Assembly (NCBI RefSeq): GCF_002836775.1
Contig: NZ_PJAQ01000012.1
Coordinates: 1 to 64,000 of the forward strand
Length of the DNA stretch: 64,000 nucleotides
Source: Colwellia sp. 12G3
Lineage (GTDB): Bacteria > Pseudomonadota > Gammaproteobacteria > Enterobacterales > Alteromonadaceae
Direction of reading: 5' to 3'
In this document: positions 1 to 64,000 of the stretch, piece after piece
Layout: the number at the start of each line of letters is the position of its first letter
Numbering within the stretch: position 1 is the first letter of the stretch
Made by a program: the position numbers and the translations under genes
The notes under the pieces: model-generated
What the model was told of the DNA's origin: nothing
The model's database searches: none
What the model saw: only the letters and a program-made list of their open reading frames with translations

Positions 1-105
1 ACAACAATGTAAAATCACGTACTTACGTGTTACTTGAACCAGAATAAAGAACAAAAAACGATATTTATAGCTCAATAGAGCAAGCTTTCTTGATTGTCCC
101 CTTTT
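1..105 (+). other. rRNA operon spacer upstream of 5S
   Basis: AT-rich sequence directly before the 5S rRNA. It is probably the 23S-5S spacer, with the 23S gene off the left edge. No recognisable 23S 3' end or tRNA is present. Confidence 0.5.
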
Positions 106-223
106 TGTTTAGCGACAATAGCGCTGTGGCCCCACCTGAACCCATTCCGAACTCAGAAGTGAAACGCAGTTGCGCCGATGGTAGTGTGGGAGTTCCCATG
201 TGAGAGTAGGACATTGCTAGACT
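106..223 (+). rRNA. rrf: 5S ribosomal RNA
   Basis: The sequence follows the E. coli 5S rRNA almost throughout, including the blocks CCGAACTCAGAAGTGAAACG and GCGCCGATGGTAGTGTGGG and the closing GAGAGTAGGACATTGC. The ends were set by pairing the 5' strand TGTTTAGCG with the 3' strand TGCTAGAC, and may be off by a few bases. It is the last gene of an rRNA operon whose 16S and 23S genes lie outside the window. Confidence 0.97.
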
Positions 224-235
224 TCTATCTAGAGA

Positions 236-263
236 AGCCCGATTCGAAAGAGTCGGGCTTTTT
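236..263 (+). terminator. rRNA operon terminator
   Basis: A ten-pair stem, AGCCCGATTC with GAGTCGGGCT and a GAAA tetraloop, is followed by a T run. It lies 13 bases after the 5S gene. Confidence 0.93.
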
Positions 264-315
264 GCTGTCTGGGATTTAATAAGTTTTACGTCTCGTACGT
301 TAAAACACGGAATAC

Positions 316-371
316 AGTGGTAGTGTGACTGTTATTAAACATGCCCATGGAGAGTACGACATTCTCCACTT
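316..371 (+). pseudogene. Decayed 5S rRNA 3' fragment
   Basis: GTGGTAGTGTG, then CCCATG, GAGAGTACGACATT and CACTTC occur in the same order as in the last half of the intact 5S gene about 120 bp upstream. The middle is altered by substitutions and small indels. This looks like a relic of a duplicated 5S copy, a common arrangement at rRNA operon ends in this order, and is probably not functional. Confidence 0.55.
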
Positions 372-670
372 CAATTTAGGTTAGGCAGGGTTTCTATCTC
401 TGAAATCTATTCATATTCTATTAGGAGAATTAAAGGCAACAAAAAATTGCTTTAAGCTTATGCTAGTGGAAAGTAACAGACGATATACTTTATATAAATA
501 ATTGGCAGTTAGGAGTAAGTCGATTTACTTCCTAGATTAGAAAAGTCATCAGAATTAGTTCTGTCAGATAATTCAGGTTAGAGGATAGTTATAACTTTTA
601 TCACGGTAAAGAACAATGGGCTATGAATCTTCCAATGTATTGCTTTAGGTTTGTGAAGATCAATCTATAA

Positions 671-710
671 GTGATTAAGTGATTAAGTGATTAAGTGATT
701 AAGTGATTAA
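671..710 (+). repeat. Octamer tandem repeat (GTGATTAA)x5
   Basis: Five exact head-to-tail copies of GTGATTAA in non-coding DNA. No ORF spans the array and there is no spacer structure, so it is a simple sequence repeat, probably variable between strains by slippage. Confidence 0.9.
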
Positions 711-818
711 ATGGTTCATATACCACAGTTAATGATATAAATTTAATCACTGTCATTGGTGAATCGTATAATCACAACTAATTAGTCATACGACTGTTAA
801 ATAGATAAGGATCGGAAT

Positions 819-917
819 TTAGGTTTTAGATTCAAAAGCACCAACAAGCATTGAAATAAGAAGCATAGCTGAAGCCGGTATCATTGTTAAAATAAATAAT
901 GTATTTAAATCTAGCAT
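819..917 (-). CDS. Putative 32-aa single-pass membrane micro-protein
   Basis: A short ORF starts with ATG five bases after an AAGGAAA-type ribosome binding site. Residues about 4-27 are a continuous hydrophobic stretch (LNTLFILTMIPASAMLLISM), followed by a short charged tail. It is the only gene-like object in about 970 bp between the rRNA terminator and the dusA terminator. I recognise no family. The SD spacing and membrane helix make it plausible, but the length is near what chance allows. Confidence 0.4.
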   Translation of the reverse strand: MLDLNTLFILTMIPASAMLLISMLVGAFESKT

Positions 918-1188
918 GGTATTTCCTTGTATCTTTCGCAGATGAATGTGCCTAAAAGGGATGCGAAAATGTTTGTAGTTATTACTAAGTTGCAATAAGT
1001 GTTACAAAGGTTGTGCCAAAGTTACAATTAATTGTTAAGTTATTGAAATACATATAAATATAGTTTTTCATTATAGTAACTAAACAAAAGTTAGTAAGAG
1101 CCTGATAGAATGCTGGCTAGAATGACTATTTTGTGGTTTAAAGTGCACTTAATTAGGTGAAAGTGACAAGGTAGGCAGTTATAAAACT

Positions 1189-1221
1189 CTCAATATCGGG
1201 ACAGCTATTCCCGATATTGAG
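1189..1221 (-). terminator. Terminator after dusA
   Basis: A perfect 13-bp stem, CTCAATATCGGGA with TCCCGATATTGAG, has a 7-base loop. It is followed on the minus strand by AGTTTTAT and sits just past the dusA stop codon. Confidence 0.75.
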
Positions 1222-1236
1222 ATCATAGATCGATGA

Positions 1237-2202
1237 TTACAACAAGGTGACTTTATTAAAAGCATCAAGCAGTACTTGACCGTCAGCTCCATCTTTACCA
1301 GCACACTCACTTAAGTGCTGCCTAAATTTTCGTGCGCCTGATAAACCATTACAGAGGCCAAGCATGTGGCGTAAAATATGCCAGGCTCTACCTCCACTTT
1401 TAACCGTTGCGTTAATATAAGGGATCATTAACTCTATAACTTCTGTTCTTGTTAACTTAGCTCCATCTGATTGATATATATCATTGTCTGCATCGCTAAG
1501 CATATATGGACTGTTATATATCTCTCTACCTATCATAACCCCGTCAATATATTTGAGATGTTCATTAGCTTCTGTGAAAGTCTTGATACCGCCATTAATT
1601 GATATATCTAACTTTTCAAAAGCACTTTTTATTTGATAGACACGTTCATAATCTAAAGGCGGGACATCGCGGTTCTGTTTAGGGCTCAATCCGGTTAACC
1701 ATGCTTTTCTAGCGTGAATAATGAAGTGTTGGCAGCCAGCTTGTGCAACTTGTTCAATAAATGTATGTAAGAACTCATATGAATCTAGATCATCAATGCC
1801 AATGCGTGATTTCACGGTGACAGGGATTTTTGTTGCTGATTGCATTTTATTCACACAATCGGCAACAAGGGAAGGATCAGCCATTAAGCAAGCCCCAAAT
1901 CTCCCATTTTGTACTCTATCTGATGGACAACCGACATTTATATTCACTTCATCATAACCATGTTGTTCAGCTATTTTGGCACATTCGGTCATTGCATTAA
2001 CATCACTGCCGCCAAGCTGCAATACTAATGGGTGTTCTGAATTGTTGTAAGCAAGATAATCGCCTTTACCATGTAATATGGCACCAGTAGTTACCATCTC
2101 TGTGTATAGGACGGTATGTTTTGACATCAATCGATAGAAATACCGACAGTGCCTGTCAGTCCAATCGAGCATAGGTGCGACTGATAGTTTATGTGAAATC
2201 AT
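1237..2202 (-). CDS. dusA: tRNA-dihydrouridine(20/20a) synthase DusA
   Basis: This flavoenzyme reduces uridine 20/20a in the tRNA D-loop. The N-terminal SVAPMLDWTDRHCRYF is the DusA hallmark. NINVGCPSDRVQNGRFGACLM carries the catalytic cysteine of the Dus family, and VKSRIGIDD and the GGI and GREIYNSPYML motifs belong to the TIM-barrel FMN site. The frame can be opened 24 codons further to a GTG at 2274, but that part resembles nothing in the family and has no ribosome site, so I start at the ATG before ISHKLSVAPM. The length (321 aa) is normal. It is monocistronic. Confidence 0.95.
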   Translation of the reverse strand: MISHKLSVAPMLDWTDRHCRYFYRLMSKHTVLYTEMVTTGAILHGKGDYLAYNNSEHPLVLQLGGSDVNAMTECAKIAEQHGYDEVNINVGCPSDRVQNGRFGACLMADPSLVADCVNKMQSATKIPVTVKSRIGIDDLDSYEFLHTFIEQVAQAGCQHFIIHARKAWLTGLSPKQNRDVPPLDYERVYQIKSAFEKLDISINGGIKTFTEANEHLKYIDGVMIGREIYNSPYMLSDADNDIYQSDGAKLTRTEVIELMIPYINATVKSGGRAWHILRHMLGLCNGLSGARKFRQHLSECAGKDGADGQVLLDAFNKVTLL

Positions 2203-2401
2203 AATAAAATGTCTTTTAGAAGTTGAAGCTAATGAATTAGTGATATAAACCCAATTATAATTTAATCCAAGCACTTAAACAAAGCTATTGCGTTGTTGTA
2301 GCAGTTAGTCATTTATAAGATATTACTAAGCAAAGGTGAACAACATACACAATTGAGTTTTACTTTGGTAGAATATCGATAATTTAAAGGAGAGCACTTT
2401 C

Positions 2402-3325
2402 ATGCCAAATTACGTTGTAGGTCACAAGATACCCGATTCAGATTCTATCTGTTCAGCTATCGCATTATCATACTTAAAAACTACCTTAGGCGAACACACT
2501 GTTCCGGCACGCTTAGGTGAATTGACACCCGAAACAATGTTTATCCTAGATAAATTTGGTTTTGAGCAACCGGAGCTTAAAACCCGTTATGCTGGAGAGG
2601 GGGTATATATTGTAGATCACAGTGATATTGAACTTGCTCCAGATGATATCGCTCAGGCTACAATATTAGGCATTATTGATCATCATAAACTTGGCGATTT
2701 AACAACGACATCCCCACTTGAAATATGGGTACGCCCAGTTGGTTGTACAAATACTATCATTAAGATGATGTATGATTTTCACAATGTTGAGATACCAAAA
2801 AATATTGCAGGTGCCATGTTATGTGCCATCTTGAGTGATACCGTTATTTTTAAATCACCAACATGTACAACTGCAGATATTAAATGTGTAGAAGCATTAG
2901 CAGAGATTGCAGGTATAGAAGATTTTAAAGAACTTGGTATGGACATGTTCAGGGTAAAATCTGCAGTCTCAGGTACTCCAATTAGGGATCTAGTAAAGCG
3001 TGACTTTAAAGACTTTAATATGAATGGTCATAAGGTTGGTATTGGTCAGCTTGAAGTCATTGATTTAGCGGTTTTTGATGATATAAAAGATGAGCTATAT
3101 GCTGATATTGCAGAACTAAAAGCTGAGGGTGGACGTCATAGTGTTTTTTTACTATTGACTGATATCATGAAAGAAGGCTCAGAGTTATTAATAGCTAGTG
3201 ATAGCGCTACGTTAGCCGAGCAAGCATTTGGTGTTACACCTAAAGGTGGCAAAGCATGGTTAGACGGTGTGTTAAGCCGTAAAAAGCAAGTTGTTCCACC
3301 GCTACAAGATATCTTCCTTAAGTAG
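2402..3325 (+). CDS. ppaC: Manganese-dependent inorganic pyrophosphatase (family II)
   Basis: It hydrolyses pyrophosphate to phosphate in the cytoplasm. The DHH-family metal ligands are visible: H8, D12 and D14 in GHKIPDSDS, D72 in VDHSD, and the D93-H94-H95 triad in IIDHHKLGDL. The C-terminal DHHA2 domain has the SRKKQVVPPL substrate-binding motif. At 307 aa the length is typical. A strong AAAGGAGAG site precedes the ATG. Family II enzymes occur in several Vibrio, Shewanella and Colwellia-type genomes in place of, or besides, the usual Ppa. Confidence 0.96.
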   Translation: MPNYVVGHKIPDSDSICSAIALSYLKTTLGEHTVPARLGELTPETMFILDKFGFEQPELKTRYAGEGVYIVDHSDIELAPDDIAQATILGIIDHHKLGDLTTTSPLEIWVRPVGCTNTIIKMMYDFHNVEIPKNIAGAMLCAILSDTVIFKSPTCTTADIKCVEALAEIAGIEDFKELGMDMFRVKSAVSGTPIRDLVKRDFKDFNMNGHKVGIGQLEVIDLAVFDDIKDELYADIAELKAEGGRHSVFLLLTDIMKEGSELLIASDSATLAEQAFGVTPKGGKAWLDGVLSRKKQVVPPLQDIFLK

Positions 3326-3343
3326 TTATTAATTGATTTAAAT

Positions 3344-3370
3344 AAAAAACCCAGCAGTTGCTGGGTTTTT
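3344..3370. terminator. Bidirectional terminator between ppaC and fadA
   Basis: AAAAACCCAGC and GCTGGGTTTTT form a perfect 11-bp stem around AGTT. There are A and T tracts on the two sides, so it can serve both convergent genes. Confidence 0.9.
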
Positions 3371-3389
3371 TATTGGCGGTAATTAAATC

Positions 3390-4565
<1,176 letters not shown>

Positions 4566-6734
4566 TTAAGCTGATTTAACATCAGTAGTGAAGTAAGATT
4601 TACCTGATTTCGCCATTTGACGTAGGCCATCAGTCACTTGATAAATTTCACCTAAATCAGCATATTTATCAGCCATCTCGATGAAGTTATTTAAACCAAG
4701 TGTTTCTAAATAGCGAATTGCACCACCTCTAAATGGAGGGAAGCCGACACCATAGATTAAGCCCATATCTGCTTCAGCTGCTGTATCAACTACGCCTTCT
4801 TCTAAACAACGAACCACTTCATTAACCATAGGGATCATCATGCGAGCAATAATTTCTTCACTGCTGAAGTCTTTTTTGTCTGCACAATGTTGTCCAAGTA
4901 ATTCGTAAGCTATAGGAGCTGGAACTTTCATTGGACGACCACGCTTATCTTTGATGTGATCATAAAAGCCTTTACCATTTTTCTGACCTAAACGGTCATT
5001 AGCATACAAAGTGCTTACTGGATCATTATCAATTTTTTTCATACGCGTAGGGAAACCTGCTGACATAACACCAGTACAGTGATCTGCAGTATCGACACCA
5101 ACAACATCAAGTAGATAGGCTGGGCCCATTGGCCAACCAAATTGTTTTTCCATTACTTTATCTATAGCGGTAAAGTCGGCACCTTCAAGTACTAACTGAC
5201 TAAAGCCAGCAAAGTATGGAAACAAAACACGGTTCACATAAAAACCAGGGCAATCATTAACAACAATTGGAGACTTACCCATTTTCGCGGCATAAGCAAC
5301 AACAGCCGCGACTGTTTCATCTGAAGTATCTTTACCACGAATTACTTCAACTAATGGCATTTTGTTAACTGGGTTGAAAAAGTGCATGCCACAGAAATTT
5401 TGAGGGCGTTTTACACTTTTGGCTAATAAATCAATTGATATAGTTGAAGTATTTGAAGTAAGAATAGCATCTTCACTGATTACACCTTCAACTTCAGCTA
5501 AAACCATGCCTTTAATTTTAGGGTTTTCAACAACTGCTTCAACAACAATATCTACATCTTTAACACTGTCATAACTTAAGCTTGGCGTGATGTTGTTTAA
5601 TACACCAGCCATTTTCTTAGCATTCATACGACCACGTTCAACTTGCTTAGTTAATATGCCCGTCGCTGTAGTTAAACCTAGATCAAGTGCTTGATCATTA
5701 ATATCTTTCATAATGATCGGTGTGCCCTTATAAGCTGATTGATAGGCAATACCACCGCCCATAATACCAGCACCTAGCACAGCAGCTTTCTTGACAACTT
5801 TTGTTGCAAGTTTACCTGCTTTTTTGGCTTTACCTTTAATGACTTGGTCGGCCATAAACAAACCAATTTGTGCCGTTGCCGCATCAGTTTTTGCTAATTT
5901 GGCAAAACCTGCATTCTCTGCAGCCATTGCACCAGTGCGATCTAAGCCAGCAGCTGCAATGAGTGTATTTATCATGACCATTGGTGCTGGATAATGCTTG
6001 CCTGCTTTAGCGGCAATCATACCCTTACACGTTGTCGATGACATGATCAGTTCTGTTGGAGATAACTTTAATGGTTCTAATTTAGGCTGACGTTTCGCGC
6101 GCCAATCTAGCTTGCCACTAATTGCTAATTTAAGCATGCTAATAGCTGCAGTGCGTAAATTTTCAGGATCAACAACTGCATCAAGAAGTCCTTGTGCAAG
6201 TGCTGCTGCCGGTTTAAATGCTTTACCTGTAGACATCCAAGTTGCTGCATTATCAAAACCGATAATGCGCGGTAACCTAACAGTACCACCAAAACCAGGC
6301 ATTAATCCTAGTTTAACTTCAGGTAGGCCGATACTGGTATTAGTATCAGCAACACGATAATCACATGCTAAAGTCATTTCACAACCGCCGCCTAAAGCAA
6401 TGCCATTAATAGCGGCTATAGTGGGTAGTTGAATATCTTCAAATGAGTCGAAAACATCAGAGGCACTTTTTGCCCAAGAGGCTAATGTGTCTTCTGGTTG
6501 ATTAAATGAAGATAAAAACTCAGTGATGTCTGCCCCAACAATAAATGTTGATTTAGCAGAAGTAACCATAACGCCTTTAGCATCACTGCAGTTGTTAATT
6601 GCTGCAACTACAGCTCTATATTCTTCAAAAGTTGCTTGATCAAACTTGTTTACTGATCCCTGAGCATCGAACTTAAGTTCTACGATGCCGTCTTCGAGTA
6701 ATTGGGCTGAAAGGCTGTTGCCTTGATATATCAT
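4566..6734 (-). CDS. fadB: Fatty acid oxidation complex alpha subunit FadB
   Basis: A multifunctional enoyl-CoA hydratase/isomerase and L-3-hydroxyacyl-CoA dehydrogenase. The N-terminal crotonase domain has the two catalytic glutamates in [13 protein letters not shown] and [20 protein letters not shown]. The dehydrogenase half starts near residue 310 with the NAD-binding [10 protein letters not shown] and has the catalytic histidine in GMHFFNPV. An in-frame ATG five codons upstream exists, but the AGGAG ribosome site lies inside that extension, 8 bases before the ATG of MIYQGNSL, which also matches E. coli FadB. It forms an operon with fadA. Confidence 0.97.
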
Positions 6735-6873
6735 GCCTAGTCTCCTCATCTGGTTGTGGTATATTTGAATAATTATTTACTGTGATTATTTAATGATAAA
6801 TTATCGCTGTTTATTATTTCACTTATAATAGTAGTCGACTGAGTGTGCCTTGAAAAAAAGTTAAATGCAATAA

Positions 6874-6895
6874 AATTAAAACAAGTGTTTTAATT
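6874..6895. promoter_or_regulatory. Candidate PsrA-type operator upstream of fadBA
   Basis: Two perfect 10-bp arms, AATTAAAACA and TGTTTTAATT, flank AG and contain the AAAC-N4-GTTT core described for PsrA, the TetR-type fatty-acid regulator of Pseudomonas and relatives. It lies about 140 bp upstream of the fadB start. Assignment to PsrA is by motif only. Confidence 0.5.
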
Positions 6896-6933
6896 GTGTG
6901 TTTGTTTTAAGTCGTTGGACATACACAGAACAA

Positions 6934-6972
6934 ATAAAAAAACACTCAACCAATAAATTGGAGGAGTGTTTT
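6934..6972 (-). terminator. Terminator after the REC-GGDEF-EAL gene
   Basis: AAAACACTC and GAGTGTTTT pair, with an extra CCA/TGG inner stem. On the minus strand a T run follows. It lies about 50 bp past the stop codon of the upstream-encoded response regulator. Confidence 0.75.
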
Positions 6973-7023
6973 AATGAGTAATCAAATGTATGAAACGAGG
7001 CAAAAAATTACCTTCTATGATTG

Positions 7024-9246
7024 TTAACTCTGTTTATTAAGAAAATTGATGAATTCTTCTGACGGCATGGGTTTAGCATAATAGAACCCTTGCACTTCAT
7101 CACAGCCTAATTCAATTAAGCGCTCTTGCTGCTCAATTTCCTCAATACCTTCAGCAATGACTTTAAGTTGCATTTTCTTACCTAAATTAATGATAGTTTC
7201 AGCAATAACTGACTGACCTTCTTGATTAATATCGGTAACAAATGCTCGATCAACTTTTAGTCGATCTAAAGGAAGTTTTTGTAAATAGCTTAATGAAGAG
7301 TATCCTGTACCAAAATCATCAAGCGCTATACTTATTCCTTGAGATTTTAACTTGGTTAACGCATCAATGACGATCTGTGGCTCATCCATTAAAATGTTTT
7401 CTGTTATTTCTAATTCAAGTTTACTTGGCTTAATTTGATGCTGAGTTATTGTATTTATTATGTTATCGACAAAGTTATCTTGTCTAAATTGTGGGATAGA
7501 TACATTAACTGAAATACTAAGGTCGGCAAAGTTTGTTTCGAGCATTTTGAGCTGCTTACATGCTTGGTTAATAACCCAATCCCCGATTTCAATAATTAAT
7601 CCTGAATATTCGGCCAAGGGAATAAAAACAGCAGGAGAAACAAATTTTCCATCTGCAGTACGCCAGCGTAACAAAGCTTCAGCACCAATAACTTTACCTG
7701 TAGTTAATGATAATTGTGGCTGATACCAAAGTTCAAGACAGTTATTTGAAAAGTCATTACGCAGTTGGCGAATCATGTTTAGACGCCATTGCATTTGATC
7801 TTCTATATCAGAGTGGTAATAGGCAAAATGCTCTAAACGATTCTTTTTGGCTATATTCAACGCAATATTAATTTGATTTAGCACTTGTACGCCACTGCTT
7901 TGTGCATGCTCTTTAGTACATAAGCCAAAGCAAGCATTAATGGGAAGATGCTGTTCACCGGCCGCAAAAGGTTGATGAAATAGAGCTATTAAACTTTCAG
8001 GGGTTAAACAATCAGCAGGACCTATAATACCGAAAACGTCTGCACCTACACGTGCAAAATGACAGTCAAAATCTATGGTTTGCATTCGCTGACCTACCGC
8101 TGAAAGCAGTTTATTCCCAATATCTTGTCCTAATGCATCGTTGATATCACTGAAGTGATTTATATCTATTAAGGCAGCAACTTGGTTTTTAGAATCATTT
8201 TGAGCAAAATCATCTAGTAAGCGGACAAACTCTAGACGATTTGGCAAGTTGGTTAACGAATCTTTATAAGCAGCATTAGTGAGCTTTTGAAATAGGTGGA
8301 CATTTTCATACCCAACAGCGACGCCAGTTAAAAATACATTCAATAGTTGAATTTGTATTTCGGTCAATGGGCTAGCAAGGCGCACATGAATCACAGCACG
8401 GTAATCACCCTTAGCAACATAAAGGTTAAGGCTGTCATCGAGATACTGATGTTTTTGCTGTAAGAAGCAAGATTTTACTTGTTTACTTGCTTGGTCATTT
8501 TCTAACATATCAAGTTTTTGATTAATTAGGTTATCCTCAAAACCTATTTGCGCTAGTACATAAAAACTCAAGTCATCAATATTATCAATGATGCCTTGAC
8601 CCCTGGCGCAAAAAACTGCCGATATTTCATCACCTATGAGGGTATTTAATTGTAATAAAACACCTTGGCTGTATGCTGAAAGAGAATGCTGTGATGATAA
8701 TTCGGTAGCACCGGAAACTATTTTCTCAAGACCTCGGCGGTTTTCATTGACTGTAGCTATTTGTTGAAAAGAACGAATAGCCGCAAAAACAGTGGTCACA
8801 AGTTTACGGCGAGTTAGCTCAGTTTTTGTTTTATAATCATTGATGTCATATTCTTTTATAACACTTTCTTCGGGAGCGTAGCCGGGTTGTCCTGTACGTA
8901 AAACAATACGAATATCTTTTCGCTGTAATGTCTCTCTTATATATTTGACAACATTTAAACCGGCATCATCAGTTTCCATAACAACGTCGAGTAGAACCAG
9001 CACAATATCTTCATGCTCTTCAATTAGTCGACATGCATCCTTACCTGAGTATGCATGCAAGTACTCAAGACGACGGCCTAATACGACAAGATCAGATAAT
9101 GCTAACTGGGTAACTGAATGAATCTCTGGATCATCATCAACAATTAGCACTTGCCAAGTTTCATTACTGCCACAGGCTAAAATCTCGTCTTCATCACTAT
9201 CATCGATAAATAAAAAGTCATCGTGTGAATTTTCTGATGCTTGCAT
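7024..9246 (-). CDS. Response regulator with DUF3369, GGDEF and EAL domains (c-di-GMP phosphodiesterase)
   Basis: A soluble 740-aa protein. Residues about 32-150 are a receiver domain (VLIVDDDPEI, phospho-acceptor D87 in LLDVVM). A GAF-like DUF3369 region lies at about 160-310, a GGDEF domain at about 335-475 and an EAL domain from about 490 to the end. The GGDEF signature is degraded to VGADVF, so cyclase activity is unlikely. The EAL domain looks active: EALLRW, NVSIPQF, EITE, LDDFGTGYSSL, LKVD, AEGIE and VQGF are all present. A degenerate GGDEF often acts as a GTP sensor for the EAL part. No cognate kinase gene is adjacent, so it is an orphan regulator. Confidence 0.9.
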   Translation of the reverse strand: MQASENSHDDFLFIDDSDEDEILACGSNETWQVLIVDDDPEIHSVTQLALSDLVVLGRRLEYLHAYSGKDACRLIEEHEDIVLVLLDVVMETDDAGLNVVKYIRETLQRKDIRIVLRTGQPGYAPEESVIKEYDINDYKTKTELTRRKLVTTVFAAIRSFQQIATVNENRRGLEKIVSGATELSSQHSLSAYSQGVLLQLNTLIGDEISAVFCARGQGIIDNIDDLSFYVLAQIGFEDNLINQKLDMLENDQASKQVKSCFLQQKHQYLDDSLNLYVAKGDYRAVIHVRLASPLTEIQIQLLNVFLTGVAVGYENVHLFQKLTNAAYKDSLTNLPNRLEFVRLLDDFAQNDSKNQVAALIDINHFSDINDALGQDIGNKLLSAVGQRMQTIDFDCHFARVGADVFGIIGPADCLTPESLIALFHQPFAAGEQHLPINACFGLCTKEHAQSSGVQVLNQINIALNIAKKNRLEHFAYYHSDIEDQMQWRLNMIRQLRNDFSNNCLELWYQPQLSLTTGKVIGAEALLRWRTADGKFVSPAVFIPLAEYSGLIIEIGDWVINQACKQLKMLETNFADLSISVNVSIPQFRQDNFVDNIINTITQHQIKPSKLELEITENILMDEPQIVIDALTKLKSQGISIALDDFGTGYSSLSYLQKLPLDRLKVDRAFVTDINQEGQSVIAETIINLGKKMQLKVIAEGIEEIEQQERLIELGCDEVQGFYYAKPMPSEEFINFLNKQS

Positions 9247-9538
9247 ACTGCCCTCATAACTAAGTGTATTTTCTATAAATATACATAGTTAAAATTGAAA
9301 TCTGATTTATTTAATATAACTATAACCTAATACTTCTTTTTTACACCATTGAACGGGATAATAAAAGCCTGTTTAGTAATATTTTATACGATTTATCTAA
9401 CTGAGTTATACTAAATTGAATTTAATAATGCATTGTTGGCTTTCACGTGCCTTTGGCATAGTGTAATAAAGCGTTTATTCATAAGTACTAGCAACTATTT
9501 ATGCTTTATTTTAGGGATACTGAAAAGGAGTTAGTAAA

Positions 9539-10438
9539 GTGAGTAAAGATAAATCAGAAGTGTTAATACTTGAAAAGGATGTTCAAAAAGCAGGTGACGA
9601 GACGGCAATTGTTAAGAGTAATAAATCAAGTCAACACTCAGCAGAGATAGGTGTCTCACAACAGTTTATGAAGCTTGCTAAAAGGTTCGTAATAGATGGT
9701 GCTTTGTTACCAGAAGAAAAACAAATGCTAATTGAAGACCGAACCGTGAAGCGAGCTAGGTTGAGTCAATTACGAAAACAGCAAAATATAGAAAATATTA
9801 TGCAAAAAACGCTTGGGTACTGTGCCAATTTTGATATCGGACAAAGAACAGATCATGACTGGTTAAGTCGATATATTGCCTTGTCGGAGGATGTAAGTAA
9901 CCCTACGATGCAAGATTTGTGGGCAAAAATCCTAGCGGGAGAACTTACCAAACCGGGCTCTTTCTCATTTAAAGCGTTACAAATTTTTCGAGATATGAGT
10001 ATTTATGATGCGAAACTATTAGCAAAAGCTTGCTCATTAGCAATAAAGGACCCAAACAAAAAAGGGATTCGTCTTGTTTGTGGTGTATATCAACAGCCAG
10101 GTCTACTTAATTTTTTTTCAAAGGAGCGTCAGCAATATTGTAACTTAAGTCATTTTGGTCTGAATTATGCTGATTTGTTAGCTTTAGCTGAAAATCATCT
10201 TATTTATATCCAGGAAAGTGAATCTAGTTTAATAAGTAAGGGAGAAGTTCTTCAGTTCACTTATAACAGTTTACCTTTAAAGTTAACGGCTAAAAAAGCT
10301 AATATCAGTCTGCAATTTTATAAATTTACCCCTCTAGGGACTGAACTTGCTCATTTGATAAGTGATAAAAGTAATGAGGAGTTTTTTGACTATTTAAAAA
10401 ATAAACTGAGTTATTACTTTTTAATAGATAGTGACTAA
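9539..10438 (+). CDS. TIGR03899-like protein of unknown function
   Basis: A 299-aa protein with no signal peptide or membrane segment. The central part (WLSRYIALSEDVSNPTMQ, DLWAKILAGELTKPGSFS) resembles the TIGR03899/DUF2806 proteins of Vibrio and Shewanella. I assign that family from memory of the pattern, and its function is unknown to me. Residues about 55-85 are basic and may form a helix. It starts at GTG with an AAGGAG site about 7 bases upstream. Single gene, unrelated to its neighbours. Confidence 0.7.
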   Translation: MSKDKSEVLILEKDVQKAGDETAIVKSNKSSQHSAEIGVSQQFMKLAKRFVIDGALLPEEKQMLIEDRTVKRARLSQLRKQQNIENIMQKTLGYCANFDIGQRTDHDWLSRYIALSEDVSNPTMQDLWAKILAGELTKPGSFSFKALQIFRDMSIYDAKLLAKACSLAIKDPNKKGIRLVCGVYQQPGLLNFFSKERQQYCNLSHFGLNYADLLALAENHLIYIQESESSLISKGEVLQFTYNSLPLKLTAKKANISLQFYKFTPLGTELAHLISDKSNEEFFDYLKNKLSYYFLIDSD

Positions 10439-10517
10439 TGAAAAGTCTATTCAGATGAACAGTATCAAAAAATGAATCTGTTTTAGGGGATTTGCAAGTA
10501 ATCATAAAATTTACTAA

Positions 10518-10532
10518 TGTTATATTATATCA
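10518..10532. promoter_or_regulatory. Candidate Zur box upstream of the MerC-like gene
   Basis: TGTTATATTATATCA matches the gammaproteobacterial Zur core (TGTTATA-N-TATAACA) with one mismatch in the right half. It lies 76-90 bp upstream of the MerC-family start. A zur gene is encoded about 16 kb away in this window. Confidence 0.5.
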
Positions 10533-10607
10533 ATTGTGATATTATCTCATTTTACAGGTTGTAGCTAACCCGTTAATCGTAAATTAACCCACAATCACGG
10601 AATTATC

Positions 10608-10994
10608 ATGTTAGATAGAATAGGTATCACCGCAACTTCTTTATGTGCATTACACTGCATCTTACTGCCTATTTTATTACCTATGCTACCATTGTTGGGT
10701 TTAAGTTTTTTAGCCGACCACGCTTGGGAACATGTTTTTCTTTTAATGACGGCTGCTCTTGGTACCATTGCTTTATTCTCTGGGTTTAAACGTTACCACA
10801 AACGCATTTACCCTTTTTATTTACTTTATTTAGGTGTTGCCCTGTACTGGATAAAGCATGACTTTTCTCCGGAATTAGAAATGTACTTTATCATTGGTGG
10901 CGCGAGCCTCATTATTGCGGCCCACTTCATTAACATTAAACTGTGTAATAACTGCAAGCAATGTGATGATGACCTTTGTGCTAGCGAAGCTTAG
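10608..10994 (+). CDS. MerC-domain integral membrane protein
   Basis: A 128-aa inner-membrane protein with about four hydrophobic segments. The first carries the CALHC cysteine pair typical of MerC metal-uptake proteins. The tail has a second cysteine cluster, CNNCKQCDDDLC, that could bind a soft or transition metal. No mer operon genes are nearby, so a mercury role is unlikely. The Zur-like box upstream suggests a link to zinc supply instead, which is inference. The ATG follows a CACGGA sequence rather than a strong SD. Confidence 0.8.
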   Translation: MLDRIGITATSLCALHCILLPILLPMLPLLGLSFLADHAWEHVFLLMTAALGTIALFSGFKRYHKRIYPFYLLYLGVALYWIKHDFSPELEMYFIIGGASLIIAAHFINIKLCNNCKQCDDDLCASEA

Positions 10995-11024
10995 TAACTA
11001 GTTCAGCGTTAAATACTGAGTTTA

Positions 11025-12425
11025 TTAGTTACCAAACTCTTTTAATTTTCTCGTTAAGGTATTCCTTCCCCAGCCTAATTTCTTTGCAGCCTCTTGCTTA
11101 TGGCCTTGAGTAAATATTAGTGCCCGATCCAGCATTATTTTTTCAAACTCAATTTGAGCGTAATCTAAAATAGCTTCTTTACCCTTTATTAATTCTTGAT
11201 CCATCCAAGTACTGAGTACTTCTTGCCAAGCATTGGTATCATGATGTAAAGGTACAGATTTCTCTGTTAATTCATTAGGTAAATCTTCAATAAGAATTTC
11301 TTGACCACTTGCCATTACCGTTAAAAAACGACAAATATTCTCTAATTGCCTTACGTTGCCAGGCCAATGGCAGTTATTCAGGAAATTACTGGCCTTTTTG
11401 CTTAATGTTTTAACCTCAACACTGAGTTCATTAGCTGCTTGTGCTAAAAAATGTTGACTCAGTTGTGCTATATCCTCTTTACGCTCTCGAAGACTAGGTA
11501 GATGGATACGAATAACATTAAGACGATGAAATAAATCTTCTCTAAACTCCCCTTTATTAACACGTTCTTCGAGGTGTTGATGAGTAGCTGCAATAATACG
11601 CACGTCAACTTGAACCGGTAGATGCCCACCAACACGATAAACCTGGCCATCAGAAAGTACGCGTAACAGGCGTGTTTGAATATCTAATGGCATATCACCG
11701 ATTTCATCTAAAAACAAAGTACCGCCATGCGCTTGTTCAAACCTTCCTTGTCGAACAGCATTTGCACCGGTAAAAGCACCTTTTTCATGACCAAACAACT
11801 CAGATTCAATAAGGTCTTTTGGAATAGCTGCCATATTTAAGGGAATAAAAGGCTCATTAACTCGAGGGCTATGAGAATGCAGTGCTTGGGCAACCAACTC
11901 TTTTCCGGTACCCGATTCACCATTAATTAACACACTAATACTAGAGCGTGAGAGACGACCAATCGCTCGAAAGACTTCCTGCATGGCAGGAGCTTCACCA
12001 ATCAAACCAACAGCTAAGGGAGCATTAGGTTGCTGCTTATTTTTCTCATTTTGCTCTCTTGCATGAGTGAGAGCACGCTTGCTCAGATTGATGGCTTCAT
12101 CAATATCAAATGGCTTAGGCAAGTATTCAAATGCGCCTCCTTGGTACGCATTAACAGCGCTATCTAAATCTGAATGAGCTGTCATGATAATCACAGGGAT
12201 ATGATTATGGTGTTTTCTTAATTTCTTTAATAGCTCCATCCCTCCAATATTCGGCATACGAATATCAGAAATAATTATTTCTGGTTTTCCATGGTCTAAT
12301 GCAATTAATAAGTTTTCAGCGCTTTCAAAAGCAGCACAGCTTATATTTGCATTGGCAAAGGCTTTCTCAAGTACCCATCTAATTGAGCTATCGTCGTCAA
12401 CTATCCACACTTGTTCGGTGATCAT
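11025..12425 (-). CDS. ntrC: Nitrogen regulator NtrC (sigma-54 activator)
   Basis: This response regulator activates sigma-54 promoters under nitrogen limitation. Receiver domain: VWIVDDDSSIRWVL with phospho-acceptor D54 in IISDIRMP. AAA+ domain at about 140-380: Walker A GESGTGKELVA, the sigma-54 contact loop GAFTGA and Walker B GGTLFLDEIGDM. A C-terminal Fis-type HTH ends in NTLTRKLKEFG. The 466-aa length is standard. Its ATG overlaps the ntrB stop in an ATGA, so the pair is translationally coupled. Confidence 0.97.
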   Translation of the reverse strand: MITEQVWIVDDDSSIRWVLEKAFANANISCAAFESAENLLIALDHGKPEIIISDIRMPNIGGMELLKKLRKHHNHIPVIIMTAHSDLDSAVNAYQGGAFEYLPKPFDIDEAINLSKRALTHAREQNEKNKQQPNAPLAVGLIGEAPAMQEVFRAIGRLSRSSISVLINGESGTGKELVAQALHSHSPRVNEPFIPLNMAAIPKDLIESELFGHEKGAFTGANAVRQGRFEQAHGGTLFLDEIGDMPLDIQTRLLRVLSDGQVYRVGGHLPVQVDVRIIAATHQHLEERVNKGEFREDLFHRLNVIRIHLPSLRERKEDIAQLSQHFLAQAANELSVEVKTLSKKASNFLNNCHWPGNVRQLENICRFLTVMASGQEILIEDLPNELTEKSVPLHHDTNAWQEVLSTWMDQELIKGKEAILDYAQIEFEKIMLDRALIFTQGHKQEAAKKLGWGRNTLTRKLKEFGN

Positions 12426-13537
12426 AATTCATTCTCTTGTGATAAAGGTGCTTGATGTAAGGGTTGTTGTGTTAATGGTAATAGAATTGTAAATTTAGTA
12501 TGACCAGGTCTGCTATGGCACGATAGTTTACCGTGGTGTTGGTTTATCAATGTTTGTGAAATAGATAATCCCAAACCTGTGCCGTTAGATCGTCCAGATA
12601 CCATAGGATAAAAAAGAGTATCCTGAATTTTGCTTGGGATACCAGGGCCGTTATCAATAATACTAATTTGAACAGCTAATTTTATTCGCTTGCCATGAAT
12701 CGTCTTATTACTAGCAATTCGAGTTCTTAGGGTAATACTATGACTTTCATCAATGGCTTGAATCGCATTGTTGACAATATTAAGCACTGCTTGTTGCAGT
12801 TTTTCTTGATCACATTCCACTGCGGGCAGGGAAGGGTCATAATCGCGTAATAAATTAATTTTTTGATCATTTGAATAACTGACCAATTGGCATACTTTTT
12901 CGAGTATCCCATGAATATTTTGTGCTTGTATTTGGGGCAGTTGGTTGGGACCAAGTAGACGATCAACTAAATTAGTTAGCCTGTCAGCTTGTTCAATGAT
13001 CATGCTGGTATATTCTTGTTGATCATTACTCAATTCTTTACTGAGTAATTGTGCTGCACCTCGGAGACCGCCAAGAGGATTTTTTATTTCGTGAGCCAAC
13101 CCTTTAATAAGGTCACGTGCAGCAAGCCATTGCTGGTGCTGAAAAACCTCTAAGCTAATTTGTTTTTGTTGGTCTATCTGTTTAAACTCAAGTAATACAT
13201 GTGGCGTTCTTTCAAACTCGACAGAAGATGCAGTTACTTCAGCAGTAAATCGATGACTTTCATTTAGCTCGATTACAATGTCGCTGTCAGTAAACTCTTG
13301 ACCTGTGGCAAGAAGCTGTTTTAAACGCGAGCTATTAATACTAGTACTAGCAAAAATTATTTCAGATTCTGTATTATATAAACGGTATAAACTTTTATTT
13401 AATAATGCTTCAGCAGCAGGGTTTAAATAAACGATAGCGAGTTTTTCATTGAGAATAATTACCGCAGTCACCAACTGGTTAGCGAGTGATTGCTGGTAAG
13501 ATAATTTTTGATCTTGTATGTAACTACGGCTGTGCAT
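12422..13537 (-). CDS. ntrB: Nitrogen sensor histidine kinase NtrB
   Basis: A cytoplasmic kinase/phosphatase for NtrC controlled by PII. It has an N-terminal PAS domain (AIVYLNPAAEALLN), a DHp helix with the phospho-histidine in GLAHEIKNPLGGLRGAAQLL, and the N, G1 and G2 boxes NIVNNAIQAI, DNGPGIP and GTGLGLSISQ. The frame opens 33 codons further upstream, but an AAGGA site sits 6 bases before the ATG of MHSRSYIQ and the extension resembles no NtrB, so I start there. Followed by ntrC. Confidence 0.95.
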   Translation of the reverse strand: MHSRSYIQDQKLSYQQSLANQLVTAVIILNEKLAIVYLNPAAEALLNKSLYRLYNTESEIIFASTSINSSRLKQLLATGQEFTDSDIVIELNESHRFTAEVTASSVEFERTPHVLLEFKQIDQQKQISLEVFQHQQWLAARDLIKGLAHEIKNPLGGLRGAAQLLSKELSNDQQEYTSMIIEQADRLTNLVDRLLGPNQLPQIQAQNIHGILEKVCQLVSYSNDQKINLLRDYDPSLPAVECDQEKLQQAVLNIVNNAIQAIDESHSITLRTRIASNKTIHGKRIKLAVQISIIDNGPGIPSKIQDTLFYPMVSGRSNGTGLGLSISQTLINQHHGKLSCHSRPGHTKFTILLPLTQQPLHQAPLSQENEL

Positions 13538-13696
13538 AAAAATCCTTAGGAAGATAAACTCTACGCACTGTTTTGGTGCGCACAGTGCAAGTTTACTAAA
13601 GAAAGGTTTTATCTGCAGTGATATTTTTTTTGGCAAAAACGTATTAACTCTTCTATACCTCTTTAATAATAAGGGTAAGAAGTGATTTGTGCTAAG

Positions 13697-14215
13697 TTAG
13701 TGCGTTGAAGCTCTATGCATATAAAACGTAACTGATTCTGATGATGCAATAACCTTGCCTTCTTCATCAAGTAGTAACATTTTTATTTTATGCTCGCCTC
13801 GCTCAATATCTCTAAGAGAAAACATTGAATGTTTCTGTGGCTTTTTGTGGGGTTTACCATCAAGTAGTAATTGCACTTCTAGTCCAGGCTTAAATCTGGG
13901 CTTGATACCACCAGCAATATATATAGAACCGGTATTATCACGGATAGTGGCATTGTTTTTAGGTGTATTTATAACTACTTCGTATTTTTCTATCATTTCT
14001 TGAGGAGTTATATCGAGTACTTCGGTATCAATAGAGGTACTTGATTGAATGATATTTCCAGGCTTAGTCTTTACTTCTTCAGCACTAGCCCTGGGAGAGT
14101 CAGAAAAAACCAACACACCTTTTTCATTACGCCATACATAAATTTTGGCCGTTTGGGGGTGCACAGGAGCAGCTAACGTGATACCTAATAGTGTAAGTAG
14201 TAATAACTTGATCAT
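13697..14215 (-). CDS. DUF4124 domain-containing exported protein
   Basis: A 172-aa protein with a signal peptide (MIKLLLLTLLGITLAAPVHP, cleavage near residue 20). It is followed by a DUF4124 motif (KIYVWRNEKGVLVFSDSPRA), seen in many small periplasmic proteins of unknown function. The C-terminal half, about 80-170, looks like an Ig-like beta domain (GEHKIKMLLLDEEGKVIAS). Lying between glnA and ntrBC, as in other Alteromonadales, it may be expressed with the nitrogen genes. Function unknown. Confidence 0.85.
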   Translation of the reverse strand: MIKLLLLTLLGITLAAPVHPQTAKIYVWRNEKGVLVFSDSPRASAEEVKTKPGNIIQSSTSIDTEVLDITPQEMIEKYEVVINTPKNNATIRDNTGSIYIAGGIKPRFKPGLEVQLLLDGKPHKKPQKHSMFSLRDIERGEHKIKMLLLDEEGKVIASSESVTFYMHRASTH

Positions 14216-14396
14216 AATTCCTTATATTTTCCTGTGCTTTGGGTATTCAACATCCGCATTATTCCATAGCGTGCGCTCATTTGAGTATATATCTATAATA
14301 TATACAAAAAAATGTTTTTTATTATTTTTCTATCAATAAGTGATTATTTGGACTGAAATGTAAATAACTTGTGTTTTTATTTGGGCTGAACGCATA

Positions 14397-14422
14397 AAAA
14401 AGCTCACCGGAGTGAGCTTTTG
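14397..14422 (-). terminator. glnA terminator
   Basis: AAAAGCTCAC and GTGAGCTTTT form a perfect 10-bp stem around a 4-base loop. On the minus strand a T run follows, just past the glnA stop. Confidence 0.9.
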
Positions 14423-14439
14423 ATAAAACAGTGGTTTAA

Positions 14440-15846
14440 TTAAACGCTGTAGTACAATTCAAACTCTACAGGATGAGTTGTCATGTTTACACGTTGTGAT
14501 TCAGCACGTTTGATAGCAATGTATGCATCAATCATATCTTTATCCATAACACCACCAGCTGTTAAGAATTCATAATCAGCTTCTAAACTTTCAAGCGCAT
14601 CATCAAGTGATGTAGCTACTTGTGGAATAGAGGCAGCTTCTTCTGCTGGTAAGTCATATAAATCTTTATCCATCGCATCACCAGGATGGATTTTGTTTTT
14701 AATACCATCAAGACCAGCCATTAATAATGCAGTGAAAGCAAAGTAAGGGTTTGCCGCAGGATCAGGGAAACGAGCTTCAATACGCATTGCTTTTGGTGAT
14801 GGAACAATCGGAATACGAATTGATGCAGAGCGGTTACGTGCAGAATATGCAAGCATTACCGGCGCTTCAAAATGTGGAACTAAACGTTTGTAAGAGTTAG
14901 TTGCTGGGTTAGTAAAAGCATTTAATGCCTTAGCATGCTTGATAATACCGCCAATATAGTAAAGCGCCATTTCAGATAGACCGCCGTATTTGTCACCAGC
15001 GAATAAGTTTACACCGTCTTTAGCAAGAGATTGGTGTACGTGCATACCTGAACCGTTATCACCGACTAATGGTTTCGGCATAAAAGTCGCTGTTTTACCA
15101 TAAGCGTGAGCAACGTTATGGACAACATATTTGTATATTTGTACTTCATCAGCTTTTTTAACCAGGGTGTTAAAGCGACAAGCAATTTCGTTTTGACCAG
15201 CGGTTGCTACTTCATGGTGATGTGCTTCAACAACTAAGCCCATCTCTTCCATAACTAAACACATAGCTGAACGTATGTCTTGTGATGAATCTACCGGTGA
15301 CGTTGGGAAGTATCCGCCTTTAACGCCTGGACGATGACCCATATTGCCTTCTTCGTATTCAGTACCTGAATTCCAAGCAGCTTCTTTATCGTCAATTTTG
15401 TAGAAAGAACCACTCATATCAGTACTAAAGCGTACGTCATCGAATAAGAAAAATTCTGGCTCAGGACCAATTAATACCGTATCAGCAATACCAGTGCTAC
15501 GTAAATACTCTTCAGCGCGTTTAGCAACTGAACGAGGATCACGGCTGTAACCTTGCATTGTGCTCGGCTCTAAAATATCACAACGAATATTTAATGTTAC
15601 AGCATCTGTAAAGGGGTCTAAAACTGCAGAGTCAGCGTCTGGCATCATCACCATGTCAGATTCGTTAATGCCTTTCCAGCCTTCAATTGAAGAGCCATCG
15701 AACATTTTACCATCTTCAAAAAAGTCTTCATTTACTTGGTGATGAGGAATTGAAACGTGTTGCTCTTTACCTTTTGAATCGGTAAAGCGAAGGTCAACAA
15801 ATTTGACATCAAATTCTTTTATTAAGTCGAATACTGCTTGTGACAT
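14440..15846 (-). CDS. glnA: Glutamine synthetase type I
   Basis: ATP-dependent synthesis of glutamine from glutamate and ammonium, as a dodecamer in the cytoplasm. Family motifs include [17 protein letters not shown], the metal and ATP-site regions [21 protein letters not shown] and [11 protein letters not shown], and the adenylylation tyrosine in [12 protein letters not shown] near residue 396, so regulation by GlnE is expected. Full length (468 aa). A GGAG-type site precedes the ATG. The sigma-54 promoter upstream and ntrBC downstream place it in the nitrogen regulon. Confidence 0.98.
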
Positions 15847-15966
15847 TTTGTGTCTCCTGTGAGGTTAATTTTATAAAAATTTATACATTATTGAGTAAAT
15901 TGTAAAATGGATGAGGTTATAAAGGTTGGTTATTACCATTATTCATCTATTATTGTTCGTTTAATT

Positions 15967-15982
15967 AGCTAAAATCGTGCCA
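15967..15982 (-). promoter_or_regulatory. Sigma-54 promoter of glnA
   Basis: On the minus strand TGGCACG-N4-TAGCT matches the -24/-12 consensus (TGGCACG-N4-TTGCW) except for one base in the -12 element. It lies about 120 bp upstream of the glnA start and is correctly oriented. Confidence 0.8.
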
Positions 15983-16033
15983 ATATAAAGCCCTTTGATT
16001 AATAAGCTTTTTTATTATTTCTATAATTATGGT

Positions 16034-16070
16034 TGCACCTATGTAGTGCTTTTGTGCCTTATATTGGTGC
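16034..16070. promoter_or_regulatory. NtrC enhancer sites upstream of glnA
   Basis: TGCACC-N5-AGTGCT and a second half-conserved copy ending GGTGCG resemble the NtrC site TGCACC-N5-GGTGCA. They lie about 50-90 bp upstream of the sigma-54 promoter, the usual enhancer distance. Confidence 0.6.
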
Positions 16071-16268
16071 GTTTGATAGTGTTACAAGAAACCTACTATA
16101 GAATATATTAAGCGGCTTGCCCTTAATAATGTATATTTTTTTTGTATTATTATGTTTAAAATATCTACGAGGATAAATTTCTACTCTTTTTTAGGTAAAC
16201 CCGCTCATGTTAGTTTTATCTATATTTATAAGTTTCTGTTAAAGAAACATCTGAAAGGTGACGTTTTT

Positions 16269-17393
16269 ATGAAAAAATTGATAGCTACTACGTTAGCTAA
16301 AGCTTTTATTATCCTCGTTTCTCTAGCGCTACCAATAATTGGTTATGCTACGGAAGATAAGAGTAAGTGGCAGAAACCAACCCCCGTTTTTAAGCAAGAT
16401 TTTGACTGGGTAAAGCTAAAGTCTGATGAATGGCTCAAAGGCGATATCGTATCTATGTATGATGAGAAGCTAGAGTTCGAAAGTGATGAACTGGATATGC
16501 AAACAATCGATTTGGAGGATGTTGCTGAGTTACGTAGTAAACAATGGCAAAGTATTCGAATGTTTGATGGAACCATTGCTGAAGGTTATTTAGTAATAAA
16601 AGAGGGGCAATTATCTTTAGTCAAACATGGTGTGACCACCCACTTCGAATTGAGTCAACTTTTATCTATTGCATCATCGGGAAAAAATGAACGAGATTTA
16701 TGGGACGGCTACTTTAATATAGGTATTAATTTACGTGAAGGCAATACAGTACAATTCGATTATACATTGTCGGCTGGCGTGCAGCGACGAAGCTCGAGTA
16801 GTCGATTTAAAGCCGATTATACAGCAGATTATAGTCGCTATGAAGACCAAGACACTGAAGAAATGAAAGTTACCGCCGACAGTGAGCGATTAACATCCTC
16901 TTATGATTGGTTTTTCAATCCTAAAATTTACTTTAGAGCTGCAGATTTAGAATACATAACTGATGAATTTTTGAACCTCGATTACCGTATCCATTACGGT
17001 ATCGCATTAGGCTATCATATTATCGATACTGGTCGAACTAGTTGGGATGTAAATCTCGGTCCAAGCTATCAAATGAGTAAATTTATTGATGTTCAAGAAA
17101 ATGAAAGTGACAATGAAAACTCTGTGGGGCTAACACTAGGAACAGATTTTACCTTTGAAGTTACGGGTGATATTGACTATGATGCTTCATATAATGTGCA
17201 GGTAATTGATGAAGCATCAGGTGGTAATATTCACCACTTTCAAACAGGCTTAGAAATTGAGCTTACCAATGACTTCGATCTTGATATGACCTTGTATGCC
17301 GATCGCACTGAAAACCCAAAAGCTGATAGTGGGGGTAATATTCCAGAGAAAAATGATTATCGTTTAGTCGTCAGTTTTGGCTATGACTTTTAA
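16269..17393 (+). CDS. DUF481 outer membrane protein, first of tandem pair
   Basis: A 374-aa exported protein. A signal peptide (residues 1-27, ending GYATEDK) leads into a region (about 35-140) with two SH3/Sm-like beta motifs: WLKGDIVSMYDEKLEFESDE and FDGTIAEGYLVIKEGQLSLV. A DUF481 beta-barrel with alternating aromatic strands follows and ends in a terminal phenylalanine (VVSFGYDF), as expected for a Bam substrate. The start is the ATG before KKLIATTL, with AAAGGTGA upstream. The longer frame to 16152 has no ribosome site. Function unknown; YdiY-like salt-induced OMPs are the nearest relatives. Confidence 0.8.
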   Translation: MKKLIATTLAKAFIILVSLALPIIGYATEDKSKWQKPTPVFKQDFDWVKLKSDEWLKGDIVSMYDEKLEFESDELDMQTIDLEDVAELRSKQWQSIRMFDGTIAEGYLVIKEGQLSLVKHGVTTHFELSQLLSIASSGKNERDLWDGYFNIGINLREGNTVQFDYTLSAGVQRRSSSSRFKADYTADYSRYEDQDTEEMKVTADSERLTSSYDWFFNPKIYFRAADLEYITDEFLNLDYRIHYGIALGYHIIDTGRTSWDVNLGPSYQMSKFIDVQENESDNENSVGLTLGTDFTFEVTGDIDYDASYNVQVIDEASGGNIHHFQTGLEIELTNDFDLDMTLYADRTENPKADSGGNIPEKNDYRLVVSFGYDF

Positions 17394-17480
17394 TTAATGC
17401 GGGTTAGTTTTATAGTTTGTATTTCATCTAGTACAAGCATTTTTTATTGTTAGTTTTGTTTGAGTAGCCACGATCATATT

Positions 17481-18575
17481 GTGAATAAGTATTTATTATT
17501 AATTATCGCCTCAATTAGCTTTTCGAGCTACGGGCAGCAAAGCTTGGAGCAGACTGATATCTGGAGTCCTCCACTCCCTGTTTTTTCACAGCAATTTGAT
17601 TGGCTGAAATTACGATCAGGGGAATGGCTCAAAGGTGATATTGTTTCCATGTATGACGACGAGTTGGAATTTGAAAGCGAAGAATTTAATACCATTATTT
17701 TTGATTGGGAAAATGTAACAGAGTTGCGTAGCCGTTTTGACCAACAAATACGTTTTGCTAATGGAGAAGTAAAACAAGGATTCCTTATTGTTAAAGACAA
17801 TCACCTAGTTTTAATCAGTGGTGGCACAGAGCAACATTATCCCTTATCAGAACTTTTATCGATAACTTCTTCTTCTGATGACAGAAAAGAACTATGGGAT
17901 GGTAAAGTTAGCTTAGGTATTGATGTTAATAAAGGGAACGTAAATCAATTAGATTATTTGGCTAGTGCAAAAGTTCAACGAAGAACGCCTTTTACTCGCT
18001 TTAGAATCGACTTTAGTTATTACTATAGTAAGTCTACTGCCGATGAAAATGAGCAAGTTATTACCGATACTAGTCGTTTAACTTCCAACCTGGATTGGTT
18101 CTATAGCAGTAAAGTCTTTTTTCGAGTATTTGACTATGAACACTTCTCTGATCTTCAGCAAAATATTAAGTACAGAGATACTCTAGGACTCAGTTTAGGT
18201 TATCACTTAATGCAAAATAAACGCCTGCAATGGGATGTAACCCTCGGGCCTAGTTATCAACAAACCGTGTATTACAATACGACTGACGAAAGTGACCAAA
18301 GTAGTGGTGTTGTCGCCTTAGGTACTTTATTTGATTATAGTATTTCAAGTCGCATAGATTATATTTTTGATTATCAATTACAATTTGTTGAAGAAAACTC
18401 AGGTAAACGCAATTCACATTTAAAAACAGGATTAGAATTTGAATTTATAGACGATTTTGAGTTAGATTTTACATTTTATATAGACCGAGTGGCTAAGCCT
18501 GTTGCTTCAGCGGATTCGGTACCACCAGAATCGAATGATTATAGATTAATACTTAGTATCGGATATGACTTCTAG
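17481..18575 (+). CDS. DUF481 outer membrane protein, second of tandem pair
   Basis: A close paralogue of the preceding gene over its whole length. It shares the N-terminal blocks WLKGDIVSMYDDELEFESEE and LWDGKVSLGIDVNKGN, the barrel repeats and the terminal GYDF. I choose the GTG start before NKYLLLIIASISFSSYG, which gives a clean signal peptide. A TTG seven codons earlier is possible, and neither has a strong SD. The 87-bp gap with no clear terminator suggests co-transcription. Tandem duplication followed by divergence explains the pair. Confidence 0.78.
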   Translation: MNKYLLLIIASISFSSYGQQSLEQTDIWSPPLPVFSQQFDWLKLRSGEWLKGDIVSMYDDELEFESEEFNTIIFDWENVTELRSRFDQQIRFANGEVKQGFLIVKDNHLVLISGGTEQHYPLSELLSITSSSDDRKELWDGKVSLGIDVNKGNVNQLDYLASAKVQRRTPFTRFRIDFSYYYSKSTADENEQVITDTSRLTSNLDWFYSSKVFFRVFDYEHFSDLQQNIKYRDTLGLSLGYHLMQNKRLQWDVTLGPSYQQTVYYNTTDESDQSSGVVALGTLFDYSISSRIDYIFDYQLQFVEENSGKRNSHLKTGLEFEFIDDFELDFTFYIDRVAKPVASADSVPPESNDYRLILSIGYDF

Positions 18576-18593
18576 GAGAAGTAAACGTAGCCA

Positions 18594-19706
18594 TTACTCA
18601 TGACTAATTTCAACATCAGTTAGCGCAATACAACTACAAAGTAAAATATAGCCTTGTTGCTGTTCACTTGCAGATAAGCCATCGGTTGAATTTTGATGAA
18701 CCTGTCCGCTGATCAATTTGGCTTTGCAACTACCGCAACAGCCGCCGCGACATGAGTAAGGTAAAATTAAACCCGCAGCTTCGCCTTGCTCAAGCAGTGA
18801 ATCTTGCTTATTACCTTGGTACTGCTTATTCCAGCGACTAAAGTGAATCGATATTTTTGTTTTACTATTTTGAGGTCTCACGGGTTGGCTTTCTATCACC
18901 GGAGTAGCTATTTTATTATCTTCTTTCATACCAGGGGATTTTTCCTTTGAATACTCATGATCGCCGAAGCTCTCATAATGGTAATTTTTTTGTTGTAAAC
19001 CTAGTTTACATAACAACACTTGGACTGTTTTTCTAAATGATTTTGGGCCACAGACAAAGGTTTGGTAATCGCTAAGTTGCTCTATACTATGAAGCATCTG
19101 TTCATTTAAACGCCCTTTAAACCCAAGCCAGTGTGAACTGCTACTTTGAGTGAGAGTGTACATTACTTGGCAATCACCATGCTTTCTCGCTAGCTTACTA
19201 ATTTCAGCTTGTGCAATCAAATCCTTTTCCTGCTTTGCACTATGGACAAATATCACTTGGTTTGAACAGTTCTTAGCCACCATAAAACGTAACATAGAAA
19301 GCATCGGTGTAATGCCACTACCCGCACTTATCAGTAATACTTTGTCAGGTACAGACTCACTTAAGTAAAAACTACCGGCTACCTGTTGGACAACAATAGA
19401 TTGACCTACCTTAAAGTCATCATGAAAATAGTTAGAGACTGTTCCTTGTGGAATACGCTTTATAGTGATGCTGACATAATCAGGGGTTGCAGGTGAAGAG
19501 GATAGGGTATAACAACAGTTTTTCATTTCACCGGCAATATCAAGAGTAAAATTTAGGTGCTGGCCAGCGCAGTAATTAAAATAGCCTTGTGTTTGTGAGC
19601 TAGGAATAGAGAAAATGAAAGTCTTTACATCATGAGTCTCTGTTTCTATTTTTTGACAAACCAATTGAAATGTTTGTTTAGTTGACGTTGTGCTAGAGAG
19701 CGCCAT
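18594..19706 (-). CDS. Ferredoxin-reductase-type flavoprotein with C-terminal 2Fe-2S domain
   Basis: A 370-aa electron-transfer protein. The FAD-binding barrel is at about 10-110 (YTLSSSPATPDYVSITIKR), the NAD(P)H domain at about 120-250 (VLLISAGSGITPMLSMLRFM, TFVCGPKSF), and a linker leads to a plant-type ferredoxin domain at about 290-370. The cluster cysteines are in SCRGGCCGSC plus LLCSC. This layout is that of Hcr and of oxygenase reductases such as GbcB. No hybrid-cluster protein or oxygenase gene is adjacent, so the partner is unknown. Confidence 0.85.
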   Translation of the reverse strand: MALSSTTSTKQTFQLVCQKIETETHDVKTFIFSIPSSQTQGYFNYCAGQHLNFTLDIAGEMKNCCYTLSSSPATPDYVSITIKRIPQGTVSNYFHDDFKVGQSIVVQQVAGSFYLSESVPDKVLLISAGSGITPMLSMLRFMVAKNCSNQVIFVHSAKQEKDLIAQAEISKLARKHGDCQVMYTLTQSSSSHWLGFKGRLNEQMLHSIEQLSDYQTFVCGPKSFRKTVQVLLCKLGLQQKNYHYESFGDHEYSKEKSPGMKEDNKIATPVIESQPVRPQNSKTKISIHFSRWNKQYQGNKQDSLLEQGEAAGLILPYSCRGGCCGSCKAKLISGQVHQNSTDGLSASEQQQGYILLCSCIALTDVEISHE

Positions 19707-19816
19707 TTATTACTTTACTCAACTAAGTTTTAAGAGTCTGTTTACAGATAAATCTTAGTTATTAAGGTATGATATCGCCAATTATAGCGCTTCTTTATGT
19801 TTTGATTATTATATTT

Positions 19817-21241
19817 ATGACTAATAAAATTCAACATCTTCATATCTTGGGCATTTGTGGCACCTTCATGGGAGGAATTGCTGCAATTGCTAAACAACTC
19901 GGCTTTAAAATCAGTGGCTCTGATGCCAATGTTTATCCGCCAATGAGTACTCAATTAGAGCAATTAGGCATTGAATTAATGTCAGGTTACCACGTTGAAA
20001 ACTTCTCTGATGATATCGATTTAGTTATTGTTGGTAATGCCATGTCTCGGGGCAATACTATGGTGGAATATATGCTTGATCGCAATATTCCCTATACATC
20101 TGGTCCCCAATGGTTACTCGACAATGTGTTAAAAGATCGCTGGGTTCTCGCTGTATCAGGTACGCATGGTAAAACCACAACAAGTAGCATGCTGGCGTGG
20201 ATTTTAGAATATGCCCATATGTCTCCTGGTTTTCTTATTGGTGGGGTGCCGCAAAACTTCTCTAGCTCTGCTCGTTTAGGTGATGCACCTTTCTTTGTTA
20301 TTGAAGCAGATGAATATGACAGTGCATTTTTTGATAAACGCTCTAAATTTGTGCATTATCGACCACGTACTCTAGTCATTAATAATTTAGAATTTGATCA
20401 TGCAGATATTTTTGATGATCTCAGTGATATTCAAAAACAATTTCACCACCTCATTCGCATGGTACCCAGTAATGGTTTGATTTTATCGCCCGCCAATGAG
20501 GAGGCTATTAGTGAAACGTTAGCCATGGGGTGTTGGACACCTACGGAATTTTCTAATAAAGAGTCTCAACAACACACAGACCTAGAAATGGGCTGGCAAG
20601 TTGAAAAATTAAATGCGCAAGGTAGTGAGTTTATCGTTAAATTTAACGGTAAAAAGCAAGGTGTTGTTAAGTGGGATCTTATTGGTGATTTCAATATTGA
20701 TAATGCGGTGATGGCAATAGCTGCTGCACGTCATGCCGGTGTGCCAAGTTCTGTTTCTACGGAAGCCTTGGCCGAATTTATCAATACTAAGCGCCGTTTT
20801 GAACTGCGTGGCACAGTTAATAATATTAGTGTCTATGATGATTTTGCTCATCACCCAACAGCCATTGCAAAAACATTAGCAGGTGTACGTGCTAAACTTT
20901 CACAAAAAGATAATGAACAAGCACAAGTTGGGCGTATTTTTGCGGTATTAGAGCTTAGATCGAATACCATGAAGTCAGGAATACATAAAGAATCACTACC
21001 TCAATCCTTTATTGACGCGGATCAAGTCTTTATTTATCAAGATGAGCAAATAACTTGGTCAGTGAGTGATTTAATTCATCAATGTAAACCAACTTGTCAA
21101 GTTGAAGAAAATTTTGAAAAATTAGTTAAGGATATAGCTCAACAAGCCCATGCGGGCGATATAATTGTTGTTATGAGTAATGGTAGTTTTGCCGGCATAC
21201 ATGACAAGTTATTGAACCGTTTGGCGAATATAACCGTATAA
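19817..21241 (+). CDS. mpl: UDP-N-acetylmuramate:L-alanyl-gamma-D-glutamyl-meso-diaminopimelate ligase
   Basis: A murein-recycling ligase that joins the recovered tripeptide to UDP-MurNAc. IHILGICGTFMGG-type N-terminus (here HLHILGICGTFMGGIAAIAK), P-loop SGTHGKTTTSSMLAWIL, the Mur-ligase motif EADEYDSAFFDKRSKFVHY, and YDDFAHHPTAI before the C-terminal domain. 474 aa from the ATG of MTNKIQHL, which fits E. coli Mpl. A 16-codon upstream extension is hydrophobic and not conserved. Divergent from the reductase gene. Confidence 0.95.
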   Translation: MTNKIQHLHILGICGTFMGGIAAIAKQLGFKISGSDANVYPPMSTQLEQLGIELMSGYHVENFSDDIDLVIVGNAMSRGNTMVEYMLDRNIPYTSGPQWLLDNVLKDRWVLAVSGTHGKTTTSSMLAWILEYAHMSPGFLIGGVPQNFSSSARLGDAPFFVIEADEYDSAFFDKRSKFVHYRPRTLVINNLEFDHADIFDDLSDIQKQFHHLIRMVPSNGLILSPANEEAISETLAMGCWTPTEFSNKESQQHTDLEMGWQVEKLNAQGSEFIVKFNGKKQGVVKWDLIGDFNIDNAVMAIAAARHAGVPSSVSTEALAEFINTKRRFELRGTVNNISVYDDFAHHPTAIAKTLAGVRAKLSQKDNEQAQVGRIFAVLELRSNTMKSGIHKESLPQSFIDADQVFIYQDEQITWSVSDLIHQCKPTCQVEENFEKLVKDIAQQAHAGDIIVVMSNGSFAGIHDKLLNRLANITV

Positions 21242-21312
21242 AATAAAGCCTGTTTAAATAAAATAGTTTTACCAATTTAGCTTAATCAAAATAGTAAAGA
21301 GAACTTAGCATA

Positions 21313-21813
21313 ATGACTGTATTAACAATACTTACCGCACCAAATGATAAACTTATAGACCAAGCAGTACCTGTATCTGATGTAAGTCAAATTCAGGTGT
21401 TAATCGATGACCTACTTGAAACTCTGTACGATACTGAAGATGGGATCGGTTTAGCCGCAACACAAGTTGGACGTAGTGAAGCCGTAGTGGTTATTGATAT
21501 TTCTGAGGATCGTGATGAACCACTTGTCTTAGTAAATCCGGTGATAACTCACGGTGAAGCAACAGCGAAAGGGCAAGAAGGCTGTTTATCTATACCTGGC
21601 TACTATGCGGATGTTGAGCGTTTCACCCACGTTACGGTAGAAGCATTAGACCGTAACGGGAAAGAACTTACTATCACGAGTGATGAGTTTCTGGCCATTG
21701 TGATGCAACATGAAATAGACCATTTGAAAGGTAAGTTATTTATTGACTATTTATCGCCGTTAAAACAACAAATGGCACTTAAAAAAGTTAAGAAAACGAT
21801 TAAAAATGGTTAG
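21313..21813 (+). CDS. def: Peptide deformylase
   Basis: Removes the formyl group from new N-termini. All three motifs are intact: GIGLAATQVG, EGCLSIPG with metal ligand C91, and QHEIDHLKG with H133, E134 and H137. 166 aa. It is not beside fmt, the usual partner of the main def gene, so it may be a second copy. It starts a short run with ubiX. Confidence 0.95.
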   Translation: MTVLTILTAPNDKLIDQAVPVSDVSQIQVLIDDLLETLYDTEDGIGLAATQVGRSEAVVVIDISEDRDEPLVLVNPVITHGEATAKGQEGCLSIPGYYADVERFTHVTVEALDRNGKELTITSDEFLAIVMQHEIDHLKGKLFIDYLSPLKQQMALKKVKKTIKNG

Positions 21814-21879
21814 GAATAGTCACAGACTAAACCGTGAGTGTGCGAACTAATGATACGAAATTCGAATAAGGAGGGTAAG

Positions 21880-22500
21880 GTGAAAAATGAATTTAATGGT
21901 AAAATAACCCTCGCCATAACCGGTGCCTCAGGTGCTTCTTATGCCTTACGTCTAATTGAATGTTTAATCTCAGCAAACTATCAACTCTATATTTTGTGCT
22001 CAAGTGCTGGTCGTATTGTCTTGGATACGGAAGTGGGGGTAAAAATCCCTGGAGCTCCTGAAGCTGCCAGTAAGTTTCTTACTGAAAAGTATCAGGCAAA
22101 AGATAAACAAATAACGGTTTTTGGTAAGGAGCAATGGTTCTCTCCCGTTGCTTCGGGCTCTTCAGCACCAAAAAAAATGGTTGTTTGTCCGTGTTCTACC
22201 GGAACTATGGCTGCTATTTGCCATGGCATGAGCGACAATTTAATTGAACGTGCAGCCGATGTAGTAATAAAAGAACGAGGTCAGTTAATTTTAATGGTAA
22301 GGGAAACCCCTTATTCAACCTTACATTTACAGAACATGTTAAGTCTCTCTCAGCAAGGAGTCACTATTATGCCAGCCTCCCCTGGGTTTTATCATAAGGC
22401 TGAGACTATTGAAGACCTCATTGATTTTATGGTAGGTCGTGTATTAGATCACCTTGGTATTGAACAAGATATAATGCCACGCTGGGGTTATAACATTTAA
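21880..22500 (+). CDS. ubiX: Flavin prenyltransferase UbiX
   Basis: Makes prenylated FMN, the cofactor of UbiD decarboxylase in ubiquinone synthesis. The N-terminal [17 protein letters not shown] is the flavin-binding motif. [20 protein letters not shown] and the ending region [14 protein letters not shown] and MPASPGFYH are family signatures. The start is a GTG five bases after AAGGAGG. An earlier in-frame GTG at 21838 lacks a site. 206 aa, normal for the family. Confidence 0.94.
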
Positions 22501-22518
22501 AGGTAATATTTTGGACAT

Positions 22519-22546
22519 AAAAAAAGCGACGTCAGTCGCTTTTTTT
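22519..22546. terminator. Bidirectional terminator between ubiX and cheX
   Basis: AAAAAAAGCGAC and GTCGCTTTTTTT pair perfectly around GTCA. It lies between convergent genes. Confidence 0.93.
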
Positions 22547-22586
22547 ATGCGTTAATTACGGGTGTAATGCACACGGTTATTTTTAT

Positions 22587-23051
22587 CTACTCATCAAAAC
22601 TGAATTCAATATAAGCTCGGCCTAATTCACTTTTAAGTGGAATAATAACGATAGGTCCTTTAGCTTTATGATGAATAGAATGGTTTTTTCCAGAAACAAC
22701 AATAGGGGTAGCCATATCAAATTCAATGCCTTTTTCACTGAGCATACGCTTTGCGCCGCCAGTAACCATATTTGTTATTTCACCGACTAAATCAATAATT
22801 TCTTCATTAACTACATCAGGTGCTTCACCGACCATCTTTTTCATGGTGGCTAATGCTAAGCCTCCTTCAAAAGTTATTGATAATGAACCCTTTGCTTGAT
22901 CACTGACCATACCAATTAGACCTGAAACATCCCCTAAGGCGACTTCATTTTTTTTAAGTCGCGGTTTTTCTGGAATTAATTCCATTTGAGCCATCGTTGA
23001 CATGACATTAAGCATTGAAGATAAAAATGGATTGATAAACTCTACATTCAT
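22587..23051 (-). CDS. cheX: CheX-like chemotaxis phosphatase domain protein
   Basis: A 154-aa stand-alone CheC/CheX-fold protein. The catalytic ExxN pair, E91 and N94, is in DLVGEITNMVTGGAKRML, and the single motif fits CheX rather than CheC. The family dephosphorylates CheY-type receivers. No chemotaxis genes are adjacent. It is an orphan copy, as in other Alteromonadales and Vibrios, so its receiver partner is unknown. Confidence 0.88.
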   Translation of the reverse strand: MNVEFINPFLSSMLNVMSTMAQMELIPEKPRLKKNEVALGDVSGLIGMVSDQAKGSLSITFEGGLALATMKKMVGEAPDVVNEEIIDLVGEITNMVTGGAKRMLSEKGIEFDMATPIVVSGKNHSIHHKAKGPIVIIPLKSELGRAYIEFSFDE

Positions 23052-23173
23052 GAAGGTTCCGAATCTTAACTGTTTAGATAAAGTGCTTAATCTGATTCTG
23101 CATGCTTATTTTACAAATGTAAATCAAATAGCGTGATAGTTGTATAATTTGTGTAGTAAATAGCTAGGCGACT

Positions 23174-23701
23174 TTACTCGTGAACCAATTGGGAAGTAAT
23201 TTTTTCTTCTTTACTCCTGTGGTCAAAAGTTAAGCTCCCAAAAAAAGCTTTACCTTGAAGATCTACACCTTGAAAATTAACTGTATTGACTTGCTTAGGG
23301 TAAGTATCGGTGAGTATTGCATTTTTTACCACCATTTGTGATAAAAAAGTTTGCTGTGTACTTTCTTGGTAGGCTATTATTTTTCCTGAAATGACTTCAA
23401 AACCAAGCCAATTGAGTGGTACTTTTATCTTATTTTGCGTTAAGGTAAATTGTTGTTCAAAATACTGCTGAATATATAAGTCATAATTTTTATGCTCTGC
23501 TGAAAAGTGAATCTGTTTACCCTCAGCAATAGCATTTTCAATGTCATGGCCAGTATATTGATGAATTATTTCAATACGTTGAGTTTTTGGGTTGACATTT
23601 AGGTCGCTCACCCCAAAAAAATAGGTGTGACCTGTAGCTGAAGCTACAAGTCCCACATAAAAGTAGATAGCAATGATGTACTTGCTAAACACTTTACTCA
23701 T
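23174..23701 (-). CDS. DUF6702 family exported protein
   Basis: A 175-aa protein with a signal peptide (to about residue 24, VASATGHTYFFG). The start HTYFFGVSDLNVNPKTQRIE is typical of DUF6702 proteins found downstream of M1 peptidases. Its ATG overlaps the stop codon of the upstream peptidase gene by one base (TAATG), so the two are translationally coupled. The role is unknown; a periplasmic partner of the peptidase is plausible from context only. Confidence 0.8.
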   Translation of the reverse strand: MSKVFSKYIIAIYFYVGLVASATGHTYFFGVSDLNVNPKTQRIEIIHQYTGHDIENAIAEGKQIHFSAEHKNYDLYIQQYFEQQFTLTQNKIKVPLNWLGFEVISGKIIAYQESTQQTFLSQMVVKNAILTDTYPKQVNTVNFQGVDLQGKAFFGSLTFDHRSKEEKITSQLVHE

Positions 23702-26079
23702 TATTGGCCTTCTTCTTTATGTTCTTTCTCATCGTTGATTTTCTCAACTGAAATATCTTTAAGCTTCTTATTATAATCACGCATCATATCTTTCTTCTTT
23801 TCTTTATAAAGTTCAAAACGAGATTGAATAGGGCGTGCAGGCCAGTAGTTATTATTTACGTTCACGTCAGCAGTTTCCCAATTGGCATCTAGCGCAATTG
23901 CGGTAATTTCTTTCTGACGTATTAATAGCTTAGATACATTTTTACTATCTCTACGCCAAATTTCAGCGGGAATATACACATGCTCTGTTGTGCTATCAGC
24001 ATAAGTAATATCAAGTAAAATTGGCATGACTAAACCACCATGATTGGAAAAGTCTATTACATAGAATTTACTGTCATTAACTAACAAGTCTTTTTGCCAA
24101 GGTTTTAACTCTGCGTGTGCTTTATTATATTTATTGCGATCAGCATTGGTGGCGGTAAACTTGTCATGCTCATTGTAAAAGTCTAATAATTCTGGCTTAT
24201 CTTGCGTACGAACCCATTGGTCTTTGTTGCGTAAATCACTGATGAATTCAGGCTGTTCGTTATCTAACGCACGTTCCCAAGCTTCTTCCACATCAGGGTT
24301 TTGGCTATTTGGGCGATATAAATAAACATTATCAATCGCTAAATCAACGTGATCAGTGGTGTAGAACCAGCCACGCCAGAACCAATCTAAATCAACTGCT
24401 GAGGCATCTTCCATAGTACGGAAAAAATCAGCTGGCGTAGGGCGTTTAAACTTCCAACGTTGAGCATATTCTTTAAAAGCAAAATCAAACAGCTCACGAC
24501 CCATAATGGTTTCACGCAAAATATTTAATGCCGTTGCGGGTTTGCCATACGCGTTATTGCCAAATTGTAAAATAGACTCAGAATTGGTCATGATAGGTAC
24601 TTGGTTGGTGCTTTTCATATAGCTGGTAATCTTTGACGCATGGCCACGACGAGATGGATAACCTTCTTCCCATGATTGCTCAGCAAGGAATTGTAAAAAG
24701 GTATTCAAGCCCTCATCCATCCATGTCCACTGACGTTCATCAGAATTAACAATCATAGGGAAGTAGTTGTGACCAACTTCATGAATAATAACGCCAACTA
24801 AGCTGTATTTAGTTCGACGAGAATAGGTTTTATCACCCGTTTTTTTATCTACAGTAGGACGAGGACCATTGAAGGTGATCATTGGGTATTCCATGCCACC
24901 TACAGGACCGTTAACTGAAATAGAAACAGGGTAAGGGTAATCAAAAGTATATTTACTGTATTGCTCCATTGTATGAATTATGGCTTCAGTAGAATATTTC
25001 TCCCAAAGAGGGTTACCTTCGTTAGGGTAAAACGACATGGCCATAGTATCGCTACTACCTTGTTGATAACCTTGCGCGTCCCAAATGAACTTTCGGCTTG
25101 AAGCAAAGGCAAAATCACGAATGTTTTTAGCTTTAAAGTGCCATGTTTTTGTTTTACTACTGCGTGATTTTTCATTCGCTAATGCTTCTGCAGGCGTAAT
25201 GATTAATACAGGTTTTTTAGCTTTTTTAGCTTGCTCCAAACGTTTTATTTGCGTGCTAGTGAGGACTTTATTTTCATTTTGTAAAACACCTGTAGCTGCC
25301 ACAACATGATCGGCAGGTACGGTAATTTTTACATCGTAGTCACCAAACTCTAAGGTGAACTCACCACTGCCCAAAAATTGTTTGTTTTGCCAGCCCATTG
25401 CATCGTAGTATGCCGCTGCTCTTGGAAACCAACTCGCAATTTCATAAAGGTAGTTATCATCTTCTTTAAAGTATTCATAACCAGAACGACCACCTAGCAC
25501 TTTTTGCTCATGTAGTTGGTAATGCCAATTAATCTTTATTTCGACACTGGCACCAGACTTTAATGGTTTAGGTAGATCAATACGCATCATAGTGCCATTG
25601 ATTACATAATTTATCGGTTTATCATTACTTGCCGTTACTTTAGTGATCCCATAACCACCATCGAAAGCAGGTGTTTCAACCAAGGCGCGAAAACTATTAA
25701 AAGTGACTTTATCCTTGCTTGGCGCAGTATTTGTCATTTTGTAAGCTGAATCACGCTTCATCCGATTTTGGTCAAGCTGTAACCATAAATAGCGCAAGGT
25801 GTCAGGAGAATTGTTTTGATAGTCCATTACTTGTGCGCCAGTTAAACGCTGATTTTTATCATCTATGGCAATGGAAATGTCATAATCAACTTTTTGCTGC
25901 CAATACTGATGACCGGGTGCACCTGAAGCAGTACGATAAATATTTGGTGTCGGTAAAACTTCTTCTAATTGACGAAATTTATCGTCGAAGGCAGCTTTAC
26001 TTGCCTGGCTATCTGCTGACAGTAAGCCAGAACAAGCCAGTACTAAGCCAATTAAGGCAGTAGAGGTTGAATATTTCAT
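23701..26079 (-). CDS. M1 family metallopeptidase (exported)
   Basis: A large zinc aminopeptidase-like protein, 792 aa from the ATG of MKYSTSTALIGLVLACSGLL, with a signal peptide or possible lipobox (VLACSG). The zinc site is HEVGHNYFPM with the third ligand in TWMDEGLNTF. The substrate-site motif GGMEYP replaces the usual GAMEN. A long Lys/Glu-rich tail follows from about 760. A GTG eight codons earlier is possible but has no site. Operon with the DUF6702 gene. Confidence 0.92.
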   Translation of the reverse strand: MKYSTSTALIGLVLACSGLLSADSQASKAAFDDKFRQLEEVLPTPNIYRTASGAPGHQYWQQKVDYDISIAIDDKNQRLTGAQVMDYQNNSPDTLRYLWLQLDQNRMKRDSAYKMTNTAPSKDKVTFNSFRALVETPAFDGGYGITKVTASNDKPINYVINGTMMRIDLPKPLKSGASVEIKINWHYQLHEQKVLGGRSGYEYFKEDDNYLYEIASWFPRAAAYYDAMGWQNKQFLGSGEFTLEFGDYDVKITVPADHVVAATGVLQNENKVLTSTQIKRLEQAKKAKKPVLIITPAEALANEKSRSSKTKTWHFKAKNIRDFAFASSRKFIWDAQGYQQGSSDTMAMSFYPNEGNPLWEKYSTEAIIHTMEQYSKYTFDYPYPVSISVNGPVGGMEYPMITFNGPRPTVDKKTGDKTYSRRTKYSLVGVIIHEVGHNYFPMIVNSDERQWTWMDEGLNTFLQFLAEQSWEEGYPSRRGHASKITSYMKSTNQVPIMTNSESILQFGNNAYGKPATALNILRETIMGRELFDFAFKEYAQRWKFKRPTPADFFRTMEDASAVDLDWFWRGWFYTTDHVDLAIDNVYLYRPNSQNPDVEEAWERALDNEQPEFISDLRNKDQWVRTQDKPELLDFYNEHDKFTATNADRNKYNKAHAELKPWQKDLLVNDSKFYVIDFSNHGGLVMPILLDITYADSTTEHVYIPAEIWRRDSKNVSKLLIRQKEITAIALDANWETADVNVNNNYWPARPIQSRFELYKEKKKDMMRDYNKKLKDISVEKINDEKEHKEEGQ

Positions 26080-26251
26080 AATTTTCCAAAGTGAGAGTGA
26101 CACACGCTTTTAACGTTTTTTGTAGAATGTATACAATATTTAATACTGATATGGGTTTTATACCATAATCAGAAACACCTTGTTACTTGTAAGGGAAATA
26201 TTTGCGATAAAAAGTAGCATTAATAAGATTAACGGCGGGACTTGAGGGCGA

Positions 26252-26692
26252 TTAAGCTTTATTACAGTTTTTACAACGACCGTGTGCTTCAACAATTTGA
26301 TGACTGATGGTAAAGCCATTAGCGTCTGCCATTGTGCGTAGAGCTAAATCAAAGTTGTTAGATTGTATTTCTTCAACATGACCACATTCATCGCAAATTA
26401 AGAGTTGTACAGGGTGATTACATTCACCGAAATGGTGACACATGATAAAGGCATTAATTGATTCTATTTTATGGACGAAACCTTGCTTAGATAAGAAATC
26501 TAAAGCACGATAAATAGTCGCAGGTTTTGCAGCAGCATCTAACTCTTTCAGCTCGGCTAATAAATCATAGGCGCCAACGGCTCCTTGACGATTGGCCAAC
26601 AACAAAAAAACTTGTTCTCTAACTTTAGTAAAACGCGCGCCTTTTTTTTGGCAAACGAGTTGTGCTTGTTGTAGTAAGGATTCTGCCGTCAT
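26252..26692 (-). CDS. zur: Zinc uptake regulator Zur (Fur family)
   Basis: A 146-aa zinc-sensing repressor. The winged-helix DNA-binding part has the recognition region AAKPATIYRALDFLSKQGFVH. The metal sites include CHHFGECNHPVQLLICDECGH and the C-terminal HGRCKNCNK. The C-x2-C pairs and C-terminal CxxC are those of Zur rather than Fur. Monocistronic, divergent from nagX. A Zur-like box is visible upstream of the MerC-type gene in this window. Confidence 0.93.
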   Translation of the reverse strand: MTAESLLQQAQLVCQKKGARFTKVREQVFLLLANRQGAVGAYDLLAELKELDAAAKPATIYRALDFLSKQGFVHKIESINAFIMCHHFGECNHPVQLLICDECGHVEEIQSNNFDLALRTMADANGFTISHQIVEAHGRCKNCNKA

Positions 26693-26880
26693 GGTGCTAT
26701 TCGTTATTTCTAGTCTAAGAACGTATCAGTTTTCCAGTGTATCATAGCTATTTATCGGGGCGTAAATATTTTTAACTTAGAGTATTCATATAGCTAGTAT
26801 AGTTTGCTAGGTCGTGTTTAAGCATCTAGTTATAAACAATTCGCCATTTATTTAACCTTACCTTACAATGACGCATATTT

Positions 26881-26908
26881 ACCAGAAAGACAGCGCTGTC
26901 TTTCTGGT
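26881..26908. promoter_or_regulatory. Perfect 28-bp palindrome upstream of nagX; probable LacI-family (NagR) operator
   Basis: The arms ACCAGAAAGACAGC and GCTGTCTTTCTGGT meet at a central CG. The core GACAGCGCTGTC has the CG-centred symmetry of LacI-family operators. It lies 34-61 bp before the nagX ATG. It could also fold as a hairpin with a weak T run, but no + strand gene precedes it. Confidence 0.55.
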
Positions 26909-26941
26909 TTTTCTAATAATAGAATTTGGTAGGAAATTAAC

Positions 26942-28018
26942 ATGACTCGTTACCTCGCGCTCGATGCTTTTAGAGGCATTACCATAGCTTTAATGATTTT
27001 AGTGAATACGCCAGGAACATGGTCGCATGTATATACTCCCTTATTACACGCAGAGTGGAATGGTGCAACACCTACAGATTTAGTTTTCCCGTTTTTCCTA
27101 TTTATTATTGGCTCCGCCATGTTTTTTTCCTTCAAGAAAAGTAACTTCGCTGCCAGTTCTGAGCAATTTAGTAAAATAATTAAACGTGGCTTTATCATGT
27201 TTCTTATTGGCTTTATGCTCAATGTTATTCCATTTACCACTAATGTTGAAGATTGGCGCATTATGGGCGTCTTGCAACGTATCGGTATTGCTTACGCGGT
27301 AGCAGCCTGTTTAGTTTTAATCTTTAACCGTACAGGTATACTTATTGCATCAGCTATCATTTTGTTAGCTTATTGGGCATTACTGCTTAGTGTTGGAGAC
27401 GGAGCCTTAACCATTGATGGTAATATTATTCGCCAATTTGATTTAGCTGTATTTGGTGCTAACCACATGTATACCATGCGTGGTGTTGCTTTTGAGCCAG
27501 AAGGGTTATTAAGTACTATTCCAGCCATAGTGAATATGCTGCTTGGTTTTGAATTGACGCGTTATTTAACCAGTATTGAAGATAAAAGAAGTAGCGTTAT
27601 TAAGTTAACGCTTATTGGGGGATTAGCGATAGGCTTTGGTGTATTATGGGGTTTAGTCTTACCGATTAATAAGTCGTTATGGACACCGTCTTATGTCATT
27701 TATACCACCGGTTTTGCTTGTCTATTACTGGCAGCATTTATCTGGTTAATTGATATCATGAAGCAAGTGACATTAGCAGAGCCTTTACTGGTTTATGGCA
27801 CCAACCCTCTATTTGTCTATGTGTTGTCATTTTTAGTGGTAACAGTGTACTTGAACATTAATATTGGCGATGTCTCCATGTATGCATGGTTATATCAACA
27901 ACTGAGTGAAGTGTTTGCACCTAAATTAGCCTCTTTTATTTTTGCTTTTTCGCATGTGGCATTTTTCTGGTATGTTTCGTTAAAGCTTTATCAACGCAAA
28001 ATATTTATCAAAATATAA
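26942..28018 (+). CDS. nagX: NagX-like membrane acyltransferase (DUF5009)
   Basis: A 358-aa inner-membrane protein with about 10 hydrophobic segments. It begins with RYLALDAFRGITIALMILVN and has PTDLVFPFFLFIIGSAMFFS and LQRIGIAYAVAA, the pattern of bacterial relatives of heparan-alpha-glucosaminide N-acetyltransferase. In Shewanella-type genomes nagX belongs to N-acetylglucosamine/chitin catabolic loci. Here it stands alone, but the LacI-like palindrome upstream supports membership of that regulon. A TAGGAAA site precedes the ATG. The precise substrate is unproven. Confidence 0.85.
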   Translation: MTRYLALDAFRGITIALMILVNTPGTWSHVYTPLLHAEWNGATPTDLVFPFFLFIIGSAMFFSFKKSNFAASSEQFSKIIKRGFIMFLIGFMLNVIPFTTNVEDWRIMGVLQRIGIAYAVAACLVLIFNRTGILIASAIILLAYWALLLSVGDGALTIDGNIIRQFDLAVFGANHMYTMRGVAFEPEGLLSTIPAIVNMLLGFELTRYLTSIEDKRSSVIKLTLIGGLAIGFGVLWGLVLPINKSLWTPSYVIYTTGFACLLLAAFIWLIDIMKQVTLAEPLLVYGTNPLFVYVLSFLVVTVYLNINIGDVSMYAWLYQQLSEVFAPKLASFIFAFSHVAFFWYVSLKLYQRKIFIKI

Positions 28019-28122
28019 TGGTAATATTCAACTATTAAGATTAATTTTTTACCTAAATTAAGGGCTGAAAAAAACTATCAAAAAACCTTATTTTTGTTAT
28101 GCTTATCATATGATTTTTAATT

Positions 28123-29514
28123 ATGAATCATCATAAAAATAAGGAGTCGTTTTTAAGAGTGAATAAAGCTAAACTCAGCCAAGATGAAAACTTGTCTTTT
28201 AAAGTTAGTCACCGATTATTACCGCAAGCCTATCAGCGTATTGATTTGTACTTCTCACTGCCGGTTGAAATGGGTATAAACCCCAGCACCCTAAACGAAG
28301 AAGAATTTTTCTACTCGAATATTAAAAACCATAGCGCCTATTACGCTGCTCAATTACACTTGCCATTAGTGAGAAGTCGCTTTATTAGCCAAAATAAAGG
28401 TGGACAAAGTGACTATCGATTAAACCTTAACTTATATTCCTATCAGGTTAAGAAGGCACTCGATGCAGATATCAAACAAACATTAAAATTAAAAGCGGCA
28501 GAAGAATTTTATCCTGCGGCGATTGAATTAGCAGAACAAACTATCACGCTGACCAAAAAATTAAGGCGATATACCCCTTCAGATAAAAAACTGAATTCAT
28601 TTTTTGAGAATGCAGATAACTATTTAAGTTGGCACATAGAGCAGTCTTTCTTAAAATTACTGACCAAGGGCCCGAAAAGTGCGGAATTTACCGCGGAAAG
28701 AGAGCTGCTGTTAAATTTATGTCGAAGTGAAAATGAATATCGCATTGACAATAAATATAACTCACAAGTTACTCTTGATGATGCTAATCGTATCACTAAT
28801 AAAATGCGCCTTTTACAACGTTTAATAGAATATGGAGTGGTTTTTCAACGGAAAACTCGCTACTTAAATGTTAATTTGAAACGTTTTGTCCGCGGCATTG
28901 TTACTGCCGTCATCATGGCTTTTGTCATGCTATTAGTATTAAATGCACGCACTAACTTTACCGAAGTCACGGTTGCTCTAGTGGCTTTTTTAGGGCTTAT
29001 TTATGGACTACGAGAAACCTTTAAAGAAGACTTAACCAGCTTGATATGGCGTAAAATTCAAAAAGGTCGACCAAAATGGCAAAATCTCTTTACTCATAGC
29101 GTCACTAAAAAACGTATTTTGAGTCAAATACTTTGGTTGGAATATATAAAAAACAAAGACTTACCGGAAAAAGTTAATGATATGTTTCAGCTGCGCGGAC
29201 AGCAAAATAAACAGGATGCCCAATTATTGCATTTTCGCTGCGATAATAAGGTAATGGCTAAAGAGTTCTTACCTGGCTATGATGAAATTCAGCAACAAAC
29301 ATTTTTTAATTTAACGCCCTTTGTTCGTTTTCTGAAAAAAGGGGCGGGTCGACTATATAGCTTAGAAGGGCAAAAAATATCAAATCAAGCGGTAGAACGA
29401 CGTTATCAAATTAACCTTATTTTACGCCATAGCTGTCAGGGTGAAGAATCTTTACAGCGTTTTAAAATTACTTTAAATCGCTCAGAAATAGTCAATATCG
29501 AACCAATAAAATAG
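28123..29514 (+). CDS. Conserved membrane protein of unknown function
   Basis: A 463-aa protein I do not recognise. Residues 1-255 are soluble and charged (FKVSHRLLPQAYQRIDLYFS near the start). Two adjacent hydrophobic helices at about 262-297 (GIVTAVIMAFVMLLVLNA, VTVALVAFLGLIYGL) form a hairpin. A basic 165-residue C-terminal domain follows (FKEDLTSLIWRKIQKGRPKW). Both large domains should face the cytoplasm. The start is uncertain: the ATG has no clear SD, and AAGGAG lies 12 bases before an in-frame GTG at codon 13. Confidence 0.7.
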   Translation: MNHHKNKESFLRVNKAKLSQDENLSFKVSHRLLPQAYQRIDLYFSLPVEMGINPSTLNEEEFFYSNIKNHSAYYAAQLHLPLVRSRFISQNKGGQSDYRLNLNLYSYQVKKALDADIKQTLKLKAAEEFYPAAIELAEQTITLTKKLRRYTPSDKKLNSFFENADNYLSWHIEQSFLKLLTKGPKSAEFTAERELLLNLCRSENEYRIDNKYNSQVTLDDANRITNKMRLLQRLIEYGVVFQRKTRYLNVNLKRFVRGIVTAVIMAFVMLLVLNARTNFTEVTVALVAFLGLIYGLRETFKEDLTSLIWRKIQKGRPKWQNLFTHSVTKKRILSQILWLEYIKNKDLPEKVNDMFQLRGQQNKQDAQLLHFRCDNKVMAKEFLPGYDEIQQQTFFNLTPFVRFLKKGAGRLYSLEGQKISNQAVERRYQINLILRHSCQGEESLQRFKITLNRSEIVNIEPIK

Positions 29515-29574
29515 CTGAACTGCTAGGGTGCAGTCTATTGTTCCCTATGCAAGTCAGTATCACTTAGTTATTGC

Positions 29575-29603
29575 TTGCTTTTACTGGCCACTTTCCCTAC
29601 AAT
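29575..29603 (+). promoter_or_regulatory. Promoter of the rpsF operon
   Basis: A -35 element TTGCTT and -10 TACAAT are separated by 17 bases, about 90 bp before rpsF. Confidence 0.55.
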
Positions 29604-29635
29604 ACGCCTCCTTAATTCAGCCTGAACTTTTGTTC

Positions 29636-29690
29636 CTTGTCTCAACTGGTGTTGGCTGAGCCAGATTATGAGACTACAACCGTAAGGAGC
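29636..29690 (+). promoter_or_regulatory. Possible S6:S18 autoregulatory leader
   Basis: In the rpsF leader GTCTCA pairs with TGAGAC around an inner TGGC/GCCA hairpin. An ACCGTAAGGAG segment follows that contains the CCG triplet used by S6-S18 binding leaders. Position fits the known autoregulation of this operon, but the fold was only judged by eye. Confidence 0.3.
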
Positions 29691-29695
29691 TCGTA

Positions 29696-30127
29696 ATGCG
29701 TCATTACGAAATCGTATTTATGGTTCACCCTGATCAGAGTGAACAAGTGTCTGGTATGATCCAGCGCTACACAGACTTGATCAATGCTGCTGAAGGCAAA
29801 ATCCACCGTCTTGAAGACTGGGGTCGTCGCCAATTAGCATACCCAATCAATAAACTACATAAAGCACACTATGTTCTTATGAACATTGAAGCGCCACAAG
29901 TAGTTATTGATGAGCTTGAAACTGCTTTCCGTTATAACGATGTTGTTATCCGTAACATGATTATGCGTACTAAAGATGCAGTAACTGAAGCATCGCCAAT
30001 GGCTGCTGCTAAAGAAGAGCGTCGTGACGATCGCCGCGAAGTTAAGAATGATGTTGCTGCTACGCCAGTTGAAGCTAACGAAGACTCTGTTGAAGAGAAT
30101 TCTGAAGAAGCTGCTAGCGAAGAATAG
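29696..30127 (+). CDS. rpsF: 30S ribosomal protein S6
   Basis: [20 protein letters not shown] is the standard S6 N-terminus and [19 protein letters not shown] the core. The 143-aa protein has the acidic tail ([18 protein letters not shown]) that RimK can extend with glutamate in related bacteria. First gene of rpsF-priB-rpsR-rplI, with TAAGGAG upstream. Confidence 0.98.
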
Positions 30128-30133
30128 TCATCT

Positions 30134-30448
30134 GTGATTGTCTCGCAAGAGAATTGCCTAGTGTTGATCGGTGAGGTGGTGAGAACCCCTAAACAGTCAA
30201 CCAGCCCTGCAGGTATTAGTCATAGTCAGTTTTCAATAGACCACAAGTCTATACAAAATGAAGCTGGCATGAATCGACAAGCTTTTGTTCGAATACAGGT
30301 AGTTGCCACAGGTGATTTATCACACTTAACTCGTGAATTGGTTGCGGGTAATGTAATAAAAGTGACAGGTTTTATAAATCGTCACGAATCTAGAAACGGG
30401 AATCCGCTTTTAGCATTACATGCTCAGCAAATTGAAATGATTAATTAG
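30134..30448 (+). CDS. priB: Primosomal replication protein N PriB
   Basis: A small OB-fold single-strand DNA-binding protein of the PriA replication-restart primosome. CLVLIGEVVRTPKQSTSPAG and GMNRQAFVRIQVVATG align with E. coli PriB. 104 aa, GTG start six bases after the rpsF stop. Its place between rpsF and rpsR is conserved in gammaproteobacteria. Confidence 0.92.
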   Translation: MIVSQENCLVLIGEVVRTPKQSTSPAGISHSQFSIDHKSIQNEAGMNRQAFVRIQVVATGDLSHLTRELVAGNVIKVTGFINRHESRNGNPLLALHAQQIEMIN

Positions 30449-30502
30449 GCTTTATTAACTAACGAAATCGTTAATTAAATAAAACCGCATTAGGAGAACT
30501 CC

Positions 30503-30730
30503 ATGTCTCGTTTTTTTAGACGTCGTAAGTTTTGTCGCTTCACAGCGGAAGGCGCAACATCTATAGATTATAAAGATATTGCAACTTTAAAAAATTATAT
30601 CACTGAAAGTGGTAAAATTGTTCCTAGCCGTATCACTGGTACTGCTGCTAAATATCAACGTCAATTAACTCGTGCGATCAAACGCGCTCGTTACTTGTCA
30701 TTGTTACCATACACCGACTTACATAAGTAA
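30503..30730 (+). CDS. rpsR: 30S ribosomal protein S18
   Basis: The 75-aa protein starts [17 protein letters not shown] and contains the S18 signature ([20 protein letters not shown]). Partner of S6 in the 30S platform. An AGGAGA site lies upstream. Third gene of its operon. Confidence 0.98.
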
Positions 30731-30747
30731 GCTAATAGGGGTTTAAA

Positions 30748-31200
30748 ATGGAAGTAATACTTCTTGATAAAATCGCCAAATTAGGCGGCCTTGGTGACAA
30801 GGTATCTGTTAAATCAGGTTATGCACGTAACTACTTATTACCACAAGGTAAAGCAGTATTTGCATCACAAGCTAACGTTGAGCACTTTGAAGCTCGTCGT
30901 GCTGATATCGAAGCTAAATTAGCTGAAACATTAGCTACAGCGCAAACTCGTGCAGCGAAAATTGTTGAGTTAGCTGAAGTTACAATCGCATCAAAATCTG
31001 GTGACGAAGGTAAATTATTCGGTTCTATTGGTACTCGTGATATCGCTGATGCGATCACTGAAGCTGGCGTTGAAGTTGCAAAAGCTGAAGTACGTTTACC
31101 ATTAGGTGCTATCCGTGAAACAGGTGAATTCGAAATCGCAATTCACTTACATCACGATGTTGATACTAGCATCAAAGTTGTAGTTATCGCTGCAGCATAA
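30748..31200 (+). CDS. rplI: 50S ribosomal protein L9
   Basis: [20 protein letters not shown] and the following [13 protein letters not shown] are the L9 N-domain signature. A long charged helix joins it to the C-domain ([20 protein letters not shown]). 150 aa, last gene of the operon, followed by a terminator. Confidence 0.98.
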
Positions 31201-31233
31201 TTTATAGCTAAGCAATTGCTTAGGTTATAAAAC

Positions 31234-31271
31234 AAAATACCGCATTCTCCTAGAGGCTGCGGTATTTTTTT
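31234..31271 (+). terminator. Terminator of the rpsF-rplI operon
   Basis: AAAATACCGCA and TGCGGTATTTT form an 11-bp stem, with a smaller inner CTCC-TAGAGG loop. A T run follows. Confidence 0.9.
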
Positions 31272-31336
31272 ATCTGTATTTTTATATAAATCGTTATTGA
31301 TAGTTAATGCGCCGCAAGCGCTTGTGTTTATTCTAA

Positions 31337-31600
31337 TACCAATTTGATTAAATTTCTTCCCAACTCAGAGCTCTGCTCGATGTTCAATAACAAGGCAAAT
31401 TTGTTTCGGTTTAGTCATTCTAAATCAAATAAACTTAACGATGTTAGTGAACATCGAGAAAGCTCCCAGAGGGCGAGTTTAAAAGGTTTACATGCTGCGT
31501 TATTGATTTTGATAAGGGAATAACCATTATCTTCAATCAATGCCTTGCCTCTAAGCCTTTTAATTCTCGCTGAATGGGAAAGAACTTAATCAACTTGGTA
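31337..31600. mobile_element. 264-bp MITE with TACCAA termini
   Basis: The ends TACCAATTTGATTAA and TTAATCAACTTGGTA are inverted repeats; similarity continues inward for about 25 bp (21 of 25 matching by eye). It is AT-rich with no ORF. Two inner hairpins are present: GCTCGATGTTCA with TGAACATCGAG, and TTGATT..GATAAGG with CATTATC..AATCAA. TA may be the duplicated target. It sits between the rplI terminator and an OMP gene. A related left end occurs at 53286. Confidence 0.8.
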
Positions 31601-31611
31601 TAACCAGTTAT

Positions 31612-32802
31612 TTACCAAGCAGAGCCAGCTTGGATATAAAAAACTGTATCTTCAGGTCCTTTGGCAATATCTATCCCCATATTAAAATCGTAACGCCTAG
31701 CAATTAGGTAGCGAAATCCCGCGCCTTTACTAACACGGCTTTCACTGTCGGCGAAATCAGAAAAATTATCGCTAGCTTTTCCTATTCCTGCAAATGCACT
31801 CACTTCCCAACGTAAATTTATTCGATAGGCTACTTCAAGTTCAGACATGGCAACCGATTGGCCTTGGTATCGCGCGGCTGGAATACCACGCATGGAAATA
31901 TACGGTGTTGCATAAGGCGGTAATACCTGTTCAGAGTCTACATAGTTAGCTTCAATTCTAATTGAGGTACGCCACTGTTCTGTAAATTTAAAATAGTTCA
32001 AGGCGGTCAATTCAGTTAGCGTGTAATCTATATCAGAGCCAATAGCGTCATCAAACCAAAGGTAATTAAGCTCATATTTAAAGCCGTCTGTTGGCGAAAA
32101 GAAATTATCTCTTGAATCATATTCTAATGTTAAGCCCGCACCGGAAGTCACTATGTTGGTCGAAAGCACTTTAGCGAAGTCGTCTTGATATTCTATGGGC
32201 AAAAGCTCATCAAGGTTACCAATACTGACTTGTGCATCAATGTAGCGATGCAGTGGTCCTAAATAAAAGGCACTATCACCGAGTTTAAATTTCAATGTTT
32301 GCATGATGGCTGTTGCTTTAGTATTTATTTCTATCGGCCTAGGTAAGGTAACGTCACCAAAACCATAAAAATCAATATTTACATCGCCGTAACCACCACC
32401 ACCCATATAGCGAATTGCACCCTTATTGAAAAAACCAAGATGACCACCACCGACAAAGTAAGAGTCATTGCCTGTATAAGCGGCTAATGCAGCAGAAATA
32501 CTTGGCGGCATTAAACTGTGCGATGCTTTATCATTGCTTTCATCCTGCATTGCTTTTAATCGTGTAGCTTGTTCTTCTTCGGATTCATGAAAAAACAAGC
32601 CCATCATGCCCAAACCCCCTTCTACTGAAGGATCGGTAATGATAATAGGCACAGGTAAAAAACCATAAGCATTTTCTGAAAGGTAACGTGAAGCATCAAG
32701 ATTTCCATCCAGCTGATCGGTAAAAATCCCAGAAGCCGCAAGCGAACTTGCTGATAAAAGTGAGAGACAAATAGACGTGGCAATTTTTTTTAATAGGGTC
32801 AT
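31612..32802 (-). CDS. BamA/TamA-like surface antigen outer membrane protein
   Basis: A 396-aa exported protein: signal peptide to about residue 23 (SLLSASSLAASG), then a 16-strand-type D15/Omp85 barrel without any POTRA domain. Typical pieces are FLPVPIIITDPSVEGGLGMM, the internal GLTLEYDSRDNFFSPTDGFK motif of Omp85 barrels and GAGFRYLIARRYDFNMGID near the end, followed by a terminal tryptophan. A diverged paralogue lies at 35.5 kb. It is an outer-membrane channel or porter of unknown cargo. Confidence 0.82.
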   Translation of the reverse strand: MTLLKKIATSICLSLLSASSLAASGIFTDQLDGNLDASRYLSENAYGFLPVPIIITDPSVEGGLGMMGLFFHESEEEQATRLKAMQDESNDKASHSLMPPSISAALAAYTGNDSYFVGGGHLGFFNKGAIRYMGGGGYGDVNIDFYGFGDVTLPRPIEINTKATAIMQTLKFKLGDSAFYLGPLHRYIDAQVSIGNLDELLPIEYQDDFAKVLSTNIVTSGAGLTLEYDSRDNFFSPTDGFKYELNYLWFDDAIGSDIDYTLTELTALNYFKFTEQWRTSIRIEANYVDSEQVLPPYATPYISMRGIPAARYQGQSVAMSELEVAYRINLRWEVSAFAGIGKASDNFSDFADSESRVSKGAGFRYLIARRYDFNMGIDIAKGPEDTVFYIQAGSAW

Positions 32803-32893
32803 GGCTTACTCTTTGATAATATTACTGTTATCTCTAATGCTAAGACAGAGCGAGATGCTTGTTGTTACAATGAGATGTATTGTAAATCATTGA

Positions 32894-33838
32894 TTAACAA
32901 ATGATTGATTGCAAGGTGTACTGCTGTATTTTATCTCTCAACCATTGATGTGCGACACTATTTAAGGTGCGCTTATGCTGCAACAAAAATAGCTCCACCA
33001 TATTATTCTCTGCTTGGTCGAATTGATAAACACTGACGAGGTCGTCTTTATAAACAGAAGAATTGGCAAAGAAACTGGGGGCTATCAGTAAGGTATCAGA
33101 TGATTTTAATAATTCAACTAAGATACTTAACTGGCTTGTTTTCAATTGTATATCTCGCTTAAAGCCTTGTTTAAGTAAAATGCTATCAATAGGATTAGTA
33201 AATATAACTCCCGAGTCTTCATTTACATTTAATTCAACAAAGCGATAAGCTAAACAGTCAGCTAAGGTCGTTTTTTGTTGTATAGCTAAAGGATGAGTTT
33301 GTCGCGCAAAAATCGATAATGATACTTTTCCTAATGAAGTAGCGATAAAAGCAGTATCGTTGGGCTTTTCAACATGAATAGCAAAATCTAAAAAACCTGA
33401 TTCAAGTGATTTATTTGAACTCACCTTTGCTGAGTATTCAGATAATTGCACTGCAGGTGCTTCATTGTTGATAGCCTGAACTAAGGGTAAGAAAATAGCA
33501 TGACTGGTCAGCGAAGGTAATGATATAGAAAAATGTTTATCACACGTCTGCGGTGAAAATTCTTCATCATGCAGTATTGATTCAAGTTTCTGTAATAAAT
33601 CAGGTAATAACACTTCAATGTTAAGTGCCTTTTCTGTTGGTACTATACCCGTTGAGGTTCGATGAAAGAGTGGATCCTCGAAAAGATCTCTTAAGCGTTG
33701 CAAGGTTCTACTCATGGCTGATTGTGATAAATAAAGACGCTCAGCAGCTCTACTGACATTTTTTTCTTTTAATAATACACTCAGTGAGACCAATAAATTG
33801 AGGTCGACCCGTGCTAACTTCTGCTCTAATAAAGCCAT
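32894..33838 (-). CDS. LysR family transcriptional regulator
   Basis: 314 aa. The N-terminal winged HTH is clear (NVSRAAERLYLSQSAMSRTL, FEDPLFHR), with a periplasmic-binding-like effector domain at about 95-305. It lies upstream of, and in the same direction as, the 31.6-kb barrel gene and diverges from the DUF4136 lipoprotein gene. By the usual LysR rule it may control one or both. The ligand is unknown. Confidence 0.9.
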   Translation of the reverse strand: MALLEQKLARVDLNLLVSLSVLLKEKNVSRAAERLYLSQSAMSRTLQRLRDLFEDPLFHRTSTGIVPTEKALNIEVLLPDLLQKLESILHDEEFSPQTCDKHFSISLPSLTSHAIFLPLVQAINNEAPAVQLSEYSAKVSSNKSLESGFLDFAIHVEKPNDTAFIATSLGKVSLSIFARQTHPLAIQQKTTLADCLAYRFVELNVNEDSGVIFTNPIDSILLKQGFKRDIQLKTSQLSILVELLKSSDTLLIAPSFFANSSVYKDDLVSVYQFDQAENNMVELFLLQHKRTLNSVAHQWLRDKIQQYTLQSIIC

Positions 33839-34006
33839 ATATTTATTACCCCATACCCTGTAGTAGTAAGAGTATACATCATTACATTAAATATGCGTAT
33901 TGCGCATAATTATCATGATTATAAGTTGTTTGAACACATAGGTGGATGGTCATATACTTTTTCCATGGTCTAGTCATTAGACATTCTTTGCAAGCAAGAG
34001 GTTATT

Positions 34007-34588
34007 ATGAAAAATTTGACAGCAGTGAACAAAATGAATAGCAATATTACTAAATTAGTTACTTTATCATCCATATTATTACTTGGCGCATGCTCGAGTA
34101 GTTATACACCAGAGACAGACCAAAGTAACTCATATGATTTTTCAACAGTTGATACTTATAGCGTTATTGGTGATGAACAACTTAAAAACCCTATGTTCAG
34201 TGATATCGACAGAGGGCGATTCGATGCAGCAATAGATATATCAATGCAGCAGCATAATGTTAAAGAAGTTAGTGCAGAAAAAGCTGATGTACTAGTAAGC
34301 TACTTTGTTGTCACTAAAGATAAAGTCAAAGTGAATGCTAGTTACAGTGGTAGCTATAGTAATTGTTATCGTTGCGGATACGGTAATGGCAGTGGAGTTA
34401 CCCATATTACTACCCGTAACTATGTAGAAGGTACTTTGGTGGTAGATATCATTGATAATGACACCAATAAAAGCGTTTATCGTAGCATGTTAACCAAGCC
34501 ACTAAAATCATATGAAACAGCGACGGAGCGTGAACAAGCTATAAATAAGGTCGTTAGCGATATGATGAAACAATTACCTTTAGGTTAA
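34007..34588 (+). CDS. DUF4136 lipoprotein
   Basis: 193 aa. The lipobox LLLGAC puts the lipidated cysteine near residue 29. The rest is a DUF4136 domain (FSDIDRGRFDAAIDISMQQH, KADVLVSYFVVTKDKVKV, YVEGTLVVDIIDNDTNKSVY). It contains an unusual glycine/tyrosine/cysteine stretch, YSGSYSNCYRCGYGNGSG. The ATG follows AAGAGG. The family is anchored to the envelope and its function is unknown. Part of the envelope cluster. Confidence 0.85.
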   Translation: MKNLTAVNKMNSNITKLVTLSSILLLGACSSSYTPETDQSNSYDFSTVDTYSVIGDEQLKNPMFSDIDRGRFDAAIDISMQQHNVKEVSAEKADVLVSYFVVTKDKVKVNASYSGSYSNCYRCGYGNGSGVTHITTRNYVEGTLVVDIIDNDTNKSVYRSMLTKPLKSYETATEREQAINKVVSDMMKQLPLG

Positions 34589-34662
34589 ATAGCAATGTAC
34601 AGCGGTTGGTCTACTCTTATCTACACAGCGGTAAATAAATTGTTATCTAGAAAGGACTTTGC

Positions 34663-35421
34663 ATGAATAAACTATCCATAATATCTACAGCCCTCGCTGT
34701 TTCATTTTCTGTAAGTGTAAGTGCGAGTGACTGGGCGTTTCAGTTTGAGCCTTACCTGATGGCAACTCAAATACAAGGTAATGCCAGCATAGGTCGAGTG
34801 GTAGGTGCCCCTGTTGATGTTGATTTCAGCACCATTCTAGATAATTTAGATATGGCTGCTATGTTACATTTCGAAGCTCACCATAAAGCCGGGTGGGGTG
34901 TTGTTATGGATTACGGCTTTATGGACTTAAGTAACAAAGTCACTAATAATCGTGATGGCATGGTACATATTGCTCTGAGACAAGGAGTATTGGAATCACT
35001 TGGCTTATATCGAATGCAGTATGGGGGATATACGGTAGATTATTTTGCGGGTGTACGTTGGTGGGATAATGATATCAGTTTAACTATGGATGCTAATATT
35101 ACACCGGATAGAAGTACGAACGTTAGCGTTAAGGAAGATTGGCTTGATGTCGTTGTAGGTATGAGAGTTACCGGTAAAATTAACAATAGCTGGAACTATA
35201 TTGCCAGGGCTGATCTTGGTGGTTTTGGTTTGTCTGCGGACTTTACTTCTACTGTTGAAGCGGGTATTACTTACGAAATAAGTAAACTAATGACTTTAGA
35301 TATGAAGTATAAAGCCACATGGGTTGATTATGAAAATGTAAATAACATGGCAACAATAGGGTATTTTCAATATGACACTACCACTCATGGTCCAATTATT
35401 GGACTAACTTTTAATTTTTAA
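34663..35421 (+). CDS. Small outer membrane beta-barrel protein
   Basis: 252 aa: signal peptide to about residue 22 (SVSVSASDWAF), then alternating hydrophobic strands (WAFQFEPYLMATQIQG, VDYFAGVRWWDND, TVEAGITYEISKLMTLDMKY) ending in the barrel signature FNF. It resembles porin-like proteins of unknown function near DUF4136 genes. An AAAGGA site precedes the ATG. It follows the lipoprotein gene by 74 bp on the same strand and is probably co-expressed. Confidence 0.72.
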   Translation: MNKLSIISTALAVSFSVSVSASDWAFQFEPYLMATQIQGNASIGRVVGAPVDVDFSTILDNLDMAAMLHFEAHHKAGWGVVMDYGFMDLSNKVTNNRDGMVHIALRQGVLESLGLYRMQYGGYTVDYFAGVRWWDNDISLTMDANITPDRSTNVSVKEDWLDVVVGMRVTGKINNSWNYIARADLGGFGLSADFTSTVEAGITYEISKLMTLDMKYKATWVDYENVNNMATIGYFQYDTTTHGPIIGLTFNF

Positions 35422-35516
35422 CTTTTATTTCAACTTCAGTGTGTAAGCTTGTCCTTCAAATTAGGTGCTCAAAATCATTATATAACAATGATAATACCTT
35501 CGTTTTATTATCCTTT

Positions 35517-36686
35517 TTAAAATGCCTCCGCAACTGAAACATATAAGGCATTGTCATCACCAGAACGAGCATAATCGACACGAAAATTTATGCGTTGAGA
35601 CTCTAGTAACATATAACGTAGGCCTAAACCATAGCTATTAACGCTGTTATTGTCGCCTAATTGGGCAATAGAACGGGCGTTATAACCAATGCCAGCAAAA
35701 GCGACTAAACCAAGGTCGTGCCATGCGCGCCACCTAAGTTCGCTTTGCGCTGAAAATGATGTTTTGTCGAGGTAACTGGTTGCTGAAAATCCTCGTAAAC
35801 CAATAGTACAATAATCCCAAAGAGGTGCGTGCCCTGACTTAGCACAACCCTTCGTTTCTAAAGAGAGTACAAGGGGGTTGGCGAGTTGATGGTAATAACG
35901 ATAACGTAAGTTAAATGATTGATAGGTTTTTGTACTGCCAATAGATGTGCTGTTAAGTAAGGCATCGAACTCAAATCGTTGCCCTTTATAAGGATTGGTT
36001 TGGCTATCTCGGCTATCATATTGCACTAGTAAACCTAAACCATTGGCCTTTGCAATATCAGAATCTTCTTTAGTGTCAGGATCATTGGCTTGATCAAACG
36101 CTTCGCCTTCAACTTTACCTGAAAAGGTTTGTTTATTGTTAATTAACCTAATTTGGCCGCCAAGGTACCAATTTTCATCAAACCTGCGCAATAATTCGGA
36201 TTTAATTAATGTACCTTCAATATTCCAATCCAGCTGGCTACCATCTTCTGAGTATTGGCTATCAATTAACGTTAACTTTAGCGCTACGTAGGCAGCAGTG
36301 CTAACAAACCGCCATGTATCTTGTTGCCAGTAATTCTTCTGAATTAAACCGTAGGCATAACTATCATTGTTAGTGTAAGCAGCAACCACTTGTGTGGCCG
36401 AGGCAGGTTGGCTCGCTCGCTCGCCTGCACTTTGACTATGGTAATAAGCGCCAGCGACTACCAGACCCGTTCCAATAGTTGGATCAACTACCGGAATGGG
36501 CACCGCAATGAAGTCACCTTTTTGTGCTTTTAATTTGATTTCTTCGTCTCGTAGATCTGGCGTCCATTCAGGAATAATATTACTTACGCCATAAGAGGCG
36601 CTGCTGGTGCTACTTTTTCTTTGTTCATTATCGGCGTGAACAAAAAAAGATAGCAAAGAAACTATTAATAAGAAGAGTTTAATCAT
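35517..36686 (-). CDS. BamA/TamA-like surface antigen outer membrane protein, second copy
   Basis: Paralogue of the 31.6-kb gene: no POTRA domain, FIAVPIPVVDPTIGTGLVVAG near the start, GLGLLVQYDSRDSQTNPYKG in the middle, GLGLRYMLLESQRINFRVDY near the end, and a final phenylalanine. The signal peptide MIKLFLLIVSLLSFFVHADN supports the start chosen. An ATG 11 codons earlier is possible, and neither has a clear SD. It diverges from pldA. Confidence 0.8.
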   Translation of the reverse strand: MIKLFLLIVSLLSFFVHADNEQRKSSTSSASYGVSNIIPEWTPDLRDEEIKLKAQKGDFIAVPIPVVDPTIGTGLVVAGAYYHSQSAGERASQPASATQVVAAYTNNDSYAYGLIQKNYWQQDTWRFVSTAAYVALKLTLIDSQYSEDGSQLDWNIEGTLIKSELLRRFDENWYLGGQIRLINNKQTFSGKVEGEAFDQANDPDTKEDSDIAKANGLGLLVQYDSRDSQTNPYKGQRFEFDALLNSTSIGSTKTYQSFNLRYRYYHQLANPLVLSLETKGCAKSGHAPLWDYCTIGLRGFSATSYLDKTSFSAQSELRWRAWHDLGLVAFAGIGYNARSIAQLGDNNSVNSYGLGLRYMLLESQRINFRVDYARSGDDNALYVSVAEAF

Positions 36687-36802
36687 AATGATTTTTAGCG
36701 GTATTGTAGTCAATGGCATATAAAATAATGCTATAAGTTTCCAAACAGTTTAAAATTGTAAACAACTTTAAACAACTATGTACCTTGAACCAAACCTTGT
36801 CT

Positions 36803-37765
36803 ATGAAAAAATCATACCTTGTTAACTTATTAGCCACCTGTTTATTATTCTCCAGCCTTTTAACTCATGCCAATGAGGAAAAAAATAAAGCGGTTGAAGT
36901 AACAAATAAAGTAAAAGTTGAAGAAACATCAACGAGTAATGAATCAATTCCAACATCTGCTTATTTTCAGAAGTTAGCCTCAGAAAAAGAATCTGGATTT
37001 AACCCTTATGTGTTGACACCACATAAAATGACTTACTTATTGCCGCTGAGCGTATCAGATAACATGAATAGAGAAGTCTATGATGGTATAGGTCAGTGGG
37101 GTGAAGATATACAAAGTTTTGAAGCAAAATTTCAATTCAGTGTAAAAGTCCCTTTAACAAAAGACGATTTATTTACGTCAGGTGATAGTTTTTATTTCGG
37201 CTTCACCTTGCAATCGTGGTGGCAACTGTATAACCAAGAATTATCACGCCCGTTTAGAGAGACTAACTATCAACCAGAGTTGTTTTATACTGCACCATTA
37301 TCATGGCAGCCTCTAGGTGGGCAAACAAATATGGTCATTGGTTTTGAACACCAATCTAATGGCCGTACACAAATGTTATCGCGTAGCTGGAATCGTTTGT
37401 ATTACACTTTTACTTTTGCCAAAGATAATTATGCGGTATCACTTCGCCCTTGGTGGAAAATTCCTGAAGGAAGTAAAGAAACCACACCGACTGAATCTGG
37501 CAATGACAATATTGATATTTCTGATTATATGGGACACTTTGATTTGACTGTTCTATATCAATGGGAAAGTGTTGAATTTTCTTTTGTTGGTCGTCAAAAT
37601 TTTAAAACCCATAACGGTGGCATGGAGTTAGGCATTACTTTCCCCTTATCAGGTAAGTTAAAAGGTTACTTTCAATACACCAAAGGTTATGGCGAAAGTT
37701 TAATTGATTATAACCATTCACAGCAAACCTTTGGTATTGGCATAGCATTAACCGAAATGTTTTAA
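36803..37765 (+). CDS. pldA: Outer membrane phospholipase A (OMPLA)
   Basis: An outer-membrane enzyme that hydrolyses phospholipids misplaced in the outer leaflet. After the signal peptide (MKKSYLVNLLATCLLFSSLL) comes the hallmark GFEHQSNGRTQMLSRSWNR, which carries the catalytic His-Ser pair (HQSNG) and the asparagine of the triad. The DDLFTSGDSFYFGFTLQSWW strand is typical. 320 aa. Start at ATG; a TTG six codons earlier is less likely. It closes the envelope cluster and is followed by a terminator. Confidence 0.92.
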   Translation: MKKSYLVNLLATCLLFSSLLTHANEEKNKAVEVTNKVKVEETSTSNESIPTSAYFQKLASEKESGFNPYVLTPHKMTYLLPLSVSDNMNREVYDGIGQWGEDIQSFEAKFQFSVKVPLTKDDLFTSGDSFYFGFTLQSWWQLYNQELSRPFRETNYQPELFYTAPLSWQPLGGQTNMVIGFEHQSNGRTQMLSRSWNRLYYTFTFAKDNYAVSLRPWWKIPEGSKETTPTESGNDNIDISDYMGHFDLTVLYQWESVEFSFVGRQNFKTHNGGMELGITFPLSGKLKGYFQYTKGYGESLIDYNHSQQTFGIGIALTEMF

Positions 37766-37789
37766 GAAAAATTTTGATATTGGAACGAT

Positions 37790-37822
37790 AAAGGCTGTTA
37801 CTCATTGAGTAACAGCCTTTTT
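37790..37822 (+). terminator. pldA terminator
   Basis: AAAGGCTGTTACTC and AGTAACAGCCTTT pair across a short ATTG loop and are followed by a T run. Confidence 0.92.
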
Positions 37823-37889
37823 TGTATCATTTTTTAGCGTAAAAAAAGCTAAAGAAGTTCTTGAAAAACGATAGTTACTTTACTTTACT

Positions 37890-38567
37890 TTACTTTCTAT
37901 GTGCGTCCAGCTGATCAACTAATAAGTTAAAGTTAGTCACCGCAGGGAAATCATTAATAACATTAACTGCTTTTTTACTGTCTGGATTAGCAACAGCTAA
38001 TAAATGTTTAATCCCGAATTTTTGGGCAGACTTGAGTATCTCTAAACTATCATCGATAAAGAGTGTTTTATCACACTCAAAGCCATGTTTAGCTTGTAGA
38101 CGTTGCCATAATAACTGGGACTCTTTGCTGACGCCAAATTCATGGGTAGAGTATAGCGTATCAAAATATTGATCTAATTGAGTGCGTTCAATTTTAAGTG
38201 ACAGAGCATCAGGGTGAGCATTTGTCACCATAACAATATCTCGACCACTTTCTTTTAGCGCTAATAAAAAGTTTTTGGCATCGCTGCGTAATTGGATGAG
38301 GTGTTGTATTTCACGTTTAAGCGCTTTGATGGGCATTTTTGTTTGTGCAGACCAGTAATCGAGACAATACCATTCAATAGTACCCACAACAGCTAAGTAA
38401 TCAGTTTTAAGCTTGGCTTTTGCAGCTTCAAGTGAGATCGACATTTTTTCACTGTAACGTAAAGGTAGGTGTTCTAACCAAAAGTGATTATCAAAATGTA
38501 AATCTAAAATTGTTCCATCCATATCAATTAAAACGGTAGAAATTTCCGACCAATTAATGTCTGCCAT
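37890..38567 (-). CDS. yrfG: GMP/IMP nucleotidase YrfG (HAD family)
   Basis: 225 aa. HAD motif I is D15-M-D17-G in VLIDMDGTILDLHFDN, motif II is MVTNAHPDAL and motif IV is LFIDDS. WYCLDYWSAQ and NPDSKKA match E. coli YrfG, which dephosphorylates GMP and IMP. It is divergent from nudE; the pair is adjacent in E. coli too. Confidence 0.9.
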   Translation of the reverse strand: MADINWSEISTVLIDMDGTILDLHFDNHFWLEHLPLRYSEKMSISLEAAKAKLKTDYLAVVGTIEWYCLDYWSAQTKMPIKALKREIQHLIQLRSDAKNFLLALKESGRDIVMVTNAHPDALSLKIERTQLDQYFDTLYSTHEFGVSKESQLLWQRLQAKHGFECDKTLFIDDSLEILKSAQKFGIKHLLAVANPDSKKAVNVINDFPAVTNFNLLVDQLDAHRK

Positions 38568-38692
38568 ATTAGTCTTTCCTCAATATATATTTCAGTGCAA
38601 TAAATATTAACATTTAGCTATTCCAAAAGTATTGTTTATCGTGTCATTATAGTGATATATAAAGATAAATAATTAACGAATGTAGTTATATT

Positions 38693-39244
38693 ATGGCTGA
38701 TAAAAATCAATTACCTATCATAACAAACCGCCGACAAGTTGCTAAAAGTGCACTCTTTGGTATTGAACAAATTGATCTCACCTTTAATAATGGTGAACAA
38801 AGGCAATATGAGCGCATGATGGGCTCTGGTCGTGGGGCTGTGATGATAGTGCCTATGATTGATGATGAGACCTTATTATTGGTACGTGAATATTGTGCAG
38901 GTACACATAGTTATTTATTAGGTTTCCCTAAAGGGCTTATTGACCAAGGTGAGCTTGCTGAGCAGGCTGCCAATAGAGAGCTGCAAGAAGAGATTGGTTA
39001 TGGTAGTGAGCAGTTGCTTCGAATGACAGAACTGATGATGGCACCCGCTTTTTTTGATGCCAAAATGACTATTTTTTTAGCTAAACAGCTTTATAGCTCA
39101 AAGCTTGAAGGTGATGAGCCAGAGCCATTAGAAGTGGTTTATTGGCCAATTAAAGACTATAAAGAACTACTACAGCAAACAGATTTTACCGAAGCTCGTA
39201 GTATTGCAGCATTAATGTTAGTACGAGATCTTCTTGAAAATTAA
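38693..39244 (+). CDS. nudE: ADP compounds hydrolase NudE
   Basis: A 183-aa Nudix enzyme acting on ADP-ribose, Ap3A and NADH. The Nudix box spans residues 81-103: GLIDQGELAEQAANREL continuing into QEEIGYG. The upstream strand GSGRGAVMIVPMID matches NudE. It starts at ATG (MADKNQ) without a strong SD and is followed 47 bp later by cysQ. Confidence 0.92.
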   Translation: MADKNQLPIITNRRQVAKSALFGIEQIDLTFNNGEQRQYERMMGSGRGAVMIVPMIDDETLLLVREYCAGTHSYLLGFPKGLIDQGELAEQAANRELQEEIGYGSEQLLRMTELMMAPAFFDAKMTIFLAKQLYSSKLEGDEPEPLEVVYWPIKDYKELLQQTDFTEARSIAALMLVRDLLEN

Positions 39245-39291
39245 CATTCAATAAATTGAAAGTACCAAAGCACGATGAAAGAGGTATAACG

Positions 39292-40113
39292 ATGAGCCAA
39301 GATAAATTACTGAACATTGCTTTAGAAAGCGCAAAAAAAGCTGGCGTAGAAGTAATGAAATATTATCGTCAGGGAAACTATACTGAAGAAACCAAAGCGG
39401 ATGAAAGTCCTGTAACCAGTGCTGATATAGCATCAAACGATATATTAATGGACCAGCTTAAAACACTGACACCCGATATACCTATTATTTCAGAAGAAGT
39501 TGGCACGGTGCCGTTTAGTGAGCGAAAAAATTGGTCTCGTTACTGGTTACTTGATCCCATTGATGGCACGGGTGAATTTATTATTGGTAGTGGTGATTTT
39601 GCAGTAAATATTGCCCTTGTTGAAAATGGTTGGCCTACACTGGGTGTTATTCACGCTCCAGATCACTGCCTCACTTATTATGGGCAAAAGAATCTTGGTG
39701 CTTTCAAAGATAACAGTCAGGCCAGTCATGCAATTCGTGTGGCGGAATATCAAGAAAAACGACGTATTAAAGTCGCAATAAGTCGTCGTCAAGAACTTGC
39801 ACTCATGGGGCAATATTTAAATGAGGATTACGATTATGATTATGTTGCCTTGGGAAGTTGCTCTTTAAAAAATTGTCTTATTGCAGAAGGTGGGGCCGAT
39901 TGTTATTTACGTATAGGCGCTACAGGTGAGTGGGATACGGGGGCTAGCCAATGTATTTTAGAGCTAGCCGGTGGTGATATTATCGACAGTGAGTTTAACC
40001 CGTTAAGTTACAATAAACGTGAAAGTTTAGTTAATCCCGATTTTCTGAGTTTAGGTTCAAGAGACTTCACTTGGCAAAAAATAATTAAAGCACACAGAAA
40101 AACATATGAATAA
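39292..40113 (+). CDS. cysQ: 3'(2'),5'-bisphosphate nucleotidase CysQ
   Basis: An Mg-dependent phosphatase of the inositol-monophosphatase fold that clears PAP from sulfate assimilation. Metal motifs: EEVG (PIISEEVGTVPFSERK), LLDPIDGTGEFIIGSGDFAV and GATGEWDTGASQCIL. 273 aa from the ATG, which has AGAGG seven bases upstream. A TTG 12 codons earlier is rejected. Probably transcribed with nudE. Confidence 0.93.
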   Translation: MSQDKLLNIALESAKKAGVEVMKYYRQGNYTEETKADESPVTSADIASNDILMDQLKTLTPDIPIISEEVGTVPFSERKNWSRYWLLDPIDGTGEFIIGSGDFAVNIALVENGWPTLGVIHAPDHCLTYYGQKNLGAFKDNSQASHAIRVAEYQEKRRIKVAISRRQELALMGQYLNEDYDYDYVALGSCSLKNCLIAEGGADCYLRIGATGEWDTGASQCILELAGGDIIDSEFNPLSYNKRESLVNPDFLSLGSRDFTWQKIIKAHRKTYE

Positions 40114-40575
40114 CAATTAGCTAAACTCAAAGCTCTCACCCTAATTAACGTTAAGAAATGTTAATTAATGAGCGGTTAAACTACCGTGACACGAAGTAGT
40201 TCGTTTTGCATAAGATTTGTGCTAAATTAGCACTATTCATCGAAGTGAGCTGAACGGCAACTTCCCGTACTATCATGATTAGGTAATTGTGTTTAGCTAT
40301 GTTATCAAACGTATTAAAAAATCATATATCTCACCATCAAGCAGGGCATCGTCCTTGCTTCTTTAAAAGTATCGATCAAATCTAAATTCTTGGTAGATAG
40401 CTTATGCTGTCAGCCAAAATATCTCTTTGCTATTTTTCCGACCATTTTGCTATCTGCTGTTTTTTCAGCTATTAATTTTACCAGTACCTGTAATGTTAAT
40501 AGCCTGAGCAATAAACCATAAATATTCAATTAGTATTATTTTATTCAAACTACTCAATAAGTAAGAGGAAAAACC
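40114..40575. other. 462-bp gap without a supported gene
   Basis: AT-rich sequence before the DUF1338 gene. It holds a 28-codon ORF at 40299-40385 with four histidines but no ribosome site. I see no repeat or clear terminator here. Confidence 0.4.
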
Positions 40576-41376
40576 ATGGCAGCGCAAGTAACCACACTTT
40601 TCAATGAGATCTGGCAACAATATCTCAGTGTGACTCCGTCAGCAAAAAAAATTCACCAATTGTTAGGTAATGGCAATGATGTTATTAATGATCATGTTGC
40701 TTACCGTACCTTTAATCACCCTAAAATTAACTTAGCGCAATTAGCTAAAGGACTTTTGGCTTTAGGTTATACAGAATGTGGTCAATACGATTTCTCGGCA
40801 AAAAAACTTGACGCGAAACATTTTGAGCACACAGATAGTACTATGCCTAAGGTGTTTATTAGTGAGCTGCGTGTTGAAGAATTCTCTAGTGAAGTACAAG
40901 AAATCATCGCGGGTTTAATTGCTCAATTACCTGAAGATGTTAGTGATCGTGCCGATTTTCTTTACTCAGGCCGTCTTTGGGAAATTAGTTCACAAGACTA
41001 TGAAACGCTATTAAATGTTAGTGAATATGCAGCATGGTTAGCAGCATGGGGTTACCGTGCAAATCACTTTACTGTGAGCATTAATCACTTAGCTAACTAC
41101 GACGATATAGAAGTAGTTAATGCTACGCTAAAAGAAGCGGGTTACGCACTTAATACCAATGGTGGTGAAATCAAAGGTGATGAAGTTGTGAAATTAGAGC
41201 AATCATCGACACTTGCTGATAAAGCGCCGGTAGATTTTTCTGATAAAACGATGGAAATCCCAAGTTGTTTCTATGAGTTTGCTAAACGTTATCCATTGGC
41301 TAACGGTGAACTATACACTGGCTTTGTAGCGGCATCAGCAGATAAGATTTTTGATAGCACAAATGCTAAAGGGTAG
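40576..41376 (+). CDS. DUF1338 metalloenzyme (2-oxoadipate dioxygenase/decarboxylase-like)
   Basis: 266 aa. DUF1338 members include HglS, which converts 2-oxoadipate to 2-hydroxyglutarate in D-lysine breakdown using Fe(II). The expected metal-site segments are present: NDHVAYRTFNHP, YRANHFTVSINHL and IPSCFYEFAKRYPL. The protein is shorter than HglS/YdcJ (about 450 aa), belonging to the short subfamily whose substrate I cannot name. A strong AGAGGAAA site precedes the ATG. Monocistronic with its own terminator. Confidence 0.85.
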   Translation: MAAQVTTLFNEIWQQYLSVTPSAKKIHQLLGNGNDVINDHVAYRTFNHPKINLAQLAKGLLALGYTECGQYDFSAKKLDAKHFEHTDSTMPKVFISELRVEEFSSEVQEIIAGLIAQLPEDVSDRADFLYSGRLWEISSQDYETLLNVSEYAAWLAAWGYRANHFTVSINHLANYDDIEVVNATLKEAGYALNTNGGEIKGDEVVKLEQSSTLADKAPVDFSDKTMEIPSCFYEFAKRYPLANGELYTGFVAASADKIFDSTNAKG

Positions 41377-41433
41377 AGGTTTCTACTATTCATTAGACTT
41401 TTAATAGTAGAGTGATTGTTGTATTAAATTATT

Positions 41434-41461
41434 AAGCCAGTGCTAAGTCACTGGCTTTTTT
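41434..41461. terminator. Terminator between the DUF1338 gene and yheU
   Basis: AAGCCAGTG and CACTGGCTT form a perfect 9-bp stem around a 6-base loop, followed by a T run on the + strand. Confidence 0.88.
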
Positions 41462-41478
41462 AATGATGGGCTATTCGT

Positions 41479-41724
41479 CTATATAAATTGAAGTTGCTCT
41501 TCCATTCCAGCTTGAAATTGATCACTAGGCAATATATTGATACTTTCATGAAGTTCAGAATAAACCAAGACTGCATTACCTTGTTCAAGTTGTTTTTTTA
41601 CTTGTGCAATTTTAGCCTCTTTACTCACCTCTTCAGCGCCATATTCAGTCCCTTCACGTAAAATAAAGTCTTCAATAATCGCGGTTAATGTTTCATGTGA
41701 TAGTTGTTCTAAAGGGATAATCAT
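41479..41724 (-). CDS. yheU: YheU family protein (UPF0270)
   Basis: 81 aa. LREGTEYG, QLEQGNAVLVYSELHESINI and the N-terminal IIPLEQLSHETL align with E. coli YheU, a small conserved protein of unknown function. I start at the ATG of MIIPLEQL to match the family; an ATG six codons earlier is equally weak in SD. It belongs to the yheU/yheS/yheV neighbourhood. Confidence 0.88.
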   Translation of the reverse strand: MIIPLEQLSHETLTAIIEDFILREGTEYGAEEVSKEAKIAQVKKQLEQGNAVLVYSELHESINILPSDQFQAGMEEQLQFI

Positions 41725-41786
41725 AAAGGGATCTTCAGGCATTTAAATAATGAACAGCCATTGTAACGTTGAATGACATTATTACT

Positions 41787-42473
41787 CTAAACTAATTTAT
41801 TAAAGAGTAAGCCTTTACGGTCTTCATCATTCTTTTTAGTGATGATAGCGCTCTGTAAAAGCACTTCATTTTGTTCTTGTTTGCTTGAGGCTATAGCATA
41901 GTCAGTATCTTCAATACGTGATCGAGAAGCACTAACATTGATAACACTGGTTTGGTAGGTGGCTACTTGACTAGCAAGGGCATTGGATTCTGCCCCTAAA
42001 GCACTGGCACTATCATTGACTAACGTTGAGGTATCTTGAAGTATTGCTTGAGTAGCGCTTGGGTCACTAGCACCTAGACCACTAATAAAGTTGTCTTGTC
42101 CGAGAACATCACTAGCAAGAGTATTTATTTGTTCGGTAATTTGGTCTAATTCACCTTGAATGACCTCATTACTATAGAGGGGATTACCTGATTGAATTGA
42201 TAGTTCTTGAGCCCGCAATAAACCTTCATTAATTGCGGATAAAGCACCCGCTTCAACATTATTGGTATTCGCTTGGTCTTGTGCATTAAAGCTGAGTTGT
42301 TGATTTTGATTAATGTCACTGGTAAGTCGATTCGAAATCTGTAGGCCTGCGGCATCATCTGCGGCTTTATTGATACGTTTTCCAGACGCGAGTTTTTCAG
42401 CTTGTTCTTCACGTTGATGACTGAGCTTATCAATAAAGCTTAAATTGGCTGAGGGCTGATTTATCGACAACAT
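41787..42473 (-). CDS. Short flagellin-like protein
   Basis: 228 aa. Residues 1-130 match the flagellin N-terminal D0/D1 domain (LASGKRINKAADDAAGLQIS, NRLTSDINQNQQLS). Residues about 165-228 match the C-terminal D1/D0 domain (SASRSRIEDTDYAIASSKQE). The variable central D2/D3 part is missing. The last residues (GLLFNKLV) deviate from the usual ending. No other flagellar gene is in the window. It could be a minor filament protein, a junction component or a decaying copy. Confidence 0.85.
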   Translation of the reverse strand: MLSINQPSANLSFIDKLSHQREEQAEKLASGKRINKAADDAAGLQISNRLTSDINQNQQLSFNAQDQANTNNVEAGALSAINEGLLRAQELSIQSGNPLYSNEVIQGELDQITEQINTLASDVLGQDNFISGLGASDPSATQAILQDTSTLVNDSASALGAESNALASQVATYQTSVINVSASRSRIEDTDYAIASSKQEQNEVLLQSAIITKKNDEDRKGLLFNKLV

Positions 42474-42583
42474 AACGAGACCTTAACAGACTAAATTGGA
42501 ATATTACTATTAGAAGTATAGCAATATATCACTATTTAGCCGTTATAAGGAGAGTACAATTTAGTCGATATAAGCGTACTTAT

Positions 42584-42721
42584 TTAATGTTTTTTGCTAT
42601 CCTCTTGAATGTGCGTAATAAAATAATAAAGATAAAAGGCACAAATTCCCAGCATAATGGCTATACCGCCAAAAGAAAACATCACAACAGGGTCATTGAT
42701 TAACATTGATAATAAGTTCAT
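42584..42721 (-). CDS. DUF3149 membrane micro-protein
   Basis: 45 aa: MNLLSMLINDPVVMFSFGG, then one transmembrane helix (IAIMLGICAFYLYYFI) and a polar tail. The N-terminal NDPVV followed by a Gly-rich helix is the DUF3149 pattern. GGAG lies six bases before this ATG, so I prefer it over an in-frame ATG four codons upstream. Function unknown; the family is found as a lone inner-membrane peptide in gammaproteobacteria. Confidence 0.75.
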   Translation of the reverse strand: MNLLSMLINDPVVMFSFGGIAIMLGICAFYLYYFITHIQEDSKKH

Positions 42722-42798
42722 ATTGAGCTCCATAATTTACTAAGTCATTTTTATATACCTAGTGTAATTAAGTCGCTCAATGACTAAACTGATTTAGA

Positions 42799-43539
42799 TC
42801 AATAGAAGCGCTGCTTTTCTGCCATTTTTGCTTTGTTCTCTTGTTGATCTATAATTTTTTGATAGATTTTATTGGCCTTTTCTGTATTTTCTTCAATCAT
42901 TCTCTGAGACAAGTCACGGGCGTCCATTGTCAGACTCTTTTCTGCGTTGGCATAACCATTCCATGCAGCAATGGTATTCCATATATAAGACAAGTCTGTG
43001 CTTTTCTCTACCCCTTTACCTTCACTATACAGTAACGCTAAATTAAATTGAGCAAGTGCATAGTTTTGATTTGCCGCATTTTTGTACCAGCGTGAAGCTT
43101 TAAAGTCATCTTGCTTTACACCTGTGCCGTTTGCGTACATCACTGCTAAATTAAATTGTGCACTGGCTAAATCTTTGTTCGCCGCTTTATGGGTCAGGTC
43201 AAACGCTTTGTTTAGGTCTTGTTTTACTAACTTACCTTCTGAGTAAATTAAGGCCAGTTCAAATTGTGCATCGGGATAACTTTGATCAGCGGCAAGTTTA
43301 AATAACTCGAATGCTTTCATCCCATCCTTACTTACCGAATAACCGTGCTGATAGATCAAAGCCATTTGATACTGAGCAGGAGCGTAACCTTCAATCACTA
43401 GTGGGCGAAATTGCTCAATGGCTGCTTTGAATTCTCCTCTATTTAATTCATAAATCCCCTGTTCAAGGTCAGTACCTTGGCTCAATACTGAGAAACTGCT
43501 TAGCAGTGCTAGGGTAAACAGTAATATTTTAGTAGGCAT
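42799..43539 (-). CDS. Exported Sel1-repeat protein
   Basis: 246 aa with a signal peptide (MPTKILLFTLALLSSFSVLS) and four to five Sel1-like repeats of 36 residues (APAQYQMALIYQHGYSVSKD, ASAQFNLAVMYANGTGVKQD, ALAQFNLALLYSEGKGVEKS). A charged helix ends the protein (ENKAMAEKQRF region). Such alpha-solenoid repeats bind proteins in the periplasm. The target is unknown. Located between the DUF3149 gene and yheS on the same strand. Confidence 0.85.
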   Translation of the reverse strand: MPTKILLFTLALLSSFSVLSQGTDLEQGIYELNRGEFKAAIEQFRPLVIEGYAPAQYQMALIYQHGYSVSKDGMKAFELFKLAADQSYPDAQFELALIYSEGKLVKQDLNKAFDLTHKAANKDLASAQFNLAVMYANGTGVKQDDFKASRWYKNAANQNYALAQFNLALLYSEGKGVEKSTDLSYIWNTIAAWNGYANAEKSLTMDARDLSQRMIEENTEKANKIYQKIIDQQENKAKMAEKQRFY

Positions 43540-43596
43540 AATATTTCCTCTTCTGGCGGTAACTATCGATTAGTCGATCTAAGTGTAGGTGAAAAA

Positions 43597-45522
43597 TCAA
43601 TCAGTGGCTGACATCATCTCTTCAATTTGCTCTGCTAGTTCAAGCCAAAGCATTTCATTTTCTTCAATATCACCTTTTAATTTAGCTTGTTTTTTTAGTA
43701 AGTCAGTTAATTCAGCTTTACGTTCTGCTTGGTAAATATCACTGTCACTTAATAAAGCTTCAAGTATAGTTAGTTGTTCTTGCCACTGATGCACCTTTTT
43801 CTCTAATTTATCAGCTTCTTTACGTAAAGGGCCAGATTTTTTTCTTAGTTCAGCTTGCTGTTGGCGAAGTTGTTTTTTGTCTAAACCTTTATCACCACTT
43901 TGCTGATCGGTTTTGATTGATTTTACCGCTTGTTTTTTATCATCATTAAGCCATTGCTGGTAATCATCAATATCGCCGCTAAAATCACTCACTCGGCCGT
44001 TGGCAACAAGATAAAACTCATCAACACATGACTCTAATAAGAACCTATCATGAGCAATCAAAATGATAGCGCCGCCAAAGTCTTGTAATGCCATCACCAA
44101 TGCTTGGCGCATTTCTAAATCTAAATGGTTGGTTGGTTCGTCAAGTAGTAATAACTGTGGTTTTTCTAACACAATTAAAGCCAGTACTAAACGCGCTTTT
44201 TCACCACCGGACATGGTCGAAACTTTTGATAACGCTTGGTCACCACTAAAACCAAATTTTCCTAAGAAGGTACGGGCTTGTGGTTCACCTAAAGCAGGTT
44301 TAGCACGTAAAATATGATCTACAGGGCTTGATGGAGCATGCAATTGCTCTAATTGATGCTGAGAAAAATAACCTACGGTTAAATCTTGTGCGCAGTAACG
44401 TTGACCACTAAGTAAAGCAAGCTCTCCTGCAAGAGATTTAATTAACGTTGATTTACCGGCACCATTTCTTCCTAACAAACCAATGCGACTACCAGGTATT
44501 AACGTTAAACCAACGTCATCTAAAATAATAGCCTGTTCACCATGGTCAGATTTAGGATAACCACACTGACTTTCATTCAGTGATAACAGCGGATAAGGTA
44601 AACTTTCAGGCTCTGCAAAGGTGAAGGTAAATTGGCTATCAACATGCGCAGGTGCTAAATCAGGTAATTTTTCTAAACGCTTCAATCGACTTTGTGCTTG
44701 TTTAGCTTTACTTGCTTTCGCGCGAAAGCGATCAACAAAAGCGGTTAGATGCGCTGCTTCTTTTTGCTGTTTTTGATATTGTGCGTCTTGCTGCGCTAAA
44801 TGTTCGCGGCGTTGACGTTCAAAAGCGGTATAGTTGCCGCTATACAATTTAGCGCGCTGGTGCTCAATATGTAATATTTGACCAATAACCGTATCCAGAA
44901 AGTCACGATCATGTGAAATGAGTACTAAAGTGCCAGTGAAGCGCTTTAACCAGCGTTGTAGCCAAATAACCGCATCTAAATCTAAATGGTTGGTTGGTTC
45001 ATCGAGTAATAACAAGTCTGCACGAGATATTAGTGCTTGGGCTAAGTTTAAGCGCATGCGCCAACCACCAGAAAAGTCTTTCACTGGGTTATCAAGTTGT
45101 GACTGTAAAAAACCTAAACCATGCAATAACTCGCCAGCGCGAGCCGGTAAACTGTAGCCACTGATGGTATCTATTTTATTGATAATGGTGGCTTCAAGGT
45201 TACCGTTATCAGCAATACGTGCTTGCTCAAGCTGTTGCTCTAACTGGCGAAACTCTTTATCGCCATCCATCACGTAATCAAGGGCGGTTTGTTCTAACGA
45301 AGGGGTTTCTTGTTTTACCGTGGCAATATCCCAGCTTGACGGTAAAGCTAAATCGCCCGAGTCAGGAGATAAATCACCTAATAGAGCGGCGAAAAGAGAT
45401 GATTTCCCACAGCCATTACTGCCTACTAAGCCAACCTTATGGTTAGGATGTATGGTAAAGCTAGATGATTTTATAAGGTTTTTAGCCCCTCTATCTAAAC
45501 TTAAGTCTGTGGCGATAATCAA
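43597..45522 (-). CDS. yheS: ABC-F family ATPase YheS
   Basis: A soluble twin-ABC protein of the ribosome-associated ABC-F class. First ATPase: GLVGSNGCGKSSLFAALLG and SGGWRMRLNLAQAL, LLLDEPTNHLDLDAV. Second: GLLGRNGAGKSTLIKSLAG, MSGGEKARLVLAL, LLLDEPTNHLDLEMR. A C-terminal coiled coil runs from about 545 on. The frame extends 16 codons upstream to GTG, but homology with E. coli YheS begins at a TTG codon that has GAGG eight bases upstream. I take TTG as the start (641 aa). Confidence 0.93.
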   Translation of the reverse strand: MIIATDLSLDRGAKNLIKSSSFTIHPNHKVGLVGSNGCGKSSLFAALLGDLSPDSGDLALPSSWDIATVKQETPSLEQTALDYVMDGDKEFRQLEQQLEQARIADNGNLEATIINKIDTISGYSLPARAGELLHGLGFLQSQLDNPVKDFSGGWRMRLNLAQALISRADLLLLDEPTNHLDLDAVIWLQRWLKRFTGTLVLISHDRDFLDTVIGQILHIEHQRAKLYSGNYTAFERQRREHLAQQDAQYQKQQKEAAHLTAFVDRFRAKASKAKQAQSRLKRLEKLPDLAPAHVDSQFTFTFAEPESLPYPLLSLNESQCGYPKSDHGEQAIILDDVGLTLIPGSRIGLLGRNGAGKSTLIKSLAGELALLSGQRYCAQDLTVGYFSQHQLEQLHAPSSPVDHILRAKPALGEPQARTFLGKFGFSGDQALSKVSTMSGGEKARLVLALIVLEKPQLLLLDEPTNHLDLEMRQALVMALQDFGGAIILIAHDRFLLESCVDEFYLVANGRVSDFSGDIDDYQQWLNDDKKQAVKSIKTDQQSGDKGLDKKQLRQQQAELRKKSGPLRKEADKLEKKVHQWQEQLTILEALLSDSDIYQAERKAELTDLLKKQAKLKGDIEENEMLWLELAEQIEEMMSATD

Positions 45523-45723
45523 TGGTATTTCCTCGGGAAAATGGCATAGTGAGACAGAGATAATACCCACTAAAAAAATGCTGATGCATTGTCGCTTTTC
45601 CTATGACCACTATTCAAGGTAAAATAACGATAATTCTGGATTTAATGTCGAGCCTGTAGACCTTTCCTGTTGAAAAAACAATCAACAAAGAACAACAGAG
45701 CCTAATAATAAGTAGTAAAAACT

Positions 45724-45927
45724 ATGAACAAAGCCCTAAAAAAGAGATTTATCGCTGGCGCAGTCTGCCCTAAATGTAAAGCAATGGACACTATGGCACT
45801 GACCAAAGAGAACGGTGTTGAAAAAGCGACCTGTGTGAGCTGTGGAGAGCAAATGGTACAAACGGAAGCACATGTTGAAAAGGTTGTTCGTGAGAATGAG
45901 CAGGTTATAGGTGTATTTAAACCTTGA
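45724..45927 (+). CDS. yheV: YheV family zinc-ribbon protein
   Basis: 67 aa with two CxxC pairs (VCPKCKAMD and CVSCGEQ) forming a zinc ribbon. The start MNKALKKRFIAGAVCPKC and the end VIGVFKP match the YheV/DUF2387 family. Function unknown. Divergent from yheS, part of the conserved yhe-slyX-fkpA neighbourhood. Confidence 0.92.
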   Translation: MNKALKKRFIAGAVCPKCKAMDTMALTKENGVEKATCVSCGEQMVQTEAHVEKVVRENEQVIGVFKP

Positions 45928-46073
45928 TAACATGAGTTTTTTTAAGGTATTACCTAATTAGCGTATTAAAAGCACTCATTGATAGTCATCAACTGCGTGC
46001 TCTTTATTTCTAGTTAAACCAGACCGCCTCAAATCACATTATTGTGATTTATGCTTAATAGAATGGGTATCAG

Positions 46074-46343
46074 TTAGTAGTGCGGCGGTGGTGGCTCAAT
46101 ATTGTCATTCTCATTGTCACTCGATAAGCTACCAACATCTTTGATACGATTAGCGACTAATTGAATTTGATGTTTTAGCTCGGAAATTTCATGCTGATGT
46201 GCTGCTAATTCTTCACTTAATTGATCAATCACATCGTCTTGAAAAACATTACGTGATTCTAAATCATCAACACGCTCTTCGAGCCGTTGAACATAGTTGG
46301 CATTGATGCTGTGAGCACTTAAAGTTATTTCGTTATTGGCCAT
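46074..46343 (-). CDS. slyX: SlyX homologue
   Basis: 89 aa: a coiled coil (VQRLEERVDDLESRNVFQDD, EELAAHQHEISELKHQIQ), then an acidic linker and the diagnostic ending PPPPHY. Function is unknown. Its ATG lies 19 bases inside the preceding WD40 gene, so the two are probably translationally coupled. Confidence 0.93.
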   Translation of the reverse strand: MANNEITLSAHSINANYVQRLEERVDDLESRNVFQDDVIDQLSEELAAHQHEISELKHQIQLVANRIKDVGSLSSDNENDNIEPPPPHY

Positions 46344-47308
46344 GATTCAACATATCCTGATGAGCTTATCGTTAATAGATCGTTATTATCGCCAAATGCG
46401 ACACTATACACAACTGCTCCTGTAGGTCTTTTTGCTTCTTTAGGCGTAACAAACCAGTGTGACAGGCGTTTACCGGAGGCAATATCCCAAACGCTGACCT
46501 TTCTGGTCGCAGCGCCAGTGATTAATGTTTTTCCATCAGGAGAAAAACGGACAGTACTGAAAACCTCATGACGTTTTGTACCTTGCAGGCTACTAATTCG
46601 TTTACCAGTTTTTAAGTCCCAAATATACGCAGCTTTCATACTGTCGGCAGAGAAGGCATAACGACCTTTGGCATCTAGTGCCACTTTCGACACGCGTGAA
46701 CTATGGTTAAATTGATAAACTACTTGCCCTGATTGAGTATCCCAAACATAGGCAGTAAAATCATTACCACCAGAGATAGCAACACGGCCATTAGGTAGCA
46801 TATCTACCGAATTTATTTTCTCTTTGTGGCCCAAAAATTCTAGTCGTCTTCCGGTATCAACGGCAACATGTACCACGGTACCGTTGCTTTTTCCAATAAG
46901 TAAGTAATCACCACCATTACTTATTGCTATATCTCTAATGTGGGATTCGCGCACTTGCCAATAACCTTCCGATTTACCTGATTGCAAGTTCCATAGGGCA
47001 AAGTTATCTCTATTAGCCGTCAGTACATGACTAGCATTGTCACTTATATCAATGGAGAGTACTAAATTGTCGCTGGTATTTTGTTCTTGTGCCCAGTTAT
47101 AAATACGCTCATTTTTAGTTAAATCCCAAACACTCAAACCATGATGGATAGACGAGACTACTGAGAATTTGGCGTCGCTAGAAATCTGACCAGCATAAGC
47201 GCCTTGTGCAGACTGTTGCCAGCGCTGTAATGGCTCTTGCGTAATCGGCTTACAAGCCGCGAGTGTGGTCAATAAAATGACTGGAAAAATCCAATTACAA
47301 TTTAACAA
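46325..47308 (-). CDS. WD40-repeat lipoprotein
   Basis: 327 aa. A lipobox LLTTLAACKP puts the lipidated cysteine near residue 19. About six WD-type repeats follow, several with the WD ending (HGLSVWDLTKNE, FTAYVWDTQSGQ, KAAYIWDLKTGK, RKVSVWDIASGK), giving a beta-propeller. Most likely a periplasm-facing scaffold at the outer membrane. Ligand unknown. It overlaps slyX at its 3' end. Confidence 0.85.
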   Translation of the reverse strand: MLNCNWIFPVILLTTLAACKPITQEPLQRWQQSAQGAYAGQISSDAKFSVVSSIHHGLSVWDLTKNERIYNWAQEQNTSDNLVLSIDISDNASHVLTANRDNFALWNLQSGKSEGYWQVRESHIRDIAISNGGDYLLIGKSNGTVVHVAVDTGRRLEFLGHKEKINSVDMLPNGRVAISGGNDFTAYVWDTQSGQVVYQFNHSSRVSKVALDAKGRYAFSADSMKAAYIWDLKTGKRISSLQGTKRHEVFSTVRFSPDGKTLITGAATRKVSVWDIASGKRLSHWFVTPKEAKRPTGAVVYSVAFGDNNDLLTISSSGYVESWPITK

Positions 47309-47475
47309 AATATTAATACTTTTTTATTTGCGCATTTATCGTTAGTATAAGTTCTTTTTTGAAATTGTTTACTGTTATCTTCTAAATTTTGAAAGTAAAA
47401 TTAAAAGGATAACAACACAGTTTTTAAGTTTTAATTGGGGATTGCTCCAATTGTATTGTTTAAGTGGAGATATTA

Positions 47476-48243
47476 ATGAAATTGTTTAAGCCTACCCTAA
47501 TAGCCCTTGCGCTAGTTGCCGTTGTTGGTTGTAACGAAAAAGTGGTTGAAGAAGTTAAAGCACCAGTATTAGATACTGAAGTGCAAAAACAAGCCTACGG
47601 CTTAGGTGCCTCAATTGGTATGTACATGCAACGTAACTTAGAAGAGCATGACAAACTAGGTTTAACATTAAATAAAGACCTTATCGTACGCGGTTTTGTA
47701 GACAGCATTGACGGTAAAGCTGTTATCGAAAAAGAAGAAATTCAAGCGTTATTGATGAATCTTGATGCTAGCATGAAAGAAAAGCAGCAAGCAGCAGCAA
47801 TTGCCGCTTCTGAATCTAGCCTAGCTGACGGCGCTAAGTTTCTTGCAGACAACGCTAAAAAAGAAGGCGTAACAGTCACTGAATCAGGTATTCAATACGA
47901 AGTACTAACTGCTGCCGAAGGTGATACACCTTTAGCAACTGATACTGTTAAAGTACACTATAAAGGTACTTTCTTAAACGGCGAAACGTTTGATAGTTCA
48001 TATAAACGTGGCGAACCAGCAGTGTTCCCACTTAACCGTGTAATAAAAGGTTGGACTGAGGGCGTACAATTAATGCCTGTAGGCGCTAAGTATAAATTTA
48101 CTATCCCTTCAGATTTAGCTTATGGTCCGAATGGTAACCCACCAAGCATTCCTGGCAACTCAGTACTACAGTTTGAAATTGAATTATTAGAAATTCAAAA
48201 AGCAGAAGAAGCGCCAAAAGCTGATGACCACGCTGCTCACTAG
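47476..48243 (+). CDS. fkpA: FKBP-type peptidyl-prolyl isomerase FkpA
   Basis: A periplasmic folding catalyst and chaperone. The lipobox ALVAVVGC suggests a lipoprotein form. Residues about 25-125 are the helical dimer domain. The FKBP domain spans 145-245 (VHYKGTFLNGETFDSSYKRG, FPLNRVIKGWTEGVQLMPVG, IPSDLAYGPNGNPPSIPGNS). A His-containing tail (DDHAAH) closes the 255-aa protein. The ATG has GGAG six bases upstream; a GTG four codons earlier is rejected. Followed by a terminator. Confidence 0.95.
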   Translation: MKLFKPTLIALALVAVVGCNEKVVEEVKAPVLDTEVQKQAYGLGASIGMYMQRNLEEHDKLGLTLNKDLIVRGFVDSIDGKAVIEKEEIQALLMNLDASMKEKQQAAAIAASESSLADGAKFLADNAKKEGVTVTESGIQYEVLTAAEGDTPLATDTVKVHYKGTFLNGETFDSSYKRGEPAVFPLNRVIKGWTEGVQLMPVGAKYKFTIPSDLAYGPNGNPPSIPGNSVLQFEIELLEIQKAEEAPKADDHAAH

Positions 48244-48305
48244 TTAATTTGCTTGTGTTAGTTAATAATTTTTAGCTTACTACAGCCCGCATACTAGAAA
48301 AATAT

Positions 48306-48340
48306 AAAGCCACTGGTAATTTTTTACTGGTGGCTTTTTT
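48306..48340 (+). terminator. fkpA terminator
   Basis: AAAGCCACTGGTAA pairs with TTACTGGTGGCTTT over 14 positions (two G-T) around TTTT. A T run follows. Confidence 0.92.
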
Positions 48341-48395
48341 GTTTAGGCTATTGAAAATGATCACTTCGTTAGCCTAATTGATATAAAATACTCTA

Positions 48396-49655
48396 ATGAA
48401 AAAACTTCTTATTATTGGCTATGTTTGGCCTGAACCTAATTCTTCTGCGGCAGGTAGCCGTATGATGCAGTTAATCCACTTCTTTCAAGCGCAAAGTTAC
48501 CAGATTACCTTTGCCAGCCCAGCGCAACAAACAGAGCACATGGTTGATTTACGTGCTTTAAATATAGCCGTTGAAAATATCAGTCTCAATTGCACCAGCT
48601 TTGATAATTTCATTAAGGAATTACAACCTAATACAGTGATGTTTGATCGTTTTATGATGGAAGAACAGTTTGGCTGGCGTGTTAGTGAACAATGCCCACA
48701 AGCACTGCGTATTCTAGATACCGAAGATTTATTCTCTTTACGTAATGGGCGTCATCAAGCTTATAAAGAAAAACGTCACATCACCGATGAAGATTTACTG
48801 ACTAGTGATATGGCTAAACGTGAAGTCGCTGCAATATTTCGCTCAGACATTAGTTTGATGATCTCAAGTATTGAAGTTGAATTATTGCAGCGTTTATTTA
48901 AAGTTGATGCCTGTTTACTTCACTATTGCCCTTTTATGTTAAGCCAAGCCCAGTTAATTCAGCAAAATCCAAGTTATCAACAGCGTAATGATTTTATGGC
49001 GATAGGTAATTTTCGCCATGCGCCAAACTGGGACGCTGTGTTGTGGCTCAAACAGCAAATCTGGCCACTGATACGCAAACAATTACCGAATGCGAAACTG
49101 AATATTTATGGCGCATACCCGCCACCGAAAGCGACTGACTTACATGATGATAAATCAGGGTTTTTGGTAAAAGGTTGGGTTGATGATGCAGTACTTGCTA
49201 TGCAAAGTGCCAAAGTCTGTTTAGCACCACTACGTTTTGGCGCAGGTATTAAAGGCAAACTAGCTGAAGCTATGTATTGCAGTACACCATCAGTAACCAC
49301 TGATATTGGCGCAGAAAGTATGCAAACTGATTTACCTTGGGCGGGCGAAATAGCCAATGAGCCACAAGCTATTGCCGATGCTGCGGTAAAGCTCTATCAA
49401 GATGAAAGCACTTGGCAAGTTGCTAGTGATTTAGGGCAACAAAATGCTCAGTTAATGTATCAAGAAGAAAGCATTCTAACAGAGCTAGCCAATTGCTTAT
49501 CAAAGCTTTCAGCTAATCTTGAGCAACATAGACAATTGAATTTTATTGGCAGTATGCTTAATCATCACCACCATAAAAGTACCCAATACATGTCGCAATG
49601 GATTGATGTTAAAACGCAGTTGAAAGTTTTTGCTGAAGGGGATGAGGATAAATAG
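48396..49655 (+). CDS. GT4-like glycosyltransferase
   Basis: 419 aa. GT-B fold: N-terminal LLIIGYVWPEPNSSAAGSR with an Ala-Gly-Ser motif, and the C-terminal nucleotide-sugar domain (MAIGNFRHAPNWDAVLWLKQ, GAYPPPKATDL, LAPLRFGAGIKGKLAEAMYC) carrying the acidic-to-GxGIKxK pattern of GT4 enzymes. No signal peptide. The sugar and acceptor are unknown and no polysaccharide cluster is adjacent, so it is an isolated transferase. Confidence 0.85.
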   Translation: MKKLLIIGYVWPEPNSSAAGSRMMQLIHFFQAQSYQITFASPAQQTEHMVDLRALNIAVENISLNCTSFDNFIKELQPNTVMFDRFMMEEQFGWRVSEQCPQALRILDTEDLFSLRNGRHQAYKEKRHITDEDLLTSDMAKREVAAIFRSDISLMISSIEVELLQRLFKVDACLLHYCPFMLSQAQLIQQNPSYQQRNDFMAIGNFRHAPNWDAVLWLKQQIWPLIRKQLPNAKLNIYGAYPPPKATDLHDDKSGFLVKGWVDDAVLAMQSAKVCLAPLRFGAGIKGKLAEAMYCSTPSVTTDIGAESMQTDLPWAGEIANEPQAIADAAVKLYQDESTWQVASDLGQQNAQLMYQEESILTELANCLSKLSANLEQHRQLNFIGSMLNHHHHKSTQYMSQWIDVKTQLKVFAEGDEDK

Positions 49656-49662
49656 AGAGAGT

Positions 49663-49696
49663 GGCTAGCTTTGGTTAATCAGCTAGCCGACTTTTT
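49663..49696 (+). terminator. Terminator after the glycosyltransferase gene
   Basis: GGCTAGCT and AGCTAGCC form a perfect 8-bp stem around about 10 bases, followed by a T run. Confidence 0.85.
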
Positions 49697-49715
49697 GTTC
49701 TTTCAGTTATTCATT

Positions 49716-49882
49716 AGGCAGGAATTCAGTTTTTAGTGTGTGATAAAGACAATACAATGGATTCCTAACAAGATACTGGGGGAATGACAGCGAATCTAAG
49801 GTAGATAATCGCAAGGCCAGCGAATAGCTATCACCTCGTTTTCGTCACTCCGGTTGTTTCTTAAGCTGGAATCCAGTTTTAT
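49716..49882. repeat. Imperfect interspersed inverted repeat
   Basis: Two arms, starting GGATTCCTAACA and ending GCTGGAATCC, are inverted copies with about 75 percent match. An inner pair GGGGAATGACAGCGAA and TTCGTCACTCC extends the symmetry. A further GGAATTCAGTTTT lies to the left. It resembles the GGAATCCAG/CTGGATTCC repeats that occur in intergenic DNA of many marine gammaproteobacteria. No ORF. The rest of the 49656-49998 gap shows nothing. Confidence 0.65.
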
Positions 49883-49998
49883 GTTAAAGGTGAACTTCAC
49901 TCTGATCGCTATTGTTAGGGCAAAGCTCTGTTGACTAAAGAGTCAAATATGATTGAATAATAGCGTTCAGAGCCTTATTTTACATGGCGACTATAATG

Positions 49999-50475
49999 CT
50001 AATCGACAAAGATTTGCATCTCTTCACCAATTTGCTTGCGCATTTCCATCAGTTTAACGGCAGAAGCATGTTGTTTCTTATCGGCTTCACTTTCGGGGAT
50101 CCACTGCGGTACACGTTCAGATTGACCATTTTGATCAACGGCAACCATGATAACAATACAGTGCGTAGTTAAGCGGCGGTTTAATGATTTAGGATCGCAG
50201 GCGTTAACTTCTAGGGCAATATGTATTGAAGAATTACCGGTAAAGATTACTTTAGCTTCTACCTCAACTAAACTACCAACATGAATAGGAGCAACAAACC
50301 GAATACCACCAGCATAAGCCGTAACACAGTAACGACCACTCCAACCAGCAGCACAGGCATAAGCGGCTAAATCGATCCACTTCATCACAGCGCCACCATG
50401 CACTTTACCACCAAAATTCACATCTTGTGGTTCGGCTAAAAATCTTAAAGTAATGTCGCGTTGTGGTGCATTCAT
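49999..50475 (-). CDS. Acyl-CoA thioesterase (hot-dog fold)
   Basis: 158 aa. LAEPQDVNFGGKVHGGAVMK with the catalytic aspartate region (MKWIDLAAYACAA), and IRFVAPIHVGSLVEVEAK, are the BACH/YciA-type acyl-CoA hydrolase pattern. The enzyme hydrolyses medium or long acyl-CoA in the cytoplasm. Single gene. I cannot assign chain length. Confidence 0.85.
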   Translation of the reverse strand: MNAPQRDITLRFLAEPQDVNFGGKVHGGAVMKWIDLAAYACAAGWSGRYCVTAYAGGIRFVAPIHVGSLVEVEAKVIFTGNSSIHIALEVNACDPKSLNRRLTTHCIVIMVAVDQNGQSERVPQWIPESEADKKQHASAVKLMEMRKQIGEEMQIFVD

Positions 50476-50801
50476 AAATGAGCTCTTTATCGTTAATGAC
50501 TTGTATTCAGGAGATTCTGAAGGAGATTGCTAAAAATATAGTGTTCACTACTAATTAGCAAATAATATCTGTTAGGGAATTTGACAAGGTGAGTATATAC
50601 ATAGCGTTGCCCTTTGGAATTAATTGATAAGTGTTAAGTTATTAGCCAGTGGGTATAACGGCTTTGTGTTGGTTTTAATGGCATCAAAATTACTGTGCCA
50701 AAATATAAAATAGGCCCAAGGGTGAATTTCAACTGTAAAATAATGTGCTTTGGGTATTGCCGTCTATTAATAGCAAATAGGTTTTTTTGAGGGGAAAGTA
50801 G
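50476..50801. other. Intergenic gap with no recognised feature
   Basis: AT-rich sequence between the thioesterase start and the DUF2780 gene end. No ORF, repeat or promoter convinces me apart from the hairpin that follows. Confidence 0.4.
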
Positions 50802-50832
50802 AATAGCCAACGACTTCTCAGTCGTTGCTATT
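50802..50832. terminator. Hairpin after the DUF2780 gene
   Basis: AATAGCCAACGAC and GTCGTTGCTATT pair with one bulged C around a 6-base loop. It is at the 3' end of the minus-strand gene, with a poor T run, so it may be a weak terminator. Confidence 0.55.
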
Positions 50833-50847
50833 ATTACTGATACGCTA

Positions 50848-51396
50848 TTATAAGAAGCTTAAGCCCTGTTTTAATACTGCAGCCGCATCTTTATAACCGC
50901 TGTTGTCTAAATAAGCAGTAAAGCTATTGATTAAACCGGGAACTTGCTCGCTAGAAACCCCTAGTTTGCTAAAGGCCGAATTTAAATAATCGACACTTTC
51001 GGCTTTCTTTCCGGCATCGCCAGCATTAGAAAATAAAGAGCTCATTGATGATTTAGTTACTTTAGGCGCTTTATCTAAATAGCTTTGTGTATCGGGTACC
51101 GCTTTACTGATTAGAGCAAAATTTTCCTGGCTTAAATTATCTTGTGCTACTTTAAGTATTGAGCCAAAACTTGCAGCGACTGTACCCTCAGATAAGTTTA
51201 ACTGTTTCGCTGCATATTCTATCATAGCATTAGTTTCTAATGGCACTCCGGCATCCTTAGCCGCAGCTTTAAGCTGGTCAGTTGACGATTTAGTGATAGC
51301 GCCTAAGTCGATAGCAGAAGCTGTCATTGAGATTAAGCTAGTTAGAGCCAATGAGGCAGATAGACATATAATTGATAATTTCACGGTTAACTCCAT
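50848..51396 (-). CDS. DUF2780 (VcgC/VcgE) exported protein
   Basis: 182 aa with a signal peptide (to about residue 28, ISMTASA) and an all-alpha body: LNLSEGTVAASFGSILKVAQ, DNLSQENFALISKAVPDTQS and KLGVSSEQVPGLINSFTAYL. This is the DUF2780 pattern known from Vibrio VcgC/VcgE. Function unknown. A GGAG site precedes the ATG. Confidence 0.85.
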   Translation of the reverse strand: MELTVKLSIICLSASLALTSLISMTASAIDLGAITKSSTDQLKAAAKDAGVPLETNAMIEYAAKQLNLSEGTVAASFGSILKVAQDNLSQENFALISKAVPDTQSYLDKAPKVTKSSMSSLFSNAGDAGKKAESVDYLNSAFSKLGVSSEQVPGLINSFTAYLDNSGYKDAAAVLKQGLSFL

Positions 51397-52055
51397 GTTA
51401 AATTTTTGTAATTAATTACTTTAACATGCTTAATGAAATTATTGATGAGAATTGTTTAGTAGAATTAAATAGCGTTGCACAAATAAAAAGGCCTTTCTCA
51501 AAAGAGAAAGGCCTGAAATGCTCGCATTATGGTCTTGTTACCAAGCTTCTTATTATTAATTTTTAGCTACTATTTTTTTATTATTTTTAGTTTGTAGCTA
51601 TTTTTGTTTTTGTTTTTATTATTGTTTTTCTTTAGCGCAGGCATTTTATACCAAAGCCTTTTTACCATCGCAAGAACTTTAGTAGAGCATAAACTCGACG
51701 AGTTTTTTCGTAGTAAACAAGTTGAACAAACATATACTGCTAAGTTATTGATTCGAAGTTCATTGGTAAAAATCAAGCATAAATGTATCTCTTTAAAATA
51801 TAGTTAAATAAATTGAACTTTTATTTTTAGCGTGTATTTAATTGTTGTTTCAATGTCATTGTATTTTTCAGGAGTGTTGATTTAGCGCATAGATCAAAAG
51901 ACTGGTCGATGCTAAACTGCGCAGTATAAAATACATTGGCGAGTTACTTTTAAACAACCGCCACTAAATAACTAAATTAAATGAGTCATAGTGCATTATT
52001 ACGAAGAAGTAATTGTTCAATGTGACTACTAAAGCAAAAATAAGAGGAACTATTG
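51397..52055. other. 659-bp gap with an orphan terminator
   Basis: Mostly T-rich DNA between the DUF2780 gene and hemE. A minus-strand terminator at 51485 has no annotated gene before it, so a small RNA may be encoded here. One 67-codon + strand frame (51604-51807) is judged doubtful. Confidence 0.4.
51485..51514 (-). terminator. Orphan minus-strand terminator
   Basis: AGGCCTTTCTC and GAGAAAGGCCT form a perfect 11-bp stem around AAAA. On the minus strand TTTTTATTT follows. No gene lies directly upstream on that strand. Confidence 0.75.
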
Positions 52056-53123
52056 GTGACAGAATTAAAAAATGATACCTATTTACGTGCGCTATTAAAG
52101 CAACCAGTAGATTACACGCCTGTATGGATGATGCGTCAAGCGGGTCGCTATTTACCAGAGTATCGTGCGGTACGTAAAGAAGCCGGCGACTTTATGTCGG
52201 TATGTAAAAATGCTGAATTGGCTTGTGAAGTAACCATTCAACCGTTACGTCGATTTCCTTTAGATGCAGCCATTTTGTTTAGTGATATTTTAACTATTCC
52301 AGATGCAATGGGCTTAGGTTTATACTTTGAAACAGGTGAGGGACCAAAATTCGAACGTCCTATTACCTGTAAAGCTGATGTTGATAAAATTGCCGTACCT
52401 GATCCAGAAGATGAATTAGGTTATGTAATGAATGCCGTTCGTACTATTCGCAAAGAACTAAAAGGTGAGGTACCGCTTATTGGTTTTTCAGGTAGCCCTT
52501 GGACATTAGCAACTTATATGATTGAAGGTGGCAGCTCTAAAGCGTTCACTAAAATTAAAAAGATGATGTTTTCTGAACCACAAACATTACATTTGTTACT
52601 TGATAAGTTAGCTGATTCAGTCATCAGTTACTTAAATGCTCAAATTGCTGCAGGCGCACAATCAGTCATGGTATTTGATACTTGGGGCGGCGTATTATCG
52701 CCACGTGATTATAAAGACTTTTCTTTACAATATATGGCGAAAATCGTAGATGGTTTAACACGTCATAATGAAGGCCGTAAAGTGCCAGTGACGTTATTCA
52801 CTAAAAATTCGGGCATGTGGTTAGAGTCTATTGCGGCAACAGGTTGTGATGCTGTTGGCTTAGATTGGACCATCGACATTGAAAACGCAAAAGCACGCAT
52901 TGGTGATAAAGTTGCGCTACAAGGCAATATGGATCCATCCATGTTATACGCACCATTACCACGTATTGAACAAGAAGTTTCAAAAATACTTGCTGGTTTT
53001 GGTGACGGCGGGACAGGTCACGTATTTAACTTAGGTCATGGTATTCACCCTGACGTGAACCCTGATCATGCGGGTCACTTTATCGAGTCTGTGCATCGTT
53101 TAAGTAAGCCTTATCATAAATAA
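52056..53123 (+). CDS. hemE: Uroporphyrinogen decarboxylase
   Basis: Converts uroporphyrinogen III to coproporphyrinogen III in haem synthesis. [17 protein letters not shown] is the family signature with the substrate arginines. [20 protein letters not shown] and [14 protein letters not shown] follow. 355 aa, nearly colinear with E. coli HemE. I start at the GTG giving MTELKND, which has GAGG eight bases upstream; the TTG immediately before it is also in frame. Ends with a strong terminator. Confidence 0.97.
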
Positions 53124-53172
53124 AAAGCTTTAGTTATCGCGGGTGTTAACTCGCTTTATAGTAAAGACAATT

Positions 53173-53198
53173 AAGCCGCTGTTAACAGCGGCTTTTTT
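53173..53198 (+). terminator. hemE terminator
   Basis: AAGCCGCTGTT and AACAGCGGCTT form a continuous inverted repeat followed by a T run. Confidence 0.9.
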
Positions 53199-53285
53199 AT
53201 GGGCTAAGTTTATCTCTACTTTTTGCAAACTTTCTAACGTCTTTCGTTCAAGACCTCTTTTTTATCAACCTCTGGATTTATATGT

Positions 53286-53345
53286 AATACCAATCTATTA
53301 AATTTATTCCCACCTCAGGGCTATGTCAGAGAAGCTAGAACAAAT
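53286..53345. repeat. Truncated copy of the TACCAA MITE (left end)
   Basis: TAATACCAATCTATTAAATT, then TATTCCCACCTCAGGGCT, parallels the left end of the 31337 element. The matching right end is not found nearby. A decayed relic is likely. Confidence 0.6.
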
Positions 53346-53583
53346 AAAATTTGTGTTGATATATACCCGTTACCAATCAAAGTGCAGGGTTTTAGCGGGA
53401 ATTATGAGCTAGGATTTTGTCGATAGAGACTTGCGGACATACTCTGTTACATTGCTACAAATCGTTATGGTCAAAGTGTTGTTTTCTTGCATTTATTGTT
53501 ATTTTTCAATTTGTTACCTTGTTGTACTGAGTGTTTATACCGTGTTTTTACATTAGTTATCAAAAATTAATAACAAACTGTAC

Positions 53584-53615
53584 TTGTGTTGTGGTGTGCT
53601 GGTGGTGTATAACAC
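53584..53615 (+). promoter_or_regulatory. Promoter with overlapping operator of the GntR-ABC operon
   Basis: TTGTGT and TATAAC are spaced 18 bases apart. The palindrome GTGT-ATA-ACAC (53605-53615) overlaps the -10 box. This resembles autoregulatory sites of YtrA-type repressors. The gene start is 35 bp downstream. Confidence 0.45.
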
Positions 53616-53649
53616 TACTATCTTTTTGGTATTATTCAAGGAACAGGGC

Positions 53650-54009
53650 ATGACACCTCAATGGGATCCAGAAAAACCGATATACCTACAACTGTATCAG
53701 CAAGTAGTGACTCGCATATTAGATGGCTATATTAAGGAAGGCGAAGCTTTACCTTCTGTGAGAAAAGTAGCAGCTGAATATCAACTTAATCCAATTACTA
53801 TTTCAAAGGCGTATCAGATGTTACAGGACGAAGAAGTTGTAGAAAAGCAACGTGGTAAGGGTTTGTTTGTTATGCCAGGAGCACAAGTGTTGATGTTAGA
53901 TAGAGAGCGTGAAAGCTTTTTGTCACACCAGTGGCCTGAAGTATTGAAACAAATTACCCGACTTAAACTTTCGCCAGAACAGCTATTAACCAGCAGTATG
54001 GAGGGTTAA
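53650..54009 (+). CDS. GntR family regulator, YtrA subfamily
   Basis: 119 aa: winged HTH (YLQLYQQVVTRILDGYIKEG, LPSVRKVAAEYQLNPITISK, KQRGKGLFVM), followed by only about 40 residues instead of an effector domain. That short form is the YtrA subfamily, which controls adjacent ABC exporters. The ATG has AGGAAC upstream. A 22-codon extension to 53584 is hydrophobic and rejected. It is first in an operon with the ATPase and permease genes. Confidence 0.9.
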   Translation: MTPQWDPEKPIYLQLYQQVVTRILDGYIKEGEALPSVRKVAAEYQLNPITISKAYQMLQDEEVVEKQRGKGLFVMPGAQVLMLDRERESFLSHQWPEVLKQITRLKLSPEQLLTSSMEG

Positions 54010-54011
54010 TT

Positions 54012-54869
54012 ATGAGCGCATTAATTTCAGTAAATAACGTCAGTAAATCCTTTGGTAAAAAGAAGGTGCTTTCGTCAGTAAATTTCTCGGTGAATGCAGG
54101 ACAAATCGTTGGTTTGGTTGGGCCGAATGGCGCAGGAAAAACTACCTGCTTACAAGCTATTTTAGGTTTAACGGACTTTGAGGGCGATATTAGTGTTTTA
54201 GGCTTTCACCCTAAAAAAGATCGCGTTAGCATGCTAAACGATGTGACCTATATAGCCGACGTTGCTATTTTACCAAAATGGTTAAAAGTGTCACAAGCAT
54301 TAACTTACATGCAAGATATCCATAAAAACTTTAATATTGAAAAAGCAAAAGGGTTCTTAGCCAAAACCAACATTACCTTAACAGATAAAGTAAAGACCTT
54401 ATCAAAAGGTATGGTTGCGCAGTTACACTTAGCACTTATTTTAGCGGTTGACGCCAAAGTACTTGTGTTAGATGAGCCTACCTTAGGTTTAGATATATTA
54501 ACGCGTCGTCAATTTTATAATCACTTACTTGAAGACTTTTACACCGAAGAAAAGTGTATCGTCATTACCACTCACCAAATAGAAGAGATAGAGCACATTC
54601 TTACCGATGTTGCCTTTATTAAACAAGGTGAGATTGTCTTAGCACAAAGTACAGATGAAATTAGAGAACGCTTTAATCTTGTCGCAGTGAGCAATGAGCA
54701 AGTTGATAACGCTGATGCATTAACGCCGTTATTTAAAAATAGCATGATGGGATTAACCACGATGTTATTTGATAATCAAGATAAAGAAAAACTACAGGGT
54801 TTAGGGAAAGTGACAGTACCTAGCTTGGCCGATGTGTTTGTCGGTATCATGAATAAGGAGATGTGCTAA
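54012..54869 (+). CDS. ABC transporter ATP-binding protein
   Basis: 285 aa. Walker A GLVGPNGAGKTTCLQAILG; the signature appears as LSKGMVAQLHLALIL (LSKGM for LSGGQ). Walker B and D-loop VLVLDEPTLGLDILTRRQF, H-loop VITTHQ. The C-terminal 80 residues form the extension usual in drug, bacitracin-type or lantibiotic-type exporters. It starts three bases after the regulator stop and overlaps the permease start by one base. Confidence 0.92.
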   Translation: MSALISVNNVSKSFGKKKVLSSVNFSVNAGQIVGLVGPNGAGKTTCLQAILGLTDFEGDISVLGFHPKKDRVSMLNDVTYIADVAILPKWLKVSQALTYMQDIHKNFNIEKAKGFLAKTNITLTDKVKTLSKGMVAQLHLALILAVDAKVLVLDEPTLGLDILTRRQFYNHLLEDFYTEEKCIVITTHQIEEIEHILTDVAFIKQGEIVLAQSTDEIRERFNLVAVSNEQVDNADALTPLFKNSMMGLTTMLFDNQDKEKLQGLGKVTVPSLADVFVGIMNKEMC

Positions 54870-55777
54870 TGAATGTTTCTATAATGAAAGCCTCAGTTAA
54901 AAAAGAGCTGTGGGAATTTAGTGGCATGCTAACTTGGGTGCCAGTGGCGCTAGCGGGTATTTTCATTGTTATCCCGTTATTAATTATGCTGCTTAATGGC
55001 GTAGATATGAATGCAATACTTGAAGGGTTTAAACACTTGAGTGAAGCACAATACGGTGATGAGGTTGAGAAAGTATTTTTTGTATCAACTATTGCGTTAT
55101 TTGTGCCGTTTGTATTAGTCGGTTTTATTGTGCAATTATATTACTTTATTACCTGTTTATATGATGAGAGACGTGACCAATCAGTGATGTTTTGGCGTTC
55201 GTTACCTGTGTCAGATACCATGACTATTGCAAGCAAAGCATTAACGGGTGCGATTGTTATCCCGGCAATATTTTACTCTGCAGCGACTGTCCTATTTTTT
55301 ATAGGTTTAGTGTTAGCCTTTGTCGTTTGTGCCATTTTATCGCTAGGTTTTGATATTTCTCTGTGGGCTCTATGGTCAAGTACCAACATAGTAAGTGTTT
55401 TAGCTTCTATTTGGTTAACATTATTACCAACAGCTGTATGGTTATTACCACTGTATGCTTGGTTAATGTTGATGTCTATTTATGCGAAGAAAGCGCCATT
55501 TTTATGGGCGGTGTTACCGATCGTAGTGTTGCTAATTATTGAAGGTATTGTGGTACATTATTTACATTTATCACAGCCATTCTTTGGTCACTTTATCGCA
55601 GACTACTTTTCTATTGTCCCAGAAAACAGCACCTCGTTTGACATTGGTGATGAAAACGCTTCAATATTTTCGCCGGTACTGGCTGTACTTGCTAAGATTG
55701 ATTATCGTACCGTAATCGTCTCAGCTGCTTTATTATTCGCAACGTATTGGTTTAGAGTGAATAAACAAGAATCGTAA
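54869..55777 (+). CDS. ABC-2 type permease
   Basis: 302 aa with about six membrane segments (WVPVALAGIFIVIPLLIMLL, VPFVLVGFIVQLYYFITCLY, VIPAIFYSAATVLFFIGLVL and others). DERRDQSVMFWRSLPVSDT is the cytosolic loop typical of ABC-2 exporters with a YtrA regulator. The start is the ATG in TAATG, with AAGGAG eight bases upstream. The exported compound is unknown; a peptide antibiotic or envelope stress signal is possible by analogy. Confidence 0.9.
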   Translation: MNVSIMKASVKKELWEFSGMLTWVPVALAGIFIVIPLLIMLLNGVDMNAILEGFKHLSEAQYGDEVEKVFFVSTIALFVPFVLVGFIVQLYYFITCLYDERRDQSVMFWRSLPVSDTMTIASKALTGAIVIPAIFYSAATVLFFIGLVLAFVVCAILSLGFDISLWALWSSTNIVSVLASIWLTLLPTAVWLLPLYAWLMLMSIYAKKAPFLWAVLPIVVLLIIEGIVVHYLHLSQPFFGHFIADYFSIVPENSTSFDIGDENASIFSPVLAVLAKIDYRTVIVSAALLFATYWFRVNKQES

Positions 55778-55788
55778 TGTTAAACTAG

Positions 55789-55816
55789 GTGACTAACCCA
55801 TTGATTGGTTAGTCAC
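55789..55816 (+). terminator. Hairpin after the ABC operon
   Basis: GTGACTAACC and GGTTAGTCAC form a perfect 10-bp stem around an 8-base loop, followed by TTTA. Confidence 0.6.
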
Positions 55817-55858
55817 TTTACTAATGTTAAGTGTTAAGTAAAGCGTGAAGTACTAAGG

Positions 55859-55889
55859 AAATGCTAATATTAAAATATTGGCATTTTTT
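55859..55889 (+). terminator. Second terminator of the ABC operon
   Basis: AAATGCTAATATT pairs with AATATTGGCATTT with one G-T, followed by a T run on the + strand. It overlaps the stop codon of the convergent GGDEF gene. Confidence 0.7.
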
Positions 55890-57168
55890 ATAAGTAGAAA
55901 ACCTTATTTCTCCCCGAATTTTTAGCTTGATATAAAGCCTTATCCGCGCGAGAAAATAAGGCATCAAAAGCCTCATCACTGGGGAGAAAGCTTGAAACAC
56001 CAATGCTTACTGAAAGTTTTATCTCACCTTGCCAGTCACCGATAATTTTTAATTTGCTTTGCTCTTCTCTAATACGCTCTGCAAATGCCATAGCAGATTG
56101 CGATGATGTTTCAGGTAAAAGAATAGAAAACTCCTCACCACCGATACGCGCTAGAATATCAGTTTGTCTTAAATTCGCTTGAAGTTGCTTGGCAACCTCT
56201 ATTAAAACTTGATCGCCAACAGGGTGACCATATTGGTCATTGATACTTTTGAAATGATCAATATCAATAGAAATAAGTGTCATAGATAATGAGTAGCGCT
56301 TTGCGCGTTGATATTCTTTTCCTGCCTGCTCGGTGAAAAAACGTCGATTATATAAATTGGTTAATGGATCCGTATTGGCCAATTGCTTGAATTTTTCTTT
56401 TAGGTTGAACAATTCGGTGACGTCAGTTGAAAAGCCAATGAGTGCAGGTAATTTATCCGGTTGATTAAAGGGGACTTTAGTACTGATGTAATGACAGATA
56501 TCCCCCGCTTCCGTTTGAGTGCTTTCTTCAATTACTTGTTTTTTATTTGTTTCAAAAACCTGTTGATCGGATTGGTAAAAGTGTTCAGCCATTTCTTTAG
56601 GTAAAACATCAGTATCCTTTTTACCTATAATATTCTCGGCCCTATCGCCAAATAACTCGGCCACACGACTATTTACGTATAAAAAGGTCCGTTCGCAATC
56701 TTTGACATAAATATGGGCATCGATATTATTTAACATGGTATCAAGTAAATAACTTTGCTCATTGAGTTGTTCCTGAAGTTTTTTTTCTGCGGTGATATCA
56801 GTCGATATACCACACATGCCATTGACAATACCTTTACTGTTATAAAGTGGTTTTTTGACCACTTTATAAATATGCATTTCATTTTTTGCTTTAATAAAGT
56901 TGCTTTCTTCACTCTCAATCCTGATGGCTTGGTCCATGACTAGCCTATCATTTATTTGTAATTGTTTAGAAAGCGCTAAATCAAAAAAATGACTGTCATC
57001 AAAACCGACAACGTCAGCCAAGCTTTTCTCAAACAAGTCTAAAACCGCTTGGTTGGCATAGGTATACTTACCCGATAAATCTTTGGTATAAATAAAGGAA
57101 TCTATACTATCCAACACTTGATTTTTGATGCTATCAAAGGCGGTAGTTGTATTTTTTTCTTTACTCAA
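55888..57168 (-). CDS. Diguanylate cyclase with two PAS domains
   Basis: 426 aa, no membrane segment. PAS domains at about 8-130 (DSIDSFIYTKDLSGKYTYAN) and 138-255 (NIDAHIYVKDCERTFLYVN) precede a GGDEF domain at about 262-426. The active-site loop is GGEEF in RIGGEEFSILLPE, and an inhibitory-site RxxD (RQTD) lies five residues before it. DIDHFKSINDQYGHPVGDQV is the conserved substrate loop. It should make c-di-GMP in the cytoplasm. The PAS input is unknown. Confidence 0.93.
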   Translation of the reverse strand: MSKEKNTTTAFDSIKNQVLDSIDSFIYTKDLSGKYTYANQAVLDLFEKSLADVVGFDDSHFFDLALSKQLQINDRLVMDQAIRIESEESNFIKAKNEMHIYKVVKKPLYNSKGIVNGMCGISTDITAEKKLQEQLNEQSYLLDTMLNNIDAHIYVKDCERTFLYVNSRVAELFGDRAENIIGKKDTDVLPKEMAEHFYQSDQQVFETNKKQVIEESTQTEAGDICHYISTKVPFNQPDKLPALIGFSTDVTELFNLKEKFKQLANTDPLTNLYNRRFFTEQAGKEYQRAKRYSLSMTLISIDIDHFKSINDQYGHPVGDQVLIEVAKQLQANLRQTDILARIGGEEFSILLPETSSQSAMAFAERIREEQSKLKIIGDWQGEIKLSVSIGVSSFLPSDEAFDALFSRADKALYQAKNSGRNKVFYL

Positions 57169-57383
57169 AGTAATCGCCTAGGGTGAAAGGAATAGAAAAA
57201 TCATTAATATGTGGCTATTGGCATCTAATTAAAATATTAGCACAGCTAGCTAATAATAAAATAATCTGACCGTGAACTTGGCGATCTTTTAAGCTTAGCT
57301 AATATAAGTGATTCTTACTTTTGATGTCTTTTCAAAAAGCGTTATCGATATTACTCGGATATTTTTTAATAACAGGCGCAATA

Positions 57384-57411
57384 AAAAAGGTACTTTACTA
57401 AGTACCTTTTT
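57384..57411 (-). terminator. metJ terminator
   Basis: AAAAGGTACTT and AAGTACCTTTT form a perfect 11-bp stem around TACT with a flanking A tract, which is a T run on the minus strand. Confidence 0.85.
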
Positions 57412-57438
57412 GGGATTGCTTAATGTAACGTTCGAAAG

Positions 57439-57768
57439 TTACTCATCTTCAACTTCGTAAGCACTAAAGTCAGTAATACCTTTTGCTTCGAGCAAACGTC
57501 TAACACTGGCAGGTAATTTTTCATTATTATCTTTTGCTAAATCTTCATCGTCAGGCAGGGGCTGTCCAGTAAAGGCATGTAAAAACGCTTCACATAACAA
57601 TTCACTGTTAGTGGCATGGCGAAGGTTATTAACTTGACGTCTGGTGCGTTCATCGGTCAACACTTTTAAGACACGCAAAGGAATAGAAACGGTAATTTTC
57701 TTTACTTGCTCGCTCTTTTTACCGTGTTCGGCATAGGGATTTATATACTCGTCATTCCACTGAGCCAT
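57439..57768 (-). CDS. metJ: Methionine repressor MetJ
   Basis: 109 aa ribbon-helix-helix repressor using S-adenosylmethionine as corepressor. [20 protein letters not shown] (the beta strand and helix A) and [20 protein letters not shown] match E. coli MetJ closely. Divergent from metB across a spacer with two met-box arrays, so it represses metB-metL and probably itself. Confidence 0.97.
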
Positions 57769-57883
57769 GGGTATTCCTCTGTTTTGTTATAATACCCAAC
57801 AGATCAATAAATTAGTCCAGTTGGTATCGATATTCTATATTGTAATAGGGTAGATTTTACCTGTTGCATAAAACCAGTCAAGT

Positions 57884-57899
57884 AGAAGTTTAGAAGTCT
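57884..57899. promoter_or_regulatory. Met boxes, cluster 1
   Basis: Two adjacent 8-mers, AGAAGTTT and AGAAGTCT, resemble the MetJ box AGACGTCT. They lie in the metJ-metB spacer on the metJ side. Confidence 0.65.
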
Positions 57900-57931
57900 A
57901 AAAATACTTGACCCTATTAATGAAAGTGTTT

Positions 57932-57963
57932 AGAGTTATAGACGTCCAAACATCTAAACGTAA
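57932..57963. promoter_or_regulatory. Met boxes, cluster 2
   Basis: Four tandem 8-mers, of which AGACGTCC and AAACATCT are best, then AAACGTAA and a weaker AGAGTTAT. They sit 45-75 bp before metB. Confidence 0.75.
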
Positions 57964-58007
57964 TTTATAATAATTTCACGAAAAAGTGATAATCATTGGA
58001 GAAAAAT

Positions 58008-59174
58008 ATGTCGATTAATCGCAAAAGTAATATTACTACTTCGGCAGTAAGAGCAGGCATTAATACCGACCAGCACCATGGCGCTGTAGTTGCTCCTATT
58101 CATTTGTCCAGTACGTATTCATTAAAAGGTTTTAATGACAAACGTCAATTTGATTATTCTCGAACGGGGAACCCGACACGAGCCACTTTTGGGGAAACTA
58201 TTGCAAAATTAGAACAAGGTAGTGTTGGTATTGTTACCAGCACAGGCATGGCTGCAGTACATTTACTTTGCCAGTTATTATCGGTTGATGACACGGTTGT
58301 TATTCCACATGATTGTTATGGTGGTAGTTTTAGATTATTTACCCATTTAGCGAAACGTGGCCAGTTTAAACTTATTGTTGTTGACCAGAACGATCAACAA
58401 GCACTGGATAATGCCTTAGCACACAAACCAAAATTAGTTTTACTGGAGAGTCCAAGTAATCCTTTATTACGTTTAGTCGATATTGAAGAGGTAACCAAAG
58501 CGTGTCACTCTGTTGATGCATTAGTCGCGGTAGATAACACTTTCTTATCGCCAGCGTTGCAACAACCCTTGACCCTTGGCGCTGATATTGTTTTTCACTC
58601 AACCACTAAATACATTAATGGTCATAGTGATGTTGTTGGCGGTGTTTTAGTTACCAAAACTGCAGAGTTAGGCGAAAAATTAGCATGGTGGGCCAATTGT
58701 ATTGGTATTACCGGCAGTGCCTTTGATAGTTTTTTAGCGTTACGTGGTTTAAAAACTTTACCTGTACGTATGAAACAGCATCAAGAAAATGCACTGCAAG
58801 TGGCTGACTTTCTAAAAAACCATGATGCCATTGAGGCGATATATTTCCCTGGTTTTCCGGAACACAAAGGGCACCATATTGCCAAAAAGCAGCAATCTGG
58901 TTATGGTGCAATGTTAAGTTTCGAAGTTAAAGGTGGCGTTGAAGCGGTTAAAAAGTTATTTGATAACCTTGAATTGTTCACTTTAGCGCAATCATTAGGT
59001 GGTGTTGAGAGTTTAATTAGTCACCCATCAACCATGACCCATGCGGGTATGGAAATAGCCGATCAGTTAGAAGCGGGGATTACCCAATCCTTAGTACGCA
59101 TCTCTGTCGGCATTGAAGATATTGAAGATATATTGGCCGATTTAGCGCATGGTTTAGTGCAAAGCCAACAGTAA
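58008..59174 (+). CDS. metB: Cystathionine gamma-synthase
   Basis: A PLP enzyme joining cysteine to O-succinylhomoserine, first step of transsulfuration to methionine. YSRTGNPTRATFGETIAKLE, the PLP lysine in HSTTKYINGHSDVVGG, and SLGGVESLISHPSTMTHAGM are family motifs. 388 aa; the ATG has GGAG seven bases upstream. First gene of metBL, under the met boxes. Confidence 0.96.
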   Translation: MSINRKSNITTSAVRAGINTDQHHGAVVAPIHLSSTYSLKGFNDKRQFDYSRTGNPTRATFGETIAKLEQGSVGIVTSTGMAAVHLLCQLLSVDDTVVIPHDCYGGSFRLFTHLAKRGQFKLIVVDQNDQQALDNALAHKPKLVLLESPSNPLLRLVDIEEVTKACHSVDALVAVDNTFLSPALQQPLTLGADIVFHSTTKYINGHSDVVGGVLVTKTAELGEKLAWWANCIGITGSAFDSFLALRGLKTLPVRMKQHQENALQVADFLKNHDAIEAIYFPGFPEHKGHHIAKKQQSGYGAMLSFEVKGGVEAVKKLFDNLELFTLAQSLGGVESLISHPSTMTHAGMEIADQLEAGITQSLVRISVGIEDIEDILADLAHGLVQSQQ

Positions 59175-59280
59175 TAGCAACCGGATTAACTCTTACTAAG
59201 TGAGTAATAAATTGGTCCGATTGAGATATAAATCAAATAAACAATTGTGATAATAATCTAGCAGTTGAGTAGGCACAGAG

Positions 59281-61827
59281 ATGACACAAGAAAATATTAC
59301 GCTAAATAAGGTTAATGAAGATAAAGTAGTGTTGAGCAAAAACATTGCTGAGCATGAACTTATTACAGAGGTAACCGCAGAAAACAAATTGGCTAAGCAT
59401 GCTATTCAAGTACACAAATTTGGTGGTAGTTCATTAGCAACGCCCAAATGCATTAAGCGTGCGCTTGAAATCATCCGCGAAAACTGCCAACTAAATGATA
59501 TCGTTGTGGTATCAGCCAATGGTAAAACTACTGATAGTTTATTTGCTATTTATTCTCTGGTCGAACGAACCATTGCGGACCAGGCCATACAAACAAGCGA
59601 TGAGCTAACGAAAGCTATCGCTGACTTAGCAAATGAACAAGCACAGTTAATTACCGAATTATTAAATGACAATAATACCAAGCAATTATTGCTTCGTTTA
59701 AATAAAGACATAGAGCAATTAACTACGTGGTTATCGGCTGATATTACTCAGCATCACAATGATATTTTAGCGTTAGGCGAAGTATGGTCAGCAAGGTTGT
59801 TGTCAGCGTTACTTAATGAGCAAGTGTGCCCAAGTAACTGTATTGATTCTCGTGATTTTTTGGTTATCGATAATGAACAAAGCTGTGTGGTTGATACTGC
59901 GATAAGTGCTGCGCAATTAAGACAAAGGCGTCAGTTTGGTAAATTAGCCGTAATTACCGGTTATATCAGTAAGGACTCTCGTGGTAAAAGCTGCACTTTA
60001 GGGCGAAACGGTAGTGATTATTCGGCCACTATTATTGCTTCTTTAGTTGCCGCAGGTAATGTGACTTTGTGGACGGATGTCGATGGTATTTATAGTGCTG
60101 ATCCTCGTGTTGTGCCAAGTGCTAGAAAATTACACCGCTTACCTAATGGTGTTGCAAAAGAATTAGGTCGTTTAGGTAACCCCGTTTTACATGCCAAAAC
60201 CTTATTGCCGCTTATTAATCCATTAAGTGAACATCACACCCATTTACATGTTGCTAGTAGTTTTGATGCACAAGTCATAGGCACTGAAATTGGTCGGTTT
60301 GGTCAAATAGCCAAACAAGAGTTATCAGTAACTTATCTTAATGATTTACTGCTAGCGCAATCAGTGAGCTTTATCGGAGAAGCTGCAGCGAAGGCTAAAG
60401 CAGAGTTTTCTCCTATTTGTATGGATGACCAGCAAGGTTTTATGGTTATCACGCAAGCACAGCAAAAGTCATTAAGTCAGTGGTTGGCGAGTCACGATGT
60501 TGAAATAACTTTTAAGCCAGTAGCGATTATCGCAACCGTTGGCCATCGCGTGGCTGAACGTGGTGATATTAGAGCGCGTTTTAAACGTTCATTAAAAACA
60601 GCTAAACCATTAAACTTAGTTGGTAGCGATAATAGTCATAGCGTTATCGCCGTTTTACCTGAGTCTTGTTCGATCGAATTATTAAATACCGTGCATCATG
60701 AAATGACAAAAGATGCTCGTCATATTGGTTTAGTTGTTGCGGGTATGGGTAATATAGGTGAGCGCTTTTTAGAGTTATTACCCGCACAGCTTAATAAAGT
60801 CTACGCATTAGAAAATTTGCATTTGGTTGGCTTACTTTCGTCGAAAAAAGCCTTGATAAACAACGATGGTATTGATGTAAACCAAGCGGCATCACTCTTC
60901 GCTCAAGAAGCGCAAGATTATGATAGCGAACAGCTTATTACTTGGTTGACTCAGAACCCATACGACGAGTTAATTGTTGTTGATATCACCCCTAGTGAAG
61001 ATTTCAGCTTATTGTATGAACGCATGTTTTCTTTAGGAATTCATGTCATCGGTGCTAATAAATGGGCTGCTTCAAGTAGTACGGCTCACTATAATAATTT
61101 AGTAAATACTGCGGATAGTAATAACAGTTTATGGTTAGGGAATACTACTGTGGGTGCGGGTTTACCGATTAATTATGCTATTGACGACTTACGTCAAAGT
61201 GGCGACAGTATTAGTGAAATATCGGGTATCTTTTCAGGCACACTTTCTTGGTTGTTTGAAACTTATGATGGCAGTTCAAAATTTTCAGAATTATTATTAA
61301 ATGCTTTAGCACAAGGTATTACCGAGCCAGACCCTCGTGAAGATTTATCAGGTCGAGACGTACAACGTAAGTTATTGATTTTAGCGCGTAAAGCAGGTTT
61401 TGAATTAGCGTTAGAAGATATTGATTGTCAAAATTTAGTACCAGAGGTATTACAGTCATTATCAACCAAGGACTTTTTGGCCAGAGCTAATGAATTAGAT
61501 GCGTACTTTGCTACAGCACTATTTGACGCAAATAGTACCGGGAAATGTATTCGTTATGTTGCTCGTTTTCAGCATAATGAAACCGCAGGCGTTAGCGCAA
61601 AAGTGAGTTTAGAAGTATTACTTCAAAGTGATGCTTTCGCCAATTTAACACCCTGCGACAACATTTTCCAAATAAGTAGTCAATGGTACCAAAATAATCC
61701 ATTAATCATTAGTGGGCCGGGAGCTGGGCGAGATGTTACTGCTGGCGGTTTACATTCAGATCTCGTTAAGGTTTGTCAGCAACTGGCTCACAAACAAAAT
61801 CAAGTAAAAATAAAGGGCATAAACTAA
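59281..61827 (+). CDS. metL: Bifunctional aspartokinase/homoserine dehydrogenase II
   Basis: A fused enzyme giving the first and third steps toward methionine and threonine. The kinase is at about 40-330 (VHKFGGSSLATPKCIKRALE, LGRNGSDYSATIIASLVAAG, WTDVDGIYSADPRVV), a linker and ACT-like region at about 340-470, and the dehydrogenase at about 480-840 (LVVAGMGNIGERFLELLPAQ, TTVGAGLPI, IFSGTLSWLFETYDG). 848 aa, slightly longer than E. coli MetL because of an extra N-terminal stretch. Follows metB by 106 bp. Confidence 0.96.
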   Translation: MTQENITLNKVNEDKVVLSKNIAEHELITEVTAENKLAKHAIQVHKFGGSSLATPKCIKRALEIIRENCQLNDIVVVSANGKTTDSLFAIYSLVERTIADQAIQTSDELTKAIADLANEQAQLITELLNDNNTKQLLLRLNKDIEQLTTWLSADITQHHNDILALGEVWSARLLSALLNEQVCPSNCIDSRDFLVIDNEQSCVVDTAISAAQLRQRRQFGKLAVITGYISKDSRGKSCTLGRNGSDYSATIIASLVAAGNVTLWTDVDGIYSADPRVVPSARKLHRLPNGVAKELGRLGNPVLHAKTLLPLINPLSEHHTHLHVASSFDAQVIGTEIGRFGQIAKQELSVTYLNDLLLAQSVSFIGEAAAKAKAEFSPICMDDQQGFMVITQAQQKSLSQWLASHDVEITFKPVAIIATVGHRVAERGDIRARFKRSLKTAKPLNLVGSDNSHSVIAVLPESCSIELLNTVHHEMTKDARHIGLVVAGMGNIGERFLELLPAQLNKVYALENLHLVGLLSSKKALINNDGIDVNQAASLFAQEAQDYDSEQLITWLTQNPYDELIVVDITPSEDFSLLYERMFSLGIHVIGANKWAASSSTAHYNNLVNTADSNNSLWLGNTTVGAGLPINYAIDDLRQSGDSISEISGIFSGTLSWLFETYDGSSKFSELLLNALAQGITEPDPREDLSGRDVQRKLLILARKAGFELALEDIDCQNLVPEVLQSLSTKDFLARANELDAYFATALFDANSTGKCIRYVARFQHNETAGVSAKVSLEVLLQSDAFANLTPCDNIFQISSQWYQNNPLIISGPGAGRDVTAGGLHSDLVKVCQQLAHKQNQVKIKGIN

Positions 61828-62046
61828 TGCGTTGCTGCGATTAATAATCGTACAACATGATCCTATGACTTATGTCGTCCATTAGGCATAGGATCACTAA
61901 CATTAAATTGTTATCACTTTGTTAGCAATGTTAATGTAATCATTTAATTTGTTCATCAAAATAACAGCCCTTGGCTAACTATTGCTTTTAGTAATAATTA
62001 CTAGCATTATAGATATTATTTCTTATATATTTGCTTCAGCGTTGCA

Positions 62047-63426
62047 ATGGCTACAGACTCCCCTAATCAAACACATTACACACGACAAATTCAGCACTTG
62101 TTAGCAAAAGTCTACGGGAAAAGTGCCGTTAAAGACTCTTTGTTAGATCGCGCTATCGGATATTTTGAGCAGGAAGAGTTTCGTCCGTCAGATGAAAAAA
62201 CATCCACAGATGAGTCCCAACTCGAACAAATGCAACGCACTGAACGTCACTCTTGTTTACAGTCTATTTCGCTAACGATTCTTGAATTAGCAGAAGGGGA
62301 TAGTTATGCTGAAAATAACCGAAAGTCAGCACAATTTCTGGGTACTATTCAATTATTAAGCCCTACTGAAGGCAAACGGATAGCCACGAGTAATGAGCAG
62401 AATAAATCGATTTATAAAGCCGTCTTATGTTTACGTTTACTAGACCGTTTAATTATTGATGGTCAGGTTGTTGAGCCTTATATCAATAAATTTTTAACCG
62501 AGATTACTCCTGAGCAATATATTGATTTTGCTAGTCATGATAGTGATGGGCATCAACGTTTTATTGAGCAAGTAAAAGTGCCCCTTATCATGGCTGCACT
62601 ATTACAAGATATAGGTAATTATCATCCTAAAGCGCAAACTATGCTTTGTGGTGCTGATGGTAAATTAGATGCTTTTCGTACGCTTGAAGTTAAACAACGA
62701 AAAGAGCTATTACAAATCAATTATCGTGAAACCCTGAAATTTTTAAGTGAAGGTATTGGTATGCCAACCTTTGTTGGTAACACTAAAGCTGAGCGTGATA
62801 AATTTATCGTCGATGAGCAAGGTAAATTTTCCTTTATTAAACAGCTTTTAAAAACGAGTGTAAATCCGAAGAATACTATTGGTAACATATTAAAGGTTCC
62901 GCAAATTTATACGTCAATAATCTTGTCGACCAAAGCAAGTTATAACTACAAGTTATTGCCCCAAGTCTTCCAGGTGCTAAATAAAAATGCAGAGCTTGGT
63001 GCCTGTGCAAAAAGTGTCGTTGATGCCTTATATCAAATTACTGGTATGTTCCCTCAAGGTTTCGGTGTTGTGTATATGCCATTAGGAGAATTTGGCGAGC
63101 AAACCGATTGTTATGAGTATGCTATTGTAAATAGCCTTTACCCCGATAAAGCAGAGCATCCGCATTGTCGAATGACAACACGACAACTAACGTTTATCGG
63201 CTATGGGCAAAATTTGAAAATATCAAATAACAGTAATCTTTATTTCACTCAAACGGCAAAAAAATTAGCCGCCTTGAGTAAAGAGCGTTTGAATGAAATC
63301 TTAGAGTTATTAAGTTCAAATTCTCATGAACGGAAAAAATTAGATTTATTGCCTCGCTGCTGGGATGCCAATGAGTTTTTCTCCATAAAAACCAATCAAA
63401 ACCTTTGGAATAAAGTTGTTTCATAA
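62047..63426 (+). CDS. Conserved protein of unknown function with HD-like helix
   Basis: 459 aa, no signal peptide. I do not recognise a named family. LIMAALLQDIGNYHPKAQTM resembles an HD-domain ALLHDIG..HP motif with the first histidine replaced by glutamine, so phosphohydrolase activity is doubtful. The part from about 330 on (ITGMFPQGFGVVYMPLGEFG) looks like the loop after an HD-GYP domain. Acidic N-terminal 80 residues. The ATG has no strong SD. Separated from metL by 219 bp. Confidence 0.6.
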   Translation: MATDSPNQTHYTRQIQHLLAKVYGKSAVKDSLLDRAIGYFEQEEFRPSDEKTSTDESQLEQMQRTERHSCLQSISLTILELAEGDSYAENNRKSAQFLGTIQLLSPTEGKRIATSNEQNKSIYKAVLCLRLLDRLIIDGQVVEPYINKFLTEITPEQYIDFASHDSDGHQRFIEQVKVPLIMAALLQDIGNYHPKAQTMLCGADGKLDAFRTLEVKQRKELLQINYRETLKFLSEGIGMPTFVGNTKAERDKFIVDEQGKFSFIKQLLKTSVNPKNTIGNILKVPQIYTSIILSTKASYNYKLLPQVFQVLNKNAELGACAKSVVDALYQITGMFPQGFGVVYMPLGEFGEQTDCYEYAIVNSLYPDKAEHPHCRMTTRQLTFIGYGQNLKISNNSNLYFTQTAKKLAALSKERLNEILELLSSNSHERKKLDLLPRCWDANEFFSIKTNQNLWNKVVS

Positions 63427-63516
63427 GGTTATTCAATAGTTGTATCAGTGAATATACATTTATTTAGGGTGTCATAACTTAAAGATCAACACCCAGGTAC
63501 TATGTAGTTAAAAGAA

Positions 63517-64000
63517 TTATAAACAGTAATGCTGGATCATTTTTGTTAATAGCAGCTCAGTTTTATCAATTTCGCTATGTGCCAAAAATTCATTAGGTTG
63601 ATGAGCTTGCTCAATAGAGCCAGGACCTAGCACGATAGTTTGACAACCTAGTTGTTGGATATAGGGTGCTTCAGTCGCGTAATTAACAGCACAACAACTA
63701 TGGCCACTAATCTCTTCGGCAATATCAATAAGCGTACTTGGTTTCTTTTGCTCAAAACTCGGTGAACTCGGATGTAATTCTGTGAAGGTGATTCGACCGG
63801 GGTAAAGTTCCGCCAATGGTTTTAAGGCTTCGCTCAGCCAATTAATTAATTCATCATCACTCATGCCAGGCAGTGAACGTAAATCAATATCTAAATTACA
63901 ATGTCCGCAAATTCTATTGGCATTATCTCCGCCAGAAATTGCCCCCATGTTTAGCGTAGGAGCTGGAACATCAAAGGCTTGGTTTTTGTAATTGAGCTGA
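63517..64000 (-). CDS. argE: Acetylornithine deacetylase, C-terminal part (cut by window edge)
   Basis: The frame is open to the window edge. FDVPAPTLNMGAISGGDNAN, then RICGHCNLDIDLRSLPGM and YATEAPYIQQLGCQTIVLGP, align with E. coli ArgE, a zinc hydrolase of arginine synthesis. About 160 C-terminal codons are present; the start lies beyond 64000, and the internal ATG at 63948 is not the start. Confidence 0.93.
   Translation of the reverse strand, partial: QLNYKNQAFDVPAPTLNMGAISGGDNANRICGHCNLDIDLRSLPGMSDDELINWLSEALKPLAELYPGRITFTELHPSSPSFEQKKPSTLIDIAEEISGHSCCAVNYATEAPYIQQLGCQTIVLGPGSIEQAHQPNEFLAHSEIDKTELLLTKMIQHYCL

Follow-up and report, generated by a model that had tools for sequence, protein, structure and literature searches.

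The window analysed here is the whole stretch of 64,000 nucleotides from Colwellia sp. 12G3. It contains a gene for a 228-aa flagellin-like protein, whose features are listed in Table 1. The protein matches Flagellin_N with 60.8 bits (residues 10-122; cut-off 26.6) and Flagellin_C with 30.1 bits (residues 146-210; cut-off 23). With both Pfam halves above the curated cut-offs, it is a member of the flagellin superfamily. Pfam detected no central domain between the two halves and D2/D3 are absent, as the original prediction of a flagellin relative devoid of its surface domains had described. The C-terminal LLFNKLV resembles FlgL by eye. An identity as FlgL (HAP3) was rejected, as TIGR02550 gave 49.6 bits against a cut-off of 127.2.

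Table 1. Position of the flagellin-like gene, its segments, its upstream element and its conserved neighbours in the window
Feature	Position	Strand	Basis
Solitary flagellin-like gene, 228 aa	41787..42473	-	ORF call, ATG start, Pfam, orthologs, dN/dS
Residues 1-27, N-D0 equivalent, remodelled	42393..42473	-	13% of flagellin-invariant residues retained
Residues 28-50, spoke segment, most flagellin-like part, overlapping the FliC secretion-signal region	42324..42392	-	87% retained
Residues 51-125, N-D1 helices	42099..42323	-	42% retained
Residues 126-145, short linker at the site of the D1 beta-hairpin and D2/D3	42039..42098	-	no strand in AF2 model
Residues 146-193, C-D1 helix with LGA..N and SRSRIEDTD	41895..42038	-	58% retained
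Residues 194-228, C-D0 equivalent, highly charged end	41790..41894	-	9% retained
Extended -10-like element TGCTATACT, -50 to -42 from ATG	42515..42523	-	similar element in 24/27 family upstreams
Sel1-repeat protein, upstream neighbour conserved within own family	42799..43539	-	domain scan, locus comparison
YheU family protein, downstream neighbour conserved within own family	41479..41742	-	domain scan, locus comparison

The gene stands apart from the flagellar genes, in agreement with its earlier description as solitary. The window has 52 non-overlapping closed ORFs of at least 110 aa, all of which were compared with Pfam or NCBIfam (shorter ORFs were considered only beside the gene), and none of the 52 is a flagellar structural gene. 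The genome, 5.06 Mb in 68 contigs, has five Flagellin_N matches. One is the 228-aa gene, on contig C14; the remaining four all lie on contig C52 together with FlhA and are, by eye, three flagellins and one FlgL-like protein. The Sel1-repeat neighbour would be a flagellar neighbour if it were the T-ring protein MotX, but this identity was rejected because its score, 35.4 bits, is far below the cut-off of 330. Contig C1 encodes a stronger match to MotX, with 234 bits itself still under this cut-off. A CheX-like protein is encoded at 22590-23051, ~19 kb from the 228-aa gene. Elsewhere in the window, two DUF481 proteins are adjacent in tandem (16152-18572, + strand), and four ORFs of 252-463 aa on the same strand show no Pfam match at E 1e-5 (28123-29511, 34663-35418, 54863-55774, and 62047-63423).

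The AF2 model (227 residues, mean pLDDT 79.6, with low confidence at the N- and C-terminal ends) is composed of four helices, 12-38, 40-94, 101-123, and 137-226. There are no strands. The D1 beta-hairpin is missing in the model, which shows the helical D0/D1 core. Flagellin filament subunits are the top structural matches (Foldseek E 1.8e-5, TMq 0.61), and the top match with VIA-align is also a flagellin filament subunit (Z 14.8, 2.9 A over 198 residues). Because helical bundles can reach Z ~13 in VIA-align by their common arrangement, this fold match adds little beyond the sequence match.

The retention of flagellin-invariant residues was calculated at 83 alignment columns without variation among 20 ordinary flagellins of seven genomes, for 46 distinct members of the family, with nine held-out flagellins as the control. 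In the order of N-D0, residues 28-50, N-D1, C-D1, and C-D0, the retention in the family was 0.13, 0.87, 0.42, 0.58, and 0.09, compared with 0.85, 1.00, 0.95, 0.82, and 0.88 in the held-out flagellins. For one FlgL, the respective values were 0.12, 0.56, 0.25, 0.41, and 0.14. The original prediction regarded the D0/D1 pieces as intact; this does not hold, since both D0 halves have lost most of these residues and, in D1, conserved arginines and glutamates have been replaced. Arginines at positions 89, 118, 156, and 165 (numbering of the window protein) are invariant in 29 flagellins and present in 0-2% of the family, and flagellin R89, R118, E75, and E80 are present in 0-9% of it. The last 24 residues contain 7.1 charged residues on average (4-12; 47 members) against 0.6 (0-3) in 32 flagellins. 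Neither Cys nor Trp was seen in any of the 47 members. Judged from sequence, D0 of the family is rewritten at both ends, and the conserved D0 core expected of FliC is absent. FlgL assembles at the hook-filament junction. As FlgL retains equally few D0 residues, the low D0 retention counts more against a FliC-like place than against any assembly.

Residues 28-50 are also structural, as the D0-D1 spoke. Because of this, and because 56% of their invariant positions are retained even in FlgL, their conservation does not prove export. They overlap the published truncated FliC secretion signal, residues 26-47, as given in PMC6337784.

A second divergent flagellin type, 265-266 aa long with a short N-D0, was observed in other genera of the family (L062:7117-7917, L063:7097-7897, and L064:7745-8542). 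Its retention is intermediate (0.33, 0.79, 0.70, 0.84, and 0.45 for the same regions). By eye, its neighbours are FlrA/B/C-like regulators (L062 and L064) or sugar-biosynthesis genes.

Orthologs of near-equal length are present in other genomes at 54-85% identity. The named relatives (18 loci) are from Colwellia, Litorilituus, Thalassotalea, Thalassomonas, one record titled Endozoicomonas, and one unclassified gammaproteobacterium. These named genera are marine. In a search of 99 relatives, full-length copies were found, besides the own genome, in 14 congeners and in members of three further genera of the same family; five genomes from outside this family hold copies at no more than 54% identity. 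A family profile built from 23 members was run on 394 genomes of the order, with at most seven candidates per genome scored. At least 29 of them are carriers (178-381 bits), spanning six families with 10, 7, 5, 4, 2, and 1 carriers (f9, f1, f16, f12, f20, and f6, respectively). The next match, at 109 bits, sits in a longer frame (341 aa) and was taken for an ordinary flagellin. A class-wide profile search (369 genomes, E 1e-35) matched just two genomes, the own one and another of its family. By these profile scores, the 228-aa flagellin relatives form a discrete family. Their length is 226-230 aa in 44 of the 47 members read; the outliers are L083 (234 aa, no start codon seen), L102 (223 aa), and L101 (205 aa). 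The monophyly of the family depends on the root position. In the tree without FlgL, all 46 distinct family sequences are in one clade (FastTree support 0.94, branch 0.51). In the tree rooted on FlgL, whose outgroup branch is very long (2.4), they are not monophyletic, and the flagellins and the 266-aa type make up a clade inside them (UFBoot 94).

The gene is real and under purifying selection. The original prediction had called for a look at conservation and the ratio of synonymous to non-synonymous changes, and the dN/dS is 0.053-0.112 wherever it is defined. The window gene was compared in eight pairs: six showed 0.075-0.112 (dS 0.8-1.7), one showed 0.103 (dS 2.1), and one was undefined. 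Eight further pairs without the window gene gave 0.053-0.111 in five and undefined values in three. Several dS values are near or past saturation; the three pairs at dS ~0.15 give 0.089-0.111.

Of the 17 loci L036-L052, 16 show the gene order ABC-F, Sel1-repeat protein, 228-aa gene, and YheU, and the gaps reach ~3 kb. The exception is L043, where the sequence stops 22 bases past the matched stretch. In three loci of other families (L054, L056, and L058, one genome each of three families), the neighbours are different, and inspection by eye revealed no flagellar filament genes within 6 kb of the gene. When ten neighbours were scanned in these three loci, a signalling gene was observed within ~0.7 kb of the gene at each: a chemoreceptor (L054:10699-12324), a response regulator followed by a CheX-like protein (L056:11166-12516), and a GGDEF/EAL protein (L058:10273-14748). 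Such genes are common.

Among the 39 genomes of the genus (the own genome and 38 congeners), the gene is full-length in 15 and broken in two (G005 and G036), and there is no full copy in 22. The Sel1 gene is kept in all of these 22. One of them (L118 in G031) has a relic of residues 14-38 only; in the flank examined, the other 21 have no trace of the gene, and YheU was not found in L128, L130, L132, and L133. The absence of an intact copy from 24 of the 38 congeners indicates that the gene is dispensable. Frameshifts in relatives had been proposed as evidence against the gene. Two broken copies and one short relic do point that way, but a full-length gene that purifying selection maintains is present in 15 of the 39 genomes; it is therefore dispensable, not unreal. 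In three Colwellia loci, decayed tandem fragments of the 3' end of the gene (residues ~181-228), mostly with interrupted frames, lie between the gene and yheU (L036:6746-6887; L039:6732-7069, two copies; L041:6795-6890).

The family is maintained in flagellated members of one order. A further flagellin-type match is found in all 29 carriers of the order, compared with 253 of 365 non-carriers. In the 99-relative set, FlhA exceeds the cut-off in 84 genomes overall and in every one of the 23 intact carriers. Such co-occurrence would fit a protein that needs the flagellar apparatus, but it is confounded by relatedness. The carrier G004 (93% complete) has FlhA and no other Flagellin_N match, most simply explained by an assembly gap. 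The gene is not lost in step with flagella: among the 24 genomes of the genus that lack an intact copy, 22 have FlhA scoring above the cut-off; of the other two, G009 has fragments only and G018 has none.

No recognisable flagellar promoter signature is present upstream of the gene. In the 300 bases upstream of 27 members, the best FliA-like sites scored 7-9 of 12, which is the level of shuffled sequences (mean ~8.2). With thresholds on consensus scores chosen after the scores were seen (FliA at least 10 or sigma-54 at least 8), none of the 27 family upstreams has a site, versus 27 of 29 ordinary flagellin controls (the two without are L111m4082 and L112p3847). The 266-aa type has neither site in the three sequences scored in the same way. 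Instead of such sites, an extended -10-like element is present 34-94 bases before ATG in 24 of the 27 family upstreams, where ~1.8 are expected from shuffles, although these 24 are related sequences and not independent events. Most Colwellia have it as TGCTATACT, and the other carriers as TGCTATAAT or a similar sequence; L046, L053, and L027 lack it. It is found in none of 32 flagellin controls. One 266-aa type carries TGCTATACT at -30, just out of range. C before TATACT is a preference of sigma-S. Scanning for sigma-70 hexamer pairs gave no site at the -10 element, and promoters were not in excess (3 observed, 5.5 expected). The putative promoter is suggested by the extended -10 and its conservation. 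An inverted repeat, TTGCTA-N10-TAGCAA, overlaps the -10 element 45-52 bases before ATG in four of the 27 upstreams (L038, L040, L042, and L044) and is a possible operator.

In our judgement, there is an even chance that the gene encodes a dedicated non-filament flagellin, which would be exported by the flagellar type III gate and have an extracellular role. It would be transcribed from a sigma-70/sigma-S-type promoter. Its N-terminal signal would bring it to the flagellar export gate, and it would pass out along the hollow flagellum or a hook that bears no filament. As its D0 presumably cannot pack in the filament core, it would not be captured under the FliD cap and would be released. Outside, it may bind to a surface, a matrix polymer, or another cell. 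Vibrio FlaE/FlaF, which bind exopolysaccharide, are a precedent for the guess that its ligand is a polysaccharide or lies on a surface. We infer export without polymerisation because the export-signal segment is kept while filament-core residues are lost. Flagellar-secreted non-filament flagellins do exist, as reported for FlaC (PMC4863622) and FlaE/FlaF (PMC6692518). Against the export reading, FliS, without which FlaC secretion is lowered in C. jejuni and which binds the C-terminal region of C. jejuni FlaA (both in PMC5466977), may not bind the rewritten C-terminus. The predicted model also still matches assembled filament subunits.

The original prediction offered a minor filament part or another secreted role, and the latter now appears to be the leading reading. 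The former is the weaker because the D0 halves and several charged positions of D1 are rewritten. A minor or junction subunit, transcribed early from a FliA-independent promoter and located at the base or tip of the filament, comparable to S. putrefaciens FlaA at the base, is unlikely. It would fit the flagellin fold with helices of near-normal length in the AF2 model, the co-occurrence with flagellar genes, the few D0 residues likewise kept by the junction protein FlgL, and the precedent of a FliA-independent proximal flagellin in Shewanella of the same order Alteromonadales (PMC6299084). However, D0 and many D1 residues that are invariant in filament flagellins are lost, there is no sigma-54-type site upstream, while S. 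putrefaciens FlaA needs RpoN and FlrA (same source), and the gene is lost or broken in 24 of the 39 genus genomes, 22 of them with FlhA.

The promoter signature of non-flagellar type and the charged C-terminus are also consistent with an intracellular role, either as a cytoplasmic flagellin mimic titrating FliS or an export component, or in an unrelated helical function. We consider this rather improbable. The C-terminal region, where FliS binds in C. jejuni FlaA, is the most altered, which is odd for a FliS sponge, and the best-kept segment is the one overlapping the export signal. That the gene is a decaying, functionless leftover of a flagellin is very improbable: the broken copies in G005 and G036, the relic in G031, the lack of any trace in other congeners, and the degraded 3'-end pieces adjoining the gene at three loci speak for decay, but purifying selection and a nearly fixed length across six families of the order speak against it.

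A broader proposal is tentative, with somewhat less than an even chance. A flagellin in one gammaproteobacterial order would have left the filament permanently, evolving independently of Campylobacterales FlaC. It would have lost the outer domains, the hairpin of D1, and the packing surface of D0 and kept the export-signal segment; its transcription would have moved to housekeeping/stationary-phase sigma factors, with the flagellum as the secretion channel for a constitutive extracellular protein. If the protein is exported, flagellins that are exported but not polymerised would have arisen more than once, and nature would have separated the export signal from the surface with which D0 assembles. 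It would also point to a flagellum-secreted protein in Colwellia and other marine bacteria of cold water. The annotation of a small protein as "flagellin" is no evidence of a filament gene.

No publication on this family was found in the literature on Colwellia and flagellin, covered by titles and abstract openings, or on related topics, mostly in openly available papers. The bacterial cell-surface flagellin of PDB 3k8v/3k8w, which we take to be a protein of Sphingomonas sp. A1, shares the flagellin fold (3k8v against the AF2 model: Z 14.2, 1.6 A over 171 residues) and is described as a cell-surface protein. Unlike the 228-aa protein, it is longer (323 residues in the solved chain) and keeps a middle region.

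Campylobacterales belong to a phylum other than that of Colwellia. According to PMC4863622, FlaC of Campylobacter jejuni and other Campylobacterales is solitary and largely lacks D2/D3, runs at ~28 kDa, is found in the secreted fraction by more than 90%, is not needed for motility, and is linked to host immune signalling; its neighbourhood varies among more distant species, and aflagellate species lack it. Compared by description only, the 228-aa gene is similarly solitary, encodes D0/D1 without D2/D3, and has different neighbours in distant carriers. It differs in that its secretion is a prediction, whereas secretion of FlaC was tested. FlaC is also from another phylum and linked to the host, whereas the named carriers of the 228-aa gene are marine genera. 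FlaC and the Vibrio FHPs are also treated in PMC8306008 and PMC12445086.

Vibrio vulnificus FlaE/FlaF, named flagellin-homologous proteins (FHPs) and also compared by description, are gammaproteobacterial flagellin relatives outside the filament, a place that the 228-aa protein would share by inference. According to PMC6692518, their exit depends on FlhA, they bind EPS, and they do not bind FlaB, FlgL, or FliD. Unlike the 228-aa gene, flaF adjoins the filament flagellin gene flaB, as judged from adjacent locus tags in the same source. The minor flagellin FlaA of Shewanella putrefaciens, a genus in the same NCBI order Alteromonadales as Colwellia, is FliA-independent, and the 228-aa gene likewise lacks a FliA-type site. 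In contrast to the 228-aa gene, S. putrefaciens FlaA is encoded next to flaB, needs RpoN and FlrA, and sits in the filament, at its base (PMC6299084).
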